From the IMG/VR virus record IMGVR_UViG_3300030098_005086, positions 1-56,539 of that record: 56,539 nucleotides of DNA; one strand, 5' to 3'. The notes beneath the pieces are model-generated. The model saw nothing but the letters and a program-made list of their open reading frames with translations. It ran no database searches and was not told the DNA's origin. Of this stretch, positions 1 to 56,539 are shown piece after piece. Position 1 is the first letter of the stretch. Every line of letters begins with the position of its first letter. Both the position numbers and the translations under genes were made by a program. This DNA is from a virus.

Positions 1-100
1 CTACGCAATGCTGCGAATTGGAACTTCCACCCAACGTATGATTCAGAGAAGGCGAACGGTATCCGGAGGTCACTCGAATGGGGCCCAACTCATTGCGTAG
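1..100. repeat. 10-bp inverted repeat at the window edge
   Basis: CTACGCAATG at 1-10 is the exact reverse complement of CATTGCGTAG at 91-100. Both arms lie inside the M15 peptidase frame, which stays open, so this is probably chance or a local mRNA hairpin with an 80-nt loop. Its placement exactly at the first base is the only odd point. Confidence 0.5.
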
Positions 101-235
101 AGGCTGTAAAATAGAATTTGCCAAAATTGTTAATTTATGAACACCGTCTTTAGTCGGAGTATTGTCAATTCCGAGACGCAGGGCAGTATTGGATTTAGTT
201 AGTTCTTGTAGGGTAAAGTTTTTGCTGATTCGCAT
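1..235 (-). CDS. Peptidase M15-like endolysin, partial (C-terminus outside window)
   Basis: An ATG at 235 opens a frame that runs off the left edge, giving 78 residues. The N-terminus reads MRISKNFTLQELTKS. Later comes VTSGYRSPSLNHTLGGS and then SQH, the signature of zinc D-Ala-D-Ala carboxypeptidase/endopeptidase (peptidase M15_3) domains, which cut peptidoglycan crosslinks. The H of SQH is the usual first zinc ligand; the Asp and second His would lie beyond the edge. It is the last visible gene of an operon of envelope proteins and starts 2 nt after the thioredoxin-like gene stops, so an endolysin role is likely. No signal peptide is present, so it would need a holin or similar export. Family assignment is firm; lysis role is inference. 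Confidence 0.85.
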   Translation of the reverse strand, partial: MRISKNFTLQELTKSNTALRLGIDNTPTKDGVHKLTILANSILQPLRNELGPIRVTSGYRSPSLNHTLGGSSNSQHCV

Positions 236-237
236 AA

Positions 238-600
238 TTACATAAATTTCTTTAATACTAATTCCTCTACTTTCTTTTTAGGGGCTTTAATACAAAGCTG
301 AAATGTCAAATCAGCATCATATCTTTCAACCACTTCTTTATTATAAAAGATTAAAATAGTAGGAACAGAAAGAATTTTATATGTGGAGGTTAAATTGGGA
401 CATGTTTCTATATTAACCATGTAAGACTTAATATCTTTAAATTCAGCTAAATCTACACAGTTATCTTTGTTCCATTCCGCATAAAACTCAATTAAAACAA
501 TATCATCGTTTAACTTCTCTTCAAATTCTTCCTCATTAATTACTTGCTGAGCTAAAGAACTAAAAGATAATAATAATAAAAATATTAAAATAGTTCTCAT
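238..600 (-). CDS. Secreted thioredoxin-fold protein lacking the CxxC motif
   Basis: This 120-aa protein starts with a signal peptide of about 17 residues (MRTILIFLLLLSFSSLA then QQ), typical of Bacteroidetes. The mature part follows a thioredoxin pattern: a strand IVLIEFYAEW (34-43), the place of the redox motif (WNKDNC, 43-48), and a cis-Pro segment SVPTILIFY (78-86). The first active-site Cys is replaced, so ordinary disulfide exchange looks impossible; Cys48 and Cys67 remain. It overlaps the upstream gene in an ATGA junction. It may be a periplasmic chaperone-like or binding protein used late in infection. The fold is fairly sure, the role unknown. Confidence 0.65.
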   Translation of the reverse strand: MRTILIFLLLLSFSSLAQQVINEEEFEEKLNDDIVLIEFYAEWNKDNCVDLAEFKDIKSYMVNIETCPNLTSTYKILSVPTILIFYNKEVVERYDADLTFQLCIKAPKKKVEELVLKKFM

Positions 601-887
601 TTTTTTTGAATTACCTGATACAGTCTCTCGTCCATTACATCTATCTTTTCTTCTATTGCATCTAGAGTTTCTTTATTGGATAAAACAGTCTGTCTTATCA
701 ATTCATTTTTCATATTGATTTCGTTGGCACTTGGGTAACCATCGAATTTTTCTACTTTCATTTCTAAGGCATTAACTTGCCCCACCAAATTATAATACGT
801 TCCTGCTACACTCATTATCATAACAGCAAATCCTATTATAAATTTTAAGTCAGTACTTATCTTGGTATTTTCTCCTATTTGTGCCAT
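597..887 (-). CDS. Small one-TM protein with coiled coil, holin or spanin-like candidate
   Basis: A 96-aa protein with one hydrophobic segment at about residues 15-35 (FIIGFAVMIMSVAGTYYNLV) and a charged, heptad-like C-terminal half (about 55-94) that should form a coiled coil. It lies between two secreted proteins and two genes upstream of the M15 peptidase, and overlaps both neighbours (13 nt upstream, an ATGA junction downstream). This position and topology fit a holin or an inner-membrane spanin component. No holin family signature is visible to me, so the function is inferred from context only. Confidence 0.55.
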   Translation of the reverse strand: MAQIGENTKISTDLKFIIGFAVMIMSVAGTYYNLVGQVNALEMKVEKFDGYPSANEINMKNELIRQTVLSNKETLDAIEEKIDVMDERLYQVIQKK

Positions 888-1438
888 TTTAATGTTCCGT
901 TTTGAATGTATACTCCACTAGGTTGTTTAACTTCTTGTCCATATAAATTATACATTAAATTAGAACCTTCAGATTCTTTTATAATCTCTCCGATTGAACT
1001 ATTGCAGTCAAGGCCGGTATCACAATCAATATACTGAAAAACTTCTTCATATTCTATTTGAATAATGGTGTCATATATATATTGAGTTTCATAAACATAT
1101 TCTATTTCTACTTCTACAATAGTATCTGTTTCATAAATATATTCTACCACCGGAACATCTATATAAACAGTATCACACTCTATTATTTCTAAAACACAAT
1201 CAGACAGTGAGGTTGGAACAGCTCCATTCTCATCACTTGCATCTACACAGTCCTCCCACCCATCGTTAATCCAAGAGTTTTGAACACACCCATTTGGAGA
1301 GTATTGCGTCCAATTAGCCTCATCGTCTCCACAATAAAACCCATTGGCTTCAGCACACGCTAAACATCCTAGGTTATAATCCTGTGAAAACCCTATCGTA
1401 GATAGGATAAAAAATAATAATAAAAGTATTTTTTTCAT
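875..1438 (-). CDS. Secreted protein with LDLa-like motif and T9SS-like C-terminal tag
   Basis: This 187-aa protein starts with a signal peptide (MKKILLLLFFILSTIGFSQ). Residues 20-80 are rich in Cys and aromatic residues and include a segment like an LDL-receptor class A calcium site (DCVDASDE, 63-70). The middle (about 85-140) is a run of short hydrophobic-acidic strands built on VEYIYETDT-type units. The last 27 residues contain YNLYGQEVKQPSGVYIQNG, which resembles the conserved core of T9SS type A sorting domains of Bacteroidetes (GxxV ... G.Y). If so, the phage product would be moved to the outside of the cell by the host gliding/secretion system. The tag is much shorter than usual full CTDs, so this is a hypothesis. 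Confidence 0.6.
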   Translation of the reverse strand: MKKILLLLFFILSTIGFSQDYNLGCLACAEANGFYCGDDEANWTQYSPNGCVQNSWINDGWEDCVDASDENGAVPTSLSDCVLEIIECDTVYIDVPVVEYIYETDTIVEVEIEYVYETQYIYDTIIQIEYEEVFQYIDCDTGLDCNSSIGEIIKESEGSNLMYNLYGQEVKQPSGVYIQNGTLKWHK

Positions 1439-1439
1439 A

Positions 1440-2459
1440 TTAAAAGAATAAAAAATTAAACCCTACCTTTAATTCATACACCGGCTTCATCCAATATCTT
1501 TGGTGGGTTCCCTCTACAAACATTCCTAACTTTTTTGTAATACGAGAACCAAACACTAATCCGGCATCCCATTCTGCCCAATCATTATCCGTCTCTCCAT
1601 ATTGGAACGAATAATCATCAAGTCCATAATGCAAAGGTAGTAAATTATACCACGCATGAATCCATAGTTTAGAGGTCCATTTATAGTAGGACACCCCTAA
1701 AACAGCACTTATCTCGTTTTGTCGACCTAATTTTTCTAACTCTTGCTCATTATAAGTTGCTACAGCTTCTCCAAAATAATGTTTAAAAAACTCATCATTA
1801 GAAGTAGCAAGAAGCTCGTCATTAGACGACCAATGCCATTGGCCATTTACAAATTCTCTACTATAACCAAAATCTTCAGCAAAATCAATAAAACTACTTT
1901 CTCCCTGTATCCACAAATCCTCAATGGGAGTAATTCCGTAGACCGGGTGGTTGCGCATAACAATTCCTGCAGTAAAGTCCCACGGGCCTTTGGTTATTCT
2001 CCACCTATTGTCAAAAGAAATATATTTTAAATCTAAGCGCTCGTTGTCTTTGTATTGCGCTTTATGAACCGTTTTATTGCCGAGGTAACGTAGCCAAAAA
2101 TCTCCATTATTAAATGTTTCACCGCGATGGCGTAGAAAAGAATAATTAAAGAGATACTCCCAACCATTAGCATTCCCAATAGTAACGTTGTCTGATACAG
2201 TTCGCTCAGTACCGTAGTACCACGTCTTAACTTTATATTCATAATCAAATCTAGCTATTTTACGAATCCCTATGCTTAGGTGATAATCGTAAGGGTTAAT
2301 TGTTGTTACATCCTCATATCCTCTGTTGACAGCAATGTAATTCTCTCTTTCTACCATCGAAGACCCTAGAGACATAGATGTGTAAAAAGTAGAGTATTTA
2401 AAAAACTGACCAAACGATAAAAGAGGGATTAACAAACATGTTAAAAATAATGTTCTCAT
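1440..2459 (-). CDS. Predicted outer-membrane beta-barrel protein
   Basis: The 339-aa product has a signal peptide (MRTLFLTCLLIPLLSFGQ) followed by many alternating hydrophobic/aromatic segments (for example YHLSIGIRKIARFDYEYKVKT, in two-residue periodicity) and ends in VGFNFLFF, with a terminal Phe as in proteins inserted by the BAM complex. It is rich in Trp and Tyr, as barrel girdles are. It follows a small basic gene with an ATGA overlap and precedes the T9SS-tagged protein. A phage-encoded outer-membrane protein could block superinfection, open the outer membrane in lysis, or alter the host surface. I recognise no named family. Topology is well supported, function is not. Confidence 0.65.
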   Translation of the reverse strand: MRTLFLTCLLIPLLSFGQFFKYSTFYTSMSLGSSMVERENYIAVNRGYEDVTTINPYDYHLSIGIRKIARFDYEYKVKTWYYGTERTVSDNVTIGNANGWEYLFNYSFLRHRGETFNNGDFWLRYLGNKTVHKAQYKDNERLDLKYISFDNRWRITKGPWDFTAGIVMRNHPVYGITPIEDLWIQGESSFIDFAEDFGYSREFVNGQWHWSSNDELLATSNDEFFKHYFGEAVATYNEQELEKLGRQNEISAVLGVSYYKWTSKLWIHAWYNLLPLHYGLDDYSFQYGETDNDWAEWDAGLVFGSRITKKLGMFVEGTHQRYWMKPVYELKVGFNFLFF

Positions 2460-2584
2460 CGTCCTTGACCTCTATATTGTTTTACGTAATTATTAGCTCC
2501 TTTAGTAAATGTCGTCTTGCTTTTCGCATGACGATTGTGTTTTTGCTTTTTGTTTGGAGTAAATTTCCATACTTTTTTTGCCAT
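2456..2584 (-). CDS. 42-aa basic small protein
   Basis: Translated by hand: ATG at 2584, stop overlapping the next ATG at 2459 (ATGA). The product begins MAKKVWKFTPNKKQKHN and ends YRGQGR, with many Lys, Arg and His. Small proteins of this form recur, from memory, in phages of marine flavobacteria. Translational coupling to the barrel gene supports it as real. Function unknown; one more member of the basic-protein set of this operon. Confidence 0.7.
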   Translation of the reverse strand: MAKKVWKFTPNKKQKHNRHAKSKTTFTKGANNYVKQYRGQGR

Positions 2585-2651
2585 CTTTTATAAAATATTT
2601 TATTTGATGAGGTATTCCAAAACTACTATGTGTTGTCCACTTTTTTACCAT
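2502..2651 (-). CDS. Possible 49-aa overlapping ORF
   Basis: An ATG at 2651 overlaps the stop of the upstream structural-like gene (ATGGTAA) and opens a 49-codon frame starting MVKKWTTHSSFGIPHQIKYF. Its 3' half overlaps the better supported 42-aa basic gene in another frame by about 83 nt. Only the first 22 codons fill otherwise empty sequence. It may be a short coupled leader gene or an artefact. Confidence 0.3.
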   Translation of the reverse strand: MVKKWTTHSSFGIPHQIKYFIKDGKKSMEIYSKQKAKTQSSCEKQDDIY

Positions 2652-3262
2652 ACCCCTAGATTCCATAATGTACCGTATGTACCGTGAATATAGCAGCCGT
2701 CCCGAGCTATTCTTCTTACTTGAGTGGGCCAAACAGGAGTGTCAATTAATTGTGGAGGAACATTAGTTGCGCAATTATCTAATGTATCTCCTCCCGCACT
2801 TACATAGGTGGCACATGCACTTTTATCTGCTACATTAGTATAAACCATACAAGGCTTGTTGTTTAGAGGAGCTCGATACAACCTATATGGGGTTCCTGTT
2901 GCAGCATACTCAATACACCATCCCGCAAGCACCAAAACTATATTGCTTGTTAGGACTTTTATCTCGGTTGCGCTAACAATCTCTACTACCCGGCCTGCTC
3001 CCGCCGTAGTTGATGTAGAGCCTACATTATAAACTATATCCCCTTGCTTAACATCTAGAGCCTCAAAATCTGCTGACCCATCTTTAAGACCCACCACACT
3101 TAAAGTTGCCCCACCATCATAAGCGGTAGTAGGAAGATTAACAGCGGTAGCTGTATTTGTTCCTTGATGATAGAAGTCTCCCGGAAAAGGAATATTTCCC
3201 ACATCAGAAGGTATTATGCGCAATATACGCGTTCCTTGTCCTAATAATTTTTGATAAGCCAT
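2645..3262 (-). CDS. Virion-type structural protein, paralogue A (MAYQKLLGQG family)
   Basis: A 205-aa protein that starts MAYQKLLGQGTRILRIIPSD and ends LGVW. It contains a beta-rich module with KQGDIVYN and a following VVEIVSATEIKVLTS stretch (about 63-130) seen also in the ring and nozzle proteins of this phage. The C-terminal part has YVSAGGDTLDNC and QVRRIARDG. It is clearly paralogous to the next gene upstream, which shares both ends and the SAGGD and QIRRI motifs. The pair is probably a virion decoration or appendage protein placed in a late operon away from the main virion cluster. No enzyme motif is visible. Confidence 0.6.
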   Translation of the reverse strand: MAYQKLLGQGTRILRIIPSDVGNIPFPGDFYHQGTNTATAVNLPTTAYDGGATLSVVGLKDGSADFEALDVKQGDIVYNVGSTSTTAGAGRVVEIVSATEIKVLTSNIVLVLAGWCIEYAATGTPYRLYRAPLNNKPCMVYTNVADKSACATYVSAGGDTLDNCATNVPPQLIDTPVWPTQVRRIARDGCYIHGTYGTLWNLGVW

Positions 3263-3281
3263 GATTCTCTTTTTATATTAA

Positions 3282-3971
3282 TTACCATATTCCTAAATAA
3301 TACATTTGCCACCCCGTGTTACTACTTACGGTTGTAGCCACTCCGGTTTTGTCTACTGTGCTATTTAATATTCGTCGTATTTGCACAGGAAAACGGGAGC
3401 TTATAACCTGCATACCACCAGGAGACCCATAACAAGAAGGTAAGGTAACTCCTCCGGTCGGTATCATCTCAAGGCCATCTCCTCCCGCAGAAATAAAAGT
3501 AGTTTCGACGTTATTGATAGCAGCAGGTAATGTAACCATAGGAAAATCCTTAGGTCTTCTAAATACTTTAATGTCATAATCTACAGCTCCAGGGTCAAGA
3601 CCTAGGGCCGCAAATGCGGGTTCTATATCCACATAAGCTTGACGCTCGTTACCACCCCATTCGGGTAGGCGAACCACTCCTGCTCCCTGCAACGAAGACG
3701 CTCTAAAACCTGAGGCGGTGTCATAAAAATATATAATATCTCCTTTTTGGACACCTCCTCCTGTTACCTTCATATCTCTCCATGTGGGCTGACCACCCGC
3801 AAGTTCTACCACCCCTGAGGTTCCCGAAGCTACACAAGCATATCCCGGCTCTACGTAATTTTTGACTCTTTCCCACGTAATTTGGTCTGAAGGATTAGGC
3901 ACCTCACACCAATCCGAGGGGCAAATCCACATACACCGCATTCCTTGTCCTAATAGTTTTTCGTACGCCAT
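3282..3971 (-). CDS. Virion-type structural protein, paralogue B (MAYEKLLGQG family)
   Basis: A 229-aa protein starting MAYEKLLGQGMRCMWICPSD and ending YLGIW. Shared with its neighbour: the first ten residues, a VQKGDIIYFYD module (about 70-139), SAGGDGLEM and VQIRRI. The two genes lie 19 nt apart, consistent with an old tandem duplication followed by strong divergence in the central part. The upstream gene ends in TAATG at this start. Role probably structural, either two subunits of a hetero-oligomer or alternative appendage proteins. Confidence 0.6.
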   Translation of the reverse strand: MAYEKLLGQGMRCMWICPSDWCEVPNPSDQITWERVKNYVEPGYACVASGTSGVVELAGGQPTWRDMKVTGGGVQKGDIIYFYDTASGFRASSLQGAGVVRLPEWGGNERQAYVDIEPAFAALGLDPGAVDYDIKVFRRPKDFPMVTLPAAINNVETTFISAGGDGLEMIPTGGVTLPSCYGSPGGMQVISSRFPVQIRRILNSTVDKTGVATTVSSNTGWQMYYLGIW

Positions 3972-4216
3972 TATTTTATTTTTCTTATAACATTACCAAT
4001 TATAGGAGAAGAAACAACTCGCGTAGGTTTTTGTGGGGGTGGCACATTGGGAGACTGCATGCTTTTTTGATAAGGAAAGATGCGATTCAAAGTATCTCGT
4101 CTTTTATTGCATCCACAGTCTTTTCCTGTAGCTTTTGCCACTTTGTCCACCACACTCTTAACACCTGTGGCTTTAGTTATTTTCTCTATTGTATCTCCTA
4201 AACCGCGTGACTTCAT
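3971..4216 (-). CDS. 81-aa basic small protein with CGCN motif
   Basis: Start chosen at ATG 4216 because the upstream gene ends there in a TAATG overlap; a TTG two codons further up is less likely. The product begins MKSRGLGDTIEKITKATGVK, has ATGKDCGCNKRRDTLNRIFPY, and a Pro-rich basic tail. The N-terminal half should be helical and amphipathic. From memory this small family is common in phages of marine Bacteroidetes, next to tail or lysis genes. Function unknown. Confidence 0.65.
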   Translation of the reverse strand: MKSRGLGDTIEKITKATGVKSVVDKVAKATGKDCGCNKRRDTLNRIFPYQKSMQSPNVPPPQKPTRVVSSPIIGNVIRKIK

Positions 4217-4383
4217 TAGCAATTACAATTTTTGTTAATACCTAAGTTGAATACAACCAACTTAAAACAGCGATTAGAAAAATCTGATTTTAACTCAAAT
4301 AAAGTTAATCCTCCAATTCTTAACTCAACTCTAATCTTATCCCATTGACGCGCATTTGACGCGAAGTAATTTGTAAATTTCAT
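4216..4383 (-). CDS. 55-aa hypothetical protein
   Basis: Translated by hand: ATG at 4383, stop TAA at 4216-4218 sharing a base with the next start (TAATG). The product begins MKFTNYFASNARQWDKIRVE and ends NKNCNC. No domain is recognised. The tight junction downstream and the lack of any other reading here support it. Confidence 0.65.
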   Translation of the reverse strand: MKFTNYFASNARQWDKIRVELRIGGLTLFELKSDFSNRCFKLVVFNLGINKNCNC

Positions 4384-4398
4384 TTTATTATTATTTTA

Positions 4399-4599
4399 TT
4401 ATTTAGTACTACAGCCAAAGTTTTTTGCATAGTTGGCCATTTTTACTACACTTTCAGAATACTTTTTAGTATTCTTCATTACCGCATCAGCAGCGCTACA
4501 CGCATCTTCAAATCCGTTTTGCTTTGCCCATTTAGTAAATTTTCCCTGATTTTTTTTCTTAATCTCAGGAAACTTTTTTGTTCTTCCTCTTGTTGCCAT
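4399..4599 (-). CDS. 66-aa basic small protein
   Basis: Begins MATRGRTKKFPEIKKKNQGK and continues with FTKWAKQNGFEDACSAADAV, then a Lys-rich helix KNTKKYSESVVKMANYAKNFG. It shares one base with the upstream gene (TAATG at 4599). The sequence suggests a compact helical, positively charged protein that could bind nucleic acid. A recurring small family in flavobacterial phages by memory; function unknown. Confidence 0.7.
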   Translation of the reverse strand: MATRGRTKKFPEIKKKNQGKFTKWAKQNGFEDACSAADAVMKNTKKYSESVVKMANYAKNFGCSTK

Positions 4600-4874
4600 T
4601 ATGATTTTCTCATTACGCCTGTTCTATTACTACCCGTTTGGGTTTTAAAGGCATATTCTAATTTCTTTTTAACACTCTTTGGGTAATGCTTCTCATATTT
4701 CATAGAATGGTCCCCACCATATGCATGTCCATAATATTTTTTAGACATTGCTTTAGACTCATCGCGTCTAGCTTTAAAAGACTGCTTGTGCTTGCCTTTA
4801 TGTTTACTACCTAAAGCTTCGTCGAGCCTAGAGTTATATCCTTGTTTTGTGTCTTTGCGAATTTTAACTTTCAT
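4599..4874 (-). CDS. 91-aa basic small protein
   Basis: The product begins MKVKIRKDTKQGYNSRLDEA and contains GSKHKGKHKQSFKARRDES, followed by a His/Tyr/Lys-rich stretch. No hydrophobic core of any length is seen, so it is probably partly disordered. It belongs to the basic-protein operon running from 5660. Function unknown; binding to DNA or to the virion interior is a guess. Confidence 0.65.
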   Translation of the reverse strand: MKVKIRKDTKQGYNSRLDEALGSKHKGKHKQSFKARRDESKAMSKKYYGHAYGGDHSMKYEKHYPKSVKKKLEYAFKTQTGSNRTGVMRKS

Positions 4875-4905
4875 GTTCTTTTTTTTTAATGATTGATATA
4901 TACTA

Positions 4906-5382
4906 TTAAAAAGCTAGACCTGCAGGACGCTTGTTGTTCCGTAATGTCCCCTGTCTTCTCTTCCTAGCTATAGAGTTCCTAACTTTTCTCCTCTTTGCTT
5001 GAGCGGGAGATAATGCTCTTGTTGTTCCTTTCTTCCTATCTATATAGACCGCTCCTATCGCTCCCATTGTTGGCCGTTTCTTCTGTGCTCCTCTTTTCTT
5101 TCTTTTTGCTGCGCTTGCAGCAACACCCCATAGTGATTTTCTCTTTTTAGGTCTACGTTTTCCGCCAACTGCGCTTGCAACAGCACTGAATAATCCTCCT
5201 TTTCCTCTTTTCTTCTTTGCTTGTGCGGTTTTAGCAGCGATTTCACTCACAGCCCCTTTTTTCTTTTCTAAGTCTCTTTTATAGTAGCGCTTAACTCCCG
5301 GTTTTGACTTTCGGCCTCCTTGCTTATTTCGGCCGGTAACTTTTCTAAAAGCACTTCTTAGTGCTCTTCCAAATCTTGACAT
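4906..5382 (-). CDS. Very basic Arg/Lys-rich protein, candidate DNA-condensing protein
   Basis: By count 54 of 158 residues are Lys or Arg. There is an internal near-repeat: GLFSAVASAVGGKRRPKK is followed at once by SLWGVAASAAKRKKRG, small Ala-rich hydrophobic patches alternating with basic clusters, a little like adenovirus or baculovirus core proteins. N-terminus MSRFGRALRSAFRKVTGRNK, C-terminus RPAGLAF. It lies second in a minus-strand operon of basic proteins. The most natural role is DNA compaction or a capsid-interior protein. That role is inferred from composition only. Confidence 0.6.
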   Translation of the reverse strand: MSRFGRALRSAFRKVTGRNKQGGRKSKPGVKRYYKRDLEKKKGAVSEIAAKTAQAKKKRGKGGLFSAVASAVGGKRRPKKRKSLWGVAASAAKRKKRGAQKKRPTMGAIGAVYIDRKKGTTRALSPAQAKRRKVRNSIARKRRQGTLRNNKRPAGLAF

Positions 5383-5408
5383 AATACTGTTTCTTTATTA
5401 ATTAATGT

Positions 5409-5660
5409 TTACTTCTTTCTTTTAAAACGACTTAAAGGATTTTTAGTGTATTTTATTTTTTTAAGAGACCCCTTCTTCTCTTTTAATTTATCTCTTCCCC
5501 ACTTAGTTTTTACTACGTTCTTCTTTTTTATAACACCTGTCTTTCCTTTAGTGCCCTTCTTTCTAACCACTACGTCTTTTATCGTTGTCTTTCCCACTTT
5601 CTTTTTTGTAACAGTTCGAGTTCTCTTACGACCTTTATATGTTTTTGTTTTAGTTGGCAT
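5409..5660 (-). CDS. Very basic Lys-rich protein, first gene of operon
   Basis: By count 36 of 83 residues are Lys or Arg, with alternating Thr and Val (KKVGKTTIKDVVVRKKGTKG), which suggests a short beta structure or disorder on DNA contact. It is the first gene behind the minus-strand promoter whose TAACTTTG box lies at 5701-5708. Candidate DNA-binding or condensing protein, by composition only. Confidence 0.6.
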   Translation of the reverse strand: MPTKTKTYKGRKRTRTVTKKKVGKTTIKDVVVRKKGTKGKTGVIKKKNVVKTKWGRDKLKEKKGSLKKIKYTKNPLSRFKRKK

Positions 5661-5689
5661 AATATATTTTTTAAAAATTATTTAATAAT

Positions 5690-5697
5690 TATCTTTG
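5690..5697 (+). promoter_or_regulatory. Promoter -7 box for the plus-strand regulator gene
   Basis: TATCTTTG matches the Bacteroidetes -7 consensus TAnnTTTG. It lies 26 nt before the ATG at 5724. It faces a minus-strand box 3 nt away, and the two together form the palindrome CTTTGTAGCAAAG. Confidence 0.7.
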
Positions 5698-5700
5698 TAG

Positions 5701-5708
5701 CAAAGTTA
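5701..5708 (-). promoter_or_regulatory. Promoter -7 box for the basic-protein/envelope operon
   Basis: Read on the minus strand this is TAACTTTG, matching TAnnTTTG, about 40 nt before the ATG at 5660. The two facing boxes mean the two transcripts would start inside each other and cannot easily be made at the same time. Confidence 0.65.
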
Positions 5709-5723
5709 AGAAAAATTATTTTA

Positions 5724-6149
5724 ATGAAATTAAACTATTTAAAGTATTGGAGAGTAATAAGATATTTTATAAAAGCTAAATATAAACTCACCCAAGCGGA
5801 CCTAGATATACTCCTATTCTTATATGACGAAGAGTACTTCTCTAAAGACAAATTCAAAGAGTTCGATGAACTCCTGAGTTGGAATGTAAACAGATTTGAC
5901 CAACTTCTTAAAAATGGATGGATAGAAGTGTTTAGAAAATATGATGGGAAAAATAAAGCTATATATAAACTCTCTTATAAAAGCGTAAGACTAATTGTAT
6001 CTATATATAATAAACTCAGCGGGGAAGAAATTCCTACTAGCCCCTCCTCAAATCCTATGTTTGCACGTAATGTTTCATACACTGATAAGGTTTATAGAAA
6101 GATGATTAAAGAAATGAATAAGAAAATAAAAGAAGATAGATTTAACTAA
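5724..6149 (+). CDS. Winged-helix-like putative transcription regulator
   Basis: A 141-aa protein and the only plus-strand gene of normal size in the first 10 kb. It begins MKLNYLKYWRVIRYFIKAKY, then LTQADLDILLFLYDEEYFSK and FDELLSWNVNRFDQLLKNGWIEVFRKY. This helix-helix-recognition helix followed by a short beta hairpin is the MarR-like winged-helix pattern. It starts from a promoter that overlaps the one driving the opposite operon, so it is well placed to act as a switch. Its stop overlaps the end of groES tail to tail by 4 bp. Fold likely, target inferred. Confidence 0.65.
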   Translation: MKLNYLKYWRVIRYFIKAKYKLTQADLDILLFLYDEEYFSKDKFKEFDELLSWNVNRFDQLLKNGWIEVFRKYDGKNKAIYKLSYKSVRLIVSIYNKLSGEEIPTSPSSNPMFARNVSYTDKVYRKMIKEMNKKIKEDRFN

Positions 6150-6403
6150 ACTACTACTACAACATTTCGTTCTTGGATAATGGTATAGGCTTCATTTTCT
6201 ATCATCATAGTATGCGAGCCGTGTTTATCAAAATATAAGACATCACCATTTTTAATAGCATCTACCTCTGTGCCGGAATTAATTACTTCACCTTTTTTAT
6301 ATCTTAAGTCTTTAACGTCTTCAGAGGATAATAATAATCCCGAGTCGGTAGTAATCTGTTCTTCGATAGATTTAACTACTATATATTTACCTATTGCTTT
6401 CAT
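6146..6403 (-). CDS. groES: Co-chaperonin GroES-like protein
   Basis: 85 aa, near the usual GroES length of about 95. MKAIGKYIVVKSIEEQ is the first strand; TTDSGLLLSSED (about 18-29) fits the mobile loop that docks on GroEL. GEVINSGTEVDAIKNGDVLYFDKHG matches the GroES core, and the end ERNVVVVV matches the last strand. It overlaps groEL by 4 nt (ATGA) and lies downstream of it, the reverse of the cellular groES-groEL order. Phage co-chaperonins are known (T4 gp31). It probably caps the phage-encoded ring made by the adjacent gene. Confidence 0.88.
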   Translation of the reverse strand: MKAIGKYIVVKSIEEQITTDSGLLLSSEDVKDLRYKKGEVINSGTEVDAIKNGDVLYFDKHGSHTMMIENEAYTIIQERNVVVVV

Positions 6404-8025
6404 TCTTCTCTTTTTTCATATGAGCGTGCCATTGTGATAATAGCGTTAGTACTAAGTAATGTTACTGCAACAGAAACAGCATTTTGTAAAGCATGTTTAG
6501 TCACCTTCATAGGGTCAATGACTCCTAACTTTAAAAGGTCTCCGTGTTTATTGTTTTTTACATCGTAACCATAACCGTCCTCCATAGCAGTATTATACTT
6601 CTTGGTTTCTTTAAGTCCTGCGTTTTTTAATATTTGTATAAGAGGAACCCTAATGGCTTTAGCTAAAATTGCGTTAGCAATTCGTTTTTCCTGATTTGTT
6701 TCCTTCTCACTTGTAGTTAGCAGTCCGTTTGAGGATATATTAAATAAAGCTAATCCTGACCCTGGCAATATCCCTTCTGCTTGAGCAGAACGCACCGCAC
6801 ACACTGCATCATCAACTCTATCAAATAATTCTTTTTGTTCTACGTCTGTATTGCCTCCCACGTGAATAACCCCTATTCCTCCTGTTAAAGAAGCAATACG
6901 AGACATAATAAATTCTCTGCTCATTTTAGTAGTAGCTATCTTATGAGCTCCCCATAACTCTTCAACACGAGTGTTAATCTCATCCATATTGTCTCTGTTA
7001 GACGAGAGTATGATTGTTGAGGTGCCTCCAACTATCACCTTAGAGGCTTGTCCTAAATCTTTAAAATCTATGATACTCAAGTCATCTCCCGTCTTTTCAG
7101 AGAAGTAACGTGCTCCTGTAGATAAAGCAATGTCACGCATAAGCTCATGTTGCTTGTACCCAAAGTTAGGTGGGTCTATAACACAAACCTTAATATTACG
7201 TTTCATGACATTAGCAGCTAAGGTATGTAGCACATTGGGACTACATGGAGCAATAATAAGTAGCGATTTACCGTCTTGAATAATTGGTTTAAGTATTTGT
7301 TCTATATTAAGAATATTGGTTACCTCAGCATCAGAAACAAAAATGTAGGGATTCTCTAATATACACTCATCTTTCTTTTGATTATTAACAAATAGGTTGT
7401 TTGCATAGCCTCGGTCTATTTTAATTCCTTCAGTAGACTCAATATATGTTTCACTAGTATCAGACTTTTCTACAGTAACAATACCGTTTTTTCCTACTTG
7501 ATTATATACATCAGCAATTAATCCCCCTATATAAGGGTCATTATTAGCCGATATAGTAGCTACACTTTTAAGTCTACTCTTAGTAACAGGCTTACTTTTC
7601 TTTTTTAAAGCACTTACAATATCTTTAGTAGAAGAAACTAATTCCCTTAATACTTCTGTTTGATTACAGTCAGGATAGTTGTCAAACTTGTGTAAAGCTT
7701 CTTTTATTAAAGCTTCGGTTAAAACAATAGCTGTAGTCGTTCCGTCTCCCGCTTGAGTGGCCGTCTTGTCGGCAGCCTGCTTCATCATAGTAACCGCAAG
7801 GTTTTCTACAGGGTCTATAAGACTCACTGACTTAGCCACAGTAACCCCGTCTTTGGTAACCGTAAGATGACTCGTAAATTCAGGAGATTCTATAAGAACA
7901 GTATTTCCACTAGGACCTAGGGTGCTTTTAACTGCGTTTGAAATCTTATTAATACCGTTTATTAGCTTTTGACGACCGTCTTTTCCAAAGACTAATTCTT
8001 TGGGAGTGTATCCTTGTTTGTTCAT
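6400..8025 (-). CDS. groEL: Chaperonin GroEL (group I), phage-encoded
   Basis: 541 aa, close to the cellular length of about 548. Key ATPase parts are present: TLGPSGNTV (35-43), TKDGVTVAK (57-65), GDGTTTA (93-99), RVDDA with the hydrolytic Asp (403-407), EGILPGSG (417-424), and GVIDPMKVTKHALQNA (501-516). The C-terminus ends ARSYEKREE and lacks the Gly-Met tail of bacterial GroEL. It should form a folding chamber in the cytoplasm with the phage GroES, presumably for phage virion proteins. A promoter box lies at 8051-8058. Phage GroEL is known from phage EL, but having both partners is uncommon. Confidence 0.95.
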   Translation of the reverse strand: MNKQGYTPKELVFGKDGRQKLINGINKISNAVKSTLGPSGNTVLIESPEFTSHLTVTKDGVTVAKSVSLIDPVENLAVTMMKQAADKTATQAGDGTTTAIVLTEALIKEALHKFDNYPDCNQTEVLRELVSSTKDIVSALKKKSKPVTKSRLKSVATISANNDPYIGGLIADVYNQVGKNGIVTVEKSDTSETYIESTEGIKIDRGYANNLFVNNQKKDECILENPYIFVSDAEVTNILNIEQILKPIIQDGKSLLIIAPCSPNVLHTLAANVMKRNIKVCVIDPPNFGYKQHELMRDIALSTGARYFSEKTGDDLSIIDFKDLGQASKVIVGGTSTIILSSNRDNMDEINTRVEELWGAHKIATTKMSREFIMSRIASLTGGIGVIHVGGNTDVEQKELFDRVDDAVCAVRSAQAEGILPGSGLALFNISSNGLLTTSEKETNQEKRIANAILAKAIRVPLIQILKNAGLKETKKYNTAMEDGYGYDVKNNKHGDLLKLGVIDPMKVTKHALQNAVSVAVTLLSTNAIITMARSYEKREE

Positions 8026-8050
8026 GTCTATTGAATTAAATTATATTATG

Positions 8051-8058
8051 CAAATATA
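8051..8058 (-). promoter_or_regulatory. Promoter -7 box for groEL-groES
   Basis: TATATTTG on the minus strand, 25 nt upstream of the groEL ATG, matches TAnnTTTG. No clear -33 TTG at ideal spacing is seen. Confidence 0.55.
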
Positions 8059-8168
8059 AACATATTTTCTTATACCACTAACTTTAGTTATGTCAAAATT
8101 TTTTAACCCTATTTATATATATATTTTTACCTCCTATTATTTAAAATTATCTATGAGAATTTGAAGTA

Positions 8169-8261
8169 TTTTTCGACATTTTCGACACTAGTTCTGATTA
8201 TCAGTAAGTTAGCTATCTAAAATCGACACTAAAATCGACACTAAAATGTCAATTATTGACA
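8169..8261. repeat. Phased CGACAC repeat element, copy A
   Basis: Holds TTTTTCGACATTT (8169-8181), GACATTTTCGACACTA (8175-8190), then CGACAC at 8224 and 8236, and the near palindrome TGTCAATTATTGACA (8247-8261). The same 16-mer and the same spacings (33 nt, then 12 nt) occur at 20536-20613 in front of the primase-helicase gene. It looks like a multi-site protein-binding element such as an operator or replication iterons. Confidence 0.7.
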
Positions 8262-8368
8262 TTATCTTAATGATTTCTTAACATATACGTCATATTAGAG
8301 TATTATATTTACTATATGAAAATAGAAATCTCCAAATACCTTTACATTCTTATTATGATATTTATGTA

Positions 8369-8376
8369 TATCTTTG
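8369..8376 (+). promoter_or_regulatory. Promoter -7 box for the 56-aa gene
   Basis: TATCTTTG, with only 7 nt between its last base and the ATG at 8384, so the transcript would be leaderless or nearly so. Confidence 0.6.
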
Positions 8377-8383
8377 CATTATA

Positions 8384-8554
8384 ATGCCTGTGAATAAAAA
8401 GATTATTAAAATATCTAAAGACCAATATGACAGCCTTGTCAAAGAGTATTCCTATATACTAGATTTATATATGTCAGACAATCAATATTACGTTATCGGA
8501 ACTATAGATGACCTTAAGTCAGCAGGAATAGATTTAGATTCCCCATATTATTAA
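8384..8554 (+). CDS. 56-aa hypothetical protein
   Basis: Translated by hand: begins MPVNKKIIKISKDQYDSLVK and ends DLKSAGIDLDSPYY. It is preceded by a clean -7 box and followed at its stop by the terminator hairpin of the opposite operon. The acidic C-terminus and small size suggest a regulatory or inhibitor protein. The repeat element lies about 120 nt upstream. Function unknown. Confidence 0.65.
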   Translation: MPVNKKIIKISKDQYDSLVKEYSYILDLYMSDNQYYVIGTIDDLKSAGIDLDSPYY

Positions 8555-8581
8555 AAAAGAAAAGGGAGCATATAGCTCCCT
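8551..8581 (-). terminator. Rho-independent terminator of the second basic-protein operon
   Basis: Stem AGGGAGC (8563-8569) pairs with GCTCCCT (8575-8581) around loop ATATA. On the minus strand it is followed by a T-rich run (8551-8562), placed 30 nt beyond the stop of the last gene. Confidence 0.8.
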
Positions 8582-8610
8582 AATCCAAATCAAACAAAGG
8601 GTGTGTTTTT

Positions 8611-9120
8611 TTAAATGCCACTAATGTTGCTCCAGGTAGCGCGTGCTTCATTTTTTCTTTGTAGTTCCTCGCCGTGATAAGGATTTGCATTATATCCTCT
8701 CATTGCATTTCCTCTATTTCGTCTCCTTTCATACATGTCCCAAGTAGTCCCAAACAATCCTCTTCTTCTTCCCCTAAGTCTATTACGAAACATTCCAAAA
8801 GGTCCTCCAAATCCTCCAAGTCTTGCCGCCCATCTTTCTTTTCTCGCGTCTGCTCTTGCTCTTGCCCTGTCATAGTGGGCACCTACAGCATCAGCTGTTC
8901 TCATTCTTCCTTTAGCCCCTTGAAATCTATTAGAGCCACTCGTTAAGCCTTGTTGTATGTTTTGACCTTCTCTGTTTCTTACAGGGAGAGTCGGTATTTG
9001 TTTCTCAGGTGGAGTTGTTACATTATTAGGCGTTGTAGGAGGATTGTATATAGGTCCTTGCCTAGGAGCTCTACCTTCATATATTAATGTGTTTTTCTGT
9101 TGTCTATTAGGTTTAGGCAT
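8611..9120 (-). CDS. Arg-rich protamine-like protein with Pro-rich N-terminus
   Basis: 169 aa. The first 65 residues are Pro/Asn/Gln-rich and probably disordered (PPTTPNNVTTPPEKQIPT). The second half is Gly- and Arg-rich: YDRARARADARKERWAARLG, then GMFRNRLRGRRRGLFG and DMYERRRNRG. By count 33 Lys or Arg residues, mostly Arg, unlike the Lys-rich neighbours. Last gene of the operon before the terminator. It may bind DNA or sit in the virion with the DNA. Composition-based inference only. Confidence 0.55.
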   Translation of the reverse strand: MPKPNRQQKNTLIYEGRAPRQGPIYNPPTTPNNVTTPPEKQIPTLPVRNREGQNIQQGLTSGSNRFQGAKGRMRTADAVGAHYDRARARADARKERWAARLGGFGGPFGMFRNRLRGRRRGLFGTTWDMYERRRNRGNAMRGYNANPYHGEELQRKNEARATWSNISGI

Positions 9121-9122
9121 AA

Positions 9123-9347
9123 TTATTTCTTTATTTTGTTACCTGTAAAAAATTGTAAATCTACTGTAGCCATTACTCTAGCTTCTTTTTGTTGTTCTGC
9201 TAGCTCTATGCCTTCAGCGATATCTCTTATTGTTCGAGAGCTTTTTAATTCTCTCCTTAGTCTAGCGGCTTTAGATATTCCTGTTTCTGACTCAGGTCTA
9301 TTATTTACCATCTGACCATCTTTCATTGTTAATCCATCAAATCCCAT
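9123..9347 (-). CDS. 74-aa hypothetical protein
   Basis: Begins MGFDGLTMKDGQMVNNRPES and contains a helical charged stretch KAARLRRELKSSRTIRDIAE, ending FFTGNKIKK. Less basic than its neighbours and probably mostly helical. Fourth gene in the operon from 10412. Unknown function. Confidence 0.6.
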   Translation of the reverse strand: MGFDGLTMKDGQMVNNRPESETGISKAARLRRELKSSRTIRDIAEGIELAEQQKEARVMATVDLQFFTGNKIKK

Positions 9348-9372
9348 GTTTTCTTTTTTTTAATAGTTATAC

Positions 9373-9639
9373 TTATATTTTTCTTCCTGCTCTGCTTTTA
9401 TTTTTAGCACGTTTTTTTAATTGCTTCATAGGCGCTTCTTTGTCCGCCGTAGCGATTAGTTTTCCCACATCATAAGCTAGGAGACCCCAACCTACTCCGG
9501 GAATAAATCTACTACCAACTTTAGAAGCTCCCCTCGTTATTAGTTTTCTTGCCGTAGCGTACTTTAATGCCTTGCTTGCTCCTTTGCCTATCCCTTTGAT
9601 AGCGGCCTTTTGTTTCATTTTTTCACCAAACTTTGACAT
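9373..9639 (-). CDS. 88-aa basic protein with short hydrophobic segment
   Basis: Begins MSKFGEKMKQKAAIKGIGKG, then ASKALKYATARKLITRGASK, a hydrophobic stretch FIPGVGWGLLAYDVGKLIAT, and a basic tail KRAKNKSRAGRKI. The mixture of Gly/Ala-rich basic helix and a hydrophobic patch could interact with membranes as well as DNA, as some minor virion proteins do. Unknown function. Confidence 0.6.
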   Translation of the reverse strand: MSKFGEKMKQKAAIKGIGKGASKALKYATARKLITRGASKVGSRFIPGVGWGLLAYDVGKLIATADKEAPMKQLKKRAKNKSRAGRKI

Positions 9640-9640
9640 A

Positions 9641-9847
9641 TTATTTCTTTGTTTTCATTTTTCTTAATCTTGCCGTAATAGGTACATATGACAATTCTCT
9701 CTTTTTTTCCAAATAGGATTGTCTTTTTACACGCTTACCCATTGGTTTAGCTCTTGGACCCGTTCTTCCTCTTAATCCCTTGCTTACTCCTCCTTTTCTA
9801 GCCCTTTGCTTCATTGATGCTTTTACACCGGTTTTTGATTTTCTCAT
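9641..9847 (-). CDS. 68-aa very basic protein
   Basis: By count 26 of 68 residues are Lys or Arg. It begins MRKSKTGVKASMKQRARKGG and ends RLRKMKTKK, with Gly-Arg turns in the middle. Only one base separates its start from the stop of the histone-like gene. Probably a nucleic-acid-binding peptide; inferred from composition. Confidence 0.6.
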   Translation of the reverse strand: MRKSKTGVKASMKQRARKGGVSKGLRGRTGPRAKPMGKRVKRQSYLEKKRELSYVPITARLRKMKTKK

Positions 9848-9848
9848 A

Positions 9849-10412
9849 TTACTTCTTTTTCTTTTTAGACTTCGTAGTTGTTGATTTCTTGGTTGCTGCT
9901 TTCCTAGCTGCCCAATACTTTGCTGTTGACGCTTTTACTGTATGGGGCTTAGCATACTTAGGCATAACCTTCCCCGTTTTAAGATTTATTATCTTACCTG
10001 TCTTAGCGTCTCTACCGTATTTAGCAGAACTACTTGTCTGTGCCTTATCTGTCTTTGCTTTACTTCTCTTCTTCTTCTTTTTCTTATCCGCATTTCTCCA
10101 CGGGTCATCCTTTTTAGCGTCGTAGTTAGGATTAGCTTTCGCTACCGCTTTATTATATGCTTTACGAGCATCCTTAATAGCCTTATCATATCTAGATTTC
10201 GCCGTGCTCTTTTTCTTAGACGTTTTTGTTTTTCTTCGCTTAGTAGCAGTCAGCCTTTCTGCACTCTTTAATGTTTTACGTGCAGCGCTCTTTTTTTTCT
10301 TATATGTTGAAGTGGTAATCTTTCCACTCTTTAATCTACGCGCAGCTCTATTTAGTTTTCTTGTCGCAACTTTCTTTTTAAGCTTAGAGCGTAGCTTTTT
10401 TAATATAGGCAT
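9849..10412 (-). CDS. Histone-H1-like Lys/Ala-rich protein
   Basis: Start placed at ATG 10412 because the promoter box at 10437-10444 overlaps a longer reading that would begin at 10439. The 187-aa product begins MPILKKLRSKLKKKVATRKL. By count 71 residues (38%) are Lys or Arg, with Ala, Ser and Thr as fillers, as in bacterial or viral H1-like proteins. A Lys tract (KKKKKKR, about 110) and a Lys tail close the protein; a less charged insert has YGRDAKTGKIINLKTGKV. First gene of a five-gene operon. Likely binds phage or host DNA. Confidence 0.65.
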   Translation of the reverse strand: MPILKKLRSKLKKKVATRKLNRAARRLKSGKITTSTYKKKKSAARKTLKSAERLTATKRRKTKTSKKKSTAKSRYDKAIKDARKAYNKAVAKANPNYDAKKDDPWRNADKKKKKKRSKAKTDKAQTSSSAKYGRDAKTGKIINLKTGKVMPKYAKPHTVKASTAKYWAARKAATKKSTTTKSKKKKK

Positions 10413-10436
10413 TTTTAAACGGTTTAAGTTATTTAG

Positions 10437-10444
10437 CAAAGATA
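10437..10444 (-). promoter_or_regulatory. Promoter -7 box for the second basic-protein operon
   Basis: TATCTTTG on the minus strand, 24 nt before the ATG at 10412. Its position decides the start codon of that gene. Confidence 0.7.
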
Positions 10445-10613
10445 CAAAAATATATGAGATGTATAGAGTGTTTGGGTTACATGCTCAATTAAACGAAATG
10501 TATCATAAAAAAAAACTGATATTTTTTTTGGGGGTGGGGGTTGATTTTGTTTTGTGATGTGTCAATTTTTTGGCGTTTTGTCTTGAGGTGGTACGCCCTG
10601 CTCCCTGCTCCGC

Positions 10614-10631
10614 GTGTCTTTAAGGACACAC
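10614..10631. repeat. 18-bp repeat GTGTCTTTAAGGACACAC, copy 1
   Basis: Identical to 12841-12858. As RNA, GUGUCU and GGACAC form a 6-bp stem with a UUAA loop. The two copies bracket the small TM gene, the HTH-like gene and the amidoligase gene. Confidence 0.8.
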
Positions 10632-10638
10632 CGCCCCG

Positions 10639-10684
10639 CCTTCCCCCTGTTAGTCCTTCCCTCGTTGCCCCTTCCCTCGTTCCC
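10639..10684. repeat. C-rich tandem repeat, about 15-bp unit
   Basis: CCTTCCCTCGTT occurs at 10655-10666 and again at 10670-10681 (15-bp period). A degenerate third unit precedes them at 10639-10654. The minus strand is almost pure purine here. Confidence 0.6.
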
Positions 10685-10867
10685 ACGTTTACAGGGATAG
10701 AGAAAGTGGGTTGTATCTCCCCCAAACGTTCACCGGATAAACATTTCAAAGGGAAAATCTAGAGCTTTAAATCGTTAATTAACAGATATATAAACACAAT
10801 TTGTCTATAAAATGTCACAAAATAGAATAAAAAGTGTCCAAAACATTAGATTTAATCGAGAAATAGA

Positions 10868-10890
10868 CTTATATTGTACTATTATTAATC
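10868..10890 (+). promoter_or_regulatory. Candidate early promoter
   Basis: TTATATTGTACTATTATTAATC resembles the segment CGTATATTAGTGCATTATTAATC upstream of the gene at 13341; both share TATATT and ATTATTAATC. TATATTG is a partial match to the -7 box. Confidence 0.35.
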
Positions 10891-10927
10891 AGATATGTTA
10901 ACGCATATCACAAAAAAAGTAAAAATC

Positions 10928-11017
10928 ATGAATACAATTCAAATAATAGTGCTAGGAATTCAATTAATCGGATTACTCTTTACGGCTTATGCTCTAAAGT
11001 ACGGCAAAAAGTATTAA
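10928..11017 (+). CDS. 29-aa single-TM peptide
   Basis: Translated by hand: begins MNTIQIIVLGIQLIGLLFTA and ends YALKYGKKY. One transmembrane helix with a basic tail that should face the cytoplasm. It is the first plus-strand reading after the divergent region and 30 nt before the next gene. It could modify a host membrane protein early in infection. Reality supported by position and clean start only. Confidence 0.5.
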   Translation: MNTIQIIVLGIQLIGLLFTAYALKYGKKY

Positions 11018-11047
11018 ATCAAATTATTAACTAAAAATTTATTAAAA

Positions 11048-11647
11048 ATGAGAAATTTATTAGAAATCGAAGTGCAAACTCTAAGAGAGAATGAAGCGCT
11101 TCAAAGCGGTTTACAAACTGCACAAATTGAGTCATTTCAAAACGAAATTTATACGAGTGGAATGAGCAAATTTGAATCGAGTGTTAGTATGTCAAAAGTA
11201 GTGGCAAAATCTTTCGAGTTCTTTAAAGAGAGCGGAAAAGGTTTGCTTGAAGAAAATGGCATTTATTGGGGTGTTGATGAGTTCGCACAAAAGATGTTCG
11301 GGTGGAAAAGGTCGTACCTCTATAAAATGGTAAAACTTTCAAAGGTTCACACCTCAAGGATAAAGAAGTTCAAAAGGGACTGCCAAGACCTAAGAGAATC
11401 GGGCGAAGTGGTGGCCGTATCGGTTGAAAATTGTTTAAAAACCATTCGCGAAAGTGTACAAAGCGGACAAGATGAAACACCACAAACGCGACCGCAAATA
11501 GTGTTAAGTATCAAAATGGATAATGCGACTTTTAAGATGTACGACAACAACGAAACCAAATGCTCAATGAGTGTGGAGCAGTTGCGAAACGTTAGGGGAC
11601 TTTTGAACGATTTTATCGAGGAATGCGAGGTTAACTTATCAGAATAA
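11048..11647 (+). CDS. Putative HTH DNA-binding protein
   Basis: A 199-aa protein. After an acidic coiled N-terminus, residues 74-100 (WGVDEFAQKMFGWKRSYLYK then MVKLSKV) look like a helix-turn-helix of the ParB/RepB or Lsr2-like kind, where the second helix carries KRSYLYKM. The C-terminal part has MSVEQLRNVRGLLNDFIEEC. It starts the early region next to repeats, so it may bind them as a replication or transcription regulator. No family is firmly recognised. Codon use and G+C are somewhat higher than the genes after 15 kb. Confidence 0.55.
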   Translation: MRNLLEIEVQTLRENEALQSGLQTAQIESFQNEIYTSGMSKFESSVSMSKVVAKSFEFFKESGKGLLEENGIYWGVDEFAQKMFGWKRSYLYKMVKLSKVHTSRIKKFKRDCQDLRESGEVVAVSVENCLKTIRESVQSGQDETPQTRPQIVLSIKMDNATFKMYDNNETKCSMSVEQLRNVRGLLNDFIEECEVNLSE

Positions 11648-11666
11648 TAATTAAAATTTAATAGAT

Positions 11667-12785
11667 ATGGAAAATCGAAATACAGGTGTAATTTACACCA
11701 CAACAGGCGAAAGTCGGAGAAGTCGGATTCAAAATTACCATGCTACTCAAGGTTGGGAATTATGGAAGAATAAAACGAAATGGAAATCAGATTTACGAGG
11801 TATGACACCGAGCGAAATTTGTGACACCGTTTTTAAGCGACCACACAATGAGGGTTATGAATCAAGGTTCAGAATCGGTTTTGAAGTGGAAAAGAGCTAT
11901 TTTTACTATGACGGACAAGGAAGTGCGGAAACCACACATGACCGATTAAATCAAGAATATGAGTTGTTTAGAGGGTTTGAAACTGACAGCTCATGCGGTG
12001 TTGAAGCAATCACACACATATTGCCGTTAGTACCCAAAGGCATATGGAGAACGAAAGTATTCGACATGATGTATAAAGCAAGACATATTTTAGATGATTC
12101 TTTGAGTCCTAGCAATGGAAAATGCGGGGGGCATATTTGCCTATCGGTTGAGGGCATGGAATCGAGGGAATTGTTTAAAGCGGTTCGTAAATTTAGTGGA
12201 ATTGTAATGTCATTATATCGCATGAGGTTGTACAGGACAAGAGGTCAGAATTATTGTTCCAATAATATGACCATGAGAACCACAAGGGGGACAGGTTGGA
12301 CAAATGCGGGGTATATGGACTCAGTATGTTTTAATGATAGGCCAAGTCATACAAAATACTCATTCTGTAAGCTATCAGATAAATTTATCGAGTTTAGAGT
12401 TCCCCCGAGGGTAACCTCAGTTGAATGTTTACGACTGCGCTATGAGTTATTTTATGAGGTTATGCGGTGGGCGGTTAAGCACAAAGACACGGATTCAGGG
12501 GGAGCGCTCCAAGTTGGCGCGGGTGTTTATACCAAATTCATTAGAGCGGTTAGACCTATCATTCTAAAGATGTGCAATGGCGACCAAATCAAAGCCGACA
12601 CCATCTGCCGAGAATCGCGACATTTTCAAAGGTTCATCGATACTGATGGGGTAAAGGTGGCGCAAGTGGTCAAGGACTTTGTATTGAACACCGAGACCGT
12701 GAACCGCAGAAATAGAATTGAAGGGGGTTCGAGTCATGGTAGTAATGCACGGCGCGACCTATGGAAACGCGGAGAGTGGGTGTAA
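11667..12785 (+). CDS. Amidoligase-family (COOH-NH2 ligase) enzyme
   Basis: A 372-aa protein with the marks of the glutamine-synthetase-fold amidoligases: FRIGFEVEK (68-76, metal/ATP Glu pair), ETDSSCGVEAITHIL (105-119), KCGGHICLSVEG (152-163, in place of CGLHVHV), and KFIEFRVPPRV (239-249). These enzymes join a carboxyl to an amine using ATP, as gamma-glutamylcysteine synthetase does. The partner gene at 13341 fuses a class II amidotransferase with a GGCT domain, the same set that Iyer, Aravind and co-workers linked to amidoligases. Substrate unknown: possibly a gamma-glutamyl peptide, a protein tag or a wall peptide. A terminator follows directly. Confidence 0.8.
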   Translation: MENRNTGVIYTTTGESRRSRIQNYHATQGWELWKNKTKWKSDLRGMTPSEICDTVFKRPHNEGYESRFRIGFEVEKSYFYYDGQGSAETTHDRLNQEYELFRGFETDSSCGVEAITHILPLVPKGIWRTKVFDMMYKARHILDDSLSPSNGKCGGHICLSVEGMESRELFKAVRKFSGIVMSLYRMRLYRTRGQNYCSNNMTMRTTRGTGWTNAGYMDSVCFNDRPSHTKYSFCKLSDKFIEFRVPPRVTSVECLRLRYELFYEVMRWAVKHKDTDSGGALQVGAGVYTKFIRAVRPIILKMCNGDQIKADTICRESRHFQRFIDTDGVKVAQVVKDFVLNTETVNRRNRIEGGSSHGSNARRDLWKRGEWV

Positions 12786-12804
12786 TTCCCACACCGACCG
12801 CGTG

Positions 12805-12834
12805 AAAAGGGGGGGCATTTTGCCCCCTTTTTTT
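12805..12834 (+). terminator. Rho-independent terminator after the amidoligase gene
   Basis: GGGGGCA (12811-12817) pairs with TGCCCCC (12821-12827) around TTT, flanked by an A-run upstream and a T-run downstream, about 20 nt past the stop. Confidence 0.88.
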
Positions 12835-12840
12835 GTTTTT

Positions 12841-12858
12841 GTGTCTTTAAGGACACAC
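12841..12858. repeat. 18-bp repeat GTGTCTTTAAGGACACAC, copy 2
   Basis: Exact copy of 10614-10631 in the same orientation, directly behind the amidoligase terminator. Confidence 0.8.
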
Positions 12859-12864
12859 ATTTTT

Positions 12865-12920
12865 AGTCAGTTTTTTATGTTTCTATTAAAATTATCAGTC
12901 AGTTTTTTGTGTTTCTACTA
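12865..12920. repeat. Tandem 24-bp direct repeats, 32-bp period
   Basis: 12865-12888 and 12897-12920 match except at two positions; both start AGTCAGTTTTTT. A related TTTAGTC is found in the palindrome just downstream. Confidence 0.75.
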
Positions 12921-12938
12921 ATCTAAATACAGATTTTG

Positions 12939-12954
12939 GACTAAAATTTTAGTC
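12939..12954. repeat. Perfect 16-bp palindrome
   Basis: GACTAAAATTTTAGTC reads the same on both strands. It is a good candidate operator for a dimeric regulator and shares TTTTAGTC with the preceding repeats. Confidence 0.7.
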
Positions 12955-12960
12955 GGTCTT

Positions 12961-13087
12961 CAGGCGAATAAGTGCCACGTACATCTGTTAAGTGGGCGAA
13001 GTTGTCCCGACCGCAAAGCGGAGCGCGGGAAAGAGTGGGCGGGAAGCGGGAAGCGTACGTGCTTCGCGGAAGCACGGAAAGTGCCTG
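12961..13087 (+). ncRNA. GC-rich structured RNA or 5' leader element, unknown family
   Basis: About 127 bases much richer in G+C than the surroundings. CAGGC (12961-12965) can close with GCCTG (13083-13087). Inside are TCCCG/CGGGA (13005-13009 with 13026-13030) enclosing CCGC-AAA-GCGG, a purine stretch with three GCGGGAA units, and the perfect hairpin CGTGCTT-CGCGG-AAGCACG (13058-13076). An A-run follows. It lies between the amidoligase and GATase/GGCT genes, so it may be a riboswitch, a small phage RNA or a recombination site. No known RNA family is recognised. Strand is assumed to follow the genes. Confidence 0.5.
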
Positions 13088-13340
13088 TAAAAAAAATATG
13101 CGCATAAATTTTGGTGGTTCAATTTATATATTATATATTCGTGGCAGATTTCTTTTCATATCTACAAGTGGAATTGCAATTGAAAGTGTCAGGGGGTACA
13201 AACGACACAGACAACCGCAGTTCCACTTTTCTTTTGTCCCTCTTTTATTTGGTGTTGTCTAAATTTTGTCGTATATTAGTGCATTATTAATCGAGTTCTG
13301 AACATACAAATTAAATGTTCTACTCATAAAACAAAGGAAG
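13088..13340 (+). promoter_or_regulatory. Leader region of the GATase/GGCT gene
   Basis: About 250 bases without a convincing gene. AAGTGGAA near 13168 can pair with TTCCACTT near 13221, and GTGTC with GACAC within that loop. Near 13270-13292 is a segment sharing TATATT and ATTATTAATC with the early-promoter candidate at 10868. A 54-codon reading from 13099 shows no family and is not called. Confidence 0.4.
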
Positions 13341-14432
13341 ATGTGTATTATAATTGTAAAACAAAAGGGAAAGAAAGTAAGCCCTCAAGTTTTAAAAACC
13401 TCAAGTAAAATAAATCCGCACAATTTAGGTGTGGTATGGTTAGATACATTTGAAGTGTCTTATCATAAATCTAAAGAGTGGAAAGTGTTAAATACTGACC
13501 GCCCTTATATTGCTCACTTTAGATATGCAACAATCGGACAAGTGAACAAAGCAAACACCCACCCCTTTGAGTGTGGCAATAACAAGAACGAGTTGCTAAT
13601 GATGAACGGAACAATCCGCGGAAAAGGAAATATCCACGAGTGCGACACTAAAGTTCTAGCCAAAGAGTTAGGCGGTGTATCGCGCCACGTATGGAAAAGC
13701 GAGTTAGAGAAGTATGATTGTCGTTTTGTTTCTATTAATAAAAAGCATAGAACGTTCCAAATATATAATAAAGAGTTGTGGACACAAAAAGAGGGGGTGT
13801 GGTACTCGAAAGACAACGTGCTACAAGATAATCTTATTGCCGTATATGGTACGTTAAAAAAAGGATATTCAAATTACCACCGATATCTAAACAAATCTAA
13901 ATATATAGGAAGTGGAAACACTACGGACAAGTACCCGTTGATAATAGAGGGATTGCCTTATATGGTAAACCAAAAAGGGAAAGGACACAATGTTAATGTT
14001 GATGTCTTTAAAATTTCCAATCCCACCCTTGAACGTGTGGATATGTTGGAAGGACACCCGCAATGGTACAAGCGAGTACAAGTTCCCGTTACATTAAAGA
14101 GCGGGAAGGTTTTAAAGTGTTGGATATATTTCAACCCCAAAAAGATAGGGGCAAACACAACCCTACACAAAACGTATTCACAAAGCACATCAGTATATGG
14201 TAGAATTAAATCCTACACCCCTAAAATGTTTGATTGGTCAAGCATTACCCCTATTGATGAAATAGAGATAAATAGAGATGATGAGTTGTTGCGATTCGAT
14301 GAGTCGTTTAGTGACACCCCGTATTGTCCCGATTGCTTAAATGATTTAGAGTTCGATAGCTTTAATAGTTATCATTGTTATGGGTGTGGTCAATGGTTTA
14401 GTGAAACAGAAGTATTAACTAATAATTTTTAA
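13341..14432 (+). CDS. Class II glutamine amidotransferase fused to GGCT domain and zinc ribbon
   Basis: A 363-aa three-part protein. (1) Residues 1-155: Ntn amidotransferase, starting MCIII with Cys2 as nucleophile, and HFRYATIGQVNKANTHPF (59-76), the substrate-binding motif; it would release ammonia from glutamine. (2) About 165-310: gamma-glutamylcyclotransferase/AIG2-like domain with VYGTLKKG (168-175) and the acidic DMLEGHPQWYKR (234-245), whose Glu237 fits the catalytic acid. (3) 329-349: zinc ribbon CPDC...CYGC. With the amidoligase it would make, cut or recycle gamma-glutamyl-type bonds. Domain calls are strong, the pathway is inference. Confidence 0.85.
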   Translation: MCIIIVKQKGKKVSPQVLKTSSKINPHNLGVVWLDTFEVSYHKSKEWKVLNTDRPYIAHFRYATIGQVNKANTHPFECGNNKNELLMMNGTIRGKGNIHECDTKVLAKELGGVSRHVWKSELEKYDCRFVSINKKHRTFQIYNKELWTQKEGVWYSKDNVLQDNLIAVYGTLKKGYSNYHRYLNKSKYIGSGNTTDKYPLIIEGLPYMVNQKGKGHNVNVDVFKISNPTLERVDMLEGHPQWYKRVQVPVTLKSGKVLKCWIYFNPKKIGANTTLHKTYSQSTSVYGRIKSYTPKMFDWSSITPIDEIEINRDDELLRFDESFSDTPYCPDCLNDLEFDSFNSYHCYGCGQWFSETEVLTNNF

Positions 14433-14433
14433 A

Positions 14434-14601
14434 ATGAAGTATAAAAGAAAAATGTATGAGAGCAACCCGAACATTGTTAGTCGTGTACAATCGTTACTAT
14501 TAGTTTTACATAATTGCCAAGTGTATAGTTGTCCCAAAGAAACAACCCAAAAAATACGGGAAGAATTATCGATGTGGGTAGATTTAGAGAGCAATGAATA
14601 G
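14434..14601 (+). CDS. 55-aa hypothetical protein
   Basis: Translated by hand: begins MKYKRKMYESNPNIVSRVQS and ends MWVDLESNE. It starts immediately after the GATase/GGCT stop and its own stop overlaps the next start by 8 nt, so it is part of that operon. Basic N-terminus, helical middle with two Cys. Unknown function. Confidence 0.6.
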   Translation: MKYKRKMYESNPNIVSRVQSLLLVLHNCQVYSCPKETTQKIREELSMWVDLESNE

Positions 14602-14737
14602 TTTATGGTTAGAACATATGATTAGGCACAACCACCCATGCGGGGAAGTTGTGTCTAATTGTTGTTGTGAAAAAGTAATCCCCGAAACAGATATTTGCGG
14701 GAAATGTAAAGAACATTGTAAACCTATATATATATAG
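14594..14737 (+). CDS. 47-aa Cys-rich zinc-binding protein
   Basis: Translated by hand: begins MNSLWLEHMIRHNHPCGEVV and has CCCEKVIPETDICGKCKEHC. The spaced Cys pairs form a small treble-clef or rubredoxin-like zinc site, as in many short phage proteins. It overlaps the upstream gene and ends 2 nt before the HNH gene. Role probably nucleic-acid or protein binding. Confidence 0.65.
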   Translation: MNSLWLEHMIRHNHPCGEVVSNCCCEKVIPETDICGKCKEHCKPIYI

Positions 14738-14739
14738 AT

Positions 14740-15171
14740 ATGAAAAATTTTAATACAAGCATTAACAATCGTAGAGTGTGTAAGTGTTGCAACAATACTA
14801 AAGACATTGAGAAGTTCGCGAGTGCGGGAATAGTAAAGGGAATCAAATACTATCGCAGTTCGTGTAAAGATTGTTATTATATACAGAAACAAGAGGAATT
14901 AAAAAAATCCATAGACACTTTTAAAAAGTGGAAAACTAAACAGAAGTGCAGTAGATGTGGATATTCTAAAAAAAATAACTTTGAGTTCGTAGTGGAGCAT
15001 TTGCAGTTCCACCACCCAAAGAAAAACAAGTTGTTTAACATAGCGGATATGGTGCGGAGCGGATTTAGATTTAAAGGTAAGCGACTACAAGAAGAATTAA
15101 AAAAGTGTGATATTTTGTGTGGTAGATGTCACGACTTTATTCATTATACCACGAAAAGACATTTAAAATAA
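14740..15171 (+). CDS. HNH-type endonuclease
   Basis: A 143-aa protein with N-terminal zinc knuckles (C14-x2-C17 and C42-x2-C45), then C70-x2-C73, EHLQFHHPKK (86-95) holding the catalytic His, and CDILCGRCHDFIH (123-135) with the last Cys pair and His. This is the HNH/His-Me finger layout of small phage homing endonucleases and packaging nucleases. Standing in an early operon, it may be a free-standing homing endonuclease. It sits after the GATase operon with 2 nt spacing. Confidence 0.8.
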   Translation: MKNFNTSINNRRVCKCCNNTKDIEKFASAGIVKGIKYYRSSCKDCYYIQKQEELKKSIDTFKKWKTKQKCSRCGYSKKNNFEFVVEHLQFHHPKKNKLFNIADMVRSGFRFKGKRLQEELKKCDILCGRCHDFIHYTTKRHLK

Positions 15172-15178
15172 TACTATT

Positions 15179-15427
15179 ATGACAAATTTAAAAAAAGACA
15201 TTAGGCGGTCTCTAAAACACCTACGAAAAATAAGCGCGGAAAGATTTAAGTTGTTGGTAATTATCTTTGTAACCCTTGGCGCATTAGCGGGGGGCGGATA
15301 TGGTTTATATTATTCTCTTATGAATGGTGTGAGTATGATACTCATATTTTTAGTAAGTGTAGTGTGGATTTGGTTCGGGATAGGTATGTTAGATATGTTT
15401 AGAGACATGGTTAAATTTAATAAATAA
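15179..15427 (+). CDS. Two-TM small membrane protein
   Basis: 82 aa: a basic N-terminal helix (MTNLKKDIRRSLKHLRKISA), then two hydrophobic helices at about 24-45 and 50-71 and a short charged tail. The positive-inside rule puts both ends in the cytoplasm. It lies next to a small lipoprotein gene, and the two may act together on the host envelope, for example in exclusion. Unknown family. A TATCTTTG at 15262-15269 lies inside the gene and may be chance. Confidence 0.6.
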   Translation: MTNLKKDIRRSLKHLRKISAERFKLLVIIFVTLGALAGGGYGLYYSLMNGVSMILIFLVSVVWIWFGIGMLDMFRDMVKFNK

Positions 15428-15431
15428 AAAC

Positions 15432-15590
15432 ATGAAGAAGTTTATTATCATAGCCATAGGAATTATTGGATTTAGTTCTTGTGGCACACAAAAGTGTGGA
15501 ATGAGTGGCAAGTGGCGATTCAGTTCAATCGATGTTGAATATAACGAGCAAGTGGAAGTGTGTTCAATTAACGATTACAAAAATGAGTAG
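15432..15590 (+). CDS. 52-aa phage lipoprotein
   Basis: Translated by hand: begins MKKFIIIAIGIIGFSSCGTQK, a type II signal peptide with lipobox FSSC, leaving a mature peptide of about 35 residues. Small lipoproteins expressed early are known superinfection-exclusion factors in other phages (T5 Llp). It overlaps the next gene by 8 nt. The lipoprotein nature is well supported by sequence, the exclusion role is only analogy. Confidence 0.65.
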   Translation: MKKFIIIAIGIIGFSSCGTQKCGMSGKWRFSSIDVEYNEQVEVCSINDYKNE

Positions 15591-15708
15591 TGAAATACAA
15601 AACCTTAAGTCCGAATTAGAATGGTATCGGACATATAGTTCATTTATAAATACTAACTTTCCGAATGTGTGCGCCGAAGCAAGTGCGTACGCAGACGGGG
15701 ATAAATAA
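15583..15708 (+). CDS. 41-aa coiled-coil-like small protein
   Basis: Start chosen at ATG 15583 inside the lipoprotein stop. The product begins MSSEIQNLKSELEWYRTYSS and ends ASAYADGDK. The first part is a short coiled coil and the second follows a pattern FPNVCAEASAYAD that recurs in small phage proteins from memory. Unknown function. Confidence 0.55.
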   Translation: MSSEIQNLKSELEWYRTYSSFINTNFPNVCAEASAYADGDK

Positions 15709-15715
15709 TAAAATT

Positions 15716-15907
15716 ATGGAAAAGAAAATGAACAAATTAGAAAGGTACTGCTTTGATTTAGCAGTAGAGATAATAGGGAGCGACTTAAATGATATTAATA
15801 GGGTGGCAAGTATATTATATGATGAATTTACAAAAGATAGGGTCATAAGGCAAAGATTAAAAAACACTTTAACTCTTGAGGGTATAAATAATTATAGAAA
15901 CAAATAA
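15716..15907 (+). CDS. 63-aa helical hypothetical protein
   Basis: Start chosen at ATG 15716; a longer reading upstream overlaps the preceding gene. The product begins MEKKMNKLERYCFDLAVEII and includes NRVASILYDEFTKDRVIRQR. Likely all-helical, with mixed charge. Unknown function, small early gene. Confidence 0.55.
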   Translation: MEKKMNKLERYCFDLAVEIIGSDLNDINRVASILYDEFTKDRVIRQRLKNTLTLEGINNYRNK

Positions 15908-15912
15908 ATAAA

Positions 15913-16047
15913 ATGGAAAAAGAAGATATAAAAAACGAAATAGAAAACTTTATAATATATCATTGTGGAAGTAATGACGGTGAATTAACCTATCTATTAA
16001 CCTGTTTAGACGCATATATTGATAATGACCATATAATAAACGAATAA
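15913..16047 (+). CDS. 44-aa acidic hypothetical protein
   Basis: Translated by hand: begins MEKEDIKNEIENFIIYHCGS and ends DNDHIINE. Acidic and helical. It follows the previous gene by 5 nt and repeats the AAATAAATAAAATG-like spacing that joins the genes of this stretch, suggesting one operon with A-rich ribosome sites. Confidence 0.5.
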   Translation: MEKEDIKNEIENFIIYHCGSNDGELTYLLTCLDAYIDNDHIINE

Positions 16048-16069
16048 AAAAAATTAAATAAATAAAGTT

Positions 16070-16204
16070 ATGGATAAAGATATATTAGAAAGATTAATAA
16101 TTCTTTTAGATGATATAGAAGAAGCAACAGATATAAGTGGTATGATAAACTCAAAAGATTTATTATTTGAAATAAAAAATAAGTATAACGAATTAAATAA
16201 ATAA
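16070..16204 (+). CDS. 44-aa acidic hypothetical protein
   Basis: Translated by hand: begins MDKDILERLIILLDDIEEAT and ends IKNKYNELNK. Helical, with a Leu/Ile-rich acidic stretch that could form a dimer. It precedes the 107-aa acidic gene by 4 nt. Unknown function. Confidence 0.5.
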   Translation: MDKDILERLIILLDDIEEATDISGMINSKDLLFEIKNKYNELNK

Positions 16205-16208
16205 AATT

Positions 16209-16532
16209 ATGGGATATATAGAAGGGTGGCGACTTAACGCACGAGATTTAGAAGAAGAAAGAAACGATTTAGATTATGCAAATTCTCAACCAAACGAGAA
16301 CGAGCTAGACTACACCGAAATACAAAAAGCAAAAGACATTTTAACAAAACACAAATACTACGTAGATAATTTATGGTGTGTAGACGATGTAAAAAGATTA
16401 TTAGAAGACCAAGAATTTACTGATGAACAAGCCATGCAAGTGTTAGAAAAGGTTTTTGATAGCGACCGAATCAATAACGAGGTGTGGGAAAGTATTCGTT
16501 GGATAGCGCAAGACATGGGTTATAAAGTGTGA
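16209..16532 (+). CDS. 107-aa acidic hypothetical protein
   Basis: Begins MGYIEGWRLNARDLEEERND, strongly acidic. The C-terminal half (VDDVKRLLEDQEFTDEQAMQ then VLEKVFDSDR) has the form of a small helical domain seen in many flavobacterial phage proteins from memory. Last gene before the terminator at 16561. Such acidic proteins may mimic nucleic acid or bind basic partners; not tested here. Confidence 0.6.
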   Translation: MGYIEGWRLNARDLEEERNDLDYANSQPNENELDYTEIQKAKDILTKHKYYVDNLWCVDDVKRLLEDQEFTDEQAMQVLEKVFDSDRINNEVWESIRWIAQDMGYKV

Positions 16533-16560
16533 GCAAAATAACCAATTAAAAAACAAAGAA

Positions 16561-16583
16561 AGGGACTGCGTGTCCCTTTTTTT
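16561..16583 (+). terminator. Rho-independent terminator
   Basis: AGGGAC (16561-16566) pairs with GTCCCT (16572-16577) around TGCGT, followed by a T-run. It separates the amidoligase-side genes from the next transcription unit. Confidence 0.88.
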
Positions 16584-16631
16584 ATACAAAAAAAAAACTA
16601 AACATATAGTACTTGTTATGTTTTTTTGTAC

Positions 16632-16639
16632 TATCTTTA
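16632..16639 (+). promoter_or_regulatory. Promoter -7 box for the replication-side operon
   Basis: TATCTTTA, one base off TAnnTTTG, with a TTG about 17-19 bases upstream. It lies directly after a terminator and 22 nt before the chosen ATG at 16662. Confidence 0.6.
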
Positions 16640-16661
16640 CACTAAAGACAAACAAAGTGCG

Positions 16662-17000
16662 ATGAAAAAAAGAATAAAAGAAGATTTAAAAACACTACAA
16701 AGTGCAAGTGATTTTAACATTTGTAAAAACCCCCATTATATTGAAAGAGTAGAAAACCTATTAGAGAATTTTTCTAAAGAAGAATGGGTAAAGACGGGGC
16801 AATACCATAATGCGGACACCTATCTTAAAAGCTTTCCTCACACCAAATTGTTTCCAGAAGTAAACCAATTAATAAGATTGGCAGGGAACTATGTGATTCA
16901 AGTGTTGGCGGATAAATATGTGTGGACAGATTGTATGGCGGAACACCCGCGCGATGTGATGAGTTGTATATGGGAAAAAGAAAACAAAGACAATGAGTAA
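16662..17000 (+). CDS. 112-aa hypothetical protein
   Basis: Start chosen at ATG 16662 because a longer TTG-started reading would begin inside the promoter. The product begins MKKRIKEDLKTLQSASDFNI and has a central VENLLENFSKEEWVKTGQYH. Mixed helical protein with several aromatic residues near KYVWTDCMAEHP. It overlaps the DUF1599 gene by 8 nt, so they are translated together. No family recognised. Confidence 0.6.
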   Translation: MKKRIKEDLKTLQSASDFNICKNPHYIERVENLLENFSKEEWVKTGQYHNADTYLKSFPHTKLFPEVNQLIRLAGNYVIQVLADKYVWTDCMAEHPRDVMSCIWEKENKDNE

Positions 17001-17268
17001 AGAAAAAATAAAAGAGGTAAGCCGTAAGGTATATGAGATGTTAGCGGAGAAGAATGATGCCTACGGCAATTCTGCTCTACAACCTATTAATATATTTAGC
17101 AAGGGCAATGCCACCGAATCATTGTGTGCGCGAATAGATGATAAGTTAGCGCGAATAAAAAATAGAGGTTTGTCAGACGAAACCGAAGATACTTTATTTG
17201 ATTTGTGTGGTTACCTTATATTATTAATTATTGCAAAAGAAAAAGAAAGTGACAGAAAAACAAATTGA
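16993..17268 (+). CDS. DUF1599/Nmad1-like nucleotide-modification-associated protein
   Basis: A 91-aa protein with EKNDAYGNSALQPINIF (19-35), ARIDDKLARIKNRG (46-59) and DTLFDLCGYLILLIIA, the pattern of the DUF1599 family (nucleotide modification associated domain 1). The paired Asp residues resemble those of MazG-type all-alpha nucleotide hydrolases. In phages the family is linked to making or guarding modified nucleotides. No base-modifying enzyme is seen elsewhere in this window, so the role here is open. Confidence 0.75.
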   Translation: MSKEKIKEVSRKVYEMLAEKNDAYGNSALQPINIFSKGNATESLCARIDDKLARIKNRGLSDETEDTLFDLCGYLILLIIAKEKESDRKTN

Positions 17269-17332
17269 AATAGTGTTAGTTAGTTTGGTGTGCGCCCTTA
17301 TGGGAATACTAATTGGTTTAATTATATTTTAA
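17249..17332 (+). CDS. 27-aa single-TM peptide (GTG start)
   Basis: GTG at 17249 inside the DUF1599 gene opens a frame beginning MTEKQIEIVLVSLVCALMGI and ending LIGLIIF, one transmembrane helix. Its stop forms TAATG with the next start. The coupled junctions on both sides support expression; otherwise unproven. Confidence 0.45.
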   Translation: MTEKQIEIVLVSLVCALMGILIGLIIF

Positions 17333-17580
17333 TGAACTCAATGAAAGTGTTAGTAGACCTTTATATTGTTCTTGCCAAAGAAAAAGTTTCAATGGTTATA
17401 ATTTTTATCTTATTAATAACATCTCTTTATAATCAACATCTGATAAAAAAAGAAATTGCAATAGTTAAAACCCAAACAAAAGAAAATCAAATTGAAGAAC
17501 TACAAGAAGAACTAATGAGTGTAGGTTTTCAGTTAGATAGCATGAAACTAAAATATGATTATAACTTTTATACTAAATAA
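17332..17580 (+). CDS. 82-aa TM protein with coiled coil
   Basis: Start chosen at ATG 17332 for the TAATG junction. The product begins MNSMKVLVDLYIVLAKEKVS, has a TM segment at about residues 19-35 (MVIIFILLITSLY) and then a periplasmic or cytoplasmic coiled coil (KENQIEELQEELMSVGFQLD). This form is like inner-membrane spanins or membrane-anchored regulators. One of three consecutive small membrane genes. Confidence 0.6.
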   Translation: MNSMKVLVDLYIVLAKEKVSMVIIFILLITSLYNQHLIKKEIAIVKTQTKENQIEELQEELMSVGFQLDSMKLKYDYNFYTK

Positions 17581-17582
17581 AC

Positions 17583-17672
17583 ATGGACGAAGGAAAATAT
17601 AAATTACAATTATTTTTAATTGGCCTTATGGTGGCAGGTATATTCTTTATGTTTGTATTGTCAATGCAATAG
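17583..17672 (+). CDS. 29-aa single-TM peptide
   Basis: Translated by hand: begins MDEGKYKLQLFLIGLMVAGI and ends FFMFVLSMQ. One transmembrane helix after a charged N-terminus. It starts 2 nt after the previous stop. Third small membrane gene in a row, between nucleotide and replication genes. Confidence 0.5.
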   Translation: MDEGKYKLQLFLIGLMVAGIFFMFVLSMQ

Positions 17673-17698
17673 AACAATAATTTAAAAACATTACTTAA

Positions 17699-17998
17699 AT
17701 GAAAAAAGATATTTTTAACAAGTATGCTAAAAAAGTAGCAGACATTTTTGGGATAACACCCGAAGATATATTTACAAAAACAAAAGAAAGAACGTGTGTA
17801 GATGCGCGTCATCTATTATATTTTGTGTGTAAGAATCGCCCAATGCGAATAACATACATACAACAATACATGAATGATAATGGGTATAATATTAACCATT
17901 CTTCTATTATTCATGGGATTAATCAAGTGCAAGAAAAAATAAACGAAGACAAGGATTATGTGGGTGTGATAAAAAAGGTAGAAAAATGTATAGCTTAA
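17699..17998 (+). CDS. DnaA domain IV-like DNA-binding protein
   Basis: A 99-aa protein. Residues 31-74 (RTCVDARHLLYFVCKNR, YIQQYMNDNGYNINHSSI) match the DnaA C-terminal helix-turn-helix that contacts DnaA boxes, whose signature is DARH and the HSTV-like loop, here NHSSIIHGI. No AAA+ domain is present, so it may bind host-type DnaA boxes without ATP control, either to load replication at a phage origin or to compete with host DnaA. It overlaps the next gene by 13 nt. Confidence 0.8.
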   Translation: MKKDIFNKYAKKVADIFGITPEDIFTKTKERTCVDARHLLYFVCKNRPMRITYIQQYMNDNGYNINHSSIIHGINQVQEKINEDKDYVGVIKKVEKCIA

Positions 17999-18390
17999 CC
18001 GATGTTTTTAATCAAGCGGTAGAAGATGATTCTTGTGGGGGTCTTGACACGTTGGAGTCTAGAGGCAGACTTCTTAATGGAATTAAAATAGTGGAAGACA
18101 ATGAAACCAAAGAGGTGGTTATCTTAAATACCACTAAAGGCGGAGACTATTATAAAGAGATAGATGTGACAGAATATGCTCTTTTTAAGGCAAAGGGTTG
18201 GAGATATGGAATTTATGTCTTATCTTTGTCTAACTATCGTAGAAAGCTTGATAAGATAGAAGAAAGAATACGATTAGAGTTAAATGGAAGAAAAAATTCT
18301 AAAGTTATTCAAATGGCTAAAGCAAATAGGCAAAGAGTAATGGAGAATTATAAAAAAATATCAAACGAATTAAATTTTAAATCAAAATGA
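17986..18390 (+). CDS. 134-aa hypothetical protein
   Basis: Begins MYSLTDVFNQAVEDDSCGGL, has a beta-rich middle (NGIKIVEDNETKEVVILNTT) and a basic helical C-terminus (KLDKIEERIRLELNGRKNSK). It overlaps the DnaA-like gene at its start and the Sak3 gene by 4 nt at its end, so it belongs to the recombination/replication operon. A similar small protein often precedes annealing proteins in Bacteroidetes phages, by memory. Function unknown. Confidence 0.55.
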   Translation: MYSLTDVFNQAVEDDSCGGLDTLESRGRLLNGIKIVEDNETKEVVILNTTKGGDYYKEIDVTEYALFKAKGWRYGIYVLSLSNYRRKLDKIEERIRLELNGRKNSKVIQMAKANRQRVMENYKKISNELNFKSK

Positions 18391-18989
18391 GCAAATCAAA
18401 TTATTACAAAGGGTTATCGGAGTTGCCGATAAAAAGATTAGTAGAAAAGAAAGGTGGATTAGATTATCTTTCTTGGAGTAATGCTTGGGATATTTTAAAA
18501 AAAGAATATCCAAGCGCACAAAGAAAAGTGTATGAGTGTACGTCGTGGGAAGACAATTCCCAAACGCACAGAACACTTAATTATTTTTCTGATGGTAAAA
18601 CGGCTTATGTAAAGGTGGGAATTATAGTAAATGAAATTGAACACATTGATTACCTGCCCGTTATGGATTTTAGAAACAAGTCTATACCGGTAGATAAAAT
18701 GACATCGTTTGATGTGAGTAAAACTATTCAACGAGCAACGGCTAAAGCTATTGCTATGCATGGATTGGGTTTATCATTGTGGACGGGAGAAGATATTCCT
18801 TCTGAGCCGGAGACAACGAAAAAAGTGGTTAGTGCTACATTAGATGTAGGGGATGATAATTGGGAGAAAGTTTTTAAATATGTTGAAGCTAATAAAAAAT
18901 TAGGATTAGAACATATTCTTAAAATGCTTTCAAAGAAATATAAAGTTAGTGATGTAGTGACTAAGGAGATTAAAAAAATACTTAAATAA
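18387..18989 (+). CDS. Single-strand annealing protein, Sak3/DUF1071 type
   Basis: A 200-aa protein with LDYLSWSNAWDILKKEYP (25-42), YLPVMDFRNKSIPVDKMTS, then FDVSKTIQRATAKAIAMHG and GLSLWTGEDIP. These are the conserved blocks of DUF1071, the Sak3 group of Rad52-like annealing proteins. It anneals complementary single strands in phage recombination. A RecE-like exonuclease and an SSB-like protein follow within 2 kb, completing the usual set. The last 50 residues are a less conserved helical tail. Confidence 0.85.
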   Translation: MSKSNYYKGLSELPIKRLVEKKGGLDYLSWSNAWDILKKEYPSAQRKVYECTSWEDNSQTHRTLNYFSDGKTAYVKVGIIVNEIEHIDYLPVMDFRNKSIPVDKMTSFDVSKTIQRATAKAIAMHGLGLSLWTGEDIPSEPETTKKVVSATLDVGDDNWEKVFKYVEANKKLGLEHILKMLSKKYKVSDVVTKEIKKILK

Positions 18990-19117
18990 TGAATTGGGAA
19001 GTAGAACCGTATCAAGAGGAAGTGTATAAAATTAAATGCAAACATTGTGGAGAGCGCTCCACCTATGATTTTTGTTCAGAGGGATGCCGAGGCGCTTATT
19101 GGAGTGAAATGGATTAA
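18989..19117 (+). CDS. 42-aa zinc-ribbon protein
   Basis: Translated by hand: begins MNWEVEPYQEEVYKIKCKHC and has CKHCGERSTYDFCSEGC, a four-Cys zinc site. Its start shares a base with the Sak3 stop (TAATG). Probably an accessory of the recombination operon. Unknown function. Confidence 0.6.
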   Translation: MNWEVEPYQEEVYKIKCKHCGERSTYDFCSEGCRGAYWSEMD

Positions 19118-19135
19118 CTAAAAAAATTATTTATT

Positions 19136-19288
19136 ATGAGTTTAAAAACACAACACGTATACCGAGAGAAAATAGAACTTGGGGTTTATTATACATATGA
19201 TAAAGACCATAAAAAAGTTTATGATACTAAAGGAATGAAAGTTGAGTTTCAAGAGTTGATTAAAAAACTGAAGTCAAAACAAAAATAA
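19136..19288 (+). CDS. 50-aa hypothetical protein
   Basis: Translated by hand: begins MSLKTQHVYREKIELGVYYT and ends KKLKSKQK. Two short strands and a basic helical tail. Followed within a few bases by the large hairpin at 19287. Unknown function. Confidence 0.55.
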   Translation: MSLKTQHVYREKIELGVYYTYDKDHKKVYDTKGMKVEFQELIKKLKSKQK

Positions 19289-19344
19289 GGGATTACATAG
19301 GGGTGGATTAATAATATATCGTCTCCGACACCCCTATGCCCTTA
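19287..19344 (+). promoter_or_regulatory. Long stable hairpin in the leader of the exonuclease gene
   Basis: CATAGGGGTG (19296-19305) pairs perfectly with CACCCCTATG (19329-19338) around a 23-nt loop. AAGGG and CCCTT extend the stem past a 4-nt bulge. No T-run follows, so a simple terminator is unlikely. It may be an mRNA processing, stability or translational-control element. Confidence 0.7.
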
Positions 19345-19363
19345 AATTAAATATAATCAAATT

Positions 19364-20092
19364 ATGACACAAGAAATATTAGAGTTACTGCGGGATGATG
19401 AACAGTATTATAGTGGAGTTGGAAAAAATTATTTATCTAACTCAGATATTGGTGCGCTCTTAAAAAACCCAAGGGAATATGGGATAGAGAGACCGGACAA
19501 TGTAAACTTTGTAAAAGGAAGATTGTTTCATCAGCTTATTCTTGAACCCCAAAAAGCTAAACACATAAATTGTATAGATGTAAACTCTAGAAATACTAAA
19601 GCTTACAAAGAATATAGTAACGGAAAAATTGTGCTACTGCAAAAAGAAGTAGATGAAATCATCGGTCTCACCCAAACCATGTTGGGCAACATAGATTTTT
19701 TTGATATGATTAGAGAAAAAGATAATGCCTACGAAGTTCCTTCTATTGGAGAAATAAAAGGTACAATGTGGAAAGGAAAAGCAGACATAGTAAATCAACA
19801 CGTTCTTATAGATTTAAAAACTACGAGTGACATTAACAAGTTTAAATGGTCGGCTCGTGAATATAATTATGATAGTCAAGCATATATATATGAACAATTA
19901 TTTAATAAACCGCTAATCTTTTTAGTTGTAGATAAAACGACTAACGCATTAGGAATGTTTGAACCTACACAAGAGTTCATCGAAAGAGGAGAACGAAAAG
20001 TAGAACAAGCAATTGAAGTTTATAATAATTTCTTTGGAGACAGTCCACAAGAAAGTATTGAAAACTATTACATTAATGAACAATTAAATTAA
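19364..20092 (+). CDS. RecE-like PD-(D/E)xK exonuclease
   Basis: A 242-aa protein with GRLFHQLIL (52-60, motif I His), WKGKADIVNQHVLIDLKTT (136-154, holding Asp141 and the DLK catalytic core) and DSQAYIYE (170-177, the Q..Y motif). This is the exodeoxyribonuclease VIII/YqaJ-related pattern of phage 5' to 3' exonucleases. It would produce 3' overhangs for the Sak3 protein. It follows a long leader hairpin and precedes the SSB-like gene by 24 nt. Confidence 0.82.
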   Translation: MTQEILELLRDDEQYYSGVGKNYLSNSDIGALLKNPREYGIERPDNVNFVKGRLFHQLILEPQKAKHINCIDVNSRNTKAYKEYSNGKIVLLQKEVDEIIGLTQTMLGNIDFFDMIREKDNAYEVPSIGEIKGTMWKGKADIVNQHVLIDLKTTSDINKFKWSAREYNYDSQAYIYEQLFNKPLIFLVVDKTTNALGMFEPTQEFIERGERKVEQAIEVYNNFFGDSPQESIENYYINEQLN

Positions 20093-20116
20093 TTTTAACT
20101 TTTAAAAACAATTATT

Positions 20117-20386
20117 ATGGCAGATGAAAAAATTTTTGCAGATGGCTTTTCGTTTAAAACACGAGAAGGACAACCCGACTTTGTTGTTGGTAGATTATCA
20201 ATTAAAGTAGAAGACGCTCTAGCTTTCTTAAAAGAACGAGCAAGTAACGGGTGGGTTAATTTAAATATTAACCAAGCACGTAGTGGTAAATACTACTGTG
20301 AGTTAGACACATGGAAACCAAGTGCTGAAAAAACCCAACAAGAGAATACCCCCACTGAATCGGTAAAAGAAGATTTACCGTTCTAA
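20117..20386 (+). CDS. SSB-like protein with EDLPF acidic tip
   Basis: A small abundant-type protein of 89 aa, begins MADEKIFADGFSFKTREGQP. The N-terminal 70 residues suggest beta strands with aromatic and basic residues (GWVNLNINQARSGKYYCELD). The Glu/Thr-rich tail ends KEDLPF, closely like the DDDIPF tip by which bacterial SSB recruits partner proteins. Its place between the exonuclease and the primase-helicase fits. It does not show an obvious classical SSB OB-fold signature. A strong terminator follows, which would suit high expression. Confidence 0.65.
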   Translation: MADEKIFADGFSFKTREGQPDFVVGRLSIKVEDALAFLKERASNGWVNLNINQARSGKYYCELDTWKPSAEKTQQENTPTESVKEDLPF

Positions 20387-20403
20387 TGTTTTTTTGTGTG
20401 AAG

Positions 20404-20442
20404 AAGGGGGGGTAGTTCATGACTTCTACTCCCCTTTTTTTT
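20404..20442 (+). terminator. Rho-independent terminator after the SSB-like gene
   Basis: AAGGGG (20404-20409) pairs with CCCCTT (20431-20436), extended inward by GTAG/CTAC-like pairs with one or two bulges, then a T-run to 20442. Confidence 0.8.
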
Positions 20443-20448
20443 GCGCCG

Positions 20449-20613
20449 AAATGTCGAAAAACCTATCCCCACTATACTATATAGGGTTTTTTATTTTTAT
20501 TTTATTTTTTATTTCTCTATTTTAGAAAAAAAATTGACATTTTCGACACTAACATTGATAGTCAGACACTTACATATTAAAAACCGACACATAAAACGAC
20601 ACAAAAATGACAC
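20449..20613. repeat. Phased CGACAC repeat element, copy B, at the primase-helicase start
   Basis: GACATTTTCGACACTA at 20536-20551 is identical to 8175-8190. CGACAC follows at 20585 and 20597, with exactly the spacing of copy A, and TGACAC at 20608 covers the ATG at 20607. An inverted AAATGTCGAAAAA lies at 20449-20461. A protein binding the array would block or control the primase-helicase gene. Confidence 0.72.
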
Positions 20614-23024
20614 AAAACATCACTATATTTAAAAATATAAGGGAGACATCGACTCCCTTTTACCGACCAATTGATGTGGTATTAAAAAGAATTAAAGAAG
20701 GGGCATCAAAAGAATTAGTAAAAAAAATAAGATTAGAAAAAGATAAATCACATCGAAACGAAATTAAAAAAGACTTACCGGCTATTTGTTTCTCCGGAAC
20801 ATTTAATAAAAGAAATGATAGTTCTTTAATAGAACATAGTGGGTTAATATGTTTAGATTTTGATGGATATAAAAAACAAAAAATATTATTAGGAGACAAA
20901 GAATCACTTACAAAAGACAAATATGTCTTTGCAGTTTTTATTAGTCCTTCTGGTAATGGTCTAAAAGTTTTAGTTAAGATACCGGAAGACGCAGACAATC
21001 ACGTAAATTATTTCAACTCTTTAGAAAAACATTTTAACTCTCCTTACTTTGATAAGACTTGTAAAAATTTAAGTAGGGTGTGTTATGAATCTTATGACCC
21101 ACTACTACATTTAAATTCTAATTCCTCAGTGTGGGAAAAAATTGAAGACATAGAATATACAGAGGTTATTGCGCATAGAGACCCCCCTACTATACCCATC
21201 ACAGATGAAAATAAAATAGTAGAAATACTGATTAAGTGGTGGGAAAAAAAATACCCCATGGTAGAAGGTCAAAGAAATCAAAACGTATACGTACTAGCTA
21301 TGGCTTTTAATGACTATGGAATCAATAAGTCTTTGGCATCTTACGTTTTAAATAGATTTGAAAGTTCTAATTTTAAATTAAGTGAAATAAAAAGAACCAT
21401 TGATAGTGCTTATTCCCACACTCAAAACTTTGGCACAAAGTATTATGAAGATGAAGAAAGAGTTAATGTAATTAAATCTAAACTACGCCGAGGGGTTACT
21501 AAAAAAGAAATAAGAAATCAACTAGAGGAGACAAGCTTAGATGATAAAACCATTGAAGCAGTTCTTAATAAAGTAGAAGAAGAAAATTCTCTTAAACAAT
21601 TTTGGACAAAAAATGAAAAGGGAACTATTAAAATAGTTCATATTCTATTTAAACATTTCCTAGAAGACAATGGCTTTTATAAATATTGCCCGGAAGGTAG
21701 TAAAAATTATGTGTTTGTTAGGGTTACTAATAACCTTATAGACCACACGTCTGAAAAAGAAATTAAAGATTTTATTCTAGACCACTTATTAAACCTAGAT
21801 GATACGTCTATTTATAATTACTTTGCTGACAACACTAGACTATTTAGAGAGGAATTTTTAACTCTTTTATCTACAATAGATATTTATTTTATTGCCGACA
21901 CTAAAGATACCTCTTATTTATATTATAAAAACTGTGCGGTTCAGATTACTAAAAACGAAATTAAACCTATCGACTATTTAGATTTAGGTGGCTATGTGTG
22001 GAAAGACCATATTATTAATCGAAACTTTAAGTTATGTAGTATAGATGATTGTGACTACAAAGCGTTTGTGGTTAATGTTTGTGGAGGAAACAAAGAAAGA
22101 GTTTTATCTATGGAAAGTACGATTGGGTATCTTTTACATGGACATAAGAATTTATCGTATTGCCCTGCCGTTATTTTAAATGATGAGGTTATATCTGACA
22201 ACCCTGAGGGAGGAACGGGAAAAGGTATATTTATGAATGCTCTAGCACAAATGAAGAAGGTGGTTACTATTGATGGAAAGTCTTTTGCTTTTGAAAGGTC
22301 TTTTGCTTATCAGTTAGTGTCTGCTGATACTCAAATACTTGTATTTGATGATGTAAAAAAACATTTTGATTTTGAAAGACTATTTAGTGTAGTCACCGAA
22401 GGATTGACTTTAGAGAAAAAAAATAAAGACGCTATTAAAATTCCTTTTAGTAAGTCGCCGAAGATAGCTATTACCACAAACTACGCCATAAAAGGTGCGG
22501 GCAATTCATTCGCGCGAAGAAAGTGGGAGCTAGAACTACACCAACACTATAATAAATCTTTTACACCGTTAGATGAGTTTGGCAAGTTAATGTTTGGAGA
22601 ATGGGATGATGATGAATGGTGTACTTTTGATAATTATATGATTAATTGTTTACAAAACTATCTAGAAGGAGGATTACATAAAAGTAAGTTTGTTAATCTT
22701 CAAGTTCGACAACTATCTGCGGAAACGTCTCACGATTTTATTGAATGGTGCGGACTTATCAAAGGCTCTCAACCGAACTCAACCTTAGTGGTAGACAAAA
22801 AAAACTACAAGCACTCTTTGTATTTAGAGTTTATTGAAGAATATCCTGACTACGGACCAAAGGCCAAAATGACTATATCGCGAACACGTTTTTATAAGTG
22901 GTTAGTATCTTATGCTTTGTTTAAAGAAGGCATACAGCCCGAAGAAGGAAGAGACGCACAAGGTAGATGGATACGCATACGAAGTAAAAAAGAATTAGAA
23001 GTTCAAACTAATCTAGATTTTTAA
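20607..23024 (+). CDS. Primase-helicase: BT4734-like primase domain plus P-loop helicase
   Basis: 805 aa. The N-terminal 180 residues follow the Bacteroidetes BT4734-type primase (PrimPol) domain: CFSGTFNKRNDSSLIEHSGL, then ICLDFDGYKK with metal-binding Asp residues, SPSGNGLKVLV, and LSRVCYESYDP. A linker region (about 200-500) follows. The helicase has Walker A NPEGGTGKG (about 531-539), Walker B LVFDDV (about 578) and sensor KIAITTNYAIKG, of the VirE/D5-like superfamily 3 kind. It should unwind and prime phage DNA. The start overlaps the repeat element, which makes autoregulation or origin coupling likely. Confidence 0.83.
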   Translation: MTQNITIFKNIRETSTPFYRPIDVVLKRIKEGASKELVKKIRLEKDKSHRNEIKKDLPAICFSGTFNKRNDSSLIEHSGLICLDFDGYKKQKILLGDKESLTKDKYVFAVFISPSGNGLKVLVKIPEDADNHVNYFNSLEKHFNSPYFDKTCKNLSRVCYESYDPLLHLNSNSSVWEKIEDIEYTEVIAHRDPPTIPITDENKIVEILIKWWEKKYPMVEGQRNQNVYVLAMAFNDYGINKSLASYVLNRFESSNFKLSEIKRTIDSAYSHTQNFGTKYYEDEERVNVIKSKLRRGVTKKEIRNQLEETSLDDKTIEAVLNKVEEENSLKQFWTKNEKGTIKIVHILFKHFLEDNGFYKYCPEGSKNYVFVRVTNNLIDHTSEKEIKDFILDHLLNLDDTSIYNYFADNTRLFREEFLTLLSTIDIYFIADTKDTSYLYYKNCAVQITKNEIKPIDYLDLGGYVWKDHIINRNFKLCSIDDCDYKAFVVNVCGGNKERVLSMESTIGYLLHGHKNLSYCPAVILNDEVISDNPEGGTGKGIFMNALAQMKKVVTIDGKSFAFERSFAYQLVSADTQILVFDDVKKHFDFERLFSVVTEGLTLEKKNKDAIKIPFSKSPKIAITTNYAIKGAGNSFARRKWELELHQHYNKSFTPLDEFGKLMFGEWDDDEWCTFDNYMINCLQNYLEGGLHKSKFVNLQVRQLSAETSHDFIEWCGLIKGSQPNSTLVVDKKNYKHSLYLEFIEEYPDYGPKAKMTISRTRFYKWLVSYALFKEGIQPEEGRDAQGRWIRIRSKKELEVQTNLDF

Positions 23025-23025
23025 A

Positions 23026-23271
23026 ATGGACATTGACATACATCAAGCAATGCTTAATTCTTATTATTTAATCATAAGGGATTACGATGCCTTTTTATTA
23101 ATAACTAATGGGGAGGGAGTGTTTGCTCATGACCCATCAGGAGAACTAGAGAGAGAAGATGTAGAGAACCTTCTTCTTTATTTTGAAGACGAAGAAGATT
23201 ATGACAAGTGTAAAGAGATTGTAGAATTTATAAATAAAACATGGAGTTTAGAACATACCAAAAAGAAATAA
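23026..23271 (+). CDS. 81-aa acidic hypothetical protein
   Basis: Begins MDIDIHQAMLNSYYLIIRDY and is strongly acidic in its second half (YFEDEEDYDKCKEIVEFINK). It starts 1 nt after the primase-helicase stop and overlaps the SF2 helicase start by 31 nt. It may be a small accessory of either helicase. Unknown family. Confidence 0.6.
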   Translation: MDIDIHQAMLNSYYLIIRDYDAFLLITNGEGVFAHDPSGELEREDVENLLLYFEDEEDYDKCKEIVEFINKTWSLEHTKKK

Positions 23272-24470
23272 TTGATAAAGGAATGAGCGTTCTGCTTGAA
23301 CATCATTTTTTATACTTAGCCATGGAGGTTAGGACGGGAAAAACCTTAACAAGCCTAGGGTTAGCGGACAAGTTATTTATGAATAATGTGTTGTTTATAA
23401 CTAAAAAGAAGGCTATCGATTCTATTGAGTCCGATTATAAATTGTTATCCCCCAAATATAAGTTAGTTGTAATTAATTATGAGTCTCTTCATAAAATTCC
23501 CGAACTAAAATGGGACATGATTATATGTGACGAGGCTCATAGTTTGGGAGCCTTCCCCAAGCCTAACAAAAGAGCAAAGGCTGTAAAGAAGTTAATATAC
23601 AAAACGCGTGCCAAAGTAATTCTTTTATCGGGAACTCCAACTCCTGAGTCTTATAGCCAAATGTACCACCAAGTGTATGGTATACCAACCAATCCTTTTA
23701 ATCAAAGTGTTAACTTTTATAGGTTTGCCGACAAACATGTGCGGGTAAGAGAGAAAAAAATAAACGGTCTATATATTAGAGACTATTCTAAAGGCATGGA
23801 GATGATAGTGGAAAAAATGAAACCTTATACTTTAAACTATTCTCAAAAAGAAGCGGGGTTCAAAACCTCTATAAAAGAAACCGTGCTTCACGTAGACATG
23901 CAAGACTTAACCTATAACCTAGCGTCTAAACTAAAAAGAGATTTAGTGGTAGAGGGGGATGAGGAAATTATATTGGCGGACACACCCGTAAAACTAATGA
24001 TGAAACTTCATCAATTATACTCAGGCACGGTTAAGTTTGAAAGCGGGAACAATATGGTAATAGATTTTAGTAAGGCGGAGTTTATACAGAATCATTTTAA
24101 GAAAAATAAAATCGCTATCTTTTATAAGTTCAAAGCGGAGCTTGATGCGCTGCAAATTATTTTTGGAGATAAGATAACCACAGACTTGACGGAGTTTAAA
24201 ACCACAAATAAAAATATTGCCCTTCAAATTGTAAGCGGAAGAGAAGGCATATCATTACAGAAAGCAGACTATATTGTATATTATAATATAGATTTTAGTG
24301 CCACAAGCTATTGGCAAAGTAGAGATAGAATGACTACTAAAAATAGATTAAATAATAAAGTGTATTGGGTTTTTTCTCGTAACGGAATTGAAGACCAAAT
24401 ATATAAAGCAGTAACTAAGAAGAAGGATTATACCGTAAGACACTTCAAAAAGGATTTACTATCTTTGTAA
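23241..24470 (+). CDS. SNF2-like superfamily 2 DNA helicase
   Basis: A 409-aa protein, short for the class. MEVRTGKT (28-35) is motif I, DEAH (97-100) motif II, LLSGTPTPES (128-137) motif III. C-terminal blocks are VSGREGISLQKADYIVYYN and WQSRDRMTTKNR (motifs V and VI). It should move on double-stranded DNA with ATP, in replication, repair or displacement of bound proteins. Its last codons contain the promoter box of the next gene. Confidence 0.85.
   Translation: MEFRTYQKEIIDKGMSVLLEHHFLYLAMEVRTGKTLTSLGLADKLFMNNVLFITKKKAIDSIESDYKLLSPKYKLVVINYESLHKIPELKWDMIICDEAHSLGAFPKPNKRAKAVKKLIYKTRAKVILLSGTPTPESYSQMYHQVYGIPTNPFNQSVNFYRFADKHVRVREKKINGLYIRDYSKGMEMIVEKMKPYTLNYSQKEAGFKTSIKETVLHVDMQDLTYNLASKLKRDLVVEGDEEIILADTPVKLMMKLHQLYSGTVKFESGNNMVIDFSKAEFIQNHFKKNKIAIFYKFKAELDALQIIFGDKITTDLTEFKTTNKNIALQIVSGREGISLQKADYIVYYNIDFSATSYWQSRDRMTTKNRLNNKVYWVFSRNGIEDQIYKAVTKKKDYTVRHFKKDLLSL
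24460..24467 (+). promoter_or_regulatory. Promoter -7 box inside the helicase stop region
   Basis: TATCTTTG, whose last codon is followed by the helicase TAA. It ends 5 nt before the ATG at 24473, so transcripts for the VRR-NUC gene would be leaderless. Confidence 0.6.
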
Positions 24471-24472
24471 AA

Positions 24473-24715
24473 ATGACAGAACAACAAATTCAATCTAAAC
24501 GAATCAAACAATTAGAGGGTGAGGGTTATTATGTTATTAAGTTAACAAACACCAATAAGAACGGCATCCCCGATTTATTAGCTATTCCACCAAAGAGTGA
24601 TGTGTTATTTGTTGAGGTTAAAAAACCTAAGGGAAAGCTGTCTAAGTTACAAGAGTATAGAATAAAAGAGTTAGAAAAATATGGCATTAAAACAGAAGTG
24701 TATAGAGGAGAGTAA
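24473..24715 (+). CDS. VRR-NUC nuclease
   Basis: An 80-aa stand-alone VRR-NUC domain: GIPDLL (31-36, Asp34), VEVKKPKGKLSKLQEYR (47-63, with Glu48, Lys50 and Gln60). This PD-(D/E)xK nuclease type cuts branched DNA such as Holliday junctions and is common in phages. It lies directly after the SF2 helicase, with which it may act in recombination-dependent replication. Confidence 0.88.
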   Translation: MTEQQIQSKRIKQLEGEGYYVIKLTNTNKNGIPDLLAIPPKSDVLFVEVKKPKGKLSKLQEYRIKELEKYGIKTEVYRGE

Positions 24716-24998
24716 ACCTAAGTGTAAGTTCGATGATTTTTTCATTGACGCTTTGCTTGCCCTTCCGTATAAGGCGGGGTTGAAAATGATGAATATTATA
24801 GGGAGAGAGTCAGATAATTTGCCTGAAGAAAATCATTGGTCACAAACAATAGGTGTGGCCATTAAAGGAGAGACACCCTATTTTTTTGAAATAGAATACA
24901 TAAAAGAAATAAATAAACCCGCAGTTTTTTTAAACTTATTTGAAATAAGCTGTGATGATTACTTAGACTATATTAATTTAAATAAATACTTAAAATGA
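24681..24998 (+). CDS. 105-aa hypothetical protein
   Basis: Begins MALKQKCIEESKPKCKFDDF and overlaps the nuclease gene by 35 nt; a later Met at 24786 is an alternative. The middle NHWSQTIGVAIKGETPYFFE suggests beta strands, the end is acidic (LFEISCDDYLDYINLNKYLK). It overlaps the next gene by 4 nt. No family recognised. Confidence 0.55.
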   Translation: MALKQKCIEESKPKCKFDDFFIDALLALPYKAGLKMMNIIGRESDNLPEENHWSQTIGVAIKGETPYFFEIEYIKEINKPAVFLNLFEISCDDYLDYINLNKYLK

Positions 24999-25405
24999 AC
25001 TTACCAATAGAGGCTGATAATTTGAGAGAAATTATAGAGCGCAAATTCAATCTACAATTAATAGACAAACGAAGACACACAAGATTTATTCAAGCACGGT
25101 GCATTTTTTCCAACATTTTAAAAGATAAAGGTTATGGCTGTTTTGCTATTGGCAAGATGCTTAGAAAAAACCACGCCACCGTATTAAAATACTTTGAAAA
25201 CTTTGATTGGTTTTATAAGACCGACAAGTATTTTGAGGAGAGTTATGAACAAATTAATGAACAATTTCAATCTAACTCTGTTATTTACACACAATTAAAA
25301 GAGTTTGAGCTTAAAAAACAACTGATTTTACTCCAAAAAGAAAATAAATTATTATATTTACGCAATCAAAAACTTAAAAAACAACTCGAAGAGATTGACG
25401 CTTAA
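24995..25405 (+). CDS. Second DnaA domain IV-like protein with coiled-coil tail
   Basis: 136 aa. Residues about 26-70 (RRHTRFIQARCIFSNILKDK, then AIGKMLRKNHATVLKYFENF) follow the DnaA C-terminal helix-turn-helix, with NHATVLKY in place of the HSTV loop. The last 35 residues form a Lys/Leu-rich coiled coil (LQKENKLLYLRNQKLKKQLE). With the protein at 17699 the phage has two DnaA-type DNA binders, neither with an ATPase domain. They may recognise different sites, or form a pair. Confidence 0.72.
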   Translation: MNLPIEADNLREIIERKFNLQLIDKRRHTRFIQARCIFSNILKDKGYGCFAIGKMLRKNHATVLKYFENFDWFYKTDKYFEESYEQINEQFQSNSVIYTQLKEFELKKQLILLQKENKLLYLRNQKLKKQLEEIDA

Positions 25406-25485
25406 GTAAAAAACAAAGGGCAAATAAAATATAATTAATAATTAGCAAATCTATTTCACAGTAGTGTTTGCCCTTATGTTTTTAC
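25406..25485 (+). terminator. Long inverted repeat, terminator or attenuator
   Basis: AAGGGCAAA (25416-25424) pairs with TTTGCCCTT (25467-25475) and GTAAAAA pairs with TTTTTAC outside a 3-nt mismatch. The loop is 42 nt. It fills the gap in front of the gene at 25489; the U-rich right arm makes termination possible but the stem is AT-rich. Confidence 0.55.
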
Positions 25486-25488
25486 TGT

Positions 25489-25686
25489 ATGAGCCGTAAT
25501 AAATTATCCTATCTTAAACGACGAAGGATTGAGCACGTCACTTATTTAACCACGGAAATATATTCTAGCACTGCTGAACTTTATGAAAGCTTCATGGATG
25601 AGGACTATAAAGAATGCAAGAAACAAACCAAACAGTTAATGCATAGGTTAAAAGAAATCCTAGAATCCTTAGAAGATGAAATTTAA
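25489..25686 (+). CDS. 65-aa helical hypothetical protein
   Basis: Start chosen at ATG 25489; a TTG further up would lie within the hairpin arm. The product begins MSRNKLSYLKRRRIEHVTYL and ends LKEILESLEDEI. Two helices, basic first and acidic last, could pair as a hairpin. It overlaps the phosphoesterase gene by 11 nt. Unknown function. Confidence 0.6.
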   Translation: MSRNKLSYLKRRRIEHVTYLTTEIYSSTAELYESFMDEDYKECKKQTKQLMHRLKEILESLEDEI

Positions 25687-26395
25687 TACTGACTTTCGCC
25701 CCCGATTGAAGGGGAATAAAAAAGCTGCCTTTGATTATTTTACTAAAAATGAAAGGCGAATATTAATAATAGGAGATATTCATGCTCCGTTTGGATTAGA
25801 TGGTTACCTGGAGTTTTGCCAGGAAACTTATGCCAAACACAACTGTAATCAGGTAATTTACATAGGAGACATTTTGGATAACCACTATAGCTCTTTCCAT
25901 CAGACCGACCCGAATGGTATGTCGGGGGGCACCGAGCTTGAGTATGCTATTGAGGCAATTTCTAAATGGAATAAAGCTTTCCCCGTGGCTGATGTTCTCA
26001 TCGGAAACCATGACCGCATGATAATGAGGAAGGCTTTTGACTCAGATGTTCCTAAGCAATGGATTAAAAGTTATAATGAAGTTCTTGGAACTAATTGGAA
26101 TTGGACAGAAAGAATAGTGTATGACAATGTACAATATGTCCATGGAGAAGGAGGGACCGCGCGCACAAAGGCAAAAAATGATATGATGTCGACCGTACAG
26201 GGCCATATCCATACCCAAGCTTATTGTGAGTGGATGGTTGGCAGAAACTTTAGAGTGTTCGGGATGCAGGTGGGCTGTGGAATCGACGGCGGCTCCTATG
26301 CGGCCGCTTATGCCAAAAATTTTAAAAAACAAGCTATCGGATGTGGCGTGGTGTTGGGTGGACACACTGCTATCAACTGCCTAATGGAGTTATGA
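25676..26395 (+). CDS. Calcineurin-like metallophosphoesterase
   Basis: A 239-aa protein with all motifs of the family: GDIH (33-36), GDILDNH (64-70), GNHDR (110-114), VHGEGG (155-160) and GHIHTQ (176-181). These bind two metal ions and hydrolyse phosphoesters: phage members act on DNA ends, cyclic nucleotides or proteins. In the replication operon, beside nucleases, a DNA or nucleotide substrate is most likely. Overlaps the next gene by ATGA. Confidence 0.88.
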   Translation: MKFNTDFRPRLKGNKKAAFDYFTKNERRILIIGDIHAPFGLDGYLEFCQETYAKHNCNQVIYIGDILDNHYSSFHQTDPNGMSGGTELEYAIEAISKWNKAFPVADVLIGNHDRMIMRKAFDSDVPKQWIKSYNEVLGTNWNWTERIVYDNVQYVHGEGGTARTKAKNDMMSTVQGHIHTQAYCEWMVGRNFRVFGMQVGCGIDGGSYAAAYAKNFKKQAIGCGVVLGGHTAINCLMEL

Positions 26396-26805
26396 GATAC
26401 GAAACCAAAGAAGATTTAGCACGAGAGAAAAAGGCAGTAGAAAAGTTTGTTGCCTTATTTAAAGGGAGTTATAAAAAGCTTGGCCCTAATGATATTGATT
26501 TTAGAATCTTTGATAAGGATAAAAAAATAATAGGATACGTAGAGGTTAAAGGTAAAAGCTGTGTCCTTAAAGACGCATTCCCTCTTTATGTGGCAGCACG
26601 TAAATTAGTTAAGCTTTGTGATAAAAGATTAAACCCTGTGATTGTGTGGGCCTGTGAAGACGGCATTATATATGGTAAAGTTCCTGAGATTGTGGGTGAA
26701 ATGAGGTGGGGTGGCAGAAACGATATCAGAGAAGAGGCTATTAATGACCAAGAACTCATGGCTTATTTTGAATACCAAAGAGCTTTTAAATATTTAAAAT
26801 ATTAA
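26392..26805 (+). CDS. PD-(D/E)xK-like putative nuclease
   Basis: Start chosen at ATG 26392 in an ATGA overlap with the phosphoesterase gene; the longer reading from 26341 would overlap it fully. The 137-aa product has DIDFRIFDKDKKIIGYVEVKGK (Asp35, Glu51, Lys53), the core of a restriction-like nuclease, followed by a helix (LYVAARKLVKLCDKR) and strand PVIVWACEDG. It may resolve branched DNA or trim ends. Last plus-strand gene; it meets the opposite virion operon tail to tail with a 4-bp overlap. Confidence 0.65.
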   Translation: MRYETKEDLAREKKAVEKFVALFKGSYKKLGPNDIDFRIFDKDKKIIGYVEVKGKSCVLKDAFPLYVAARKLVKLCDKRLNPVIVWACEDGIIYGKVPEIVGEMRWGGRNDIREEAINDQELMAYFEYQRAFKYLKY

Positions 26806-26936
26806 AATTTCTTTTTTTTGAGACGATTAGGCAGCCTCTTTAACACATAGTTGGGAGTTTCTTTTTCCCATCTACGTGCCATCTCCGGCTTATTGGCATA
26901 CATCCATGCTCTTTGTGCTTTACTTGTAAACGGCAT
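26802..26936 (-). CDS. 44-aa basic protein, last gene of virion operon
   Basis: Translated by hand: begins MPFTSKAQRAWMYANKPEMA and continues RRWEKETPNYVLKRLP. Proteins with the MPFTSKAQRRWMYA start are widespread small phage and plasmid proteins, from memory. It starts 2 nt after the stop of the 2221-aa gene, and its stop overlaps the convergent gene. Unknown function. Confidence 0.75.
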   Translation of the reverse strand: MPFTSKAQRAWMYANKPEMARRWEKETPNYVLKRLPNRLKKKKF

Positions 26937-26938
26937 AA

Positions 26939-29900
26939 CTATCTTCGTCTTTGTCTTCTTAGCTGTCTCTCTTTCTCTCTTCGTTCTTTTTCTTTACGTT
27001 TCTGTTGTCTTTTATACTCAGGCGTGCTTTTTCTTAGTTCTTTCTGTCTTTGTAAATCTCTATACGCCTTAGGGTCTAGGATTTTTAAGTCTCGTTCTGA
27101 TATTTTCTTTTTCTTTTTAGGCTTTTCTTTTTTGCCCTGAATTTGATACTCACTATAATTAAGAAGTCTCATAATAGCTTCGCCCGGTGGAACATTAGGG
27201 TTGTCAAGCTCGCCTAGGTTATACCACCACTTTAATAATGCAGGAGCAGGAGAAGGCCCTATTGTTGTTAGTTCCGAAATAAGTTCCATGAGCGCTTTAT
27301 CTACCTTTTCACCCTGTTTTCTTAACCTGTCCCGTTTTTCTCGAGTCGAGGTGTCTCTTTGATATTTTTCTAATTGTGTTTTCGTTTTTTTAAAGTTGTT
27401 AAACTTTTTCAATATTCTTTTTGTTGTTTCAAGGTAACCTAGCGATTTAGGGCTAAACTCCCATGGCTTCCCTTGCGCTAAGTCTGCAAGTCCTGAGATA
27501 GCTTCGCCCGCTAGAAAAAATGAGTTTAGGTTTCCAATCACCACCGCTCTTAACATGTCATCTTCATCCTCATCTCTCCATGGGCGCAACATGCCCGGCA
27601 ACCCTAGTGCCACATATTGAAAGAAAGCAGGCATAACTGTATGATACATTAAGAATGTTCTCATGTTATCCACCATTGTTCCTTTACTAGATTCCCCTTT
27701 GGCCTTACGATATAAAGCGCGGATAGCTTGAATCTCTTTTCTCATATATTGCTTAGGGGTTGTTAAAAACATGTTATGCGCCCTAATAAAAGGATTGTGA
27801 GTTTGGTAGTAGTCTTTGTCTTGTATATCCCCTGACTGCTGAGTTCGTTTAGTATCTTTTTCAAATTTCTTAATGGCGTGGTCAATTACCTCTTTCTCGC
27901 TAGCCTTAGGATTAGCTTTTCTATATTGGTCTTTATAGTAATTATAATTAGGCATACCACCCAACATAATCGCCGTTCTATCACCCCATTTAGTGGTGTA
28001 CATTAAGAAGTTTAAATACCATTGTTTATAACCTCCAGGCACGAAACTTTGCATTCCTTCTTCGCTATAGCTTTCAATAACTTGAAGAATAGAATTATAT
28101 TTTCTGTCTTGCATATACACAGAGTTATCTCTAATTTCTTTCCATGTGCTTGCTACATCTTTAATGTTCTTTACACTATATTTTATCCAATTTCTTATCC
28201 CTATATCATTAGCGTAAGTGATGGATGATGTTAATTGTTTTAAGGCAATTACCGGAGATAGTGCTAGTCGCGAAGCAATAAAAAAATTGTTAGAAGTATT
28301 TATCCACCACGCCATCTTGGGGTCAGTGGATGCTCGATTAGCCACCCGTTTAATAGATTCTTTAATTAAGCCATATACTTCTTGGCTGTGCAGGGTGGTA
28401 ATAGCATCTTTAATCGTTTGGTTATCAAAAATTTTATTAATATCTCTAATACTTTCCGCATAGGCGGCAAAATACTCCATGTCGTTCAAGTAGGTAAGTA
28501 GTGCGTCTGTTCCGTCCATAGCTCTAATGGGGTCAGGGTTGTCTGTTCGTATGTGGGTTGAGTCCCCTGTGACCTGCTGTGTCCCCACGAAAGCTCCATT
28601 TTCCCCCAATAGATTTAAAGGTTGAGTTTCTGTTCCCTCTTTATATATACGTCCCGCATAGTTTTGATTCCACGGCATGTCGGTTCGATATATTTTTCTA
28701 TACACTTTATTATAGTGCTCATATAAACTTGGGAACAATTCGTTCACCTGCCAATTAGCAAACTCGTTTAACTTAGGATATTTAGTTTCTAGTAACTCTG
28801 TCATTTCTTGCATTACCCGTTTATACTCAGGACCAAATGCGTTGTCGGCGGCAAAGCTTGGATGATTTATAGGGTCTTTAAATTGATTAACCAAATAGTA
28901 CATTTGATTAGGAGATAATTTGAGTGCCGGTTGGGCAGCAATCATTTGCTCATAAAAAGTTTTATTTTCAGGGGTTGGGTCTTTCTCTACCATCTCCTTG
29001 GCTTTTTGAACCTCGTTATTAGTATATATACCTGTGTCTACCTGAACTCTGTTTTCCCTAGATTTTTTCGCCCAATTCTTGCCATAGAGCTCTTGGAGCT
29101 TGTTTTGCATTAACTGCTCCATCTCCATCCTTCGTTTCTTAAACACTCTAGATGCAGCATCTATTTTATCTACTACTAATTTTTGTAGTTTCCCTCCAAA
29201 CATTTCGCCTGGAAGCTTGCTTATTAAATCCATTAACCCATCTAACGCCTCGGACTTGTTGATAAATAAATTAATACCTTCCCCTATCCTTTTCATATAC
29301 TTAGTCAACCTCCCCTCTTGTCTTTCTTTATTCTTTTTATCTGTCGTTAGTTTAGATAGTATCCTTTTTATTTTATCCTCAAACTTAGGGTCGTTAACAT
29401 CTATCTCTTCTCCTGTGATTTCAGAATAAGCTTCTGCCATTTCTTTTTTATATTTCTCATGTGCTGCTTGAAGCTCCGCAGCCAACTGAGTTTTACCTGA
29501 ATCTATTAATTCAGTTAAATCCATGTTAGCATCACCGAGTATTTCTGCTTTACTTGCGTTGGTATCTTCTAAAATATTAGCTTCTAGTAAGTTGATAGCA
29601 ATATCTAAAGCTACCATGTCACTTATCTCAGCAGTTGACAATTTATCTTTAACGCTTAAAGCATTGAAGTCGTTTAATAGTTTAGTTTTTTTAGCTATAA
29701 TTTCGTCTACTGATAGTTTTTTATACTTGCCTAAATATTTTTTTACTTTATCAATTTTTCTTCTAGTCTCGTTATCTATCTTCACTCCTTTCTTTATACC
29801 ATTTTCAATACGGGTATATTTATCGTTTAAGATATTGTCAATATTAGAGTTAAGAATCTCTACATTCTTTTTAACCACAAGGTTGTCTACCTTGGTCATT

Positions 29901-32900
29901 ACTTCTTGAATGTTATTTTTATCCGCACGAGCAATTTCTCTTACTAAAGTTAAGGCTTCCGTTCGTGTATACAATCCTTTAGGCAGGTATCGACGCATGT
30001 AATTTTTTAAATCTCTCTTTAAGGCTTGCAAGTTTCTCTCACTCTTTTGCATAGATGATGCAATGACTTTAAGGTTTCTAAGACGATTAGCCACATTTGT
30101 AGTAGGATTCCCTTCTAATAAAGTTTGGGCCTCACTAATCATTAAGGCCTGCTGCTTAGAGTGCCCTCTTTTTCTTACAGTTTTCCCTGCTCTTTTATAA
30201 GTGTCTGCCTCTTGCTTAAACTCAGGTAAACTTTCTATATATTCTACCACCTTATCTACAACCTGTGAATCAGGTAAAGGCTTGTCTCTCTTGCTATTTG
30301 CTTCAAATAATTTAGCTTGATAAGCTATTATTTTTTTCATTAACTTTGCACCCGCCTTTTGTCCTCCTTTCATGCTTGTGAAGCTCTTAGGAACATTAGT
30401 GGCTAAAGCCTTATTAACTTCACTAGCTTTAAACTTCTTTGTGGTTTTAGTTAAAAACTCTTTTATTCGTGCGTCTGTAAACCCTGCTTCTCTTCCTTCT
30501 TTAATATAAGCGTCTAGGCTCATCTCTTGTTTAGGCATTGTCTTTCGAACCGGAACAACAGGTTTTCCTTTCTGCTGTCTTTTAAGATTAGGATTAATCT
30601 TTCTATCATTTTTAGTTATATAAATATCTCTAGCTCCAGACTCTGCTCTCTTGGCTGATAAACCAAGGGGTTTTACAAGCTCTTGCACTCGGCTTAATAT
30701 ATTGTTAGCAGGGATAAACCCTTCACTATCCATATTAAATCTTCGACTAATTTCTGCTAGTGTTAATTTTTTAGGTGCGCTTTTTTTAGGTTTAGGTTGA
30801 GCTGCCTTTCTTCTTTCCACCTCCATCTGTGTTGCTTCAGCCGCTTTTAAATTATCTCCTAGTTCTATTTTTTTCTGCTCAAAAAACTCATCAGGATTAA
30901 AGTCTTCGGTTAATTCCGAGGTATCAAAGTCCATGGATAATTGTTGTTGACGCTTAGCGCCTTGAGCCGCCTGCTTTTCTTGAGGGGCCATCCGCGTTAG
31001 ATATTGGATGTCTTCTGTGGTTATCTGTTTTCCTTTTCTAAATTTTGTAGATAGAGTATTTAATAAATCAATTACCGCTTCTTCATCTGTGGTTAATTGT
31101 TTAATAAAAGACATTTGGAAACCTATTTTTTGTCCTAACTCTTTTAACCATTTTAATACAAAATTTTTCTCAGGCTTACTTAAGTTGCTGAAATTAGATG
31201 CTAGGATTCCGGTGAGTTCTGCAAGCTGTTCTTCGTTTTGAATGGACGTATCATAGGTGGCTGCAAATTCTTCTAGTCGTTTTCTTAAAACACTTTCTTT
31301 TCCTAAAGACTGTTGAACTGCCTTTATCATGTTGGCTGTGACCGCTGCGGTGTCTGCGCCTAGCTTATCCACCAATACCGCATGAAATAATTCATGAGGG
31401 ATAGTAGTTAAAGATGCTATCTCAGAATTAATATGAATCGTCTTGTTGTCAATATCATATTCTGCACTTGCTCCTTCCTCTCCATGTTTATTAAATAAAT
31501 CTGTAGTTTCGTGGAATACTATTTTAACATCGGGCACTATCGCTTTCACGGCCTTCATTCCTGATTGAGCAATCTTTTGGAGCACGCTCAATTCTACTAC
31601 AGGCGCGGCCACTTCGGGAGCGGGGGTTTGTTCTAGGGTGGGGTCCCCTTTTTGCTGACGCTTACTTTTGTTTAAAATAATATCATCTCCCACATATTCG
31701 GTTTCTGTATTCTCGTCTACATCAATATTAAAATACTCCGCTATTTCTTTTTGGTCTTCAGTTAAGGGTTTGTCTACGGTAATAGTTTCCTTTTCGGTCT
31801 CCGTGGTTGTTGCGAGCTCATCTAAGGCTCTTTGTCCTTGTATTTTAGCCTCAGCGTCATCTAGTAGTTCTACGAGCTTAGCGTCAACCTCCTCGTCTGT
31901 AGGAGATTTAATTCCTCCCTTCTTTAATTGTTCTATAGCATAGTCTCGAGTGAAGCTAATAACTTCTGAAACAGTATTGCCATCTTCATCTATGGATTGG
32001 GTACGCCTAAATACTCCTCCGTCTAAAATAGATTTTATTTGCTCACCAATTAATCTAAGTTTGCTTTTGCCTGCATCAGTATCGTTTCCTTTTAACTTTA
32101 ATTTTTGAATTTCCAAATCGGTCAGAGCTTCAAGTTGGGTTTCGTCAGTGACGCCCGCCTCCTTTAGTTTAGCTTTTATACTTTCTCTGTTTAACACATT
32201 CTCTTTAGCCTTTGTGGCATCTTGCAAAAGGGTGTCATCATTTTTTATTTCAATCTTTGCTCCTGCAATCTCTTCAGGAGTTCCCTTCTCTAAAAGGTCA
32301 ATAACTTCATAAGCAGGCACGATTTCTCCGTTTAACTTATATTCAGGAGTTTTGAGTAGACCCAACCCTACGGTAACAGGGGCGGTTGTTGTTCCCGCAA
32401 TACCTTCAAAACCAATCTCAGCTACATCCATGTCTTGGCCGGCCACTATTCTACCTCCCACTTCTCCGAGTGAACCTCCCACGGCTTCTGTACCTATACC
32501 GGTGGCGGCTCCTGCAAGCTTAGAGGCTTTATCGCTCATTCTCTTAGCTTTCTGTAGCCCCTTAGCAGTGCTTCCCACAAGCTTGGTGGTTAACCCCCCT
32601 GTGATAGCATCAATTGAACCAATAGTTATACCACGGCCTAAGGCTTTTCTTCTTATTCTGCCCATAGCCTCGGCATCTTCTAGCACAGCACGTATATTAG
32701 CATTAGTTAACTCCTTTCCTTCTCCTATTTCTTCTTGTAAAAATTCAGCAAAACTTAGCCCCGCTTCTAGCGTTGTTGTTGCACCAAAGATACCACCTGC
32801 AATAGCTCCCGGTATTGCCCCTATTCCTAGGGTAGTTGCTCCTCCTGCCAAGCCACCTACTCCTGCTCCTGTTCCTGCTCCTGCCGCAACAGTAGGATTA

Positions 32901-33604
32901 GCCATGGCGGACACCGAAGAGACAAAGAGGGCCGGCACAACCGATGGATTTTTCCACACTCCCTTTAAAAAACCTAGCCACCCTCCTCCGTTTTTTTTAT
33001 AAACCTTATTAAAGTCTTGCATTTCATCAGACGGCCCTTGTTCTTGCATCCTTTTTTGAGCATTAATAAACTCTTGGATTTGTTTATTACTTACGTTTTT
33101 ACCACTAGTAAATAAAGCCAAAGACTCATCGATACTTGCACCTTGTGCTTGACCTTGTTGCCATGCTCTCCATATATCTCCTACTAAATCTGTAAAGGGG
33201 TTGACACCAAATTTTTTTTCAAAGGCAGTTTTTACTTCATCAGACCCTTCTTTTTTATTAGGGTCTATTCGTTTATACTCCTCATCAACAACATCGGTAA
33301 CTGTTATTTGGTCATCAGGGGGTGGCGATAATTCCGTAGAAATAGTTTCCCCATCTGATTCCATATCTTCCTGACCCGAAGCAGAGTCGAAAGTGCCTTT
33401 TTTTTTTACTTCCATGGTATTAAATGCTGACATGAAAGTATCTTGGTCGGTATCGCGGAATAATTCATTATCTACACCAAGCTCATAGAGCTGAGTGAGT
33501 TGCTCAGGATTGGCATTAGCAAACATTTCTACATCAACATTGTCGGGGTTAATGAGATTGTTCTCCACATACAGGTCATATATTTGTTGTACTTGTTCGT
33601 TCAC
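26939..33604 (-). CDS. Giant internal virion (ejection) protein with zincin motif
   Basis: A 2221-aa protein and the longest gene. Parts in order: acidic N-terminus (1-200); a Gly/Ala-rich hydrophobic zone (about 218-283, GTGAGVGGLAGGATTLGIG) fit for membrane insertion; a metallopeptidase-like domain with TIPHELFHAVLVDKLG, HExxH at about 737-741; a long charged helical region (about 900-1600); and a C-terminal half with hydrophobic MPAFFQYVALGLPGML near 1990. Its place after gp14- and gp15-like genes matches T7 gp16, but it is far longer than gp16 (1318 aa) and no transglycosylase motif is seen. Similar long polyvalent proteins carry zincins. It probably enters the host with the DNA and acts there. 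Confidence 0.72.
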   Translation of the reverse strand: MNEQVQQIYDLYVENNLINPDNVDVEMFANANPEQLTQLYELGVDNELFRDTDQDTFMSAFNTMEVKKKGTFDSASGQEDMESDGETISTELSPPPDDQITVTDVVDEEYKRIDPNKKEGSDEVKTAFEKKFGVNPFTDLVGDIWRAWQQGQAQGASIDESLALFTSGKNVSNKQIQEFINAQKRMQEQGPSDEMQDFNKVYKKNGGGWLGFLKGVWKNPSVVPALFVSSVSAMANPTVAAGAGTGAGVGGLAGGATTLGIGAIPGAIAGGIFGATTTLEAGLSFAEFLQEEIGEGKELTNANIRAVLEDAEAMGRIRRKALGRGITIGSIDAITGGLTTKLVGSTAKGLQKAKRMSDKASKLAGAATGIGTEAVGGSLGEVGGRIVAGQDMDVAEIGFEGIAGTTTAPVTVGLGLLKTPEYKLNGEIVPAYEVIDLLEKGTPEEIAGAKIEIKNDDTLLQDATKAKENVLNRESIKAKLKEAGVTDETQLEALTDLEIQKLKLKGNDTDAGKSKLRLIGEQIKSILDGGVFRRTQSIDEDGNTVSEVISFTRDYAIEQLKKGGIKSPTDEEVDAKLVELLDDAEAKIQGQRALDELATTTETEKETITVDKPLTEDQKEIAEYFNIDVDENTETEYVGDDIILNKSKRQQKGDPTLEQTPAPEVAAPVVELSVLQKIAQSGMKAVKAIVPDVKIVFHETTDLFNKHGEEGASAEYDIDNKTIHINSEIASLTTIPHELFHAVLVDKLGADTAAVTANMIKAVQQSLGKESVLRKRLEEFAATYDTSIQNEEQLAELTGILASNFSNLSKPEKNFVLKWLKELGQKIGFQMSFIKQLTTDEEAVIDLLNTLSTKFRKGKQITTEDIQYLTRMAPQEKQAAQGAKRQQQLSMDFDTSELTEDFNPDEFFEQKKIELGDNLKAAEATQMEVERRKAAQPKPKKSAPKKLTLAEISRRFNMDSEGFIPANNILSRVQELVKPLGLSAKRAESGARDIYITKNDRKINPNLKRQQKGKPVVPVRKTMPKQEMSLDAYIKEGREAGFTDARIKEFLTKTTKKFKASEVNKALATNVPKSFTSMKGGQKAGAKLMKKIIAYQAKLFEANSKRDKPLPDSQVVDKVVEYIESLPEFKQEADTYKRAGKTVRKRGHSKQQALMISEAQTLLEGNPTTNVANRLRNLKVIASSMQKSERNLQALKRDLKNYMRRYLPKGLYTRTEALTLVREIARADKNNIQEVMTKVDNLVVKKNVEILNSNIDNILNDKYTRIENGIKKGVKIDNETRRKIDKVKKYLGKYKKLSVDEIIAKKTKLLNDFNALSVKDKLSTAEISDMVALDIAINLLEANILEDTNASKAEILGDANMDLTELIDSGKTQLAAELQAAHEKYKKEMAEAYSEITGEEIDVNDPKFEDKIKRILSKLTTDKKNKERQEGRLTKYMKRIGEGINLFINKSEALDGLMDLISKLPGEMFGGKLQKLVVDKIDAASRVFKKRRMEMEQLMQNKLQELYGKNWAKKSRENRVQVDTGIYTNNEVQKAKEMVEKDPTPENKTFYEQMIAAQPALKLSPNQMYYLVNQFKDPINHPSFAADNAFGPEYKRVMQEMTELLETKYPKLNEFANWQVNELFPSLYEHYNKVYRKIYRTDMPWNQNYAGRIYKEGTETQPLNLLGENGAFVGTQQVTGDSTHIRTDNPDPIRAMDGTDALLTYLNDMEYFAAYAESIRDINKIFDNQTIKDAITTLHSQEVYGLIKESIKRVANRASTDPKMAWWINTSNNFFIASRLALSPVIALKQLTSSITYANDIGIRNWIKYSVKNIKDVASTWKEIRDNSVYMQDRKYNSILQVIESYSEEGMQSFVPGGYKQWYLNFLMYTTKWGDRTAIMLGGMPNYNYYKDQYRKANPKASEKEVIDHAIKKFEKDTKRTQQSGDIQDKDYYQTHNPFIRAHNMFLTTPKQYMRKEIQAIRALYRKAKGESSKGTMVDNMRTFLMYHTVMPAFFQYVALGLPGMLRPWRDEDEDDMLRAVVIGNLNSFFLAGEAISGLADLAQGKPWEFSPKSLGYLETTKRILKKFNNFKKTKTQLEKYQRDTSTREKRDRLRKQGEKVDKALMELISELTTIGPSPAPALLKWWYNLGELDNPNVPPGEAIMRLLNYSEYQIQGKKEKPKKKKKISERDLKILDPKAYRDLQRQKELRKSTPEYKRQQKRKEKERREKERQLRRQRRR

Positions 33605-33605
33605 C

Positions 33606-35786
33606 TTATTCTTCTTCTTGGTTTAGTTGTTGTGCAATAGCTTCCTGCATTTTTTTATGTAAACTTGTATAGGCATCCCATTTTTTTCTTTCATATTCTT
33701 CTCCTAATGTAGTTTGGAACTCATTAAAAGTTATCCTCTTATCTTCAAATATATTAGGATATCTTTCAAACAAGTCTAATACTATTTGTTGTTTCTCTTC
33801 TGAAGGCTTTCCTACTCTTATTGATTGAACATTTTCTCTAAACTGCTCTTCCACCGTGCTAGGCCCAACTTCTTCTTCCTCTTCCTCTTCCATATTATTT
33901 TGGCGGTTAGACTGATTGTTCAAAAAGATATTGTCCCCCGGAGGAACATTTTGAGTTCTCGTAGGCGAAGTTCTCTTCGGAGTGTACTGCTTCATATAGT
34001 CATCATAAATTCCCTGAAGGTCATCTTTGATTAATGACAAGTCTTTATTGTTAAGTAGCCCGGTTCCTGTGCTTTTCCACTCCAAATCTTCTTTTACGAG
34101 GTTGCCATCGATATATACATTGAAGTAATTATTTCCTTTATCAGAGGGCTTTACCTCGACATCTATATCTGAACGCCTCATACCACTTCCTTCAAAGGCT
34201 TTTATTAACACGTCTTCAATTGCAGGGGCATGCTCACTATTGCTAGTAATCGTTGGTGTATCTTTTATATATTCTCCAAGACTTTTATCTCCCTCAATAA
34301 TAATGTTATCAAAGTCAGAAGCTTCATAAACGAGGTCTCTAGAGCCTAAGTAAGGATTTATTGTTCTGCCTGTAATATCCGTAATCTGATTATTTTCACT
34401 AAAAATAGTATAAGAGTCATCCCACTCTTGTTCTTTGTCAGGATTTAAAAATTCCCATAGAGCTTCTATCCTAGCTTCATTACTAGTAGCATCACCTACG
34501 TTTATTTTCTTTTGTGTTCTATCACCATAATAATCAACAAAGGTCACTATATAAGTGTCTACATTGCCGTCCCCATCTTCATCGATTCTATCAAAAGTTT
34601 CAATAGTTTTCTGTTGTTCTTCCGGTAGGTCAGATTTAAAGGTGTTGTAGTTTTCTTTTAATATCTTTTCAGCCAACTCCGCATTCTCTCCTGTTTCATC
34701 TGAAACAAAAATATCTAGCTTCTCTATTATCTCGTCTCCTGTAAGCTTACCTTTACCTTTACCTTTACCTTTTCCTTTGTCTGTTCTAGGCTTCTTCTCA
34801 AATCCTACCGCCATTTCCATTTTGCTTCCTAAATGATTTCTCACCGCATCTAGCTGACTGTCTTGAAACTCTAATTCAAGAACACCCGAGTTGTTGGCGT
34901 TAAATTGTTTAAAGAATAAGGTTCCTGTTCCTCCGTTCTCTATTTTATCAGCTTCAAATTCTTCCCTATTCGTGGTAGACCTATACTCAATTCCGTTTTC
35001 ATTTGTGCCAAGACTCTCCGTAAGGACACTAGAAATGTTATAATCATTAGTCATGGCCTCAGAAATAGCCGCCTCTTTAACTGTGTTCCACTCTGCTTTT
35101 ATACGAGGGTTGTCTATTAACATTTGAGGAGTATAACTTTTAAAGTCATCAATGTATTTAGTTTGGCTCTCCACCCAATCTAATTCATCAAACCTATCAT
35201 ATCTTTGATTCATTCCATTAAGTATGGTTTCAATGCTGTTGAGAGTCTCGGGTTTTATTACTCCCTTTTCATCTTTTTCACCCATCATAATTCTCCCTGT
35301 ATTCGGGTCTATATAAATCCCGTGGGTTTCGAAATTTATTAAACCTCCATATTCCTCCCAAGCTTCGTCCTCTAAGGTTTGATTTATATTGGCCTGAGTT
35401 CTTTCATTAATAGTAGCAAAATTAGCTTGTAATTCTTTGGCCGCCTCAAAAACACGCTTAGTATCACTCATCATGTTTTGTCTTTGAAGTGTATAATCTC
35501 TTAAGTTTAATTGACCATTTTTAAGTTGTCGCTCAAGCTCTAATGTTTGTGCTCGTAAATCTTGAGCAAGTTGAGCTACACCATCACTTGTACCTTTGTG
35601 TTGTCCTTGGGGGTTGTTTTCAAGATACTCTAGGTCAGTAGCTAATTTGTCGTCTATTTCTTTTTTTCTCCGCGCCCTATCCTCCATTATATCCACAATG
35701 GTTTGGGAGTAGTTCGCCCCTATCTTGCTCCAATTTATCGGCTCAAGTCTTTCGCCTTTCTCATATCCAAAATACGTTTCTGCCAT
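33606..35786 (-). CDS. Internal virion protein, T7 gp15-like by size and position
   Basis: 726 aa (T7 gp15 is about 747). Begins MAETYFGYEKGERLEPINWS, with long helical N-terminal coiled regions (about 30-130). A (Gly-Lys) run GKGKGKGKGKGK lies at about 335-346, encoded by a simple repeat near 34748-34780. DRIDEDGDGNVDT (about 398-410) looks like an EF-hand or calcium loop. The tail has a Glu run EEEEEEE. The order GNAT-like, gp14-like, gp15-like, gp16-like matches T7 genes 13-16. It likely forms part of a channel across the periplasm after ejection. Confidence 0.6.
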   Translation of the reverse strand: MAETYFGYEKGERLEPINWSKIGANYSQTIVDIMEDRARRKKEIDDKLATDLEYLENNPQGQHKGTSDGVAQLAQDLRAQTLELERQLKNGQLNLRDYTLQRQNMMSDTKRVFEAAKELQANFATINERTQANINQTLEDEAWEEYGGLINFETHGIYIDPNTGRIMMGEKDEKGVIKPETLNSIETILNGMNQRYDRFDELDWVESQTKYIDDFKSYTPQMLIDNPRIKAEWNTVKEAAISEAMTNDYNISSVLTESLGTNENGIEYRSTTNREEFEADKIENGGTGTLFFKQFNANNSGVLELEFQDSQLDAVRNHLGSKMEMAVGFEKKPRTDKGKGKGKGKGKLTGDEIIEKLDIFVSDETGENAELAEKILKENYNTFKSDLPEEQQKTIETFDRIDEDGDGNVDTYIVTFVDYYGDRTQKKINVGDATSNEARIEALWEFLNPDKEQEWDDSYTIFSENNQITDITGRTINPYLGSRDLVYEASDFDNIIIEGDKSLGEYIKDTPTITSNSEHAPAIEDVLIKAFEGSGMRRSDIDVEVKPSDKGNNYFNVYIDGNLVKEDLEWKSTGTGLLNNKDLSLIKDDLQGIYDDYMKQYTPKRTSPTRTQNVPPGDNIFLNNQSNRQNNMEEEEEEEVGPSTVEEQFRENVQSIRVGKPSEEKQQIVLDLFERYPNIFEDKRITFNEFQTTLGEEYERKKWDAYTSLHKKMQEAIAQQLNQEEE

Positions 35787-35802
35787 TGTGTAGTGGTTTT
35801 AT

Positions 35803-36513
35803 CTAATTATTTAAGCTAGAAGTGTCTATAGTTACCCCCGGCATTCCTCCGCCTGTATAATGTCCTCCTTGCGGCAAAAAGTCTTGATACGTGCTACTAG
35901 TATAAGGGTCGACGCCTGGATTTACCCCTCCTCCTAGACTATCATATAAAGGAACGAGAGAGCCGAGTCCTGAAATACCTTGCTGAATAGAACTATGCAT
36001 ATTGGCCGTAGCTTGATTAGCTCTGTTGGCAGCATTGGCTGATGCTACTTGAGCTCCCCCCGCTTCTTGTACCGATAAATCACTTAATACATCTCTTAAC
36101 CGCGCATCTTCGTTTCTCTTTTTTTCTTCTATGGCTGCCATCTCTTGCGACATTCGGCCTGTGGTAGCTTGTTGTCCTTTTTGACTTGCTAACAATATTC
36201 TAGAAGCCACTGCCCCAACCCCTCTCGAATCTCCTTGTTCTGCTGCATCAATTAAGTTAGCACTAGTAGCTAACATAGCCTCTCTCTCTAACTCATAGGG
36301 TGTTTTATTAACACTTAATCCTTCATAAAAATTTATATCCATTCCTTTACGAGCCTGCTTATAAGCTTTACTTGCCGCTTTACTTGCCGCTTTTTGGTCT
36401 TTACGAGCTTGCTTGGCTTGTTTATTGGATTGGACGGCCCCATATACTGCCCCCCCTACGGTTGCTACTGCGGTTATTCCCGCTGCTACTGCTGTTACTG
36501 TTGCTGCTGCCAT
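35803..36513 (-). CDS. Internal virion protein, T7 gp14-like
   Basis: 236 aa (T7 gp14 is 196). A hydrophobic Ala/Gly/Val N-terminus (MAAATVTAVAAGITAVATVG) is followed by a basic-amphipathic stretch (QSNKQAKQARKDQKAASKAA), then Gln/Ala-rich helices and a Gly-rich end. T7 gp14 likewise inserts in the outer membrane to form a pore during DNA entry. Assignment rests on this profile and on gene order, since sequence similarity cannot be judged here. Confidence 0.6.
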   Translation of the reverse strand: MAAATVTAVAAGITAVATVGGAVYGAVQSNKQAKQARKDQKAASKAASKAYKQARKGMDINFYEGLSVNKTPYELEREAMLATSANLIDAAEQGDSRGVGAVASRILLASQKGQQATTGRMSQEMAAIEEKKRNEDARLRDVLSDLSVQEAGGAQVASANAANRANQATANMHSSIQQGISGLGSLVPLYDSLGGGVNPGVDPYTSSTYQDFLPQGGHYTGGGMPGVTIDTSSLNN

Positions 36514-36514
36514 A

Positions 36515-36928
36515 TTACTTAAATACTTTTATCATCTCTTGAGTATATTGGTCTCCCGCTTTAAACCCAAGTCCTTGATATGTTTTTGTTAATCCTTTAT
36601 GCCGTAAAAGAGCATAAGCATATTTGTTTCCTGACTGACTACATATGTCAGATAAGGTGTTAATTAATAATTCTAAAGCCTCTTGTCTCTCGGGATTTTT
36701 ACGATAACTCTTATCAGAAATAATCCAATCCACCCAACCAACTTTAGAATTAGTGTTATAAATAAACCCCGCACACACAGGGGTTTCATTATCATACACC
36801 ATCAGTCCTCCTGTCCCATCTTGGGGTAAAAAATCCCGAGCGGGGGGTAGCCATTTCCAATCTTTCCACCATCCCACCAAGTGATTATCATAATCCTCGT
36901 GAGTTAAAGGTTTTATAGTAAATTTCAT
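36515..36928 (-). CDS. GNAT-fold protein, internal virion protein A-like
   Basis: 137 aa with the pattern of an acetyltransferase fold: MKFTIKPLTHEDYDNHLVGW, a central GGLMVYDNETPVCAGFIYNT, DWIISDKSYRKNPERQEALE (acetyl-CoA loop region) and GLTKTYQGLGFKAGDQ. The standard R/Q-x-x-G-x-G/A loop is weak. The T7-type gene 13 product of related phages is often annotated the same way. Read with its own leaderless promoter (36934-36941). It may acetylate, or serve only as an assembly factor for the internal core. Confidence 0.65.
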   Translation of the reverse strand: MKFTIKPLTHEDYDNHLVGWWKDWKWLPPARDFLPQDGTGGLMVYDNETPVCAGFIYNTNSKVGWVDWIISDKSYRKNPERQEALELLINTLSDICSQSGNKYAYALLRHKGLTKTYQGLGFKAGDQYTQEMIKVFK

Positions 36929-36933
36929 TACTA

Positions 36934-36941
36934 CAAAGATA
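36934..36941 (-). promoter_or_regulatory. Promoter -7 box for the internal virion protein genes
   Basis: TATCTTTG on the minus strand, with 5 nt between it and the ATG at 36928, implying a leaderless transcript for the ejection-protein operon. Confidence 0.65.
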
Positions 36942-36947
36942 ATAAAA

Positions 36948-37835
36948 TTATGGATAACTTTTCATGATGTCCGATTTTACAGCAAATAATTCTACAGGCC
37001 CTGTAGAAATGACTGCAAGGGTAACATCTAAATAGTGACCCATTATCCCGTGAGACTCGGCAGACGCATTCTGAACATAATAAGTAAATTGGTTATCTAC
37101 CGCGGTAGTTAGTGACGTGTGTACAGCTATATCGTTGTCAATAGTTACCACATTAGTAGCTCTATCGATGGCTGTAATCTGCCCAATAACTCCCGAGTCT
37201 TGATATAAAAAGTCACCTATACTTATACTAGGACTTACAGGATTATCAGCCGGAAACTCTATGGTACACACATTAGTACCTGCCCCATTTACACCAACGG
37301 GAGGAGGGCCAACTGCCGAAGGATTAACAGGTATCCCTATTCCCTTTATAGACCTTAAGCCATATTGTGCGCCGGGGATATTAGTGTTATCAGCGGTGTT
37401 CTCATTACGAATATAAGCATACCACGCTCCCTCTTTCATTTCAAACTCACTACCTGAAATAGAAGCAGTACCTTGGTTAACTATTGCAGTATCAGGAGCC
37501 GCATCAAATTGAGGGTCAGTAACATCAAAATTAGCCACGGGGCTTTCGGCAATCGCCGACACACTCCAAGCACTAGGAGAAGACTCAAGCTCTATTGTTT
37601 TAAATAATTTAGCTTCTAAAGGTGACTCGTTAAATACGGTTTTAATACTTGATGTTCCCTGAATATTATAAAAAAGTCCTCTCGCCGTAGAATTGGAATT
37701 ATGACGATATAAATTACCCCCCTTAAACGAATAAAAGTAATTATTTATTCCTACCATTTGCTCCGGGCCATAGCTAAAAAAAGATGGCCACCCTTTAGAG
37801 GTTTCACTATAAGATAAAGTATAAAAATTATTCAT
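36948..37835 (-). CDS. 295-aa virion structural protein with shared beta module
   Basis: Begins MNNFYTLSYSETSKGWPSFF, the first part looking like a beta-propeller-like or tail protein (NYFYSFKGGNLYRHNSN). The second half has the module VSPSISIGDFLYQDSGVIGQ and ITAIDRATNVVTIDND (about 192-255) seen in four other structural proteins of this phage. It lies between the long fibre-like gene and the internal protein genes. A tail or appendage subunit is likely. Confidence 0.55.
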   Translation of the reverse strand: MNNFYTLSYSETSKGWPSFFSYGPEQMVGINNYFYSFKGGNLYRHNSNSTARGLFYNIQGTSSIKTVFNESPLEAKLFKTIELESSPSAWSVSAIAESPVANFDVTDPQFDAAPDTAIVNQGTASISGSEFEMKEGAWYAYIRNENTADNTNIPGAQYGLRSIKGIGIPVNPSAVGPPPVGVNGAGTNVCTIEFPADNPVSPSISIGDFLYQDSGVIGQITAIDRATNVVTIDNDIAVHTSLTTAVDNQFTYYVQNASAESHGIMGHYLDVTLAVISTGPVELFAVKSDIMKSYP

Positions 37836-37860
37836 AATATTTTTTTCTTAAATTAACACA

Positions 37861-40737
37861 CTAAAATATATCACACCCTCCCACAGGATAAGTTCCTGTT
37901 TGACAAATACTCCAACAGGTAACGATACCAAACTCATCTACTTCTATTATTCGGTTCCCTGTAGTGTCCGGAAGAACCGCCGCTGTATTATAATAATACC
38001 GTCCCGTCGGAAGCCTTGTCGCGCCATTACTATCACTAAACACCATATCATTAACCCGAGGCTCATTTGTCACCGAAGCTTGAGTAGAGCACGGCGTTCC
38101 CGCTACATTGGGGTTCCCCGGAATACATGGGCCTCCATCTCCGCCCCACGCATTAGCTGCCACATAACAGGTAGCTGTGGTTCCTGACCCCTGTCCCGCC
38201 GTACACATCGCTCCAATATCACCGTCAGTATCTGATAAAGGATGAGGCCCATACAGTGTGAAGGGAGCAGCAGGTAGAGCCGCCGGCGTGTCTACATATA
38301 TTTTAAAGCTCGTATTAGAAGTAATAGAATATATATCTAACTCTATAGCTTCGGTTGAAGCTAGAACTCCTGTTAATGGAATTACAGCCATAGACCACCC
38401 GGGGGTGCATACATACATATTGCTATCCGGTTTATATAATTGAACTTGAGGAGGCGTGATATAAAATCTGCGTTGGTCATTTAGATTGCTATAGGTTCCT
38501 GTGATTGGACTTAATGCTTTTAAACTATACATACATTCAGGACAGTTGGTGCTATCATTAGGATATCTTTCAGCTATTAGCCAATCCATCCCCAAATCAT
38601 ACCAATCGCTCTCATTTGGATAAAGAGCACAGTAAGTGGTGAGGCCAAACATGGCTTCTGCTATATCATTATTGCCATATAAAGAATCAGGTATTATATC
38701 CGTCCATATCGGTCCCTCGTGGTTGCCATTAGCAGGCAACGGAATAACAGTCTCCACATTAACATAATCTTCCGGTCCTCCGGAAGCAGGAGAAAATCCT
38801 GCCGAACAATCAATGGTGCTAACTCCGTTATCATTATGGGTGCACGGAATCGCGCTTCCACTAAACCCTGCTAGGCCTATATACACAGGATTGTCTGTTA
38901 CTAGAGCTACGTCAGTCTCATTGCCCTGACAATTTATATAACATGGATATGGACTGTTGGGAGTGTCACACTCCCAAAGGTTATTATTCTCATATATTAC
39001 TAGTTGGGCTGCAATCTGAGAGGGCCATTCCTCTCCATTCACCTCCGAAGCTGCAGTTAAAGGCACATAGGCCGCTGTGCCGTCAGCATTTTTTCCACCC
39101 ATTTTTAAAGCGTTACCACCCCAAATGCAACCGCTTGCCCAATAAATATACGCCCCAAGGTTATTGATTATAGCGGGGTCAAGATATTGATTATACGCAT
39201 CTTCTTCTAGCATATTATCCGCATTGGCTCCTCTCACACTAAATAAGTTAGTTTTTCCTGCTATCGTTCCATCATTATTATAATGGGTAACTATCAACCC
39301 TTTGGGGTTGTTCCCTGTAAATACCCGCACAATCACGGCCCCTGTAGACAAAACAGGAAGAGTATAGGCACTTCTATACAAACCTCCCCCTATTCCCGTG
39401 TCTTCCATCTCATAAACAGTATCAAATGCGGCATTTCCCCCAACACAAGATATAGACGTTTGACTAACAATACTATCTTCGTCTACAAAAAAAGCTTTAG
39501 GGTCTCCATTTTCCATATATTTATAGAATTTGTTTTTTTGTGCCGGCGCTAATGGTTCTCCGTTTTCTCCTGAACACATAATATCTCCTAAATTAGGAAC
39601 TCCAAATTGAAAAATAACATTAGGAGCTGCTTGACCATACCCGGAGCATCCGGGAACATTGTAAATAACTTCGTTTAATGTGCTGAGCCCACAAATCTCT
39701 CCTAAAGAGTCTCCGGGAGGACTCACGCTAATAGGGTCTAGTTTCACAGGACACATAACAGCGACTGTTGCTCCATTTTCACACTGAGGATTAAAAAGCT
39801 TAAGCAGAGAGCGGTCTTCAAACTGATTTGTTTTAGGTATAACACAAGTAAGCCAACCTCGATAACCTTGCCCTGTAGTAGCGTCAGTAGAGGGGCCTAT
39901 TTGAACCTGCTCCGTAGAAGCAGTGAAACTTTCCGTAGAGGGTTTATTAGGAAAATAATTACCTCCTCCTAATTGAAATTCGTTTGCAGGCCAATGATAC
40001 CAATAACTAGGGTAATTAGTTCGGGTTAGTGAGAGTGCGACGATTCCTGCGGTATAGGGAGTATTATTAGGCAAATACACTCCCGGCTGACAGCTTGCAG
40101 TAAAAGGGTCAGCAGTGCTCATGGGGCTTACGCCGAATGTATTTTTTCTTCCCACATATACAGCTTTAGTATCATCAGTTAGCGCTGTGTCATTAATACG
40201 TTTAGTTGAACCCACTGTTCCTGCAGGTCCGTTTTGAACAGGCACATTCCCACCAACATCTCCGGGGGAGACTACGTTTGTTCCGCTTGAAGAAAAATTA
40301 TTGCTTGTGAAAGTGGTAATACCCGCTTGCTGCATGTACGCTATCATCCCCCAAGGAGAACTGTAGTCCGAACTTGGGTTGGTGGTAGCATTTTTTAGAT
40401 ATACTCTCCATATAATTGCTCCCTCCCCTCCTGCTTCGCTGCCGGCACTAAAAGGGATATTATAGGTTCCCGCCTGCGCTTCATAAATAGTAGCACTAGG
40501 AGTGGCAGGAGTAACATCCTGTGTACGTGGAAAAGATTGGTCTTCGGCATCACAAGGACTAAAACAATTAGGACAATCTTCAGGGTCTTGTAAGACTCCT
40601 AATAACTGATATCGCGTGGTCAATCCATCGCTATACCATCCATCCGCAGCCAATACGGTAAGGTTAGCATCCTCAAACACTGCTGTTGATAATGCTAAAT
40701 TTGTTCCATCCATGTATTTTTGTAATATCTCTGCCAT
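37861..40737 (-). CDS. Large Cys-rich tail or fibre protein
   Basis: A 958-aa protein beginning MAEILQKYMDGTNLALSTAV. Early on CPNCFSPCD forms a Cys cluster, and Cys are frequent throughout, some perhaps in disulfides. A central block (GLYRSAYTLPVLSTGAVIVR, then NPKGLIVTHYNNDG) and an end block (LPTGRYYYN, IIEVDEFGIVTCW) resemble repeat domains of Bacteroidetes phage tail proteins. Low charge and high Gly/Thr/Asn suit a beta-rich surface protein that may bind the host. Second longest of the tail genes, following the nozzle gene. Confidence 0.6.
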   Translation of the reverse strand: MAEILQKYMDGTNLALSTAVFEDANLTVLAADGWYSDGLTTRYQLLGVLQDPEDCPNCFSPCDAEDQSFPRTQDVTPATPSATIYEAQAGTYNIPFSAGSEAGGEGAIIWRVYLKNATTNPSSDYSSPWGMIAYMQQAGITTFTSNNFSSSGTNVVSPGDVGGNVPVQNGPAGTVGSTKRINDTALTDDTKAVYVGRKNTFGVSPMSTADPFTASCQPGVYLPNNTPYTAGIVALSLTRTNYPSYWYHWPANEFQLGGGNYFPNKPSTESFTASTEQVQIGPSTDATTGQGYRGWLTCVIPKTNQFEDRSLLKLFNPQCENGATVAVMCPVKLDPISVSPPGDSLGEICGLSTLNEVIYNVPGCSGYGQAAPNVIFQFGVPNLGDIMCSGENGEPLAPAQKNKFYKYMENGDPKAFFVDEDSIVSQTSISCVGGNAAFDTVYEMEDTGIGGGLYRSAYTLPVLSTGAVIVRVFTGNNPKGLIVTHYNNDGTIAGKTNLFSVRGANADNMLEEDAYNQYLDPAIINNLGAYIYWASGCIWGGNALKMGGKNADGTAAYVPLTAASEVNGEEWPSQIAAQLVIYENNNLWECDTPNSPYPCYINCQGNETDVALVTDNPVYIGLAGFSGSAIPCTHNDNGVSTIDCSAGFSPASGGPEDYVNVETVIPLPANGNHEGPIWTDIIPDSLYGNNDIAEAMFGLTTYCALYPNESDWYDLGMDWLIAERYPNDSTNCPECMYSLKALSPITGTYSNLNDQRRFYITPPQVQLYKPDSNMYVCTPGWSMAVIPLTGVLASTEAIELDIYSITSNTSFKIYVDTPAALPAAPFTLYGPHPLSDTDGDIGAMCTAGQGSGTTATCYVAANAWGGDGGPCIPGNPNVAGTPCSTQASVTNEPRVNDMVFSDSNGATRLPTGRYYYNTAAVLPDTTGNRIIEVDEFGIVTCWSICQTGTYPVGGCDIF

Positions 40738-40764
40738 ATTTTATTTTTTTTCTTTCATTATATA

Positions 40765-43700
40765 TTAAGGGCATGTACATGCTCCCGGATAACATCCTTG
40801 AATGGTTACAGTCGGGAAAGGCCAATAAGACCCATCGGGCTGTGTGGGCAATAAGTCTGTGTTAATAAATACAGGAACGCTTTGAGAACACACATAAATT
40901 ATAGTGGGCTCTGCGTCCTCTGCCGGTGCTAGTATTTCCATTGTTTGAACTACTCCTAATGTATCTGTGTATTCAAAGGTCCATTGACTCGGAGCGGGAT
41001 ACCAATTGTCACTGCTAATTGTACCGTCCCCGTTAGGGTCAATCCAATAGGTTCCTCCTTGAAAAACGGCAGTTATTTGGTAACACGTGTTTACTGTTCC
41101 TACCGGACATGCACATACACAACACACGTCCTCTAATCCCCCGCCGCCGAACTGAGGTAAAGTATTGTGACATAACGGGTCTTGTGTGGGCAGCGTGAGG
41201 TCATATATAATATATAAATAAGGGTCTGTAGCCGGAGCAACCGGAGTAGGTACAGTAAATGAACCACGATATTGGTCTGCGCCTGCCACTGCAGGAATCC
41301 ACGCACTAGTGGAGGAATCCCAACTTTCTAAGGTCATAATATTCCCTGCTGTAATCGCATCGTTTCTAAGCGCTCGTGCGCCCGTTATATCCTTAGCGTA
41401 AGGAGTTGCGCTTCTAATCCATAAGAACCTACATTTAGCCGGGTCAAAAGCGTTACACGCAAAATCATTAGCGGCACAAGCACCCCAATTAGTTAATTTT
41501 AGCGTCATTGTTGAGCCGTTAGGAGGACCGACCGTGTTCTGAATTTGATTAAGGTATCCTGAGTTATCCCACTCCATACATAAAGGGAACACGCCGTCTG
41601 TTAAGATGCTTTCATCAAGATTAGTATTATTTACCGTTATGTAATCGTCATATAGCTGTCCCGAAATTGTATCTCCCGAAGGGAGGTCTTTGCTCCACTG
41701 AAAGGTTCTAAAGATTGATATGTCTCCGAGAGTGGTGGACGTGGTAGAGCTTAAGGGGTCTCCTCCTAAGCTTCTAAATATCACCGGAATAGTACTTAAA
41801 TACTGTATAAGGGGACATCCTACCTCCCATCCTAATGTTCCTGCTCCGGTTGGAGTGATAGTAACAATAGCCACATCTAAGCTGCCGCCACTTAAATCTT
41901 TGGTGAAAGTTAATGTTAAAGTTCCCCCCGCGTTGACCGTGCCACTAGCCGCAACCGCGTTATTCCACTGAACAGAAATATCAAAATCAGCTCCCGTGGC
42001 ATTAAACTCCCATGTTACAAGACCTTGATTAAAACTTAAAATAATAGTTTGAATTATAGGAGTGGTGTCGGGGGCTGTAAAACTTAATTGTTCTCCACAA
42101 GGAGATACATCAAAATCAGACTCTTGAACAAAATCTCCTACAGACAATTCATCACAAGGGTCAAGACTTAAAATATTAATAGGATTGTCGTTTATAGACA
42201 CCACATACTCATTCATATAAGGGTCCCATCCTCCTATTTTTTGGGTATGTACACCAATAGTACTAGGGTCGGACGCTGTAGCATTAACCTCTCCCGAGCC
42301 ATTAAAAACGTCTCTTACCCAACTACGCATTCCATATTCGGAGATTACGTCTAATTGTTCACTTTTAGAAGAAGAGCCCCTAAGCCTAAGAATAGCTCCT
42401 CGTTTTTGGTCAGTGAAATACTTATCATATCCATACTCACAATAGCTTTCGGGGTTTTTGCTAATTCCATAATCTTCAGTTCGGGCAATTTGTGTTCCTA
42501 AAACTTGAGGAATAGAAGCAATATCTCCCCCTCCTTCCGAGTCACTTAATAAGTTTTTACCTGCTAACACATAAGATATTTTATCTTCCTGTAAAACCAA
42601 CACATCGGTCTCTCTTCCACTTAAAATTTGTATATGACCAAAAGAGTCTTCTAAAGTTTTAAAATTTAATAAACCTAAATTAAACTCATTAAGTCTGTTT
42701 ACATTGCTCTCATCATTATACACGCCACTATAAGTCATGTCTGCAAACCTTCGTTTCATTCCATAGTCGGCAGATGTAGAGGTAACACGATTTCCTAGTT
42801 TAAAAGATTTACCTGTAAGGGAATCTCTAACTTTATAACTTTCCACTCCGTTTCCAAAAGAGTAACAGTTGTAAAATCCTAGGTGAATAATAGCAGATTG
42901 AACTCCTACATCTCCCGGAATACCCGGAACTTGGTTTTGGTCGCCGGTAACAATACCCGAGTTATGACCCCCCGTCGCTTGGTCAATGGTATATGTATTA
43001 GTATCTTCATACCAAACATTAGGTAAGGCATCTTGAGGTTCGCTTTCAAAAACAATAGTTTTTTGAGTAAAAGAAATATCAATAGTAGCACTTACGAGAC
43101 TTGTGGTTTGATAACTACCACCTCCATCAGGCCCCCTAACCACAAGAATAACCTCATTATTATTCATTCTCGCCCACCTAACACTAGCTTTACATGGGAG
43201 GCAGGTAGAACCACCAAACGCAGCAGTAGCCAATCCTGTAGTGGTCGAACCCGCTGCAAAATAGGTGCTGTTTACATACTCCACAGTAAATCCATCCGCA
43301 CATAAGCTTCCTACTAAAGCTCCCTGACTTAAATTATTTCCTATATTTTGAGCATTCCAAAAGTCAATTATATTATCATAATCCGTATCCGCCTCAAAAG
43401 TTTGGTCATAAGTATATATTCTTCTGTCATCTTGATAAGTCGTAGCTCCCGCCACCGACAGAGGTCCTTTCCTTTCAAACCTAAATTTTACCCTTACTAC
43501 CGTTTCGGCAGGAATCTCTAGGTCAGAAAAAGTATATTCACTATTGGCGTTATCCCAAGTTGGGGCACCATATATTCCTCGATAATAAAGCGTAGGACAC
43601 GAGGTGTATCCCGAAGTGGTGGTGCTGCGCGCCATTTGAGTTATAGGCCTAATGGGGAAGGGAGGATTATTGCCTCCAATGGGTGGTATAGCAGGATATT

Positions 43701-46545
43701 TTAACTCGGGGTTACCCGAACCTGCCGCCGCCTCAGGAATACTAAAGCTTATATTTTTTAATTGCATATACACTCCTTGAGGAATAGCCAACCATTTAGG
43801 GTTGTCCCCTACTCCAGGTTTTTCCACGTCGTCGGTTTGATTATTGCCCGAATATGTCGGATTTATGGATTTAATAAAATTTTTCGGCTTACTTCCTTTA
43901 AATAAAACTTCGGCATAATCACAGTTAGACACAGGTCCACTTATATCTTTTTTACACAGCAGGCGGTCTCCTACTTCTACTTTAGTAGCGTTTTGTCCAT
44001 CAAGTAAAAACCAATAAGACCCATCTACCGAGCTAAGAAAAACTTTAGAGGAGTATATAGTTTCATAATTTTCTTCGTCGGGCTTAATAACAAAACGATA
44101 ATGGGTGGCCCATTTGGGAGCTAATTGAGTAGGGGGGATAACTACCTTAGCTTTACTTACCACGGAAGAATCGCTACACAAGGTGCTCACCGAATTTCTT
44201 TTGCTTGTAAAAGCAGTAGTAGACCTTCCAAACTCATCTAAATATATTATACCTAATTCATATCCTCGATTACTATGTAAGCTTTTTCCTGACCCCGGTC
44301 TATCTATTACCGCTGTAGCATCTTCAAACGATGGCCAGACAACGGCACAAGGGTCAAAGGCACCCCCTAAGTTTTGGTCTTGGTTATAAATAACCGGAAT
44401 AACCTTCATGCTCATTTGCTGTGTTCCTGTCCACTGAATATACTCCACCAACCCCTTACTGTCATTAGAGGTTACCTCATTTACAGTGGTGGGACAAGGT
44501 AGTGAGTCGGCAGCTATAGCTCGGAATAAATATTGATAAGTAGCTTGGCTATAATCAGCTACTAGAACAGGCGCAGTCATGCAGTTAAGTCTATCTGTTA
44601 ATGTTGAGCCGGTAGCACAACCACTCGTTCCCGTAATAGGTTTTTTAATATTACCCGTTAAAGGGTCTCCATATCCTAATGCCTTTTTAAAAGCTTGGTC
44701 GGGGTCATTAAACATGGCAAGAGCATTACTATAATTTTTGTCAATAGTAAAATTAAAATCTATCCACCCACCATTTAACGCAATATCTGTTAATCCACCT
44801 GCTCCTATTGTCCCCGTGGTATCATACCAACACTGACCCCCTGTTTGCCAATTATTTTGACAATTATATCTAAATCGTAACCTTAGGATTGAACCCGCCT
44901 GTAACGGAATACCTGCAAAGTTAAGAGTCATTCTATATGCGTTCACGGCATAACTCGTTCCGGCTCCTCCTGAGCCTCCCTGTTGACATGGGGCGTTAGA
45001 ACCAAACTTATAGGTAGCCATGTTCGTGTTCTGATAGGTAATTGGAATTTTAAAAACATCTGGGCTTTCTTTATCGAGAGAAGCCACCCATTCTTGTTGC
45101 ACAGGCCAACCCATCATATTAATCATATCATAACCATCCACATAATTTCCATACATTAATCTGTTCCCCATTAAGGTTTGAGCCTTAGCAATTCTTGGAA
45201 CATTATCATAAAGTCGTAAAATTTCATCCGAAGGAAGGACTGTATATATTTTGCTATTATCAAAGAACACTGTGTAAGTTTGGTTATTTTGTAGCGCTCC
45301 TCCACCATTAGCATTATCTTTGTCAATTTTTTCAACTATCTTAATCACATTTGAATCAGCCTCTTTAAACACTATATCTACACCTATAACTGCCTCCGGC
45401 CCACTATCATAACTAATGCTTACAGAATTAAATCGATTAGTCATTCCCTCATTTAAGAGAGAGTCGGGAGAAAGAAAAAACATATCTGCTCCAAAGGCGG
45501 GCTGTGTAAAAGGGGAAAGGGCCGAATATTCTTTGTCACTATATTTATATCTATAAGCAAAACACAACATTCGATTTTCCAAATAGTTTTGCTCCTCGGC
45601 AGTAACACTGCTTTGCATATTAAAGGACAGGCCTGGAGGAAATAATGGAGGGGCTTTAATAACTAAAATGTCTTTAGCTAAAGAGGGGTCATCCACTCCT
45701 AGAGAGCAAGTGGTAGAAGGGGGTGTCGGTGTACCTACCGCCGGATAAGGATAACTTTTAGTTACATTAATTTTTCTAGGAGGATTGTAGTTGTCCGTCC
45801 AAAAAAGCATATCATCAATAAGATTAACCCCCGTTATAAGACGACGAGGATTAAAATTTAAAGTAGTAGTCCATTGAGTATCACAAACTACGCCGTCCCA
45901 CATACTTACAATAATAGGGTCTGTAGTTCCTGATACGGTATTAAAGGAAACCACCATATCACATCGTTGAAGATTTTGAGTAATAGTATAGGCCACACCG
46001 GCCCCAATACCACCTACTGTTAAATCTCCCGACAATATTAAGGTGCTGTTGCTCACTACTTCAGTGACATATACGTAATCAGCATTGGTGCACGTACCAC
46101 ATTTTACAATATCCCCTACACTTACTGATGTGGTAAAAGATTGAGTAGTATCTATAAGTTTTAATACCTCAGGGCCCCCGGTGGTACTACTTGTTACCAA
46201 AACACTTCCTGGCGCTGTAGCCCCACCACTGTCGGTAGGGTATATACCCATCCATGTGGGGTCATGAACAAACCAATAAATAGTTTCATTAGCGGGGTCT
46301 GCATAACTACCAAGACACACAGCATTAGGACTCAGCTCCGCACTACAAGCAAATCCTGCAATAGGGAAAGCCACATTAGTTAATTGAACATTCCCTTTAG
46401 CGTTTTCAACCGAACCTATCTCTGAATCTTCTGTAGACCCCAAACGAACATTCATAGCATCAGCATACTCGCCATTTGGAAGTAGTCTTTCATCTACAGA
46501 TTTATTCATTATACCTGCAGCAAAATTTCTTTGATGTTTTGCCAT
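40765..46545 (-). CDS. Tail nozzle/stabilisation protein, crAss-like
   Basis: A 1926-aa protein beginning MAKHQRNFAAGIMNKSVDER, then LLPNGEYADAMNVRLG and IGSVENAKGNVQL. This N-terminal pattern is typical of the stabilisation or muzzle proteins of crAss-like phages and relates to the P22 gp10/T7 gp12 tail family. At 130-188 it carries the shared VSVGDIVKCG module. Late in the chain there is a Cys cluster (VCCVCACPVGTVNTC) and the end is GACTCP. It should form the distal tube of a short tail. Family assignment from memory of the N-terminal motif. Confidence 0.72.
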   Translation of the reverse strand: MAKHQRNFAAGIMNKSVDERLLPNGEYADAMNVRLGSTEDSEIGSVENAKGNVQLTNVAFPIAGFACSAELSPNAVCLGSYADPANETIYWFVHDPTWMGIYPTDSGGATAPGSVLVTSSTTGGPEVLKLIDTTQSFTTSVSVGDIVKCGTCTNADYVYVTEVVSNSTLILSGDLTVGGIGAGVAYTITQNLQRCDMVVSFNTVSGTTDPIIVSMWDGVVCDTQWTTTLNFNPRRLITGVNLIDDMLFWTDNYNPPRKINVTKSYPYPAVGTPTPPSTTCSLGVDDPSLAKDILVIKAPPLFPPGLSFNMQSSVTAEEQNYLENRMLCFAYRYKYSDKEYSALSPFTQPAFGADMFFLSPDSLLNEGMTNRFNSVSISYDSGPEAVIGVDIVFKEADSNVIKIVEKIDKDNANGGGALQNNQTYTVFFDNSKIYTVLPSDEILRLYDNVPRIAKAQTLMGNRLMYGNYVDGYDMINMMGWPVQQEWVASLDKESPDVFKIPITYQNTNMATYKFGSNAPCQQGGSGGAGTSYAVNAYRMTLNFAGIPLQAGSILRLRFRYNCQNNWQTGGQCWYDTTGTIGAGGLTDIALNGGWIDFNFTIDKNYSNALAMFNDPDQAFKKALGYGDPLTGNIKKPITGTSGCATGSTLTDRLNCMTAPVLVADYSQATYQYLFRAIAADSLPCPTTVNEVTSNDSKGLVEYIQWTGTQQMSMKVIPVIYNQDQNLGGAFDPCAVVWPSFEDATAVIDRPGSGKSLHSNRGYELGIIYLDEFGRSTTAFTSKRNSVSTLCSDSSVVSKAKVVIPPTQLAPKWATHYRFVIKPDEENYETIYSSKVFLSSVDGSYWFLLDGQNATKVEVGDRLLCKKDISGPVSNCDYAEVLFKGSKPKNFIKSINPTYSGNNQTDDVEKPGVGDNPKWLAIPQGVYMQLKNISFSIPEAAAGSGNPELKYPAIPPIGGNNPPFPIRPITQMARSTTTSGYTSCPTLYYRGIYGAPTWDNANSEYTFSDLEIPAETVVRVKFRFERKGPLSVAGATTYQDDRRIYTYDQTFEADTDYDNIIDFWNAQNIGNNLSQGALVGSLCADGFTVEYVNSTYFAAGSTTTGLATAAFGGSTCLPCKASVRWARMNNNEVILVVRGPDGGGSYQTTSLVSATIDISFTQKTIVFESEPQDALPNVWYEDTNTYTIDQATGGHNSGIVTGDQNQVPGIPGDVGVQSAIIHLGFYNCYSFGNGVESYKVRDSLTGKSFKLGNRVTSTSADYGMKRRFADMTYSGVYNDESNVNRLNEFNLGLLNFKTLEDSFGHIQILSGRETDVLVLQEDKISYVLAGKNLLSDSEGGGDIASIPQVLGTQIARTEDYGISKNPESYCEYGYDKYFTDQKRGAILRLRGSSSKSEQLDVISEYGMRSWVRDVFNGSGEVNATASDPSTIGVHTQKIGGWDPYMNEYVVSINDNPINILSLDPCDELSVGDFVQESDFDVSPCGEQLSFTAPDTTPIIQTIILSFNQGLVTWEFNATGADFDISVQWNNAVAASGTVNAGGTLTLTFTKDLSGGSLDVAIVTITPTGAGTLGWEVGCPLIQYLSTIPVIFRSLGGDPLSSTTSTTLGDISIFRTFQWSKDLPSGDTISGQLYDDYITVNNTNLDESILTDGVFPLCMEWDNSGYLNQIQNTVGPPNGSTMTLKLTNWGACAANDFACNAFDPAKCRFLWIRSATPYAKDITGARALRNDAITAGNIMTLESWDSSTSAWIPAVAGADQYRGSFTVPTPVAPATDPYLYIIYDLTLPTQDPLCHNTLPQFGGGGLEDVCCVCACPVGTVNTCYQITAVFQGGTYWIDPNGDGTISSDNWYPAPSQWTFEYTDTLGVVQTMEILAPAEDAEPTIIYVCSQSVPVFINTDLLPTQPDGSYWPFPTVTIQGCYPGACTCP

Positions 46546-46547
46546 TG

Positions 46548-47474
46548 CTATTTAATCCATTTATCCCTTCCTCTTAAATTCATAAGAAGTCTTCCTGGGT
46601 GTATATTACTAATTCTAAGTTTAGCATTTCTTAATAATGCCGCCTTTTCTCTTTTTGTTCTATTTATAATGTATTCTTGGGCTCCGTGTTTAGAAGCTAG
46701 AATCGCATATTTAATATAAGCATACACATATTCTTCAAATAATTTATTAACAGAAACCTGAGCGTCGTTGCCGTTTTCCATTCCGTCCGACACATACTCT
46801 AACACACACGATTCATTCGACATATTAGAATCAAAATTAATAACCCCTCCTTTTTTGTCAATAGTGAAGGTTGGATTTGCATTAGCTGTTTCCGTATTTA
46901 ATCCATATCGTGCACCAATAATATAATCAAAATACCATGCTCCTTGGTAATAATACCCCTCATACCCATCAAACAACGGATTATTTTTATTTAAATAAAT
47001 ACTTTTTTTACTGCCTGTAATTCTATCGTGGTCTAAACCTGAGAATTGAGGTTGCAATGCCGCACCCCATTCGTCAAATAAAATATTATCATTATTATCT
47101 TGCAAGTAGGCTGCAGCACTTCCTACCTGAATATTTTCTGTTAAAGGTCTTAAAACTCCCTCTTTATACAAAGATATACGCACCCAATTCACATAATCAG
47201 AAGGTAATATAAAACGAAGTTCAGTGCCTACCGTAAGTTGTAAAACTTTTATTTCTTTAAAGGCATCATAGTTCAATTCTTGAATAGCTCGCTTTGCGTG
47301 AAACAAAACCTTGTACCTTTCTTCATTATTAATAATAGCGTGATTACCATTATACATAAGCATAAAGTTGTTTACTATATCCCGCAATGACACGTATTGA
47401 TAAGACCCCCAATTTTCATCTGTAGGGTTGTTGCCATTATTTTCATAATATGTATATTGTGATATATAGGCCAT
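46548..47474 (-). CDS. Tail ring/tubular protein (T7 gp11/P22 gp4-like), ring 2
   Basis: A 308-aa protein. Begins MAYISQYTYYENNGNNPTDE, then YVSLRDIVNNFMLMYNGNHA and RYKVLFHAKRAIQELNYDAF, a helical bundle as in adaptor and tail-tube A proteins; then LPSDYVNWVRISLY. The C-terminal helices have EYVYAYIKYAILASKHGAQE. Overlaps neighbours tightly (stop-start junction at 47474). Such proteins join portal and tail in podoviruses. Confidence 0.72.
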   Translation of the reverse strand: MAYISQYTYYENNGNNPTDENWGSYQYVSLRDIVNNFMLMYNGNHAIINNEERYKVLFHAKRAIQELNYDAFKEIKVLQLTVGTELRFILPSDYVNWVRISLYKEGVLRPLTENIQVGSAAAYLQDNNDNILFDEWGAALQPQFSGLDHDRITGSKKSIYLNKNNPLFDGYEGYYYQGAWYFDYIIGARYGLNTETANANPTFTIDKKGGVINFDSNMSNESCVLEYVSDGMENGNDAQVSVNKLFEEYVYAYIKYAILASKHGAQEYIINRTKREKAALLRNAKLRISNIHPGRLLMNLRGRDKWIK

Positions 47475-48454
47475 TATTGTTCACTTTGTTTATCTGCGGC
47501 TATCTCGTTCATAGCAAATGTAGCTACATCGGCTTCTCGAATTTGAACGCCCGCATATTTTAATATTCTCATTATTAACTCATTCATATTATCCTGAGGA
47601 ACCTCAAAATTTTGATAATCTGCTGCACCCCCATTAAATAAAGGAGTGTTGTTTACCATAGTATATGTCCATCTTGGGTCTAAAGGATATCTAATATATT
47701 GACACGCAAGGGCTCCCTTTTGGTTTATTGTAGAGGGATAAGCCGTCACCTGTTGTGAGCCGCTCCTCTCCCCTAATACATAGGCGGGAAACTGTGTTGT
47801 AGGAGCAGTAAGGTTGGAGCTAGTTAAATTAAATATCTTATTCTGCTCTACTTTTTCCACTTGGGTAATATTATTAGCGTCATATATTCTATAATTCTGT
47901 CCATTAGCCATTATATCCTCACTTAAACTTAAAGTGGTGTCACTGTCTACTGCCGTAACATAGGCTTGCAACATGGGTGCGGCAGGTGCGCCGGCCGGAC
48001 TTGTGTTTACAACAATACTTCCAATAGGCGGAGAAGGACTTATGCTATTGGCTGTAAATCCCCCTGCTGCATTAATTAATTTAAACCCTTGTTGAGCAGT
48101 AGTAGTTCCATTAAATAACTGCGTAGGATAATAAAATATCTTATCAATAAAATAATAATCTATCGGGACACTGTAGATGTTTGCCGTGTCTAAAGAAGCA
48201 ACAGGTTGGTTTAAAAACTGAAAAGCGGAAAAAATAGAAATATCTTCCTCAATGGATTTTCTTATGTCCGCATATCCTGTTCCTGAGACTCTAGCATTTT
48301 CTTTGTTTAACTGATAGTTATAAGAATAGAAAAAGTCTTCAAACACATCTAGCTGTGCTTGTTTGGCAAAAAGGTTAAAATCCCCAGGACTTAAGTATCC
48401 GTAATTATTTTTATTTAATACCGCTAATACGGTATTATATACTTCATTAATCAT
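47474..48454 (-). CDS. Ring protein 1 (portal-tail connector), crAss-like
   Basis: 326 aa. MINEVYNTVLAVLNKNNYGY then LSPGDFNLFAKQAQLDVFED is a conserved start in crAss-like and related phages. Residues about 145-191 carry the extra beta module (GSIVVNTSP to NYRIYD) that other structural proteins here share. The end is IREADVATFAMNEIAADKQS. It should form a ring below the portal. The transcript from 48459-48466 would be leaderless. Confidence 0.72.
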   Translation of the reverse strand: MINEVYNTVLAVLNKNNYGYLSPGDFNLFAKQAQLDVFEDFFYSYNYQLNKENARVSGTGYADIRKSIEEDISIFSAFQFLNQPVASLDTANIYSVPIDYYFIDKIFYYPTQLFNGTTTAQQGFKLINAAGGFTANSISPSPPIGSIVVNTSPAGAPAAPMLQAYVTAVDSDTTLSLSEDIMANGQNYRIYDANNITQVEKVEQNKIFNLTSSNLTAPTTQFPAYVLGERSGSQQVTAYPSTINQKGALACQYIRYPLDPRWTYTMVNNTPLFNGGAADYQNFEVPQDNMNELIMRILKYAGVQIREADVATFAMNEIAADKQSEQ

Positions 48455-48458
48455 AGAA

Positions 48459-48466
48459 CAAAGATA
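48459..48466 (-). promoter_or_regulatory. Promoter -7 box for the ring protein operon
   Basis: TATCTTTG on the minus strand, 4 nt from the ATG at 48454. Confidence 0.6.
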
Positions 48467-48490
48467 CTAAAAAAAAAATTCCCTTTGATT

Positions 48491-48874
48491 TTAACACGCG
48501 CTTCCCGCAGGGTCTAGCACACATACTGTTACCGCGTTTAAATACATCTGTTCTCCCGTACTGCCCAAAGCCTGAGGGAACTTATAAGGAACCTTAAACG
48601 AGACATCGTTAGATTCTAACAACCTAATGGCGCTATTGGTCAAATAGCTCACTACTCCCTCCCTATGCGGGTCTAAATCAATTGCCGTGCCGTCAATATT
48701 TGCAAATTGTAATTTCACCACAACCCCTCCTGCATAAACCACAGATATATAAAGCCCTCCTATAATGGTTTGGATGTTGTCAATTGCTAACATATATTCA
48801 CCTCCTGTGCCTGTGGTTTGGGTCTTACAACGAGTTCGAACAATAAGATATTTATTTTTAATAGGTGTTGCCAT
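48491..48874 (-). CDS. 127-aa virion structural protein
   Basis: Begins MATPIKNKYLIVRTRCKTQT. Beta-rich composition with many Val/Ile and Gly (GGLYISVVYAGGVVVKLQFA) and few charges. Lies with two other small beta-rich proteins between the capsid region and the ring proteins, the usual place for head-fibre or decoration proteins. No family recognised. Confidence 0.55.
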   Translation of the reverse strand: MATPIKNKYLIVRTRCKTQTTGTGGEYMLAIDNIQTIIGGLYISVVYAGGVVVKLQFANIDGTAIDLDPHREGVVSYLTNSAIRLLESNDVSFKVPYKFPQALGSTGEQMYLNAVTVCVLDPAGSAC

Positions 48875-48875
48875 A

Positions 48876-49241
48876 TTATGATACAGTTACAGAGGTTATA
48901 GTAATAGGGTTAGAGCTTGGGTCTAAAAATGGAATTTCAGAACTATACTGTCCCGTAGAAGCGTCTCTAGACCCTCCTATGGTAGGCTTAACTTGACCAT
49001 TCATTCCTATGGGACCTACTCGTTCATCATTAGCAATCTTGTCTATAAAATAGTTTAGTAATTTATATTTATCAGTGACATCTACTCGGGAACTAAGACC
49101 AAAGGTTACTTTATTACCCGAGGTATAATAAATATCGACGGTATCTAAAGGACTACGAGAATCGGGAGATATAAGAATTATATCGCTCACCGACACATAC
49201 ATGCCATAGCCATCTACTCCTATAATGATATAATTTCCCAT
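48876..49241 (-). CDS. 121-aa virion structural protein
   Basis: Begins MGNYIIIGVDGYGMYVSVSD, then TVDIYYTSGNKVTFGLSSRV. Beta-rich N-terminal half, a helical middle (YKLLNYFIDKIANDERV) and a Gly/Ser tail. One base from the next gene. Own promoter at 49247-49254. Likely a minor capsid or decoration protein. Confidence 0.55.
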   Translation of the reverse strand: MGNYIIIGVDGYGMYVSVSDIILISPDSRSPLDTVDIYYTSGNKVTFGLSSRVDVTDKYKLLNYFIDKIANDERVGPIGMNGQVKPTIGGSRDASTGQYSSEIPFLDPSSNPITITSVTVS

Positions 49242-49246
49242 AAATA

Positions 49247-49254
49247 CAAAGATA
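49247..49254 (-). promoter_or_regulatory. Promoter -7 box for the minor virion genes
   Basis: TATCTTTG on the minus strand, 5 nt before the ATG at 49241. It follows the terminator of the upstream unit with almost no gap. Confidence 0.6.
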
Positions 49255-49280
49255 ATAAAAAAAGGGGACTAGTGTCCCCT
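49254..49280 (-). terminator. Rho-independent terminator after the 96-aa gene
   Basis: AGGGGAC (49263-49269) pairs with GTCCCCT (49274-49280), loop TAGT. On the minus strand a T-run follows, merging into the next promoter. Confidence 0.82.
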
Positions 49281-49306
49281 TCTTTACTAAGTAGCGATAA
49301 TACTAA

Positions 49307-49597
49307 TTAAGCATTAACAACATTGGTTGGAGTTAAAGTTAGCGTTAAATCATAAACAGGATTTGTCCATGATGTTTGTAGCGCTTCTTTAATTGCCGCC
49401 TGTATTTCAACTTGAATATTGAAGTCTGTTGTAGCCGCTGTAGTAATAGTGGTAGCCGTGCCGTCATTGTACGCAATAACAGTATCGGTTGCTGTTGCTG
49501 TTGCTGCTCTAACGGTTTTAATACCTTCTATTGCCACTAATTGGTTTCCTTCAAAACTAGTGTCCGCATCACCTTTGATATTTAAAAATTTTTGCAT
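49307..49597 (-). CDS. 96-aa Thr/Ala-rich virion protein
   Basis: Begins MQKFLNIKGDADTSFEGNQL and is very rich in Thr, Ala and Val (ATATATDTVIAYNDGTATTI), with no Cys, as in coat or decoration proteins. Flanked by its own promoter (49640-49647) and a strong terminator, so it is probably highly expressed. Candidate head decoration protein. Confidence 0.6.
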   Translation of the reverse strand: MQKFLNIKGDADTSFEGNQLVAIEGIKTVRAATATATDTVIAYNDGTATTITTAATTDFNIQVEIQAAIKEALQTSWTNPVYDLTLTLTPTNVVNA

Positions 49598-49639
49598 AAT
49601 AAAAAAAAATTACAAAATTTTGTGAGACTATTCTCGATA

Positions 49640-49647
49640 CAAAGATA
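49640..49647 (-). promoter_or_regulatory. Promoter -7 box for the 96-aa virion gene
   Basis: TATCTTTG on the minus strand, 42 nt before the ATG at 49597. Unlike other late boxes it leaves room for a leader. Confidence 0.6.
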
Positions 49648-49649
49648 CA

Positions 49650-50393
49650 TTAATTTTTTAACGTCTTCTCAAGTAATTTTAATGCCTCTATACCATCATC
49701 ACTTTGTAAATAGCTTGCTACCGTTAAATTAACATCTTCGCCATTAGGAATGCTTAACATTCTTTTCTTATTAGACTTGGTGTTAAAATGAACTTTACTT
49801 CCTTTTTGTGCCAATATCCCTTCATTAAAAAACTTCTGAACTTGTGATTGAAGTTTGATTAATGGGTCGCTAATAATATTTAAAAAGTCCACAGGCTCAT
49901 TTTTGGCAAATAATAAAATGTCTCTTTTTAATTCTGCACTACTCAATTTATTAGTATCCGAACTATATAATACTCTATGTATTTCTTCCATTTGGTCAAT
50001 AGTCATTTTACGAGCTTCGATTAACGCATCTACCTGCGCTGTTAACACCTCTACCTCTTCAGAGGCATTTTTCTCATAATTAACCTCCTCAAATCTTTTT
50101 CCCTTCAAAGGGTGAGCATCTAAAAATTGTTGTAAAACCTGATTGTTTTTACGTACCCTTAAAAATCCATCTTCAAAAATAATAGGTTCGATAATAGCAT
50201 TTCCGTCTTGCTCATCGACATAAATACTTTTTTGGTTACGAGCATAACGAAGTTCACGGTTAGAACCGGTTTCTTCATTGAACTCTAATAATGGAAATCT
50301 ATTGGTGTGTCTTGTTGGAAGCAGATATGATAAAGGCGCTTCATTCCTTGTAAGTTTGTAGACTTTATCTACATATTTTGCTTGCTTTTTCAT
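49650..50393 (-). CDS. 247-aa auxiliary virion protein
   Basis: Begins MKKQAKYVDKVYKLTRNEAP, then LSYLLPTRHTNRFPLLEFNE and YARNQKSIYVDEQDGNAIIE. The middle is helical (EVEVLTAQVDALIEARKMTI). A protein of this form, with N-terminal strands and EPIIFEDG, is common next to the capsid gene of Bacteroidetes phages, from memory. It may be a minor head or head-tail joining protein. Follows the capsid terminator, so it is probably made at a lower level. Confidence 0.65.
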   Translation of the reverse strand: MKKQAKYVDKVYKLTRNEAPLSYLLPTRHTNRFPLLEFNEETGSNRELRYARNQKSIYVDEQDGNAIIEPIIFEDGFLRVRKNNQVLQQFLDAHPLKGKRFEEVNYEKNASEEVEVLTAQVDALIEARKMTIDQMEEIHRVLYSSDTNKLSSAELKRDILLFAKNEPVDFLNIISDPLIKLQSQVQKFFNEGILAQKGSKVHFNTKSNKKRMLSIPNGEDVNLTVASYLQSDDGIEALKLLEKTLKN

Positions 50394-50414
50394 TTCAATT
50401 TAATTTAATATAAT

Positions 50415-50459
50415 TTATAAATAAAAAGATAAAGGGGGCACAAGGCCCCCCTATCTTTC
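50415..50459 (-). terminator. Terminator after the capsid gene
   Basis: GGGGGC and GCCCCC form the stem around loop ACAAG; AAAGAT and ATCTTT extend it across a 2-nt bulge. A T-rich run follows on the minus strand. A partial stop here would set a high capsid-to-downstream ratio. Confidence 0.82.
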
Positions 50460-50466
50460 AAAAATA

Positions 50467-51936
50467 CTATTCTTGGAATAAGAAGAAGTTATTTGCACCT
50501 AAAGTACAAACAGCTCTTTCTGATAAGAAGTTTACCTCCATAGCATCTAAGCTAGAAGTTTTTGCTCCTCCCGCAGAACCTGTAATCCATGTTTTGTATC
50601 GTCTGTTTTCAGTTTCTGAAGCACGATATCTAACATGTAAGAAAGGTCTCTTAGCATTTTTACCAAGAATTTGGTCATAAACAGTTGTAGAACCCGCAGG
50701 TACTAATAAACCATTTACTCTACCTGAGCCTGCGCCCGTAGGTAGACCTCCTCGCATTGTTGGGTCATTTAAGTATTTCCAATCAGACTTGTAGAAGTCA
50801 TATCCTCTTCGGAATCCTGTGAAACCTAGATTCAATGCCATCTCTTCATCATTGTCAAACAATCCATAAGAAGTACCTCCGCCTCCATAAGAGTTTTGTG
50901 CTGCTAACATATCATCGATATCAAAACCGAATTGTCTGTTACAGAACACAACATTCTCTTCAATAGAACCTTGGTTGTCTAATCTTCCAATCATTGCATC
51001 CCAATCAGCTAATGCTGTAGGGTTTCCTCCACCCCAAACATTACCTCGGTTTCCAACAACATAGAAAATACCTTCTGAACCATTTGCTAATGCCGCATTC
51101 GCCACATTATCCATTGGAACTGCCTCAATCATCGATGTCTCAAGATAATCGTCGAAACGTAATCTTGTTTCATGCTCTGATTTTAGATACCATAAGAATC
51201 CTGCTGCTCCATTTTCTGAAGTTACTTCAATCCATCCCATCTGAGCCATATCTGAACCATTAACCGTATAGTTATCTTTTAAGATAATTGGGTTATTAGC
51301 AAAGATGTAGTCATCAGATTCTAATGAACCTGTCATTCCTAATTGACCTTTCGCGAACTCAGAACCATAGATAAAGATAGTTGCATCTGAAGCACCTACC
51401 GCTGTTCCTGCTACTGCTTGTCCACCTACTTCATAGTATGCAACCGTGAAAGTAGTTGGAGCCCCTGCTGTTGGAGCAACAGTAACGATACCCTTGTTAG
51501 AGCCACCACCATTATTCCACACTACCATAACAGTTTGTCCTTCTCTAATTGCTACTCTAGCAGTTGCTGCGAACGGTGCAGTTGCTGTAGTAGAATTAGG
51601 AGCGACAATAGCTGCCGGTTGTGCCGGGTCATTAACTTGGAAAATAGCGGTATTAGCTGCTGCTGCAGCCGCTGTACCACACATTGTATATTTAACGTGC
51701 AATCTACCTTGTTCTGCCCATTTAATTTGGTCGGACATCGAAGGCATTTCTGCACCTACTAATCTCAAAAATGATGAGATAGTACGATTACCATATCTTT
51801 CAAATTCCTTTTCATACGTATCAGGTAGATACTGATTCAAGAAATCAAAGTCGGTAATATAATTTGTACTCGTCGGGACCTGCTGCGCACTAGGCTGCAA
51901 ATCATATCCCGGAGTTGCTAAAACTGAACCTGCCAT
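50467..51936 (-). CDS. Major capsid protein
   Basis: 489 aa. The N-terminus has NYITDFDFLNQYLPDTYEKE, then FLRLVGAEMPSMSDQIKWAE and QGRLHVKYT, a pattern shared with crAss-like capsid proteins of HK97 fold. An Ala/Val/Thr-rich insert (about 75-180) may be a decoration loop. It lies in the standard place behind the scaffold-like gene and before a strong terminator. C-terminus LGANNFFLFQE. The best-supported structural gene of the window after the terminase. Confidence 0.85.
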   Translation of the reverse strand: MAGSVLATPGYDLQPSAQQVPTSTNYITDFDFLNQYLPDTYEKEFERYGNRTISSFLRLVGAEMPSMSDQIKWAEQGRLHVKYTMCGTAAAAAANTAIFQVNDPAQPAAIVAPNSTTATAPFAATARVAIREGQTVMVVWNNGGGSNKGIVTVAPTAGAPTTFTVAYYEVGGQAVAGTAVGASDATIFIYGSEFAKGQLGMTGSLESDDYIFANNPIILKDNYTVNGSDMAQMGWIEVTSENGAAGFLWYLKSEHETRLRFDDYLETSMIEAVPMDNVANAALANGSEGIFYVVGNRGNVWGGGNPTALADWDAMIGRLDNQGSIEENVVFCNRQFGFDIDDMLAAQNSYGGGGTSYGLFDNDEEMALNLGFTGFRRGYDFYKSDWKYLNDPTMRGGLPTGAGSGRVNGLLVPAGSTTVYDQILGKNAKRPFLHVRYRASETENRRYKTWITGSAGGAKTSSLDAMEVNFLSERAVCTLGANNFFLFQE

Positions 51937-51958
51937 AATTTACTTTTTTTTAAAATTG

Positions 51959-53080
51959 TTACTTTTTTCTTAAACTTTTAATTTTTAATCCTCTCCCTGA
52001 ATCTGTATTCATAGAGCGAATCTTCATACCTCCCTTAGTTGCAACCTCAGGCGTATTGCGCGTAGTCATATTTATATTCTTAGTCTTACGCATTACATCT
52101 TCAGTGGCAAAAGATTTACCTTGTTCATAAAAGAACTTAGCGAATCTTTCGGGATTCATCGCAACAGCTAAAGCCTTGTGGTATCCGTTAGCATCTTTAA
52201 TCATTCCATCTTCTCCTACATACTTATTAATAAAGTTTAAAGGAGTTGATTGAATTTTTTTAATTTCTGCAACATCACCTGGAGAATAAGTTAGTTTTTT
52301 GTCATCTAATGTAAATTCAAAACCTTTGAACCCACTCCCAAAGACCTCATCAGTTTTTTTAGCAAACCAATTTCTTCTTTTCTCGCTTTCTTCTTCTAAT
52401 TTTTTAGCATCTTGCATTTGTTGCTCATACGCTCGGATTTTTTCTAATTCAACTTCGGGAATTGAAGCCGTACTTGACTCAAGGGGCTCTTTATAATATT
52501 CCTTTTGTTTCTTAAAATGCTTCTTTGCCTGAGCAATTTTCTTTTTCTTTGCTAATTTAATCTTCTTAATTTCCCCTTCTTCATCTAAATCATCATATTT
52601 ATACTCGGTCATTAAGTCTTCAATATCATTTCTATCTAAACCTTCTTCGGTTTCAGTAAGATATTCTCTTAGCAAATTGTCATCATCAATCGAGGAAAAG
52701 TCTCTGTTAAGCTTAACATAGTCTTCAAATCCTCGACCTGTTTCTTGTCGGTATTTTAAATACGCAGAGACATCTTCGGGAAGCGGTTTTTGGTCTTCTC
52801 TTTCCGCAAACAATTCATCAACCGACTTTATCTCTTTGTTATACCTTTTGTTAATATGTGAAAGAACGTCATCTTCACTTAATTCAACTTCTTTTTTTAC
52901 TTTTTCCGTAACAGGAGTTTCGTCTATTTCTTTTGAAGCTACTGCTGCGGTTTCTGTTGACTCACTAGAAGGATTTGGAGTTTCTTGATTTTGTTGTTCA
53001 TGTTTATCAAGAAGCTCTTGCTCTCTTTCTTGTGGTGATTTTTCGGGTGTTTCCCCTACTGCTTTTACTTTTATTTCCAT
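51959..53080 (-). CDS. Scaffolding-like protein
   Basis: 373 aa, strongly charged: acidic N-terminus (residues 1-110, many Glu), a Lys-rich coiled stretch (KKKKIAQAKKHFKKQKEYYK, about 178-197) and a helical coiled middle (EQQMQDAKKLEEESEKRRNW). The end is basic (MKIRSMNTDSGRGLKIKSLR), as capsid-binding tails of scaffolds often are. Lies between portal and capsid genes. No protease motif seen. Transcribed from the promoter at 53098. Confidence 0.65.
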   Translation of the reverse strand: MEIKVKAVGETPEKSPQEREQELLDKHEQQNQETPNPSSESTETAAVASKEIDETPVTEKVKKEVELSEDDVLSHINKRYNKEIKSVDELFAEREDQKPLPEDVSAYLKYRQETGRGFEDYVKLNRDFSSIDDDNLLREYLTETEEGLDRNDIEDLMTEYKYDDLDEEGEIKKIKLAKKKKIAQAKKHFKKQKEYYKEPLESSTASIPEVELEKIRAYEQQMQDAKKLEEESEKRRNWFAKKTDEVFGSGFKGFEFTLDDKKLTYSPGDVAEIKKIQSTPLNFINKYVGEDGMIKDANGYHKALAVAMNPERFAKFFYEQGKSFATEDVMRKTKNINMTTRNTPEVATKGGMKIRSMNTDSGRGLKIKSLRKK

Positions 53081-53097
53081 TAGATTATATTTTTATA

Positions 53098-53105
53098 CAA
53101 AGTTA
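53098..53105 (-). promoter_or_regulatory. Promoter -7 box for scaffold and capsid genes
   Basis: TAACTTTG on the minus strand, with TTG (53123-53121) about 15 nt upstream as a short-spaced -33 box. 17 nt to the ATG at 53080. Confidence 0.65.
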
Positions 53106-53132
53106 ATAATTTTTTTAATACAAATTTAGACG

Positions 53133-55565
53133 TTATCTAGGCGAAAATTCCGCTAAATCAAACCCATCTAAACTATCTTCGTTAGATTCAAAATTTTGTG
53201 GGGGTAAGCCTTTTTGTCTCTGTTGTATGAGCTTACTTTGCTCGGTGTTCTGTTGACTAATACGGTCAGACTTGGCCTGCTCTCTTTGCGTTTCTCGGCT
53301 TTGAAGAGCGGCCTCTGAAATATCTCTAAGTTTCATATTATACATAAACTCCTCTTGCATTAACTTAGATTTAAGTTGAGCCTCGTTTTTCATCTTTTCA
53401 ATTTCAAAAGCAATTTCAGCTTGCTTGACTTGCATTTTAGCTTGAGTCTCTGCTTGGGCCTGTTGCATGGCCGCCTCTGCTGCCATTTGTTGTGATTGCT
53501 GTTGAGCTTGAGCTTGAGCTTGTTGCTGTTGCATGGCAAAATCTTGGTCTTGTTTTTGCTTCTGCTTTCTCTTCATTTTTAAAAGCTGATTAGCGAGCTT
53601 AAGATTTCTTAACTCTCTAATGTCAATAGCATCTTCTAAATTAATGTCTTCTTTGCTTAAGGCCATTTGAATATTTTGCTCTAACATAGCTTTTTCTTCT
53701 TCATCAGGAGCTACCTCAATAAAAATTCCAAAGTCATAAATATATAAATCCTTACTGTCTTCTAGAATGTTAACATTATATTTTCCAATTTGATTTATAA
53801 AATTGTCTTTAAAATCGGAAAACTCTAAAATATCAGAAATACGATATGATAAGGCCTCAGCTAAACTTCTATATATAAACAAACTTGCATCTAAAATATG
53901 ACGGGTGGCTGTGTTAGAATTTAATGCAGCCAACTTTTGAACTCCAACTAAAGAGTCAGGGTCAGGGGTAGAGCCGTCTCTAGCTTCATTTAATCCTGTC
54001 ACCCCTCTAATCATATCTAAATAATGATTGTAATTATGAATAAGCATTTGAGTTTTGCTAGCCCCACTTGTTCCGCTTAATTGAGTAATAGGAACTTTTC
54101 CTTGGTTGTAATCACCGTCCTGTGTATAACTTCTACCAATCACACTACCGGTTTGAAAATACAACCGCAAAGCATCTGAAGGATTATAAGCATTGCCTGT
54201 TCCCAAATCTACTTCATTGAGACCATCGGCATCTATAAATACTCCATCAGGCACAGTTCTTGAAATTACTTGTTGTAGTTTTAAATGCGTGATTTGGATT
54301 AAATCCGCAAACGGAATCATTCTTCTAACTAATGATTCTATATTTCCTTTATACATGCGAGGAGCAACAGCCACATAGTTGGGTATTGCATGTTGATTGG
54401 CTGACTTAGGTCTAACCATATTTTCTGCCAACTCCCACTTTAATATAATATTTGTGCCCATTACCATTATTCCTTCATACCACACGTCAATGGTTTTTTC
54501 TATTTTCTCAAACAAACCTTCCTCCATCATTTCCTCCGGTGGATTAAATTGGTCGTCCTTTTCAATAATCTTAGTGTTTCCATTCTCCATTATCTTCTTT
54601 TTATAAACAAACTTTTTAGTTGTTTTATAATTAAAGTATAATAAAGTACAGGTGTCTCTATAGAAAATAGAATCTTGATACATTTGGGCTGTGTTAAAGT
54701 AATCGTACCAACTTTGACTATATTTAGAAATTTCTTCTAAGTCTTCTTTTGTTAAAGTTTGATTTATTTTGTACAACTCCGTTAAAGGAATAGTTTTTAT
54801 TTCCCCCCAATAAAAACAATCTTTAAAATGAGGGTCTTCTGTGTAACTATATACCACATTTGCAGGGTCAACATATTCTACCTTAACCCCGGCTCCTGGC
54901 AAAAACTCATGTTTAGCAATCGCAACTCCCAAAACCATAAGGTCATAGTCAAATCTTTTTCGCAAGTCTATATATTTATTATCAGCGAATAATGTGTCTA
55001 TAGCTTCTTCTTGAGCAATCTCAATAGCGGGCTTATAATTTAATTGCATATATAACCCCAACTCTTCATCGCTTTCAGGTAATTCTTCAGGGTCCATAGA
55101 AAAGGGATTAAATCCGTTTTCATTAATAATATCCAACATGGGGCGCGCAGTCATTTGCCCTTCTATCATTTCTTGATATCGGCTTCTTTTAGATTGAGAC
55201 AAGGCATCTTGCGCATAGGCGCTCACCTTAAATAATCGGTCAGACATACCATTTACTACGATATCTACAAACTTGGGCAAGATGGGCACAGGAGTCCAAT
55301 CTAAATTTAGATAAGACAAGTCGCCGTCTATCGCAAGTTCATTTTTATATTTTTGAATTGATTGTTCTCCTCGAGCATATAGTCGTAGTCGATTATACTC
55401 TCCCCATTGATTATAAAATCTACACCTATTGCTATCTTTACGAAACCATTCATATTGTATAGCTTGACCTATTTGGAGGCCATAATCAGGAGTAGCTTTT
55501 TCAGCATCGGAAACAAATTGACTAGGAAAGCCTTGAGGATTTATGTTTATTTTTACGTCTTTCAT
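53133..55565 (-). CDS. Portal protein
   Basis: 810 aa. It begins MKDVKININPQGFPSQFVSD. The core has YLNLDWTPVPILPKFVDIVV then NGMSDRLFKVSAY, and VAIAKHEFLPGAGVKVEYVD, PANVVYSYTE, typical of podovirus portals of this group. The last 140 residues (from about 665) form a Gln/Lys/Glu-rich coiled coil with a poly-Gln-like stretch (AMQQQQAQAQAQQQSQQMAA), likely a barrel or crown facing the head interior. It overlaps the terminase stop by 4 nt. Twelve copies should form the DNA gate of the head. Confidence 0.82.
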   Translation of the reverse strand: MKDVKININPQGFPSQFVSDAEKATPDYGLQIGQAIQYEWFRKDSNRCRFYNQWGEYNRLRLYARGEQSIQKYKNELAIDGDLSYLNLDWTPVPILPKFVDIVVNGMSDRLFKVSAYAQDALSQSKRSRYQEMIEGQMTARPMLDIINENGFNPFSMDPEELPESDEELGLYMQLNYKPAIEIAQEEAIDTLFADNKYIDLRKRFDYDLMVLGVAIAKHEFLPGAGVKVEYVDPANVVYSYTEDPHFKDCFYWGEIKTIPLTELYKINQTLTKEDLEEISKYSQSWYDYFNTAQMYQDSIFYRDTCTLLYFNYKTTKKFVYKKKIMENGNTKIIEKDDQFNPPEEMMEEGLFEKIEKTIDVWYEGIMVMGTNIILKWELAENMVRPKSANQHAIPNYVAVAPRMYKGNIESLVRRMIPFADLIQITHLKLQQVISRTVPDGVFIDADGLNEVDLGTGNAYNPSDALRLYFQTGSVIGRSYTQDGDYNQGKVPITQLSGTSGASKTQMLIHNYNHYLDMIRGVTGLNEARDGSTPDPDSLVGVQKLAALNSNTATRHILDASLFIYRSLAEALSYRISDILEFSDFKDNFINQIGKYNVNILEDSKDLYIYDFGIFIEVAPDEEEKAMLEQNIQMALSKEDINLEDAIDIRELRNLKLANQLLKMKRKQKQKQDQDFAMQQQQAQAQAQQQSQQMAAEAAMQQAQAETQAKMQVKQAEIAFEIEKMKNEAQLKSKLMQEEFMYNMKLRDISEAALQSRETQREQAKSDRISQQNTEQSKLIQQRQKGLPPQNFESNEDSLDGFDLAEFSPR

Positions 55566-56539
55566 TTATATAATTCGCTTATTCTTCCCTTATTATTGTA
55601 TCTTGCAAAGTTAACACTTATTTTTGATTGTTTTTTTAGAGGTGTGTACAAATGACGCTGATTAGCCATTATTGCCAATCCCGAACTAATAGTTGCATCA
55701 AATTTGGTTCTATTATTAACATCAAACTTAGCCCAATCTTCTAAGGTTCGAGTAAAAATCATCGACCCCATTATGTCGGATGCTCGATACGTTTCAGTTA
55801 AATCTAACCCAACATGTTTTTCTATATAAGATTCTATAGCGGCAGCATGAGCTTGTTTAATGTCTTCGGAAGAATTAGGAATCCCTCCAATCTCTTTTTC
55901 ACTACGAGATAATTTTGTGTAATGCTTATCAGGTCTGTTCATAGAAAAACCACGGTATCCTCTATTTTTTAAATGATACAATAACCTCGGTTTATTGTTC
56001 TCCACTAAAATAGGCATCCCATAAAACACACAAGCCATGAGAACTTCTTCAAAAAATATCTCTGCCGTTTGAGGACGTGCCACATATTCTAAAAAAAACT
56101 CATTTGAGGGAGCATCTTCCATATTAAACTTAGTCACTCCATGTAATGCACCATTAGAACCGCCACCACCAACCGTGCCCGAGATATCATAGGAGTCACA
56201 CCCAAATGACCCTAAATGCTCATTGCCCGGATATTTAACTCCTCTTTTTTCTATAACACGATTATGTAATCCCTTTTGAGGAGTCCATGACACAAGAAAT
56301 CTTCCCCTAGGATTAGGAGTCCATATTACTTCCGTGTCTTTAATTCCATTTTTCCAACTAAAAGAGCCTCGCGTTAAGTGGTGTTCTGTGATTAAAGAAT
56401 CATTATAATCAATTTGTTGATATATCTTTGTAAGATTAAACAATGAAGACCTGCTTTCATCTCTAAAAGCATGAGACTCGCTTCTAGGAAATTGGCGATA
56501 AAACTCATTTAACGCGTCTGCATCGTTTTTTAAAGAATA
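55562..56539 (-). CDS. terL: Terminase large subunit, C-terminal part (N-terminus outside window)
   Basis: The frame is open to the right edge (TAT at 56539-56537), giving 325 residues; a TTG at 56443 is internal, not the start. The first visible residues are ALNEFYRQFPRSESHAFRDE. Next come the nuclease-domain segments HLGSFGCDSYDISGTVGGGG (with the metal-binding Asp), ACVFYGMPILVENNKPRLLY and FDATISSGLAIM near the end. The Walker ATPase part must lie beyond 56539. It cuts and packages phage DNA with the portal. First gene of the virion operon in view. Confidence 0.85.
   Translation of the reverse strand, partial: YSLKNDADALNEFYRQFPRSESHAFRDESRSSLFNLTKIYQQIDYNDSLITEHHLTRGSFSWKNGIKDTEVIWTPNPRGRFLVSWTPQKGLHNRVIEKRGVKYPGNEHLGSFGCDSYDISGTVGGGGSNGALHGVTKFNMEDAPSNEFFLEYVARPQTAEIFFEEVLMACVFYGMPILVENNKPRLLYHLKNRGYRGFSMNRPDKHYTKLSRSEKEIGGIPNSSEDIKQAHAAAIESYIEKHVGLDLTETYRASDIMGSMIFTRTLEDWAKFDVNNRTKFDATISSGLAIMANQRHLYTPLKKQSKISVNFARYNNKGRISELYK
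55606..55613 (-). promoter_or_regulatory. Possible promoter -7 box for the portal gene
   Basis: TAACTTTG on the minus strand lies inside the terminase frame, 40 nt before the portal ATG at 55565. It may be chance coding sequence, hence low confidence. Confidence 0.35.

Follow-up and report, generated by a model that had tools for sequence, protein, structure and literature searches.

The window, by which we mean the whole stretch of DNA analyzed (56,539 nt; IMG/VR record IMGVR_UViG_3300030098_005086), carries in the examined segment 10,614–14,432 a pair of genes coding for a diverged amidoligase (P0001) and a multidomain fusion protein (P0002), both on the plus strand and exactly where an earlier sequence-only reading had placed their open reading frames (Table 1). 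The pair is flanked by a divergent gene for GroEL on one side and by a set coding for Sak, an exonuclease, a primase, and a helicase on the other. The phage context assumed in that reading is supported, and the placement among replication genes suggests that the pair is probably expressed early. Its carriers form a group of aquatic viruses whose hosts are probably Bacteroidota. A search of the window for Rfam families found none, and a PADLOC search for defense systems returned zero matches.

Table 1. Features of the amidoligase/fusion locus (window coordinates)
Feature	Positions	Strand	Basis
P0003, conserved small protein of 199 aa, directly upstream of amidoligase	11048..11647	+	homologs in loci
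P0001, diverged glutamine-synthetase-fold amidoligase, 372 aa	11667..12785	+	hhalign, AlphaFold, Foldseek
GFEVEK motif (residues 71-76), putative metal/ATP-binding glutamates	11877..11894	+	G71, E73, E75, K76 invariant in 76/76
D-x-S-x-x-x-E motif (residues 107-113)	11985..12005	+	D107, S109, E113 invariant in 76/76; aligns with D-S-E of Amidoligase_2
CGGH motif (residues 153-156)	12123..12134	+	C153, G154, G155, H156 invariant in 76/76
EFR motif (residues 242-244)	12390..12398	+	E242, R244 invariant in 76/76
Intrinsic-terminator-like hairpin and T run, 3' of amidoligase gene	12802..12836	+	G-run/C-run hairpin, then T-rich tail
P0002, fused GATase II–GGACT–zinc ribbon, 363 aa	13341..14432	+	Pfam, AlphaFold/Foldseek, conservation
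P0002 domain 1, class II glutamine amidotransferase (Ntn), residues 1-160, Cys2 nucleophile	13341..13820	+	weak PF13522/PF13230; Foldseek; conserved residues
P0002 domain 2, GGACT/AIG2, residues 164-275	13830..14165	+	PF06094; 3jub/1vkb; E237
P0002 C-terminal Cys4 zinc ribbon (C329, C332, C346, C349)	14325..14387	+	four Cys in 78/85 homologs

The same segment holds a third conserved gene, P0003, which goes beyond the account of the earlier reading. Of 101 non-redundant loci, 80 have a homolog of it on the upstream side of the amidoligase gene, and none was found in the portal-matched relatives without the module or in the distant module-bearing lineages tested; searches with Pfam, NCBIfam, and PADLOC yielded no convincing family, and we regard it as a candidate third member of the operon. 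The spacer separating the P0001 and P0002 genes had been described as GC-rich, which holds for a section of about 120 nt (12970–13090; 59.5% GC) but not for the spacer overall (39% GC). The spacer RNA folds better than its shuffles (z −3.2).

P0001 finds no match in Pfam, NCBIfam, PHROGs, or PDB sequence searches; it and all 76 members of its family go without a match to Amidoligase_2 (PF12224) above the curated cut-off, and a search of the whole window with the same model likewise found none. The GFEVE, CGGH, and EFR motifs that had been read from the sequence are present, and as their key residues are invariant across the 76 homologs (along with E105, R187, and R258), chance matches are excluded. 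Profile–profile comparison (hhalign) against canonical Amidoligase_2 phage proteins places these motifs in register (probability 88%, E about 3e-6), with the metal/ATP-site elements ExE, D-S-E, H, and E-x-R all aligned and retained in 76/76 sequences. The AlphaFold2 model (pLDDT 85, pTM 0.88) retrieves in Foldseek glutamine synthetase (GS), gamma-glutamylmethylamide synthetase (GmaS), and YbdK (E 3.6e-5 to 1e-3, probability about 1.0), a 1-naphthylamine glutamylating enzyme as a further GS-fold match, and phage entries named 'amidoligase enzyme', which agrees with the GS fold that had been predicted for this frame; the TM-scores to solved GS-fold enzymes are low (0.25–0.33), denoting a partial match. 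Together, the profile–profile comparison and the model confirm P0001 as a very diverged GS-fold amidoligase that groups with those of phages, and by homology it is predicted to build an amide bond with ATP.

In P0002, a class II GATase, a cyclotransferase, and a zinc ribbon are united in one chain, as previously surmised, and the evidence comes from Pfam, AlphaFold/Foldseek, and conserved residues alike. The GATase domain is recognized weakly by Pfam (best E 4e-4, under the curated cut-off), and its Foldseek matches comprise GFAT-1, GlmS, PurF, and AsnB. The M1-C2 start, the glutamine-binding residues Arg61 and Asp102, His74, and the oxyanion residues Asn89-Gly90 are invariant in the 85 homologs, save for one late-starting sequence without Cys2, and T64 is conserved. 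The second domain is recovered by PF06094 over residues 167–267 (E 3.5e-23; 82.9 bits vs a cut-off of 22.8) and displays an invariant Tyr169-Gly-Thr-Leu motif and Glu237, the latter aligning with E82 of human GGACT; the expectation that both Cys2 and Glu237 would be conserved thus held. While it had been called GGCT-like, and is indeed a cyclotransferase with the BtrG/GGCT fold, it belongs to the gamma-glutamylamine (GGACT) type and is not a generic GGCT: Foldseek aligns it to 3jub/1vkb with TM (target) of 0.73–0.75 and rmsd of 2.0, and the TM of 0.75 to 3jub compares with 0.49 to human GGCT (2rbh). The AlphaFold model and Foldseek accordingly confirm the predicted glutaminase and GGACT domains. 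The zinc ribbon is missing from distant members of the fusion family and from phage C75C1.

IMG/VR scans using P0001 or P0002 as single-protein queries gave no matches, and small alignments were needed as queries. Two independent scans of this kind recovered both genes together in 142 loci, with the amidoligase always first and on the same strand, and their co-occurrence is near-complete where contig ends permit testing, which substantiates the proposed partnership. The one clear exception beyond contig ends (record G037/L101) combines the amidoligase with a stand-alone class II GATase and lacks GGACT, pointing to glutaminase and ligase as the core of the system. Other natural variants among the loci are without the zinc ribbon or have two ligases. 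Among portal-matched relatives, two have both genes and 15 have neither, indicating that the cassette is dispensable. The fusion had been considered unusual, and its architecture is indeed rare, turning up among 50,697 deposited phages once in full length and once lacking the ribbon, but it is no singleton, with 224 relatives in metagenomic viruses. A genome scan with the fusion gave only two full-length or near-full-length matches (Cytophagales and Flavobacteriales MAG contigs), the rest being mostly lone GGACT domains, and bacterial neighborhoods therefore offer no functional clue. An Aquificaceae contig (L173) was rejected as a continuation of the GATase-GGACT fusion, its GGACT being a stand-alone ORF. 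In a mirror-tree analysis that controlled for Sak and GroEL, the distances of the amidoligase and the fusion gave a partial correlation of 0.30, which is only weakly informative and not above that of other gene pairs; hence, we do not claim co-evolution beyond common phage ancestry.

Computation shows which domains are present, that their active sites are intact, and that the partnership and order of the genes are conserved; we tentatively favor, at somewhat short of even chances, a minimal two-enzyme cassette that forms and edits amides, with an envelope peptide as the likeliest target, and this fits the earlier prediction of a gamma-glutamyl-type amide made and edited by the phage. The amidoligase would activate a carboxylate with ATP and join it to ammonia or an amine, and the class II glutaminase domain would free ammonia, the presumed nucleophile, from glutamine for this ligase step; alternatively, a gamma-glutamyl group might be used instead. 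With flux presumably in this direction, the GGACT domain would then cut gamma-glutamyl-amine bonds to yield 5-oxoproline and the free amine, and would in this way take off or recycle gamma-glutamyl groups. The substrate may be a peptide or peptidoglycan-type component of the host envelope, changed to the presumed benefit of the phage by altering the host cell or blocking competing phages, a target and a role in superinfection exclusion suggested solely by published hypotheses on related cassettes. The two-enzyme reading is supported by the catalytic residues invariant across 76 and 85 homologs, the 142 paired loci, the both-or-neither pattern in portal-matched relatives, the G037/L101 variant, partial pairings in other phages, the replication-gene setting, and the literature on the larger cassette. 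On the other side stand the glutaminase without a fused synthase, whose ammonia would have to be passed on to a ligase on another chain, the low TM-scores of P0001, the pairing of ligase and GGCT without GATase in the viewed stretch of Bacillus phage 055SW001, and the dispensability of the cassette. It is possible, if rather doubtful, that the pair provides a self-contained route to a so far undescribed compound, either a metabolite of the host or an envelope peptide, bearing a gamma-glutamyl or amide modification, wherein a glutaminase donor and a GGACT editor coupled in one chain would let the phage set the level of modification, with the amidoligase constituting a new family outside Amidoligase_2.

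In a different scheme, the amidoligase would link the gamma-carboxyl of glutamate to an amine, and the glutamate would be removed again by both the Ntn domain, as an EgtC-like gamma-glutamyl amidohydrolase, and the GGACT domain, as a BtrG-like cyclotransferase, BtrG being a cyclotransferase precedent for such gamma-glutamyl removal. All three domains belong to families acting on gamma-glutamyl amides, the structural matches of P0001 include GmaS and the 1-naphthylamine glutamylating enzyme, the invariant R61 and D102 would, if they act as in GlmS, bind the glutamyl moiety, and EgtA/EgtC offer a case of a ligase and a GATase-family enzyme adding and then removing gamma-Glu (PMC10805701). We nevertheless consider it unlikely, given that the listed Foldseek matches of the Ntn domain are to enzymes that donate ammonia (GFAT/GlmS, PurF, and AsnB) rather than to EgtC, that a chain would hardly need two different domains for deglutamylation, and that no enzyme to process an intermediate is conserved between the amidoligase and fusion genes.

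The attachment of amide-linked groups to a phage or host protein (e.g., ribosomal, RNA polymerase, or virion) appears improbable: while amidoligases of this fold were predicted to act on peptides and proteins (Iyer et al. 2009), and the amidoligase cluster of phage Bas86 includes a RimK-like peptide ligase, searches of the window and of full-length relatives detected no gene of the RimK/ATP-grasp kind, and no small gene that could encode a substrate is found beside the pair throughout the loci. A repeat-rich small protein adjoining the amidoligase, considered as a substrate, occurs in two loci only (L158/L159). That the genes are auxiliary metabolic ones salvaging nitrogen or glutathione, supplying glutamate and ammonia to host metabolism, is very unlikely; Phage-ZRK32, with amidoligase, GATase, GGCT, and glutathione synthase genes, boosted host growth on nitrate or ammonia, but the effect was not tied to single genes (PMC10945688), the cyclotransferase here is GGACT-like and not of the glutathione-specific ChaC type (PMC12756093), and salvage would have no need of an ATP-consuming ligase. 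DNA-base modification was also considered, with nothing found in its favor.

What phage amidoligase cassettes do biochemically has been a standing question since 2009, one reason being that those described so far span five or more separate genes. The present lineage cuts the cassette down to two proteins with intact active sites, conserved in roughly 100 non-redundant phage loci from metagenomes, and this economy, together with the natural variants, brings the function within reach of a test in which just two proteins are expressed. The lineage also reveals a large amidoligase family that escapes Pfam, PHROGs, and NCBIfam.

Among deposited phages, ctfjg026 (MW202828; portal 74% identical) shows the same order of amidoligase and GATase-GGACT-zinc ribbon genes, separated by 62 nt, but its amidoligase is extended at the N terminus by about 225 aa. 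C75C1 (OQ984151) likewise has an amidoligase gene upstream of a GATase-GGACT fusion (about 40% identity), but the former is a canonical Amidoligase_2 (E 3.5e-30) and the latter is ribbonless. Partial pairings include Amidoligase_2 with GATase in Arthrobacter phage Salgado and Amidoligase_2 with GGCT in Bacillus phage 055SW001, where no GATase lies in the stretch viewed; other phages combine Amidoligase_2 with GATase, GGCT, ATP-grasp, and COOH-NH2 ligases. Human and mouse GGACT share the fold (TM 0.73–0.75, rmsd about 2) and the catalytic glutamate but are free-standing, with no fused glutaminase. In ergothioneine biosynthesis, the EgtA/EgtC pair similarly consists of a ligase for gamma-glutamyl groups and a member of the glutamine amidotransferase family (PMC10805701); however, EgtC strips gamma-Glu off an intermediate, no cyclotransferase is involved, and the system is not among the structural matches listed here.

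Among the closest known systems is the phiEco32/LUZ24-type 'peptidoglycan modification cassette', comprised of Amidoligase_2, a COOH-NH2 ligase, an ATP-grasp enzyme, a class II GATase, and GGCT; the idea that such a phage amidoligase/GATase/GGCT cassette acts on peptidoglycan peptides is already published (PMC5498523), with modification of peptidoglycan side chains hypothesized to cause superinfection exclusion (PMC5498523, PMC10580990). Both systems feature a GS-fold amidoligase, a class II GATase, and a GGCT-fold gene clustered with podovirus early/replication genes. In contrast to that type, there are only two proteins here, GATase and GGACT form one chain, usually with a zinc ribbon, and the amidoligase family escapes PF12224, with no canonical Amidoligase_2 detected. 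No ATP-grasp (RimK-like) gene was found in the window or in relatives searched whole, the controls (Bas86 and 13/14 genomes) being positive. The COOH-NH2 ligase model PF14395 gave no match in the window or relatives, yet the controls of that run were also without a match, and hmmscan does find this domain in P0010 of phage ctwe8250. Lacking an ATP-grasp gene and possibly a COOH-NH2 ligase gene as well, the amidoligase/fusion pair emerges as a minimal, streamlined, fused, and diverged variant of the known phage cassette.

P0002 joins a class II glutamine amidotransferase (GATase) domain, a gamma-glutamylamine cyclotransferase (GGACT) domain, and a zinc ribbon. Its structural model (pLDDT 91) matches the human and mouse GGACT enzymes at ~2 Å, along with the glutaminase domains of GFAT-1, GlmS, PurF, and AsnB. 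The sequence-only reading had described the central domain as GGCT-like; a cyclotransferase domain is indeed present, but that generic label can be refined to GGACT, given TM-scores of 0.75 to GGACT versus 0.49 to the gamma-glutamyl cyclotransferase 2rbh. The GATase domain displays the Cys2 nucleophile, R61, H74, N89-G90, and D102, residues whose roles are read by analogy with GlmS. Cys2 and Glu237 are conserved: in alignment with GGACT, Glu237 takes the place of the catalytic residue Glu82, and the catalytic residues are invariant across 85 homologues (Cys2 in 84/85, the remaining sequence starting late), 78 of which also possess the zinc ribbon.

The candidate amidoligase P0001 has no match by sequence in Pfam, PHROGs, NCBIfam, or PDB, and Amidoligase_2 is matched by none of the 76 members of its family. 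In profile-profile comparison it nevertheless aligns to the canonical Amidoligase_2 proteins of phages, motif against motif (88% probability, E ~3e-6), and the seventeen positions invariant in the 76 sequences take in all three motifs by which it had been recognized (GFEVE, CGGH, and EFR). The confident AlphaFold model (pLDDT 85, pTM 0.88) retrieves glutamine synthetases (GS), gamma-glutamylmethylamide synthetase, and YbdK as its top PDB matches (E 3.6e-5 to 1e-3), but with TM-scores of 0.25-0.33, so that the superposition on GS-fold structures covers only part of the fold. Among viral models, the top four matches are close relatives (TM 0.54-0.87, normalised by target), below which the majority of named entries are phage amidoligases. 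We conclude that P0001 is a predicted amidoligase with the GS fold and that its family is distinct from Amidoligase_2. In three relatives (G010:C1:34312-35241, G039:C1:680-1621, and G040:C1:61458-62351), the amidoligase profile match crosses one in-frame stop (TGA or TAG) and may simply overrun the gene end.

Independent IMG/VR scans with the fusion (224 relatives, 80 retained) and the amidoligase (124 relatives, 80 retained) bear out the expected co-occurrence in related phages. Both genes occur together in 142 loci (101 non-redundant), counting the window, phage ctfjg026 (MW202828), and some contigs found by both scans; the amidoligase is always upstream on the same strand, at distances from a 105-nt overlap to 4.9 kb. 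It is present in 74/80 fusion-scan loci, and the fusion in 65/80 amidoligase-scan loci. Thirteen records underlying the unpaired loci were searched: some carry both genes at opposite ends, as in a circular genome opened between them, and in most of the rest the contig runs out no more than a few kilobases from the gene. A few short ones were judged by locus length only. The one clear exception, record G037, has two amidoligases, one of them more distant, together with a class II GATase that stands alone; no GGACT domain was found in the record. In two loci (L158 8980-14115 and L159 9359-15118), the fusion has an amidoligase gene on either side; small repeat-rich proteins with YYENSDGYW-like units are encoded just upstream.

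Features of the cassette and of the variant locus
Feature	Position	Strand	Length	Context
P0003	11048-11647	+	199 aa	upstream of amidoligase
P0001 (amidoligase)	11667-12785	+	372 aa	between P0003 and spacer
P0001/P0002 spacer	12786-13340		555 nt	contains terminator-like hairpin
P0002 (fusion)	13341-14432	+	363 aa	3' of spacer
Stand-alone class II GATase with Cys-rich tail	8260-9171 of L101 (record G037)			adjoins amidoligase

The spacer shows no evident small gene and looks non-coding (two ORFs, 67 and 96 aa long, are readable but unsupported); its RNA fold is more stable than those of dinucleotide-shuffled versions (z -3.2), and nothing in Rfam matches it. Many relatives carry several variable small genes at this position. 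There are two exact copies of an 18-nt palindrome, GTGTCTTTAAGGACACAC: one opens the 10614-14432 range, within the divergent non-coding region (10614-10631), and the other lies directly past the amidoligase terminator (12841-12858). Two 31-nt near-repeats (87% alike, 32-nt spacing) lie in tandem at 12859-12921. A homologue of P0003, which has no convincing family match and was not found in relatives without the cassette, is encoded just upstream of the amidoligase in 80/101 non-redundant loci. A divergent GroEL is present in 71/101, and the cassette is followed by Sak, exonuclease, primase, and helicase. The window's own phage-encoded GroEL-like protein (6400-8025, 541 aa) is adjoined by a likely GroES; relatives keep this gene divergent to the cassette.

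The 56,539-base IMG/VR virus record matches phage families with its terminase, portal, and virion proteins. The portal shares 74% identity with its counterpart in an unclassified podovirus from Manatee Spring and 45-50% with the portals of Flavobacterium (Elemovirus) and Maribacter phages, which makes a Bacteroidota host probable. Among 17 portal-based records, several of them fragments, the pair is complete in two and wholly missing from 15; therefore, the cassette is an accessory trait carried by some members of the group.

These comparisons show the domain identities, intact active sites, and conserved partnership. We propose that the ligase would form an amide bond with ATP, either fed by glutaminase-released ammonia or using a gamma-glutamyl group, while the GGACT domain would trim gamma-glutamyl amines. 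BtrJ/BtrG and PuuA/PuuD are other systems with a gamma-glutamyl handle. Because the G037 variant has ligase and GATase without GGACT, it suggests a ligase-glutaminase core with GGACT optional. Arthrobacter phage Salgado likewise has ligase and GATase, whereas Bacillus phage 055SW001, in the stretch viewed, has ligase and GGCT; the evidence on the core thus points more than one way.

The larger cassette of phiEco32-type phages (gene content, PMC3890496) has been proposed to modify peptidoglycan or envelope peptides in superinfection exclusion (PMC5498523; PMC10580990), and by analogy we propose such a target here; a nitrogen-metabolism role was proposed for another phage (PMC10945688). RimK-type ATP-grasp and Amidoligase_2 have no match elsewhere in the window or in at least 21 nearly full-length relatives, and a COOH-NH2 ligase search, run without a positive control, gave zero matches. 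Among deposited phages, the full-length fusion occurs in one record. The module is real, conserved, and compact; its function is predicted, and it is a variation on the known phage amidoligase cassette rather than a new category. Phage C75C1 (OQ984151) has a ribbon-less fusion with a canonical Amidoligase_2 upstream, whereas in the window the ribbon is present and the predicted ligase lies outside Amidoligase_2.
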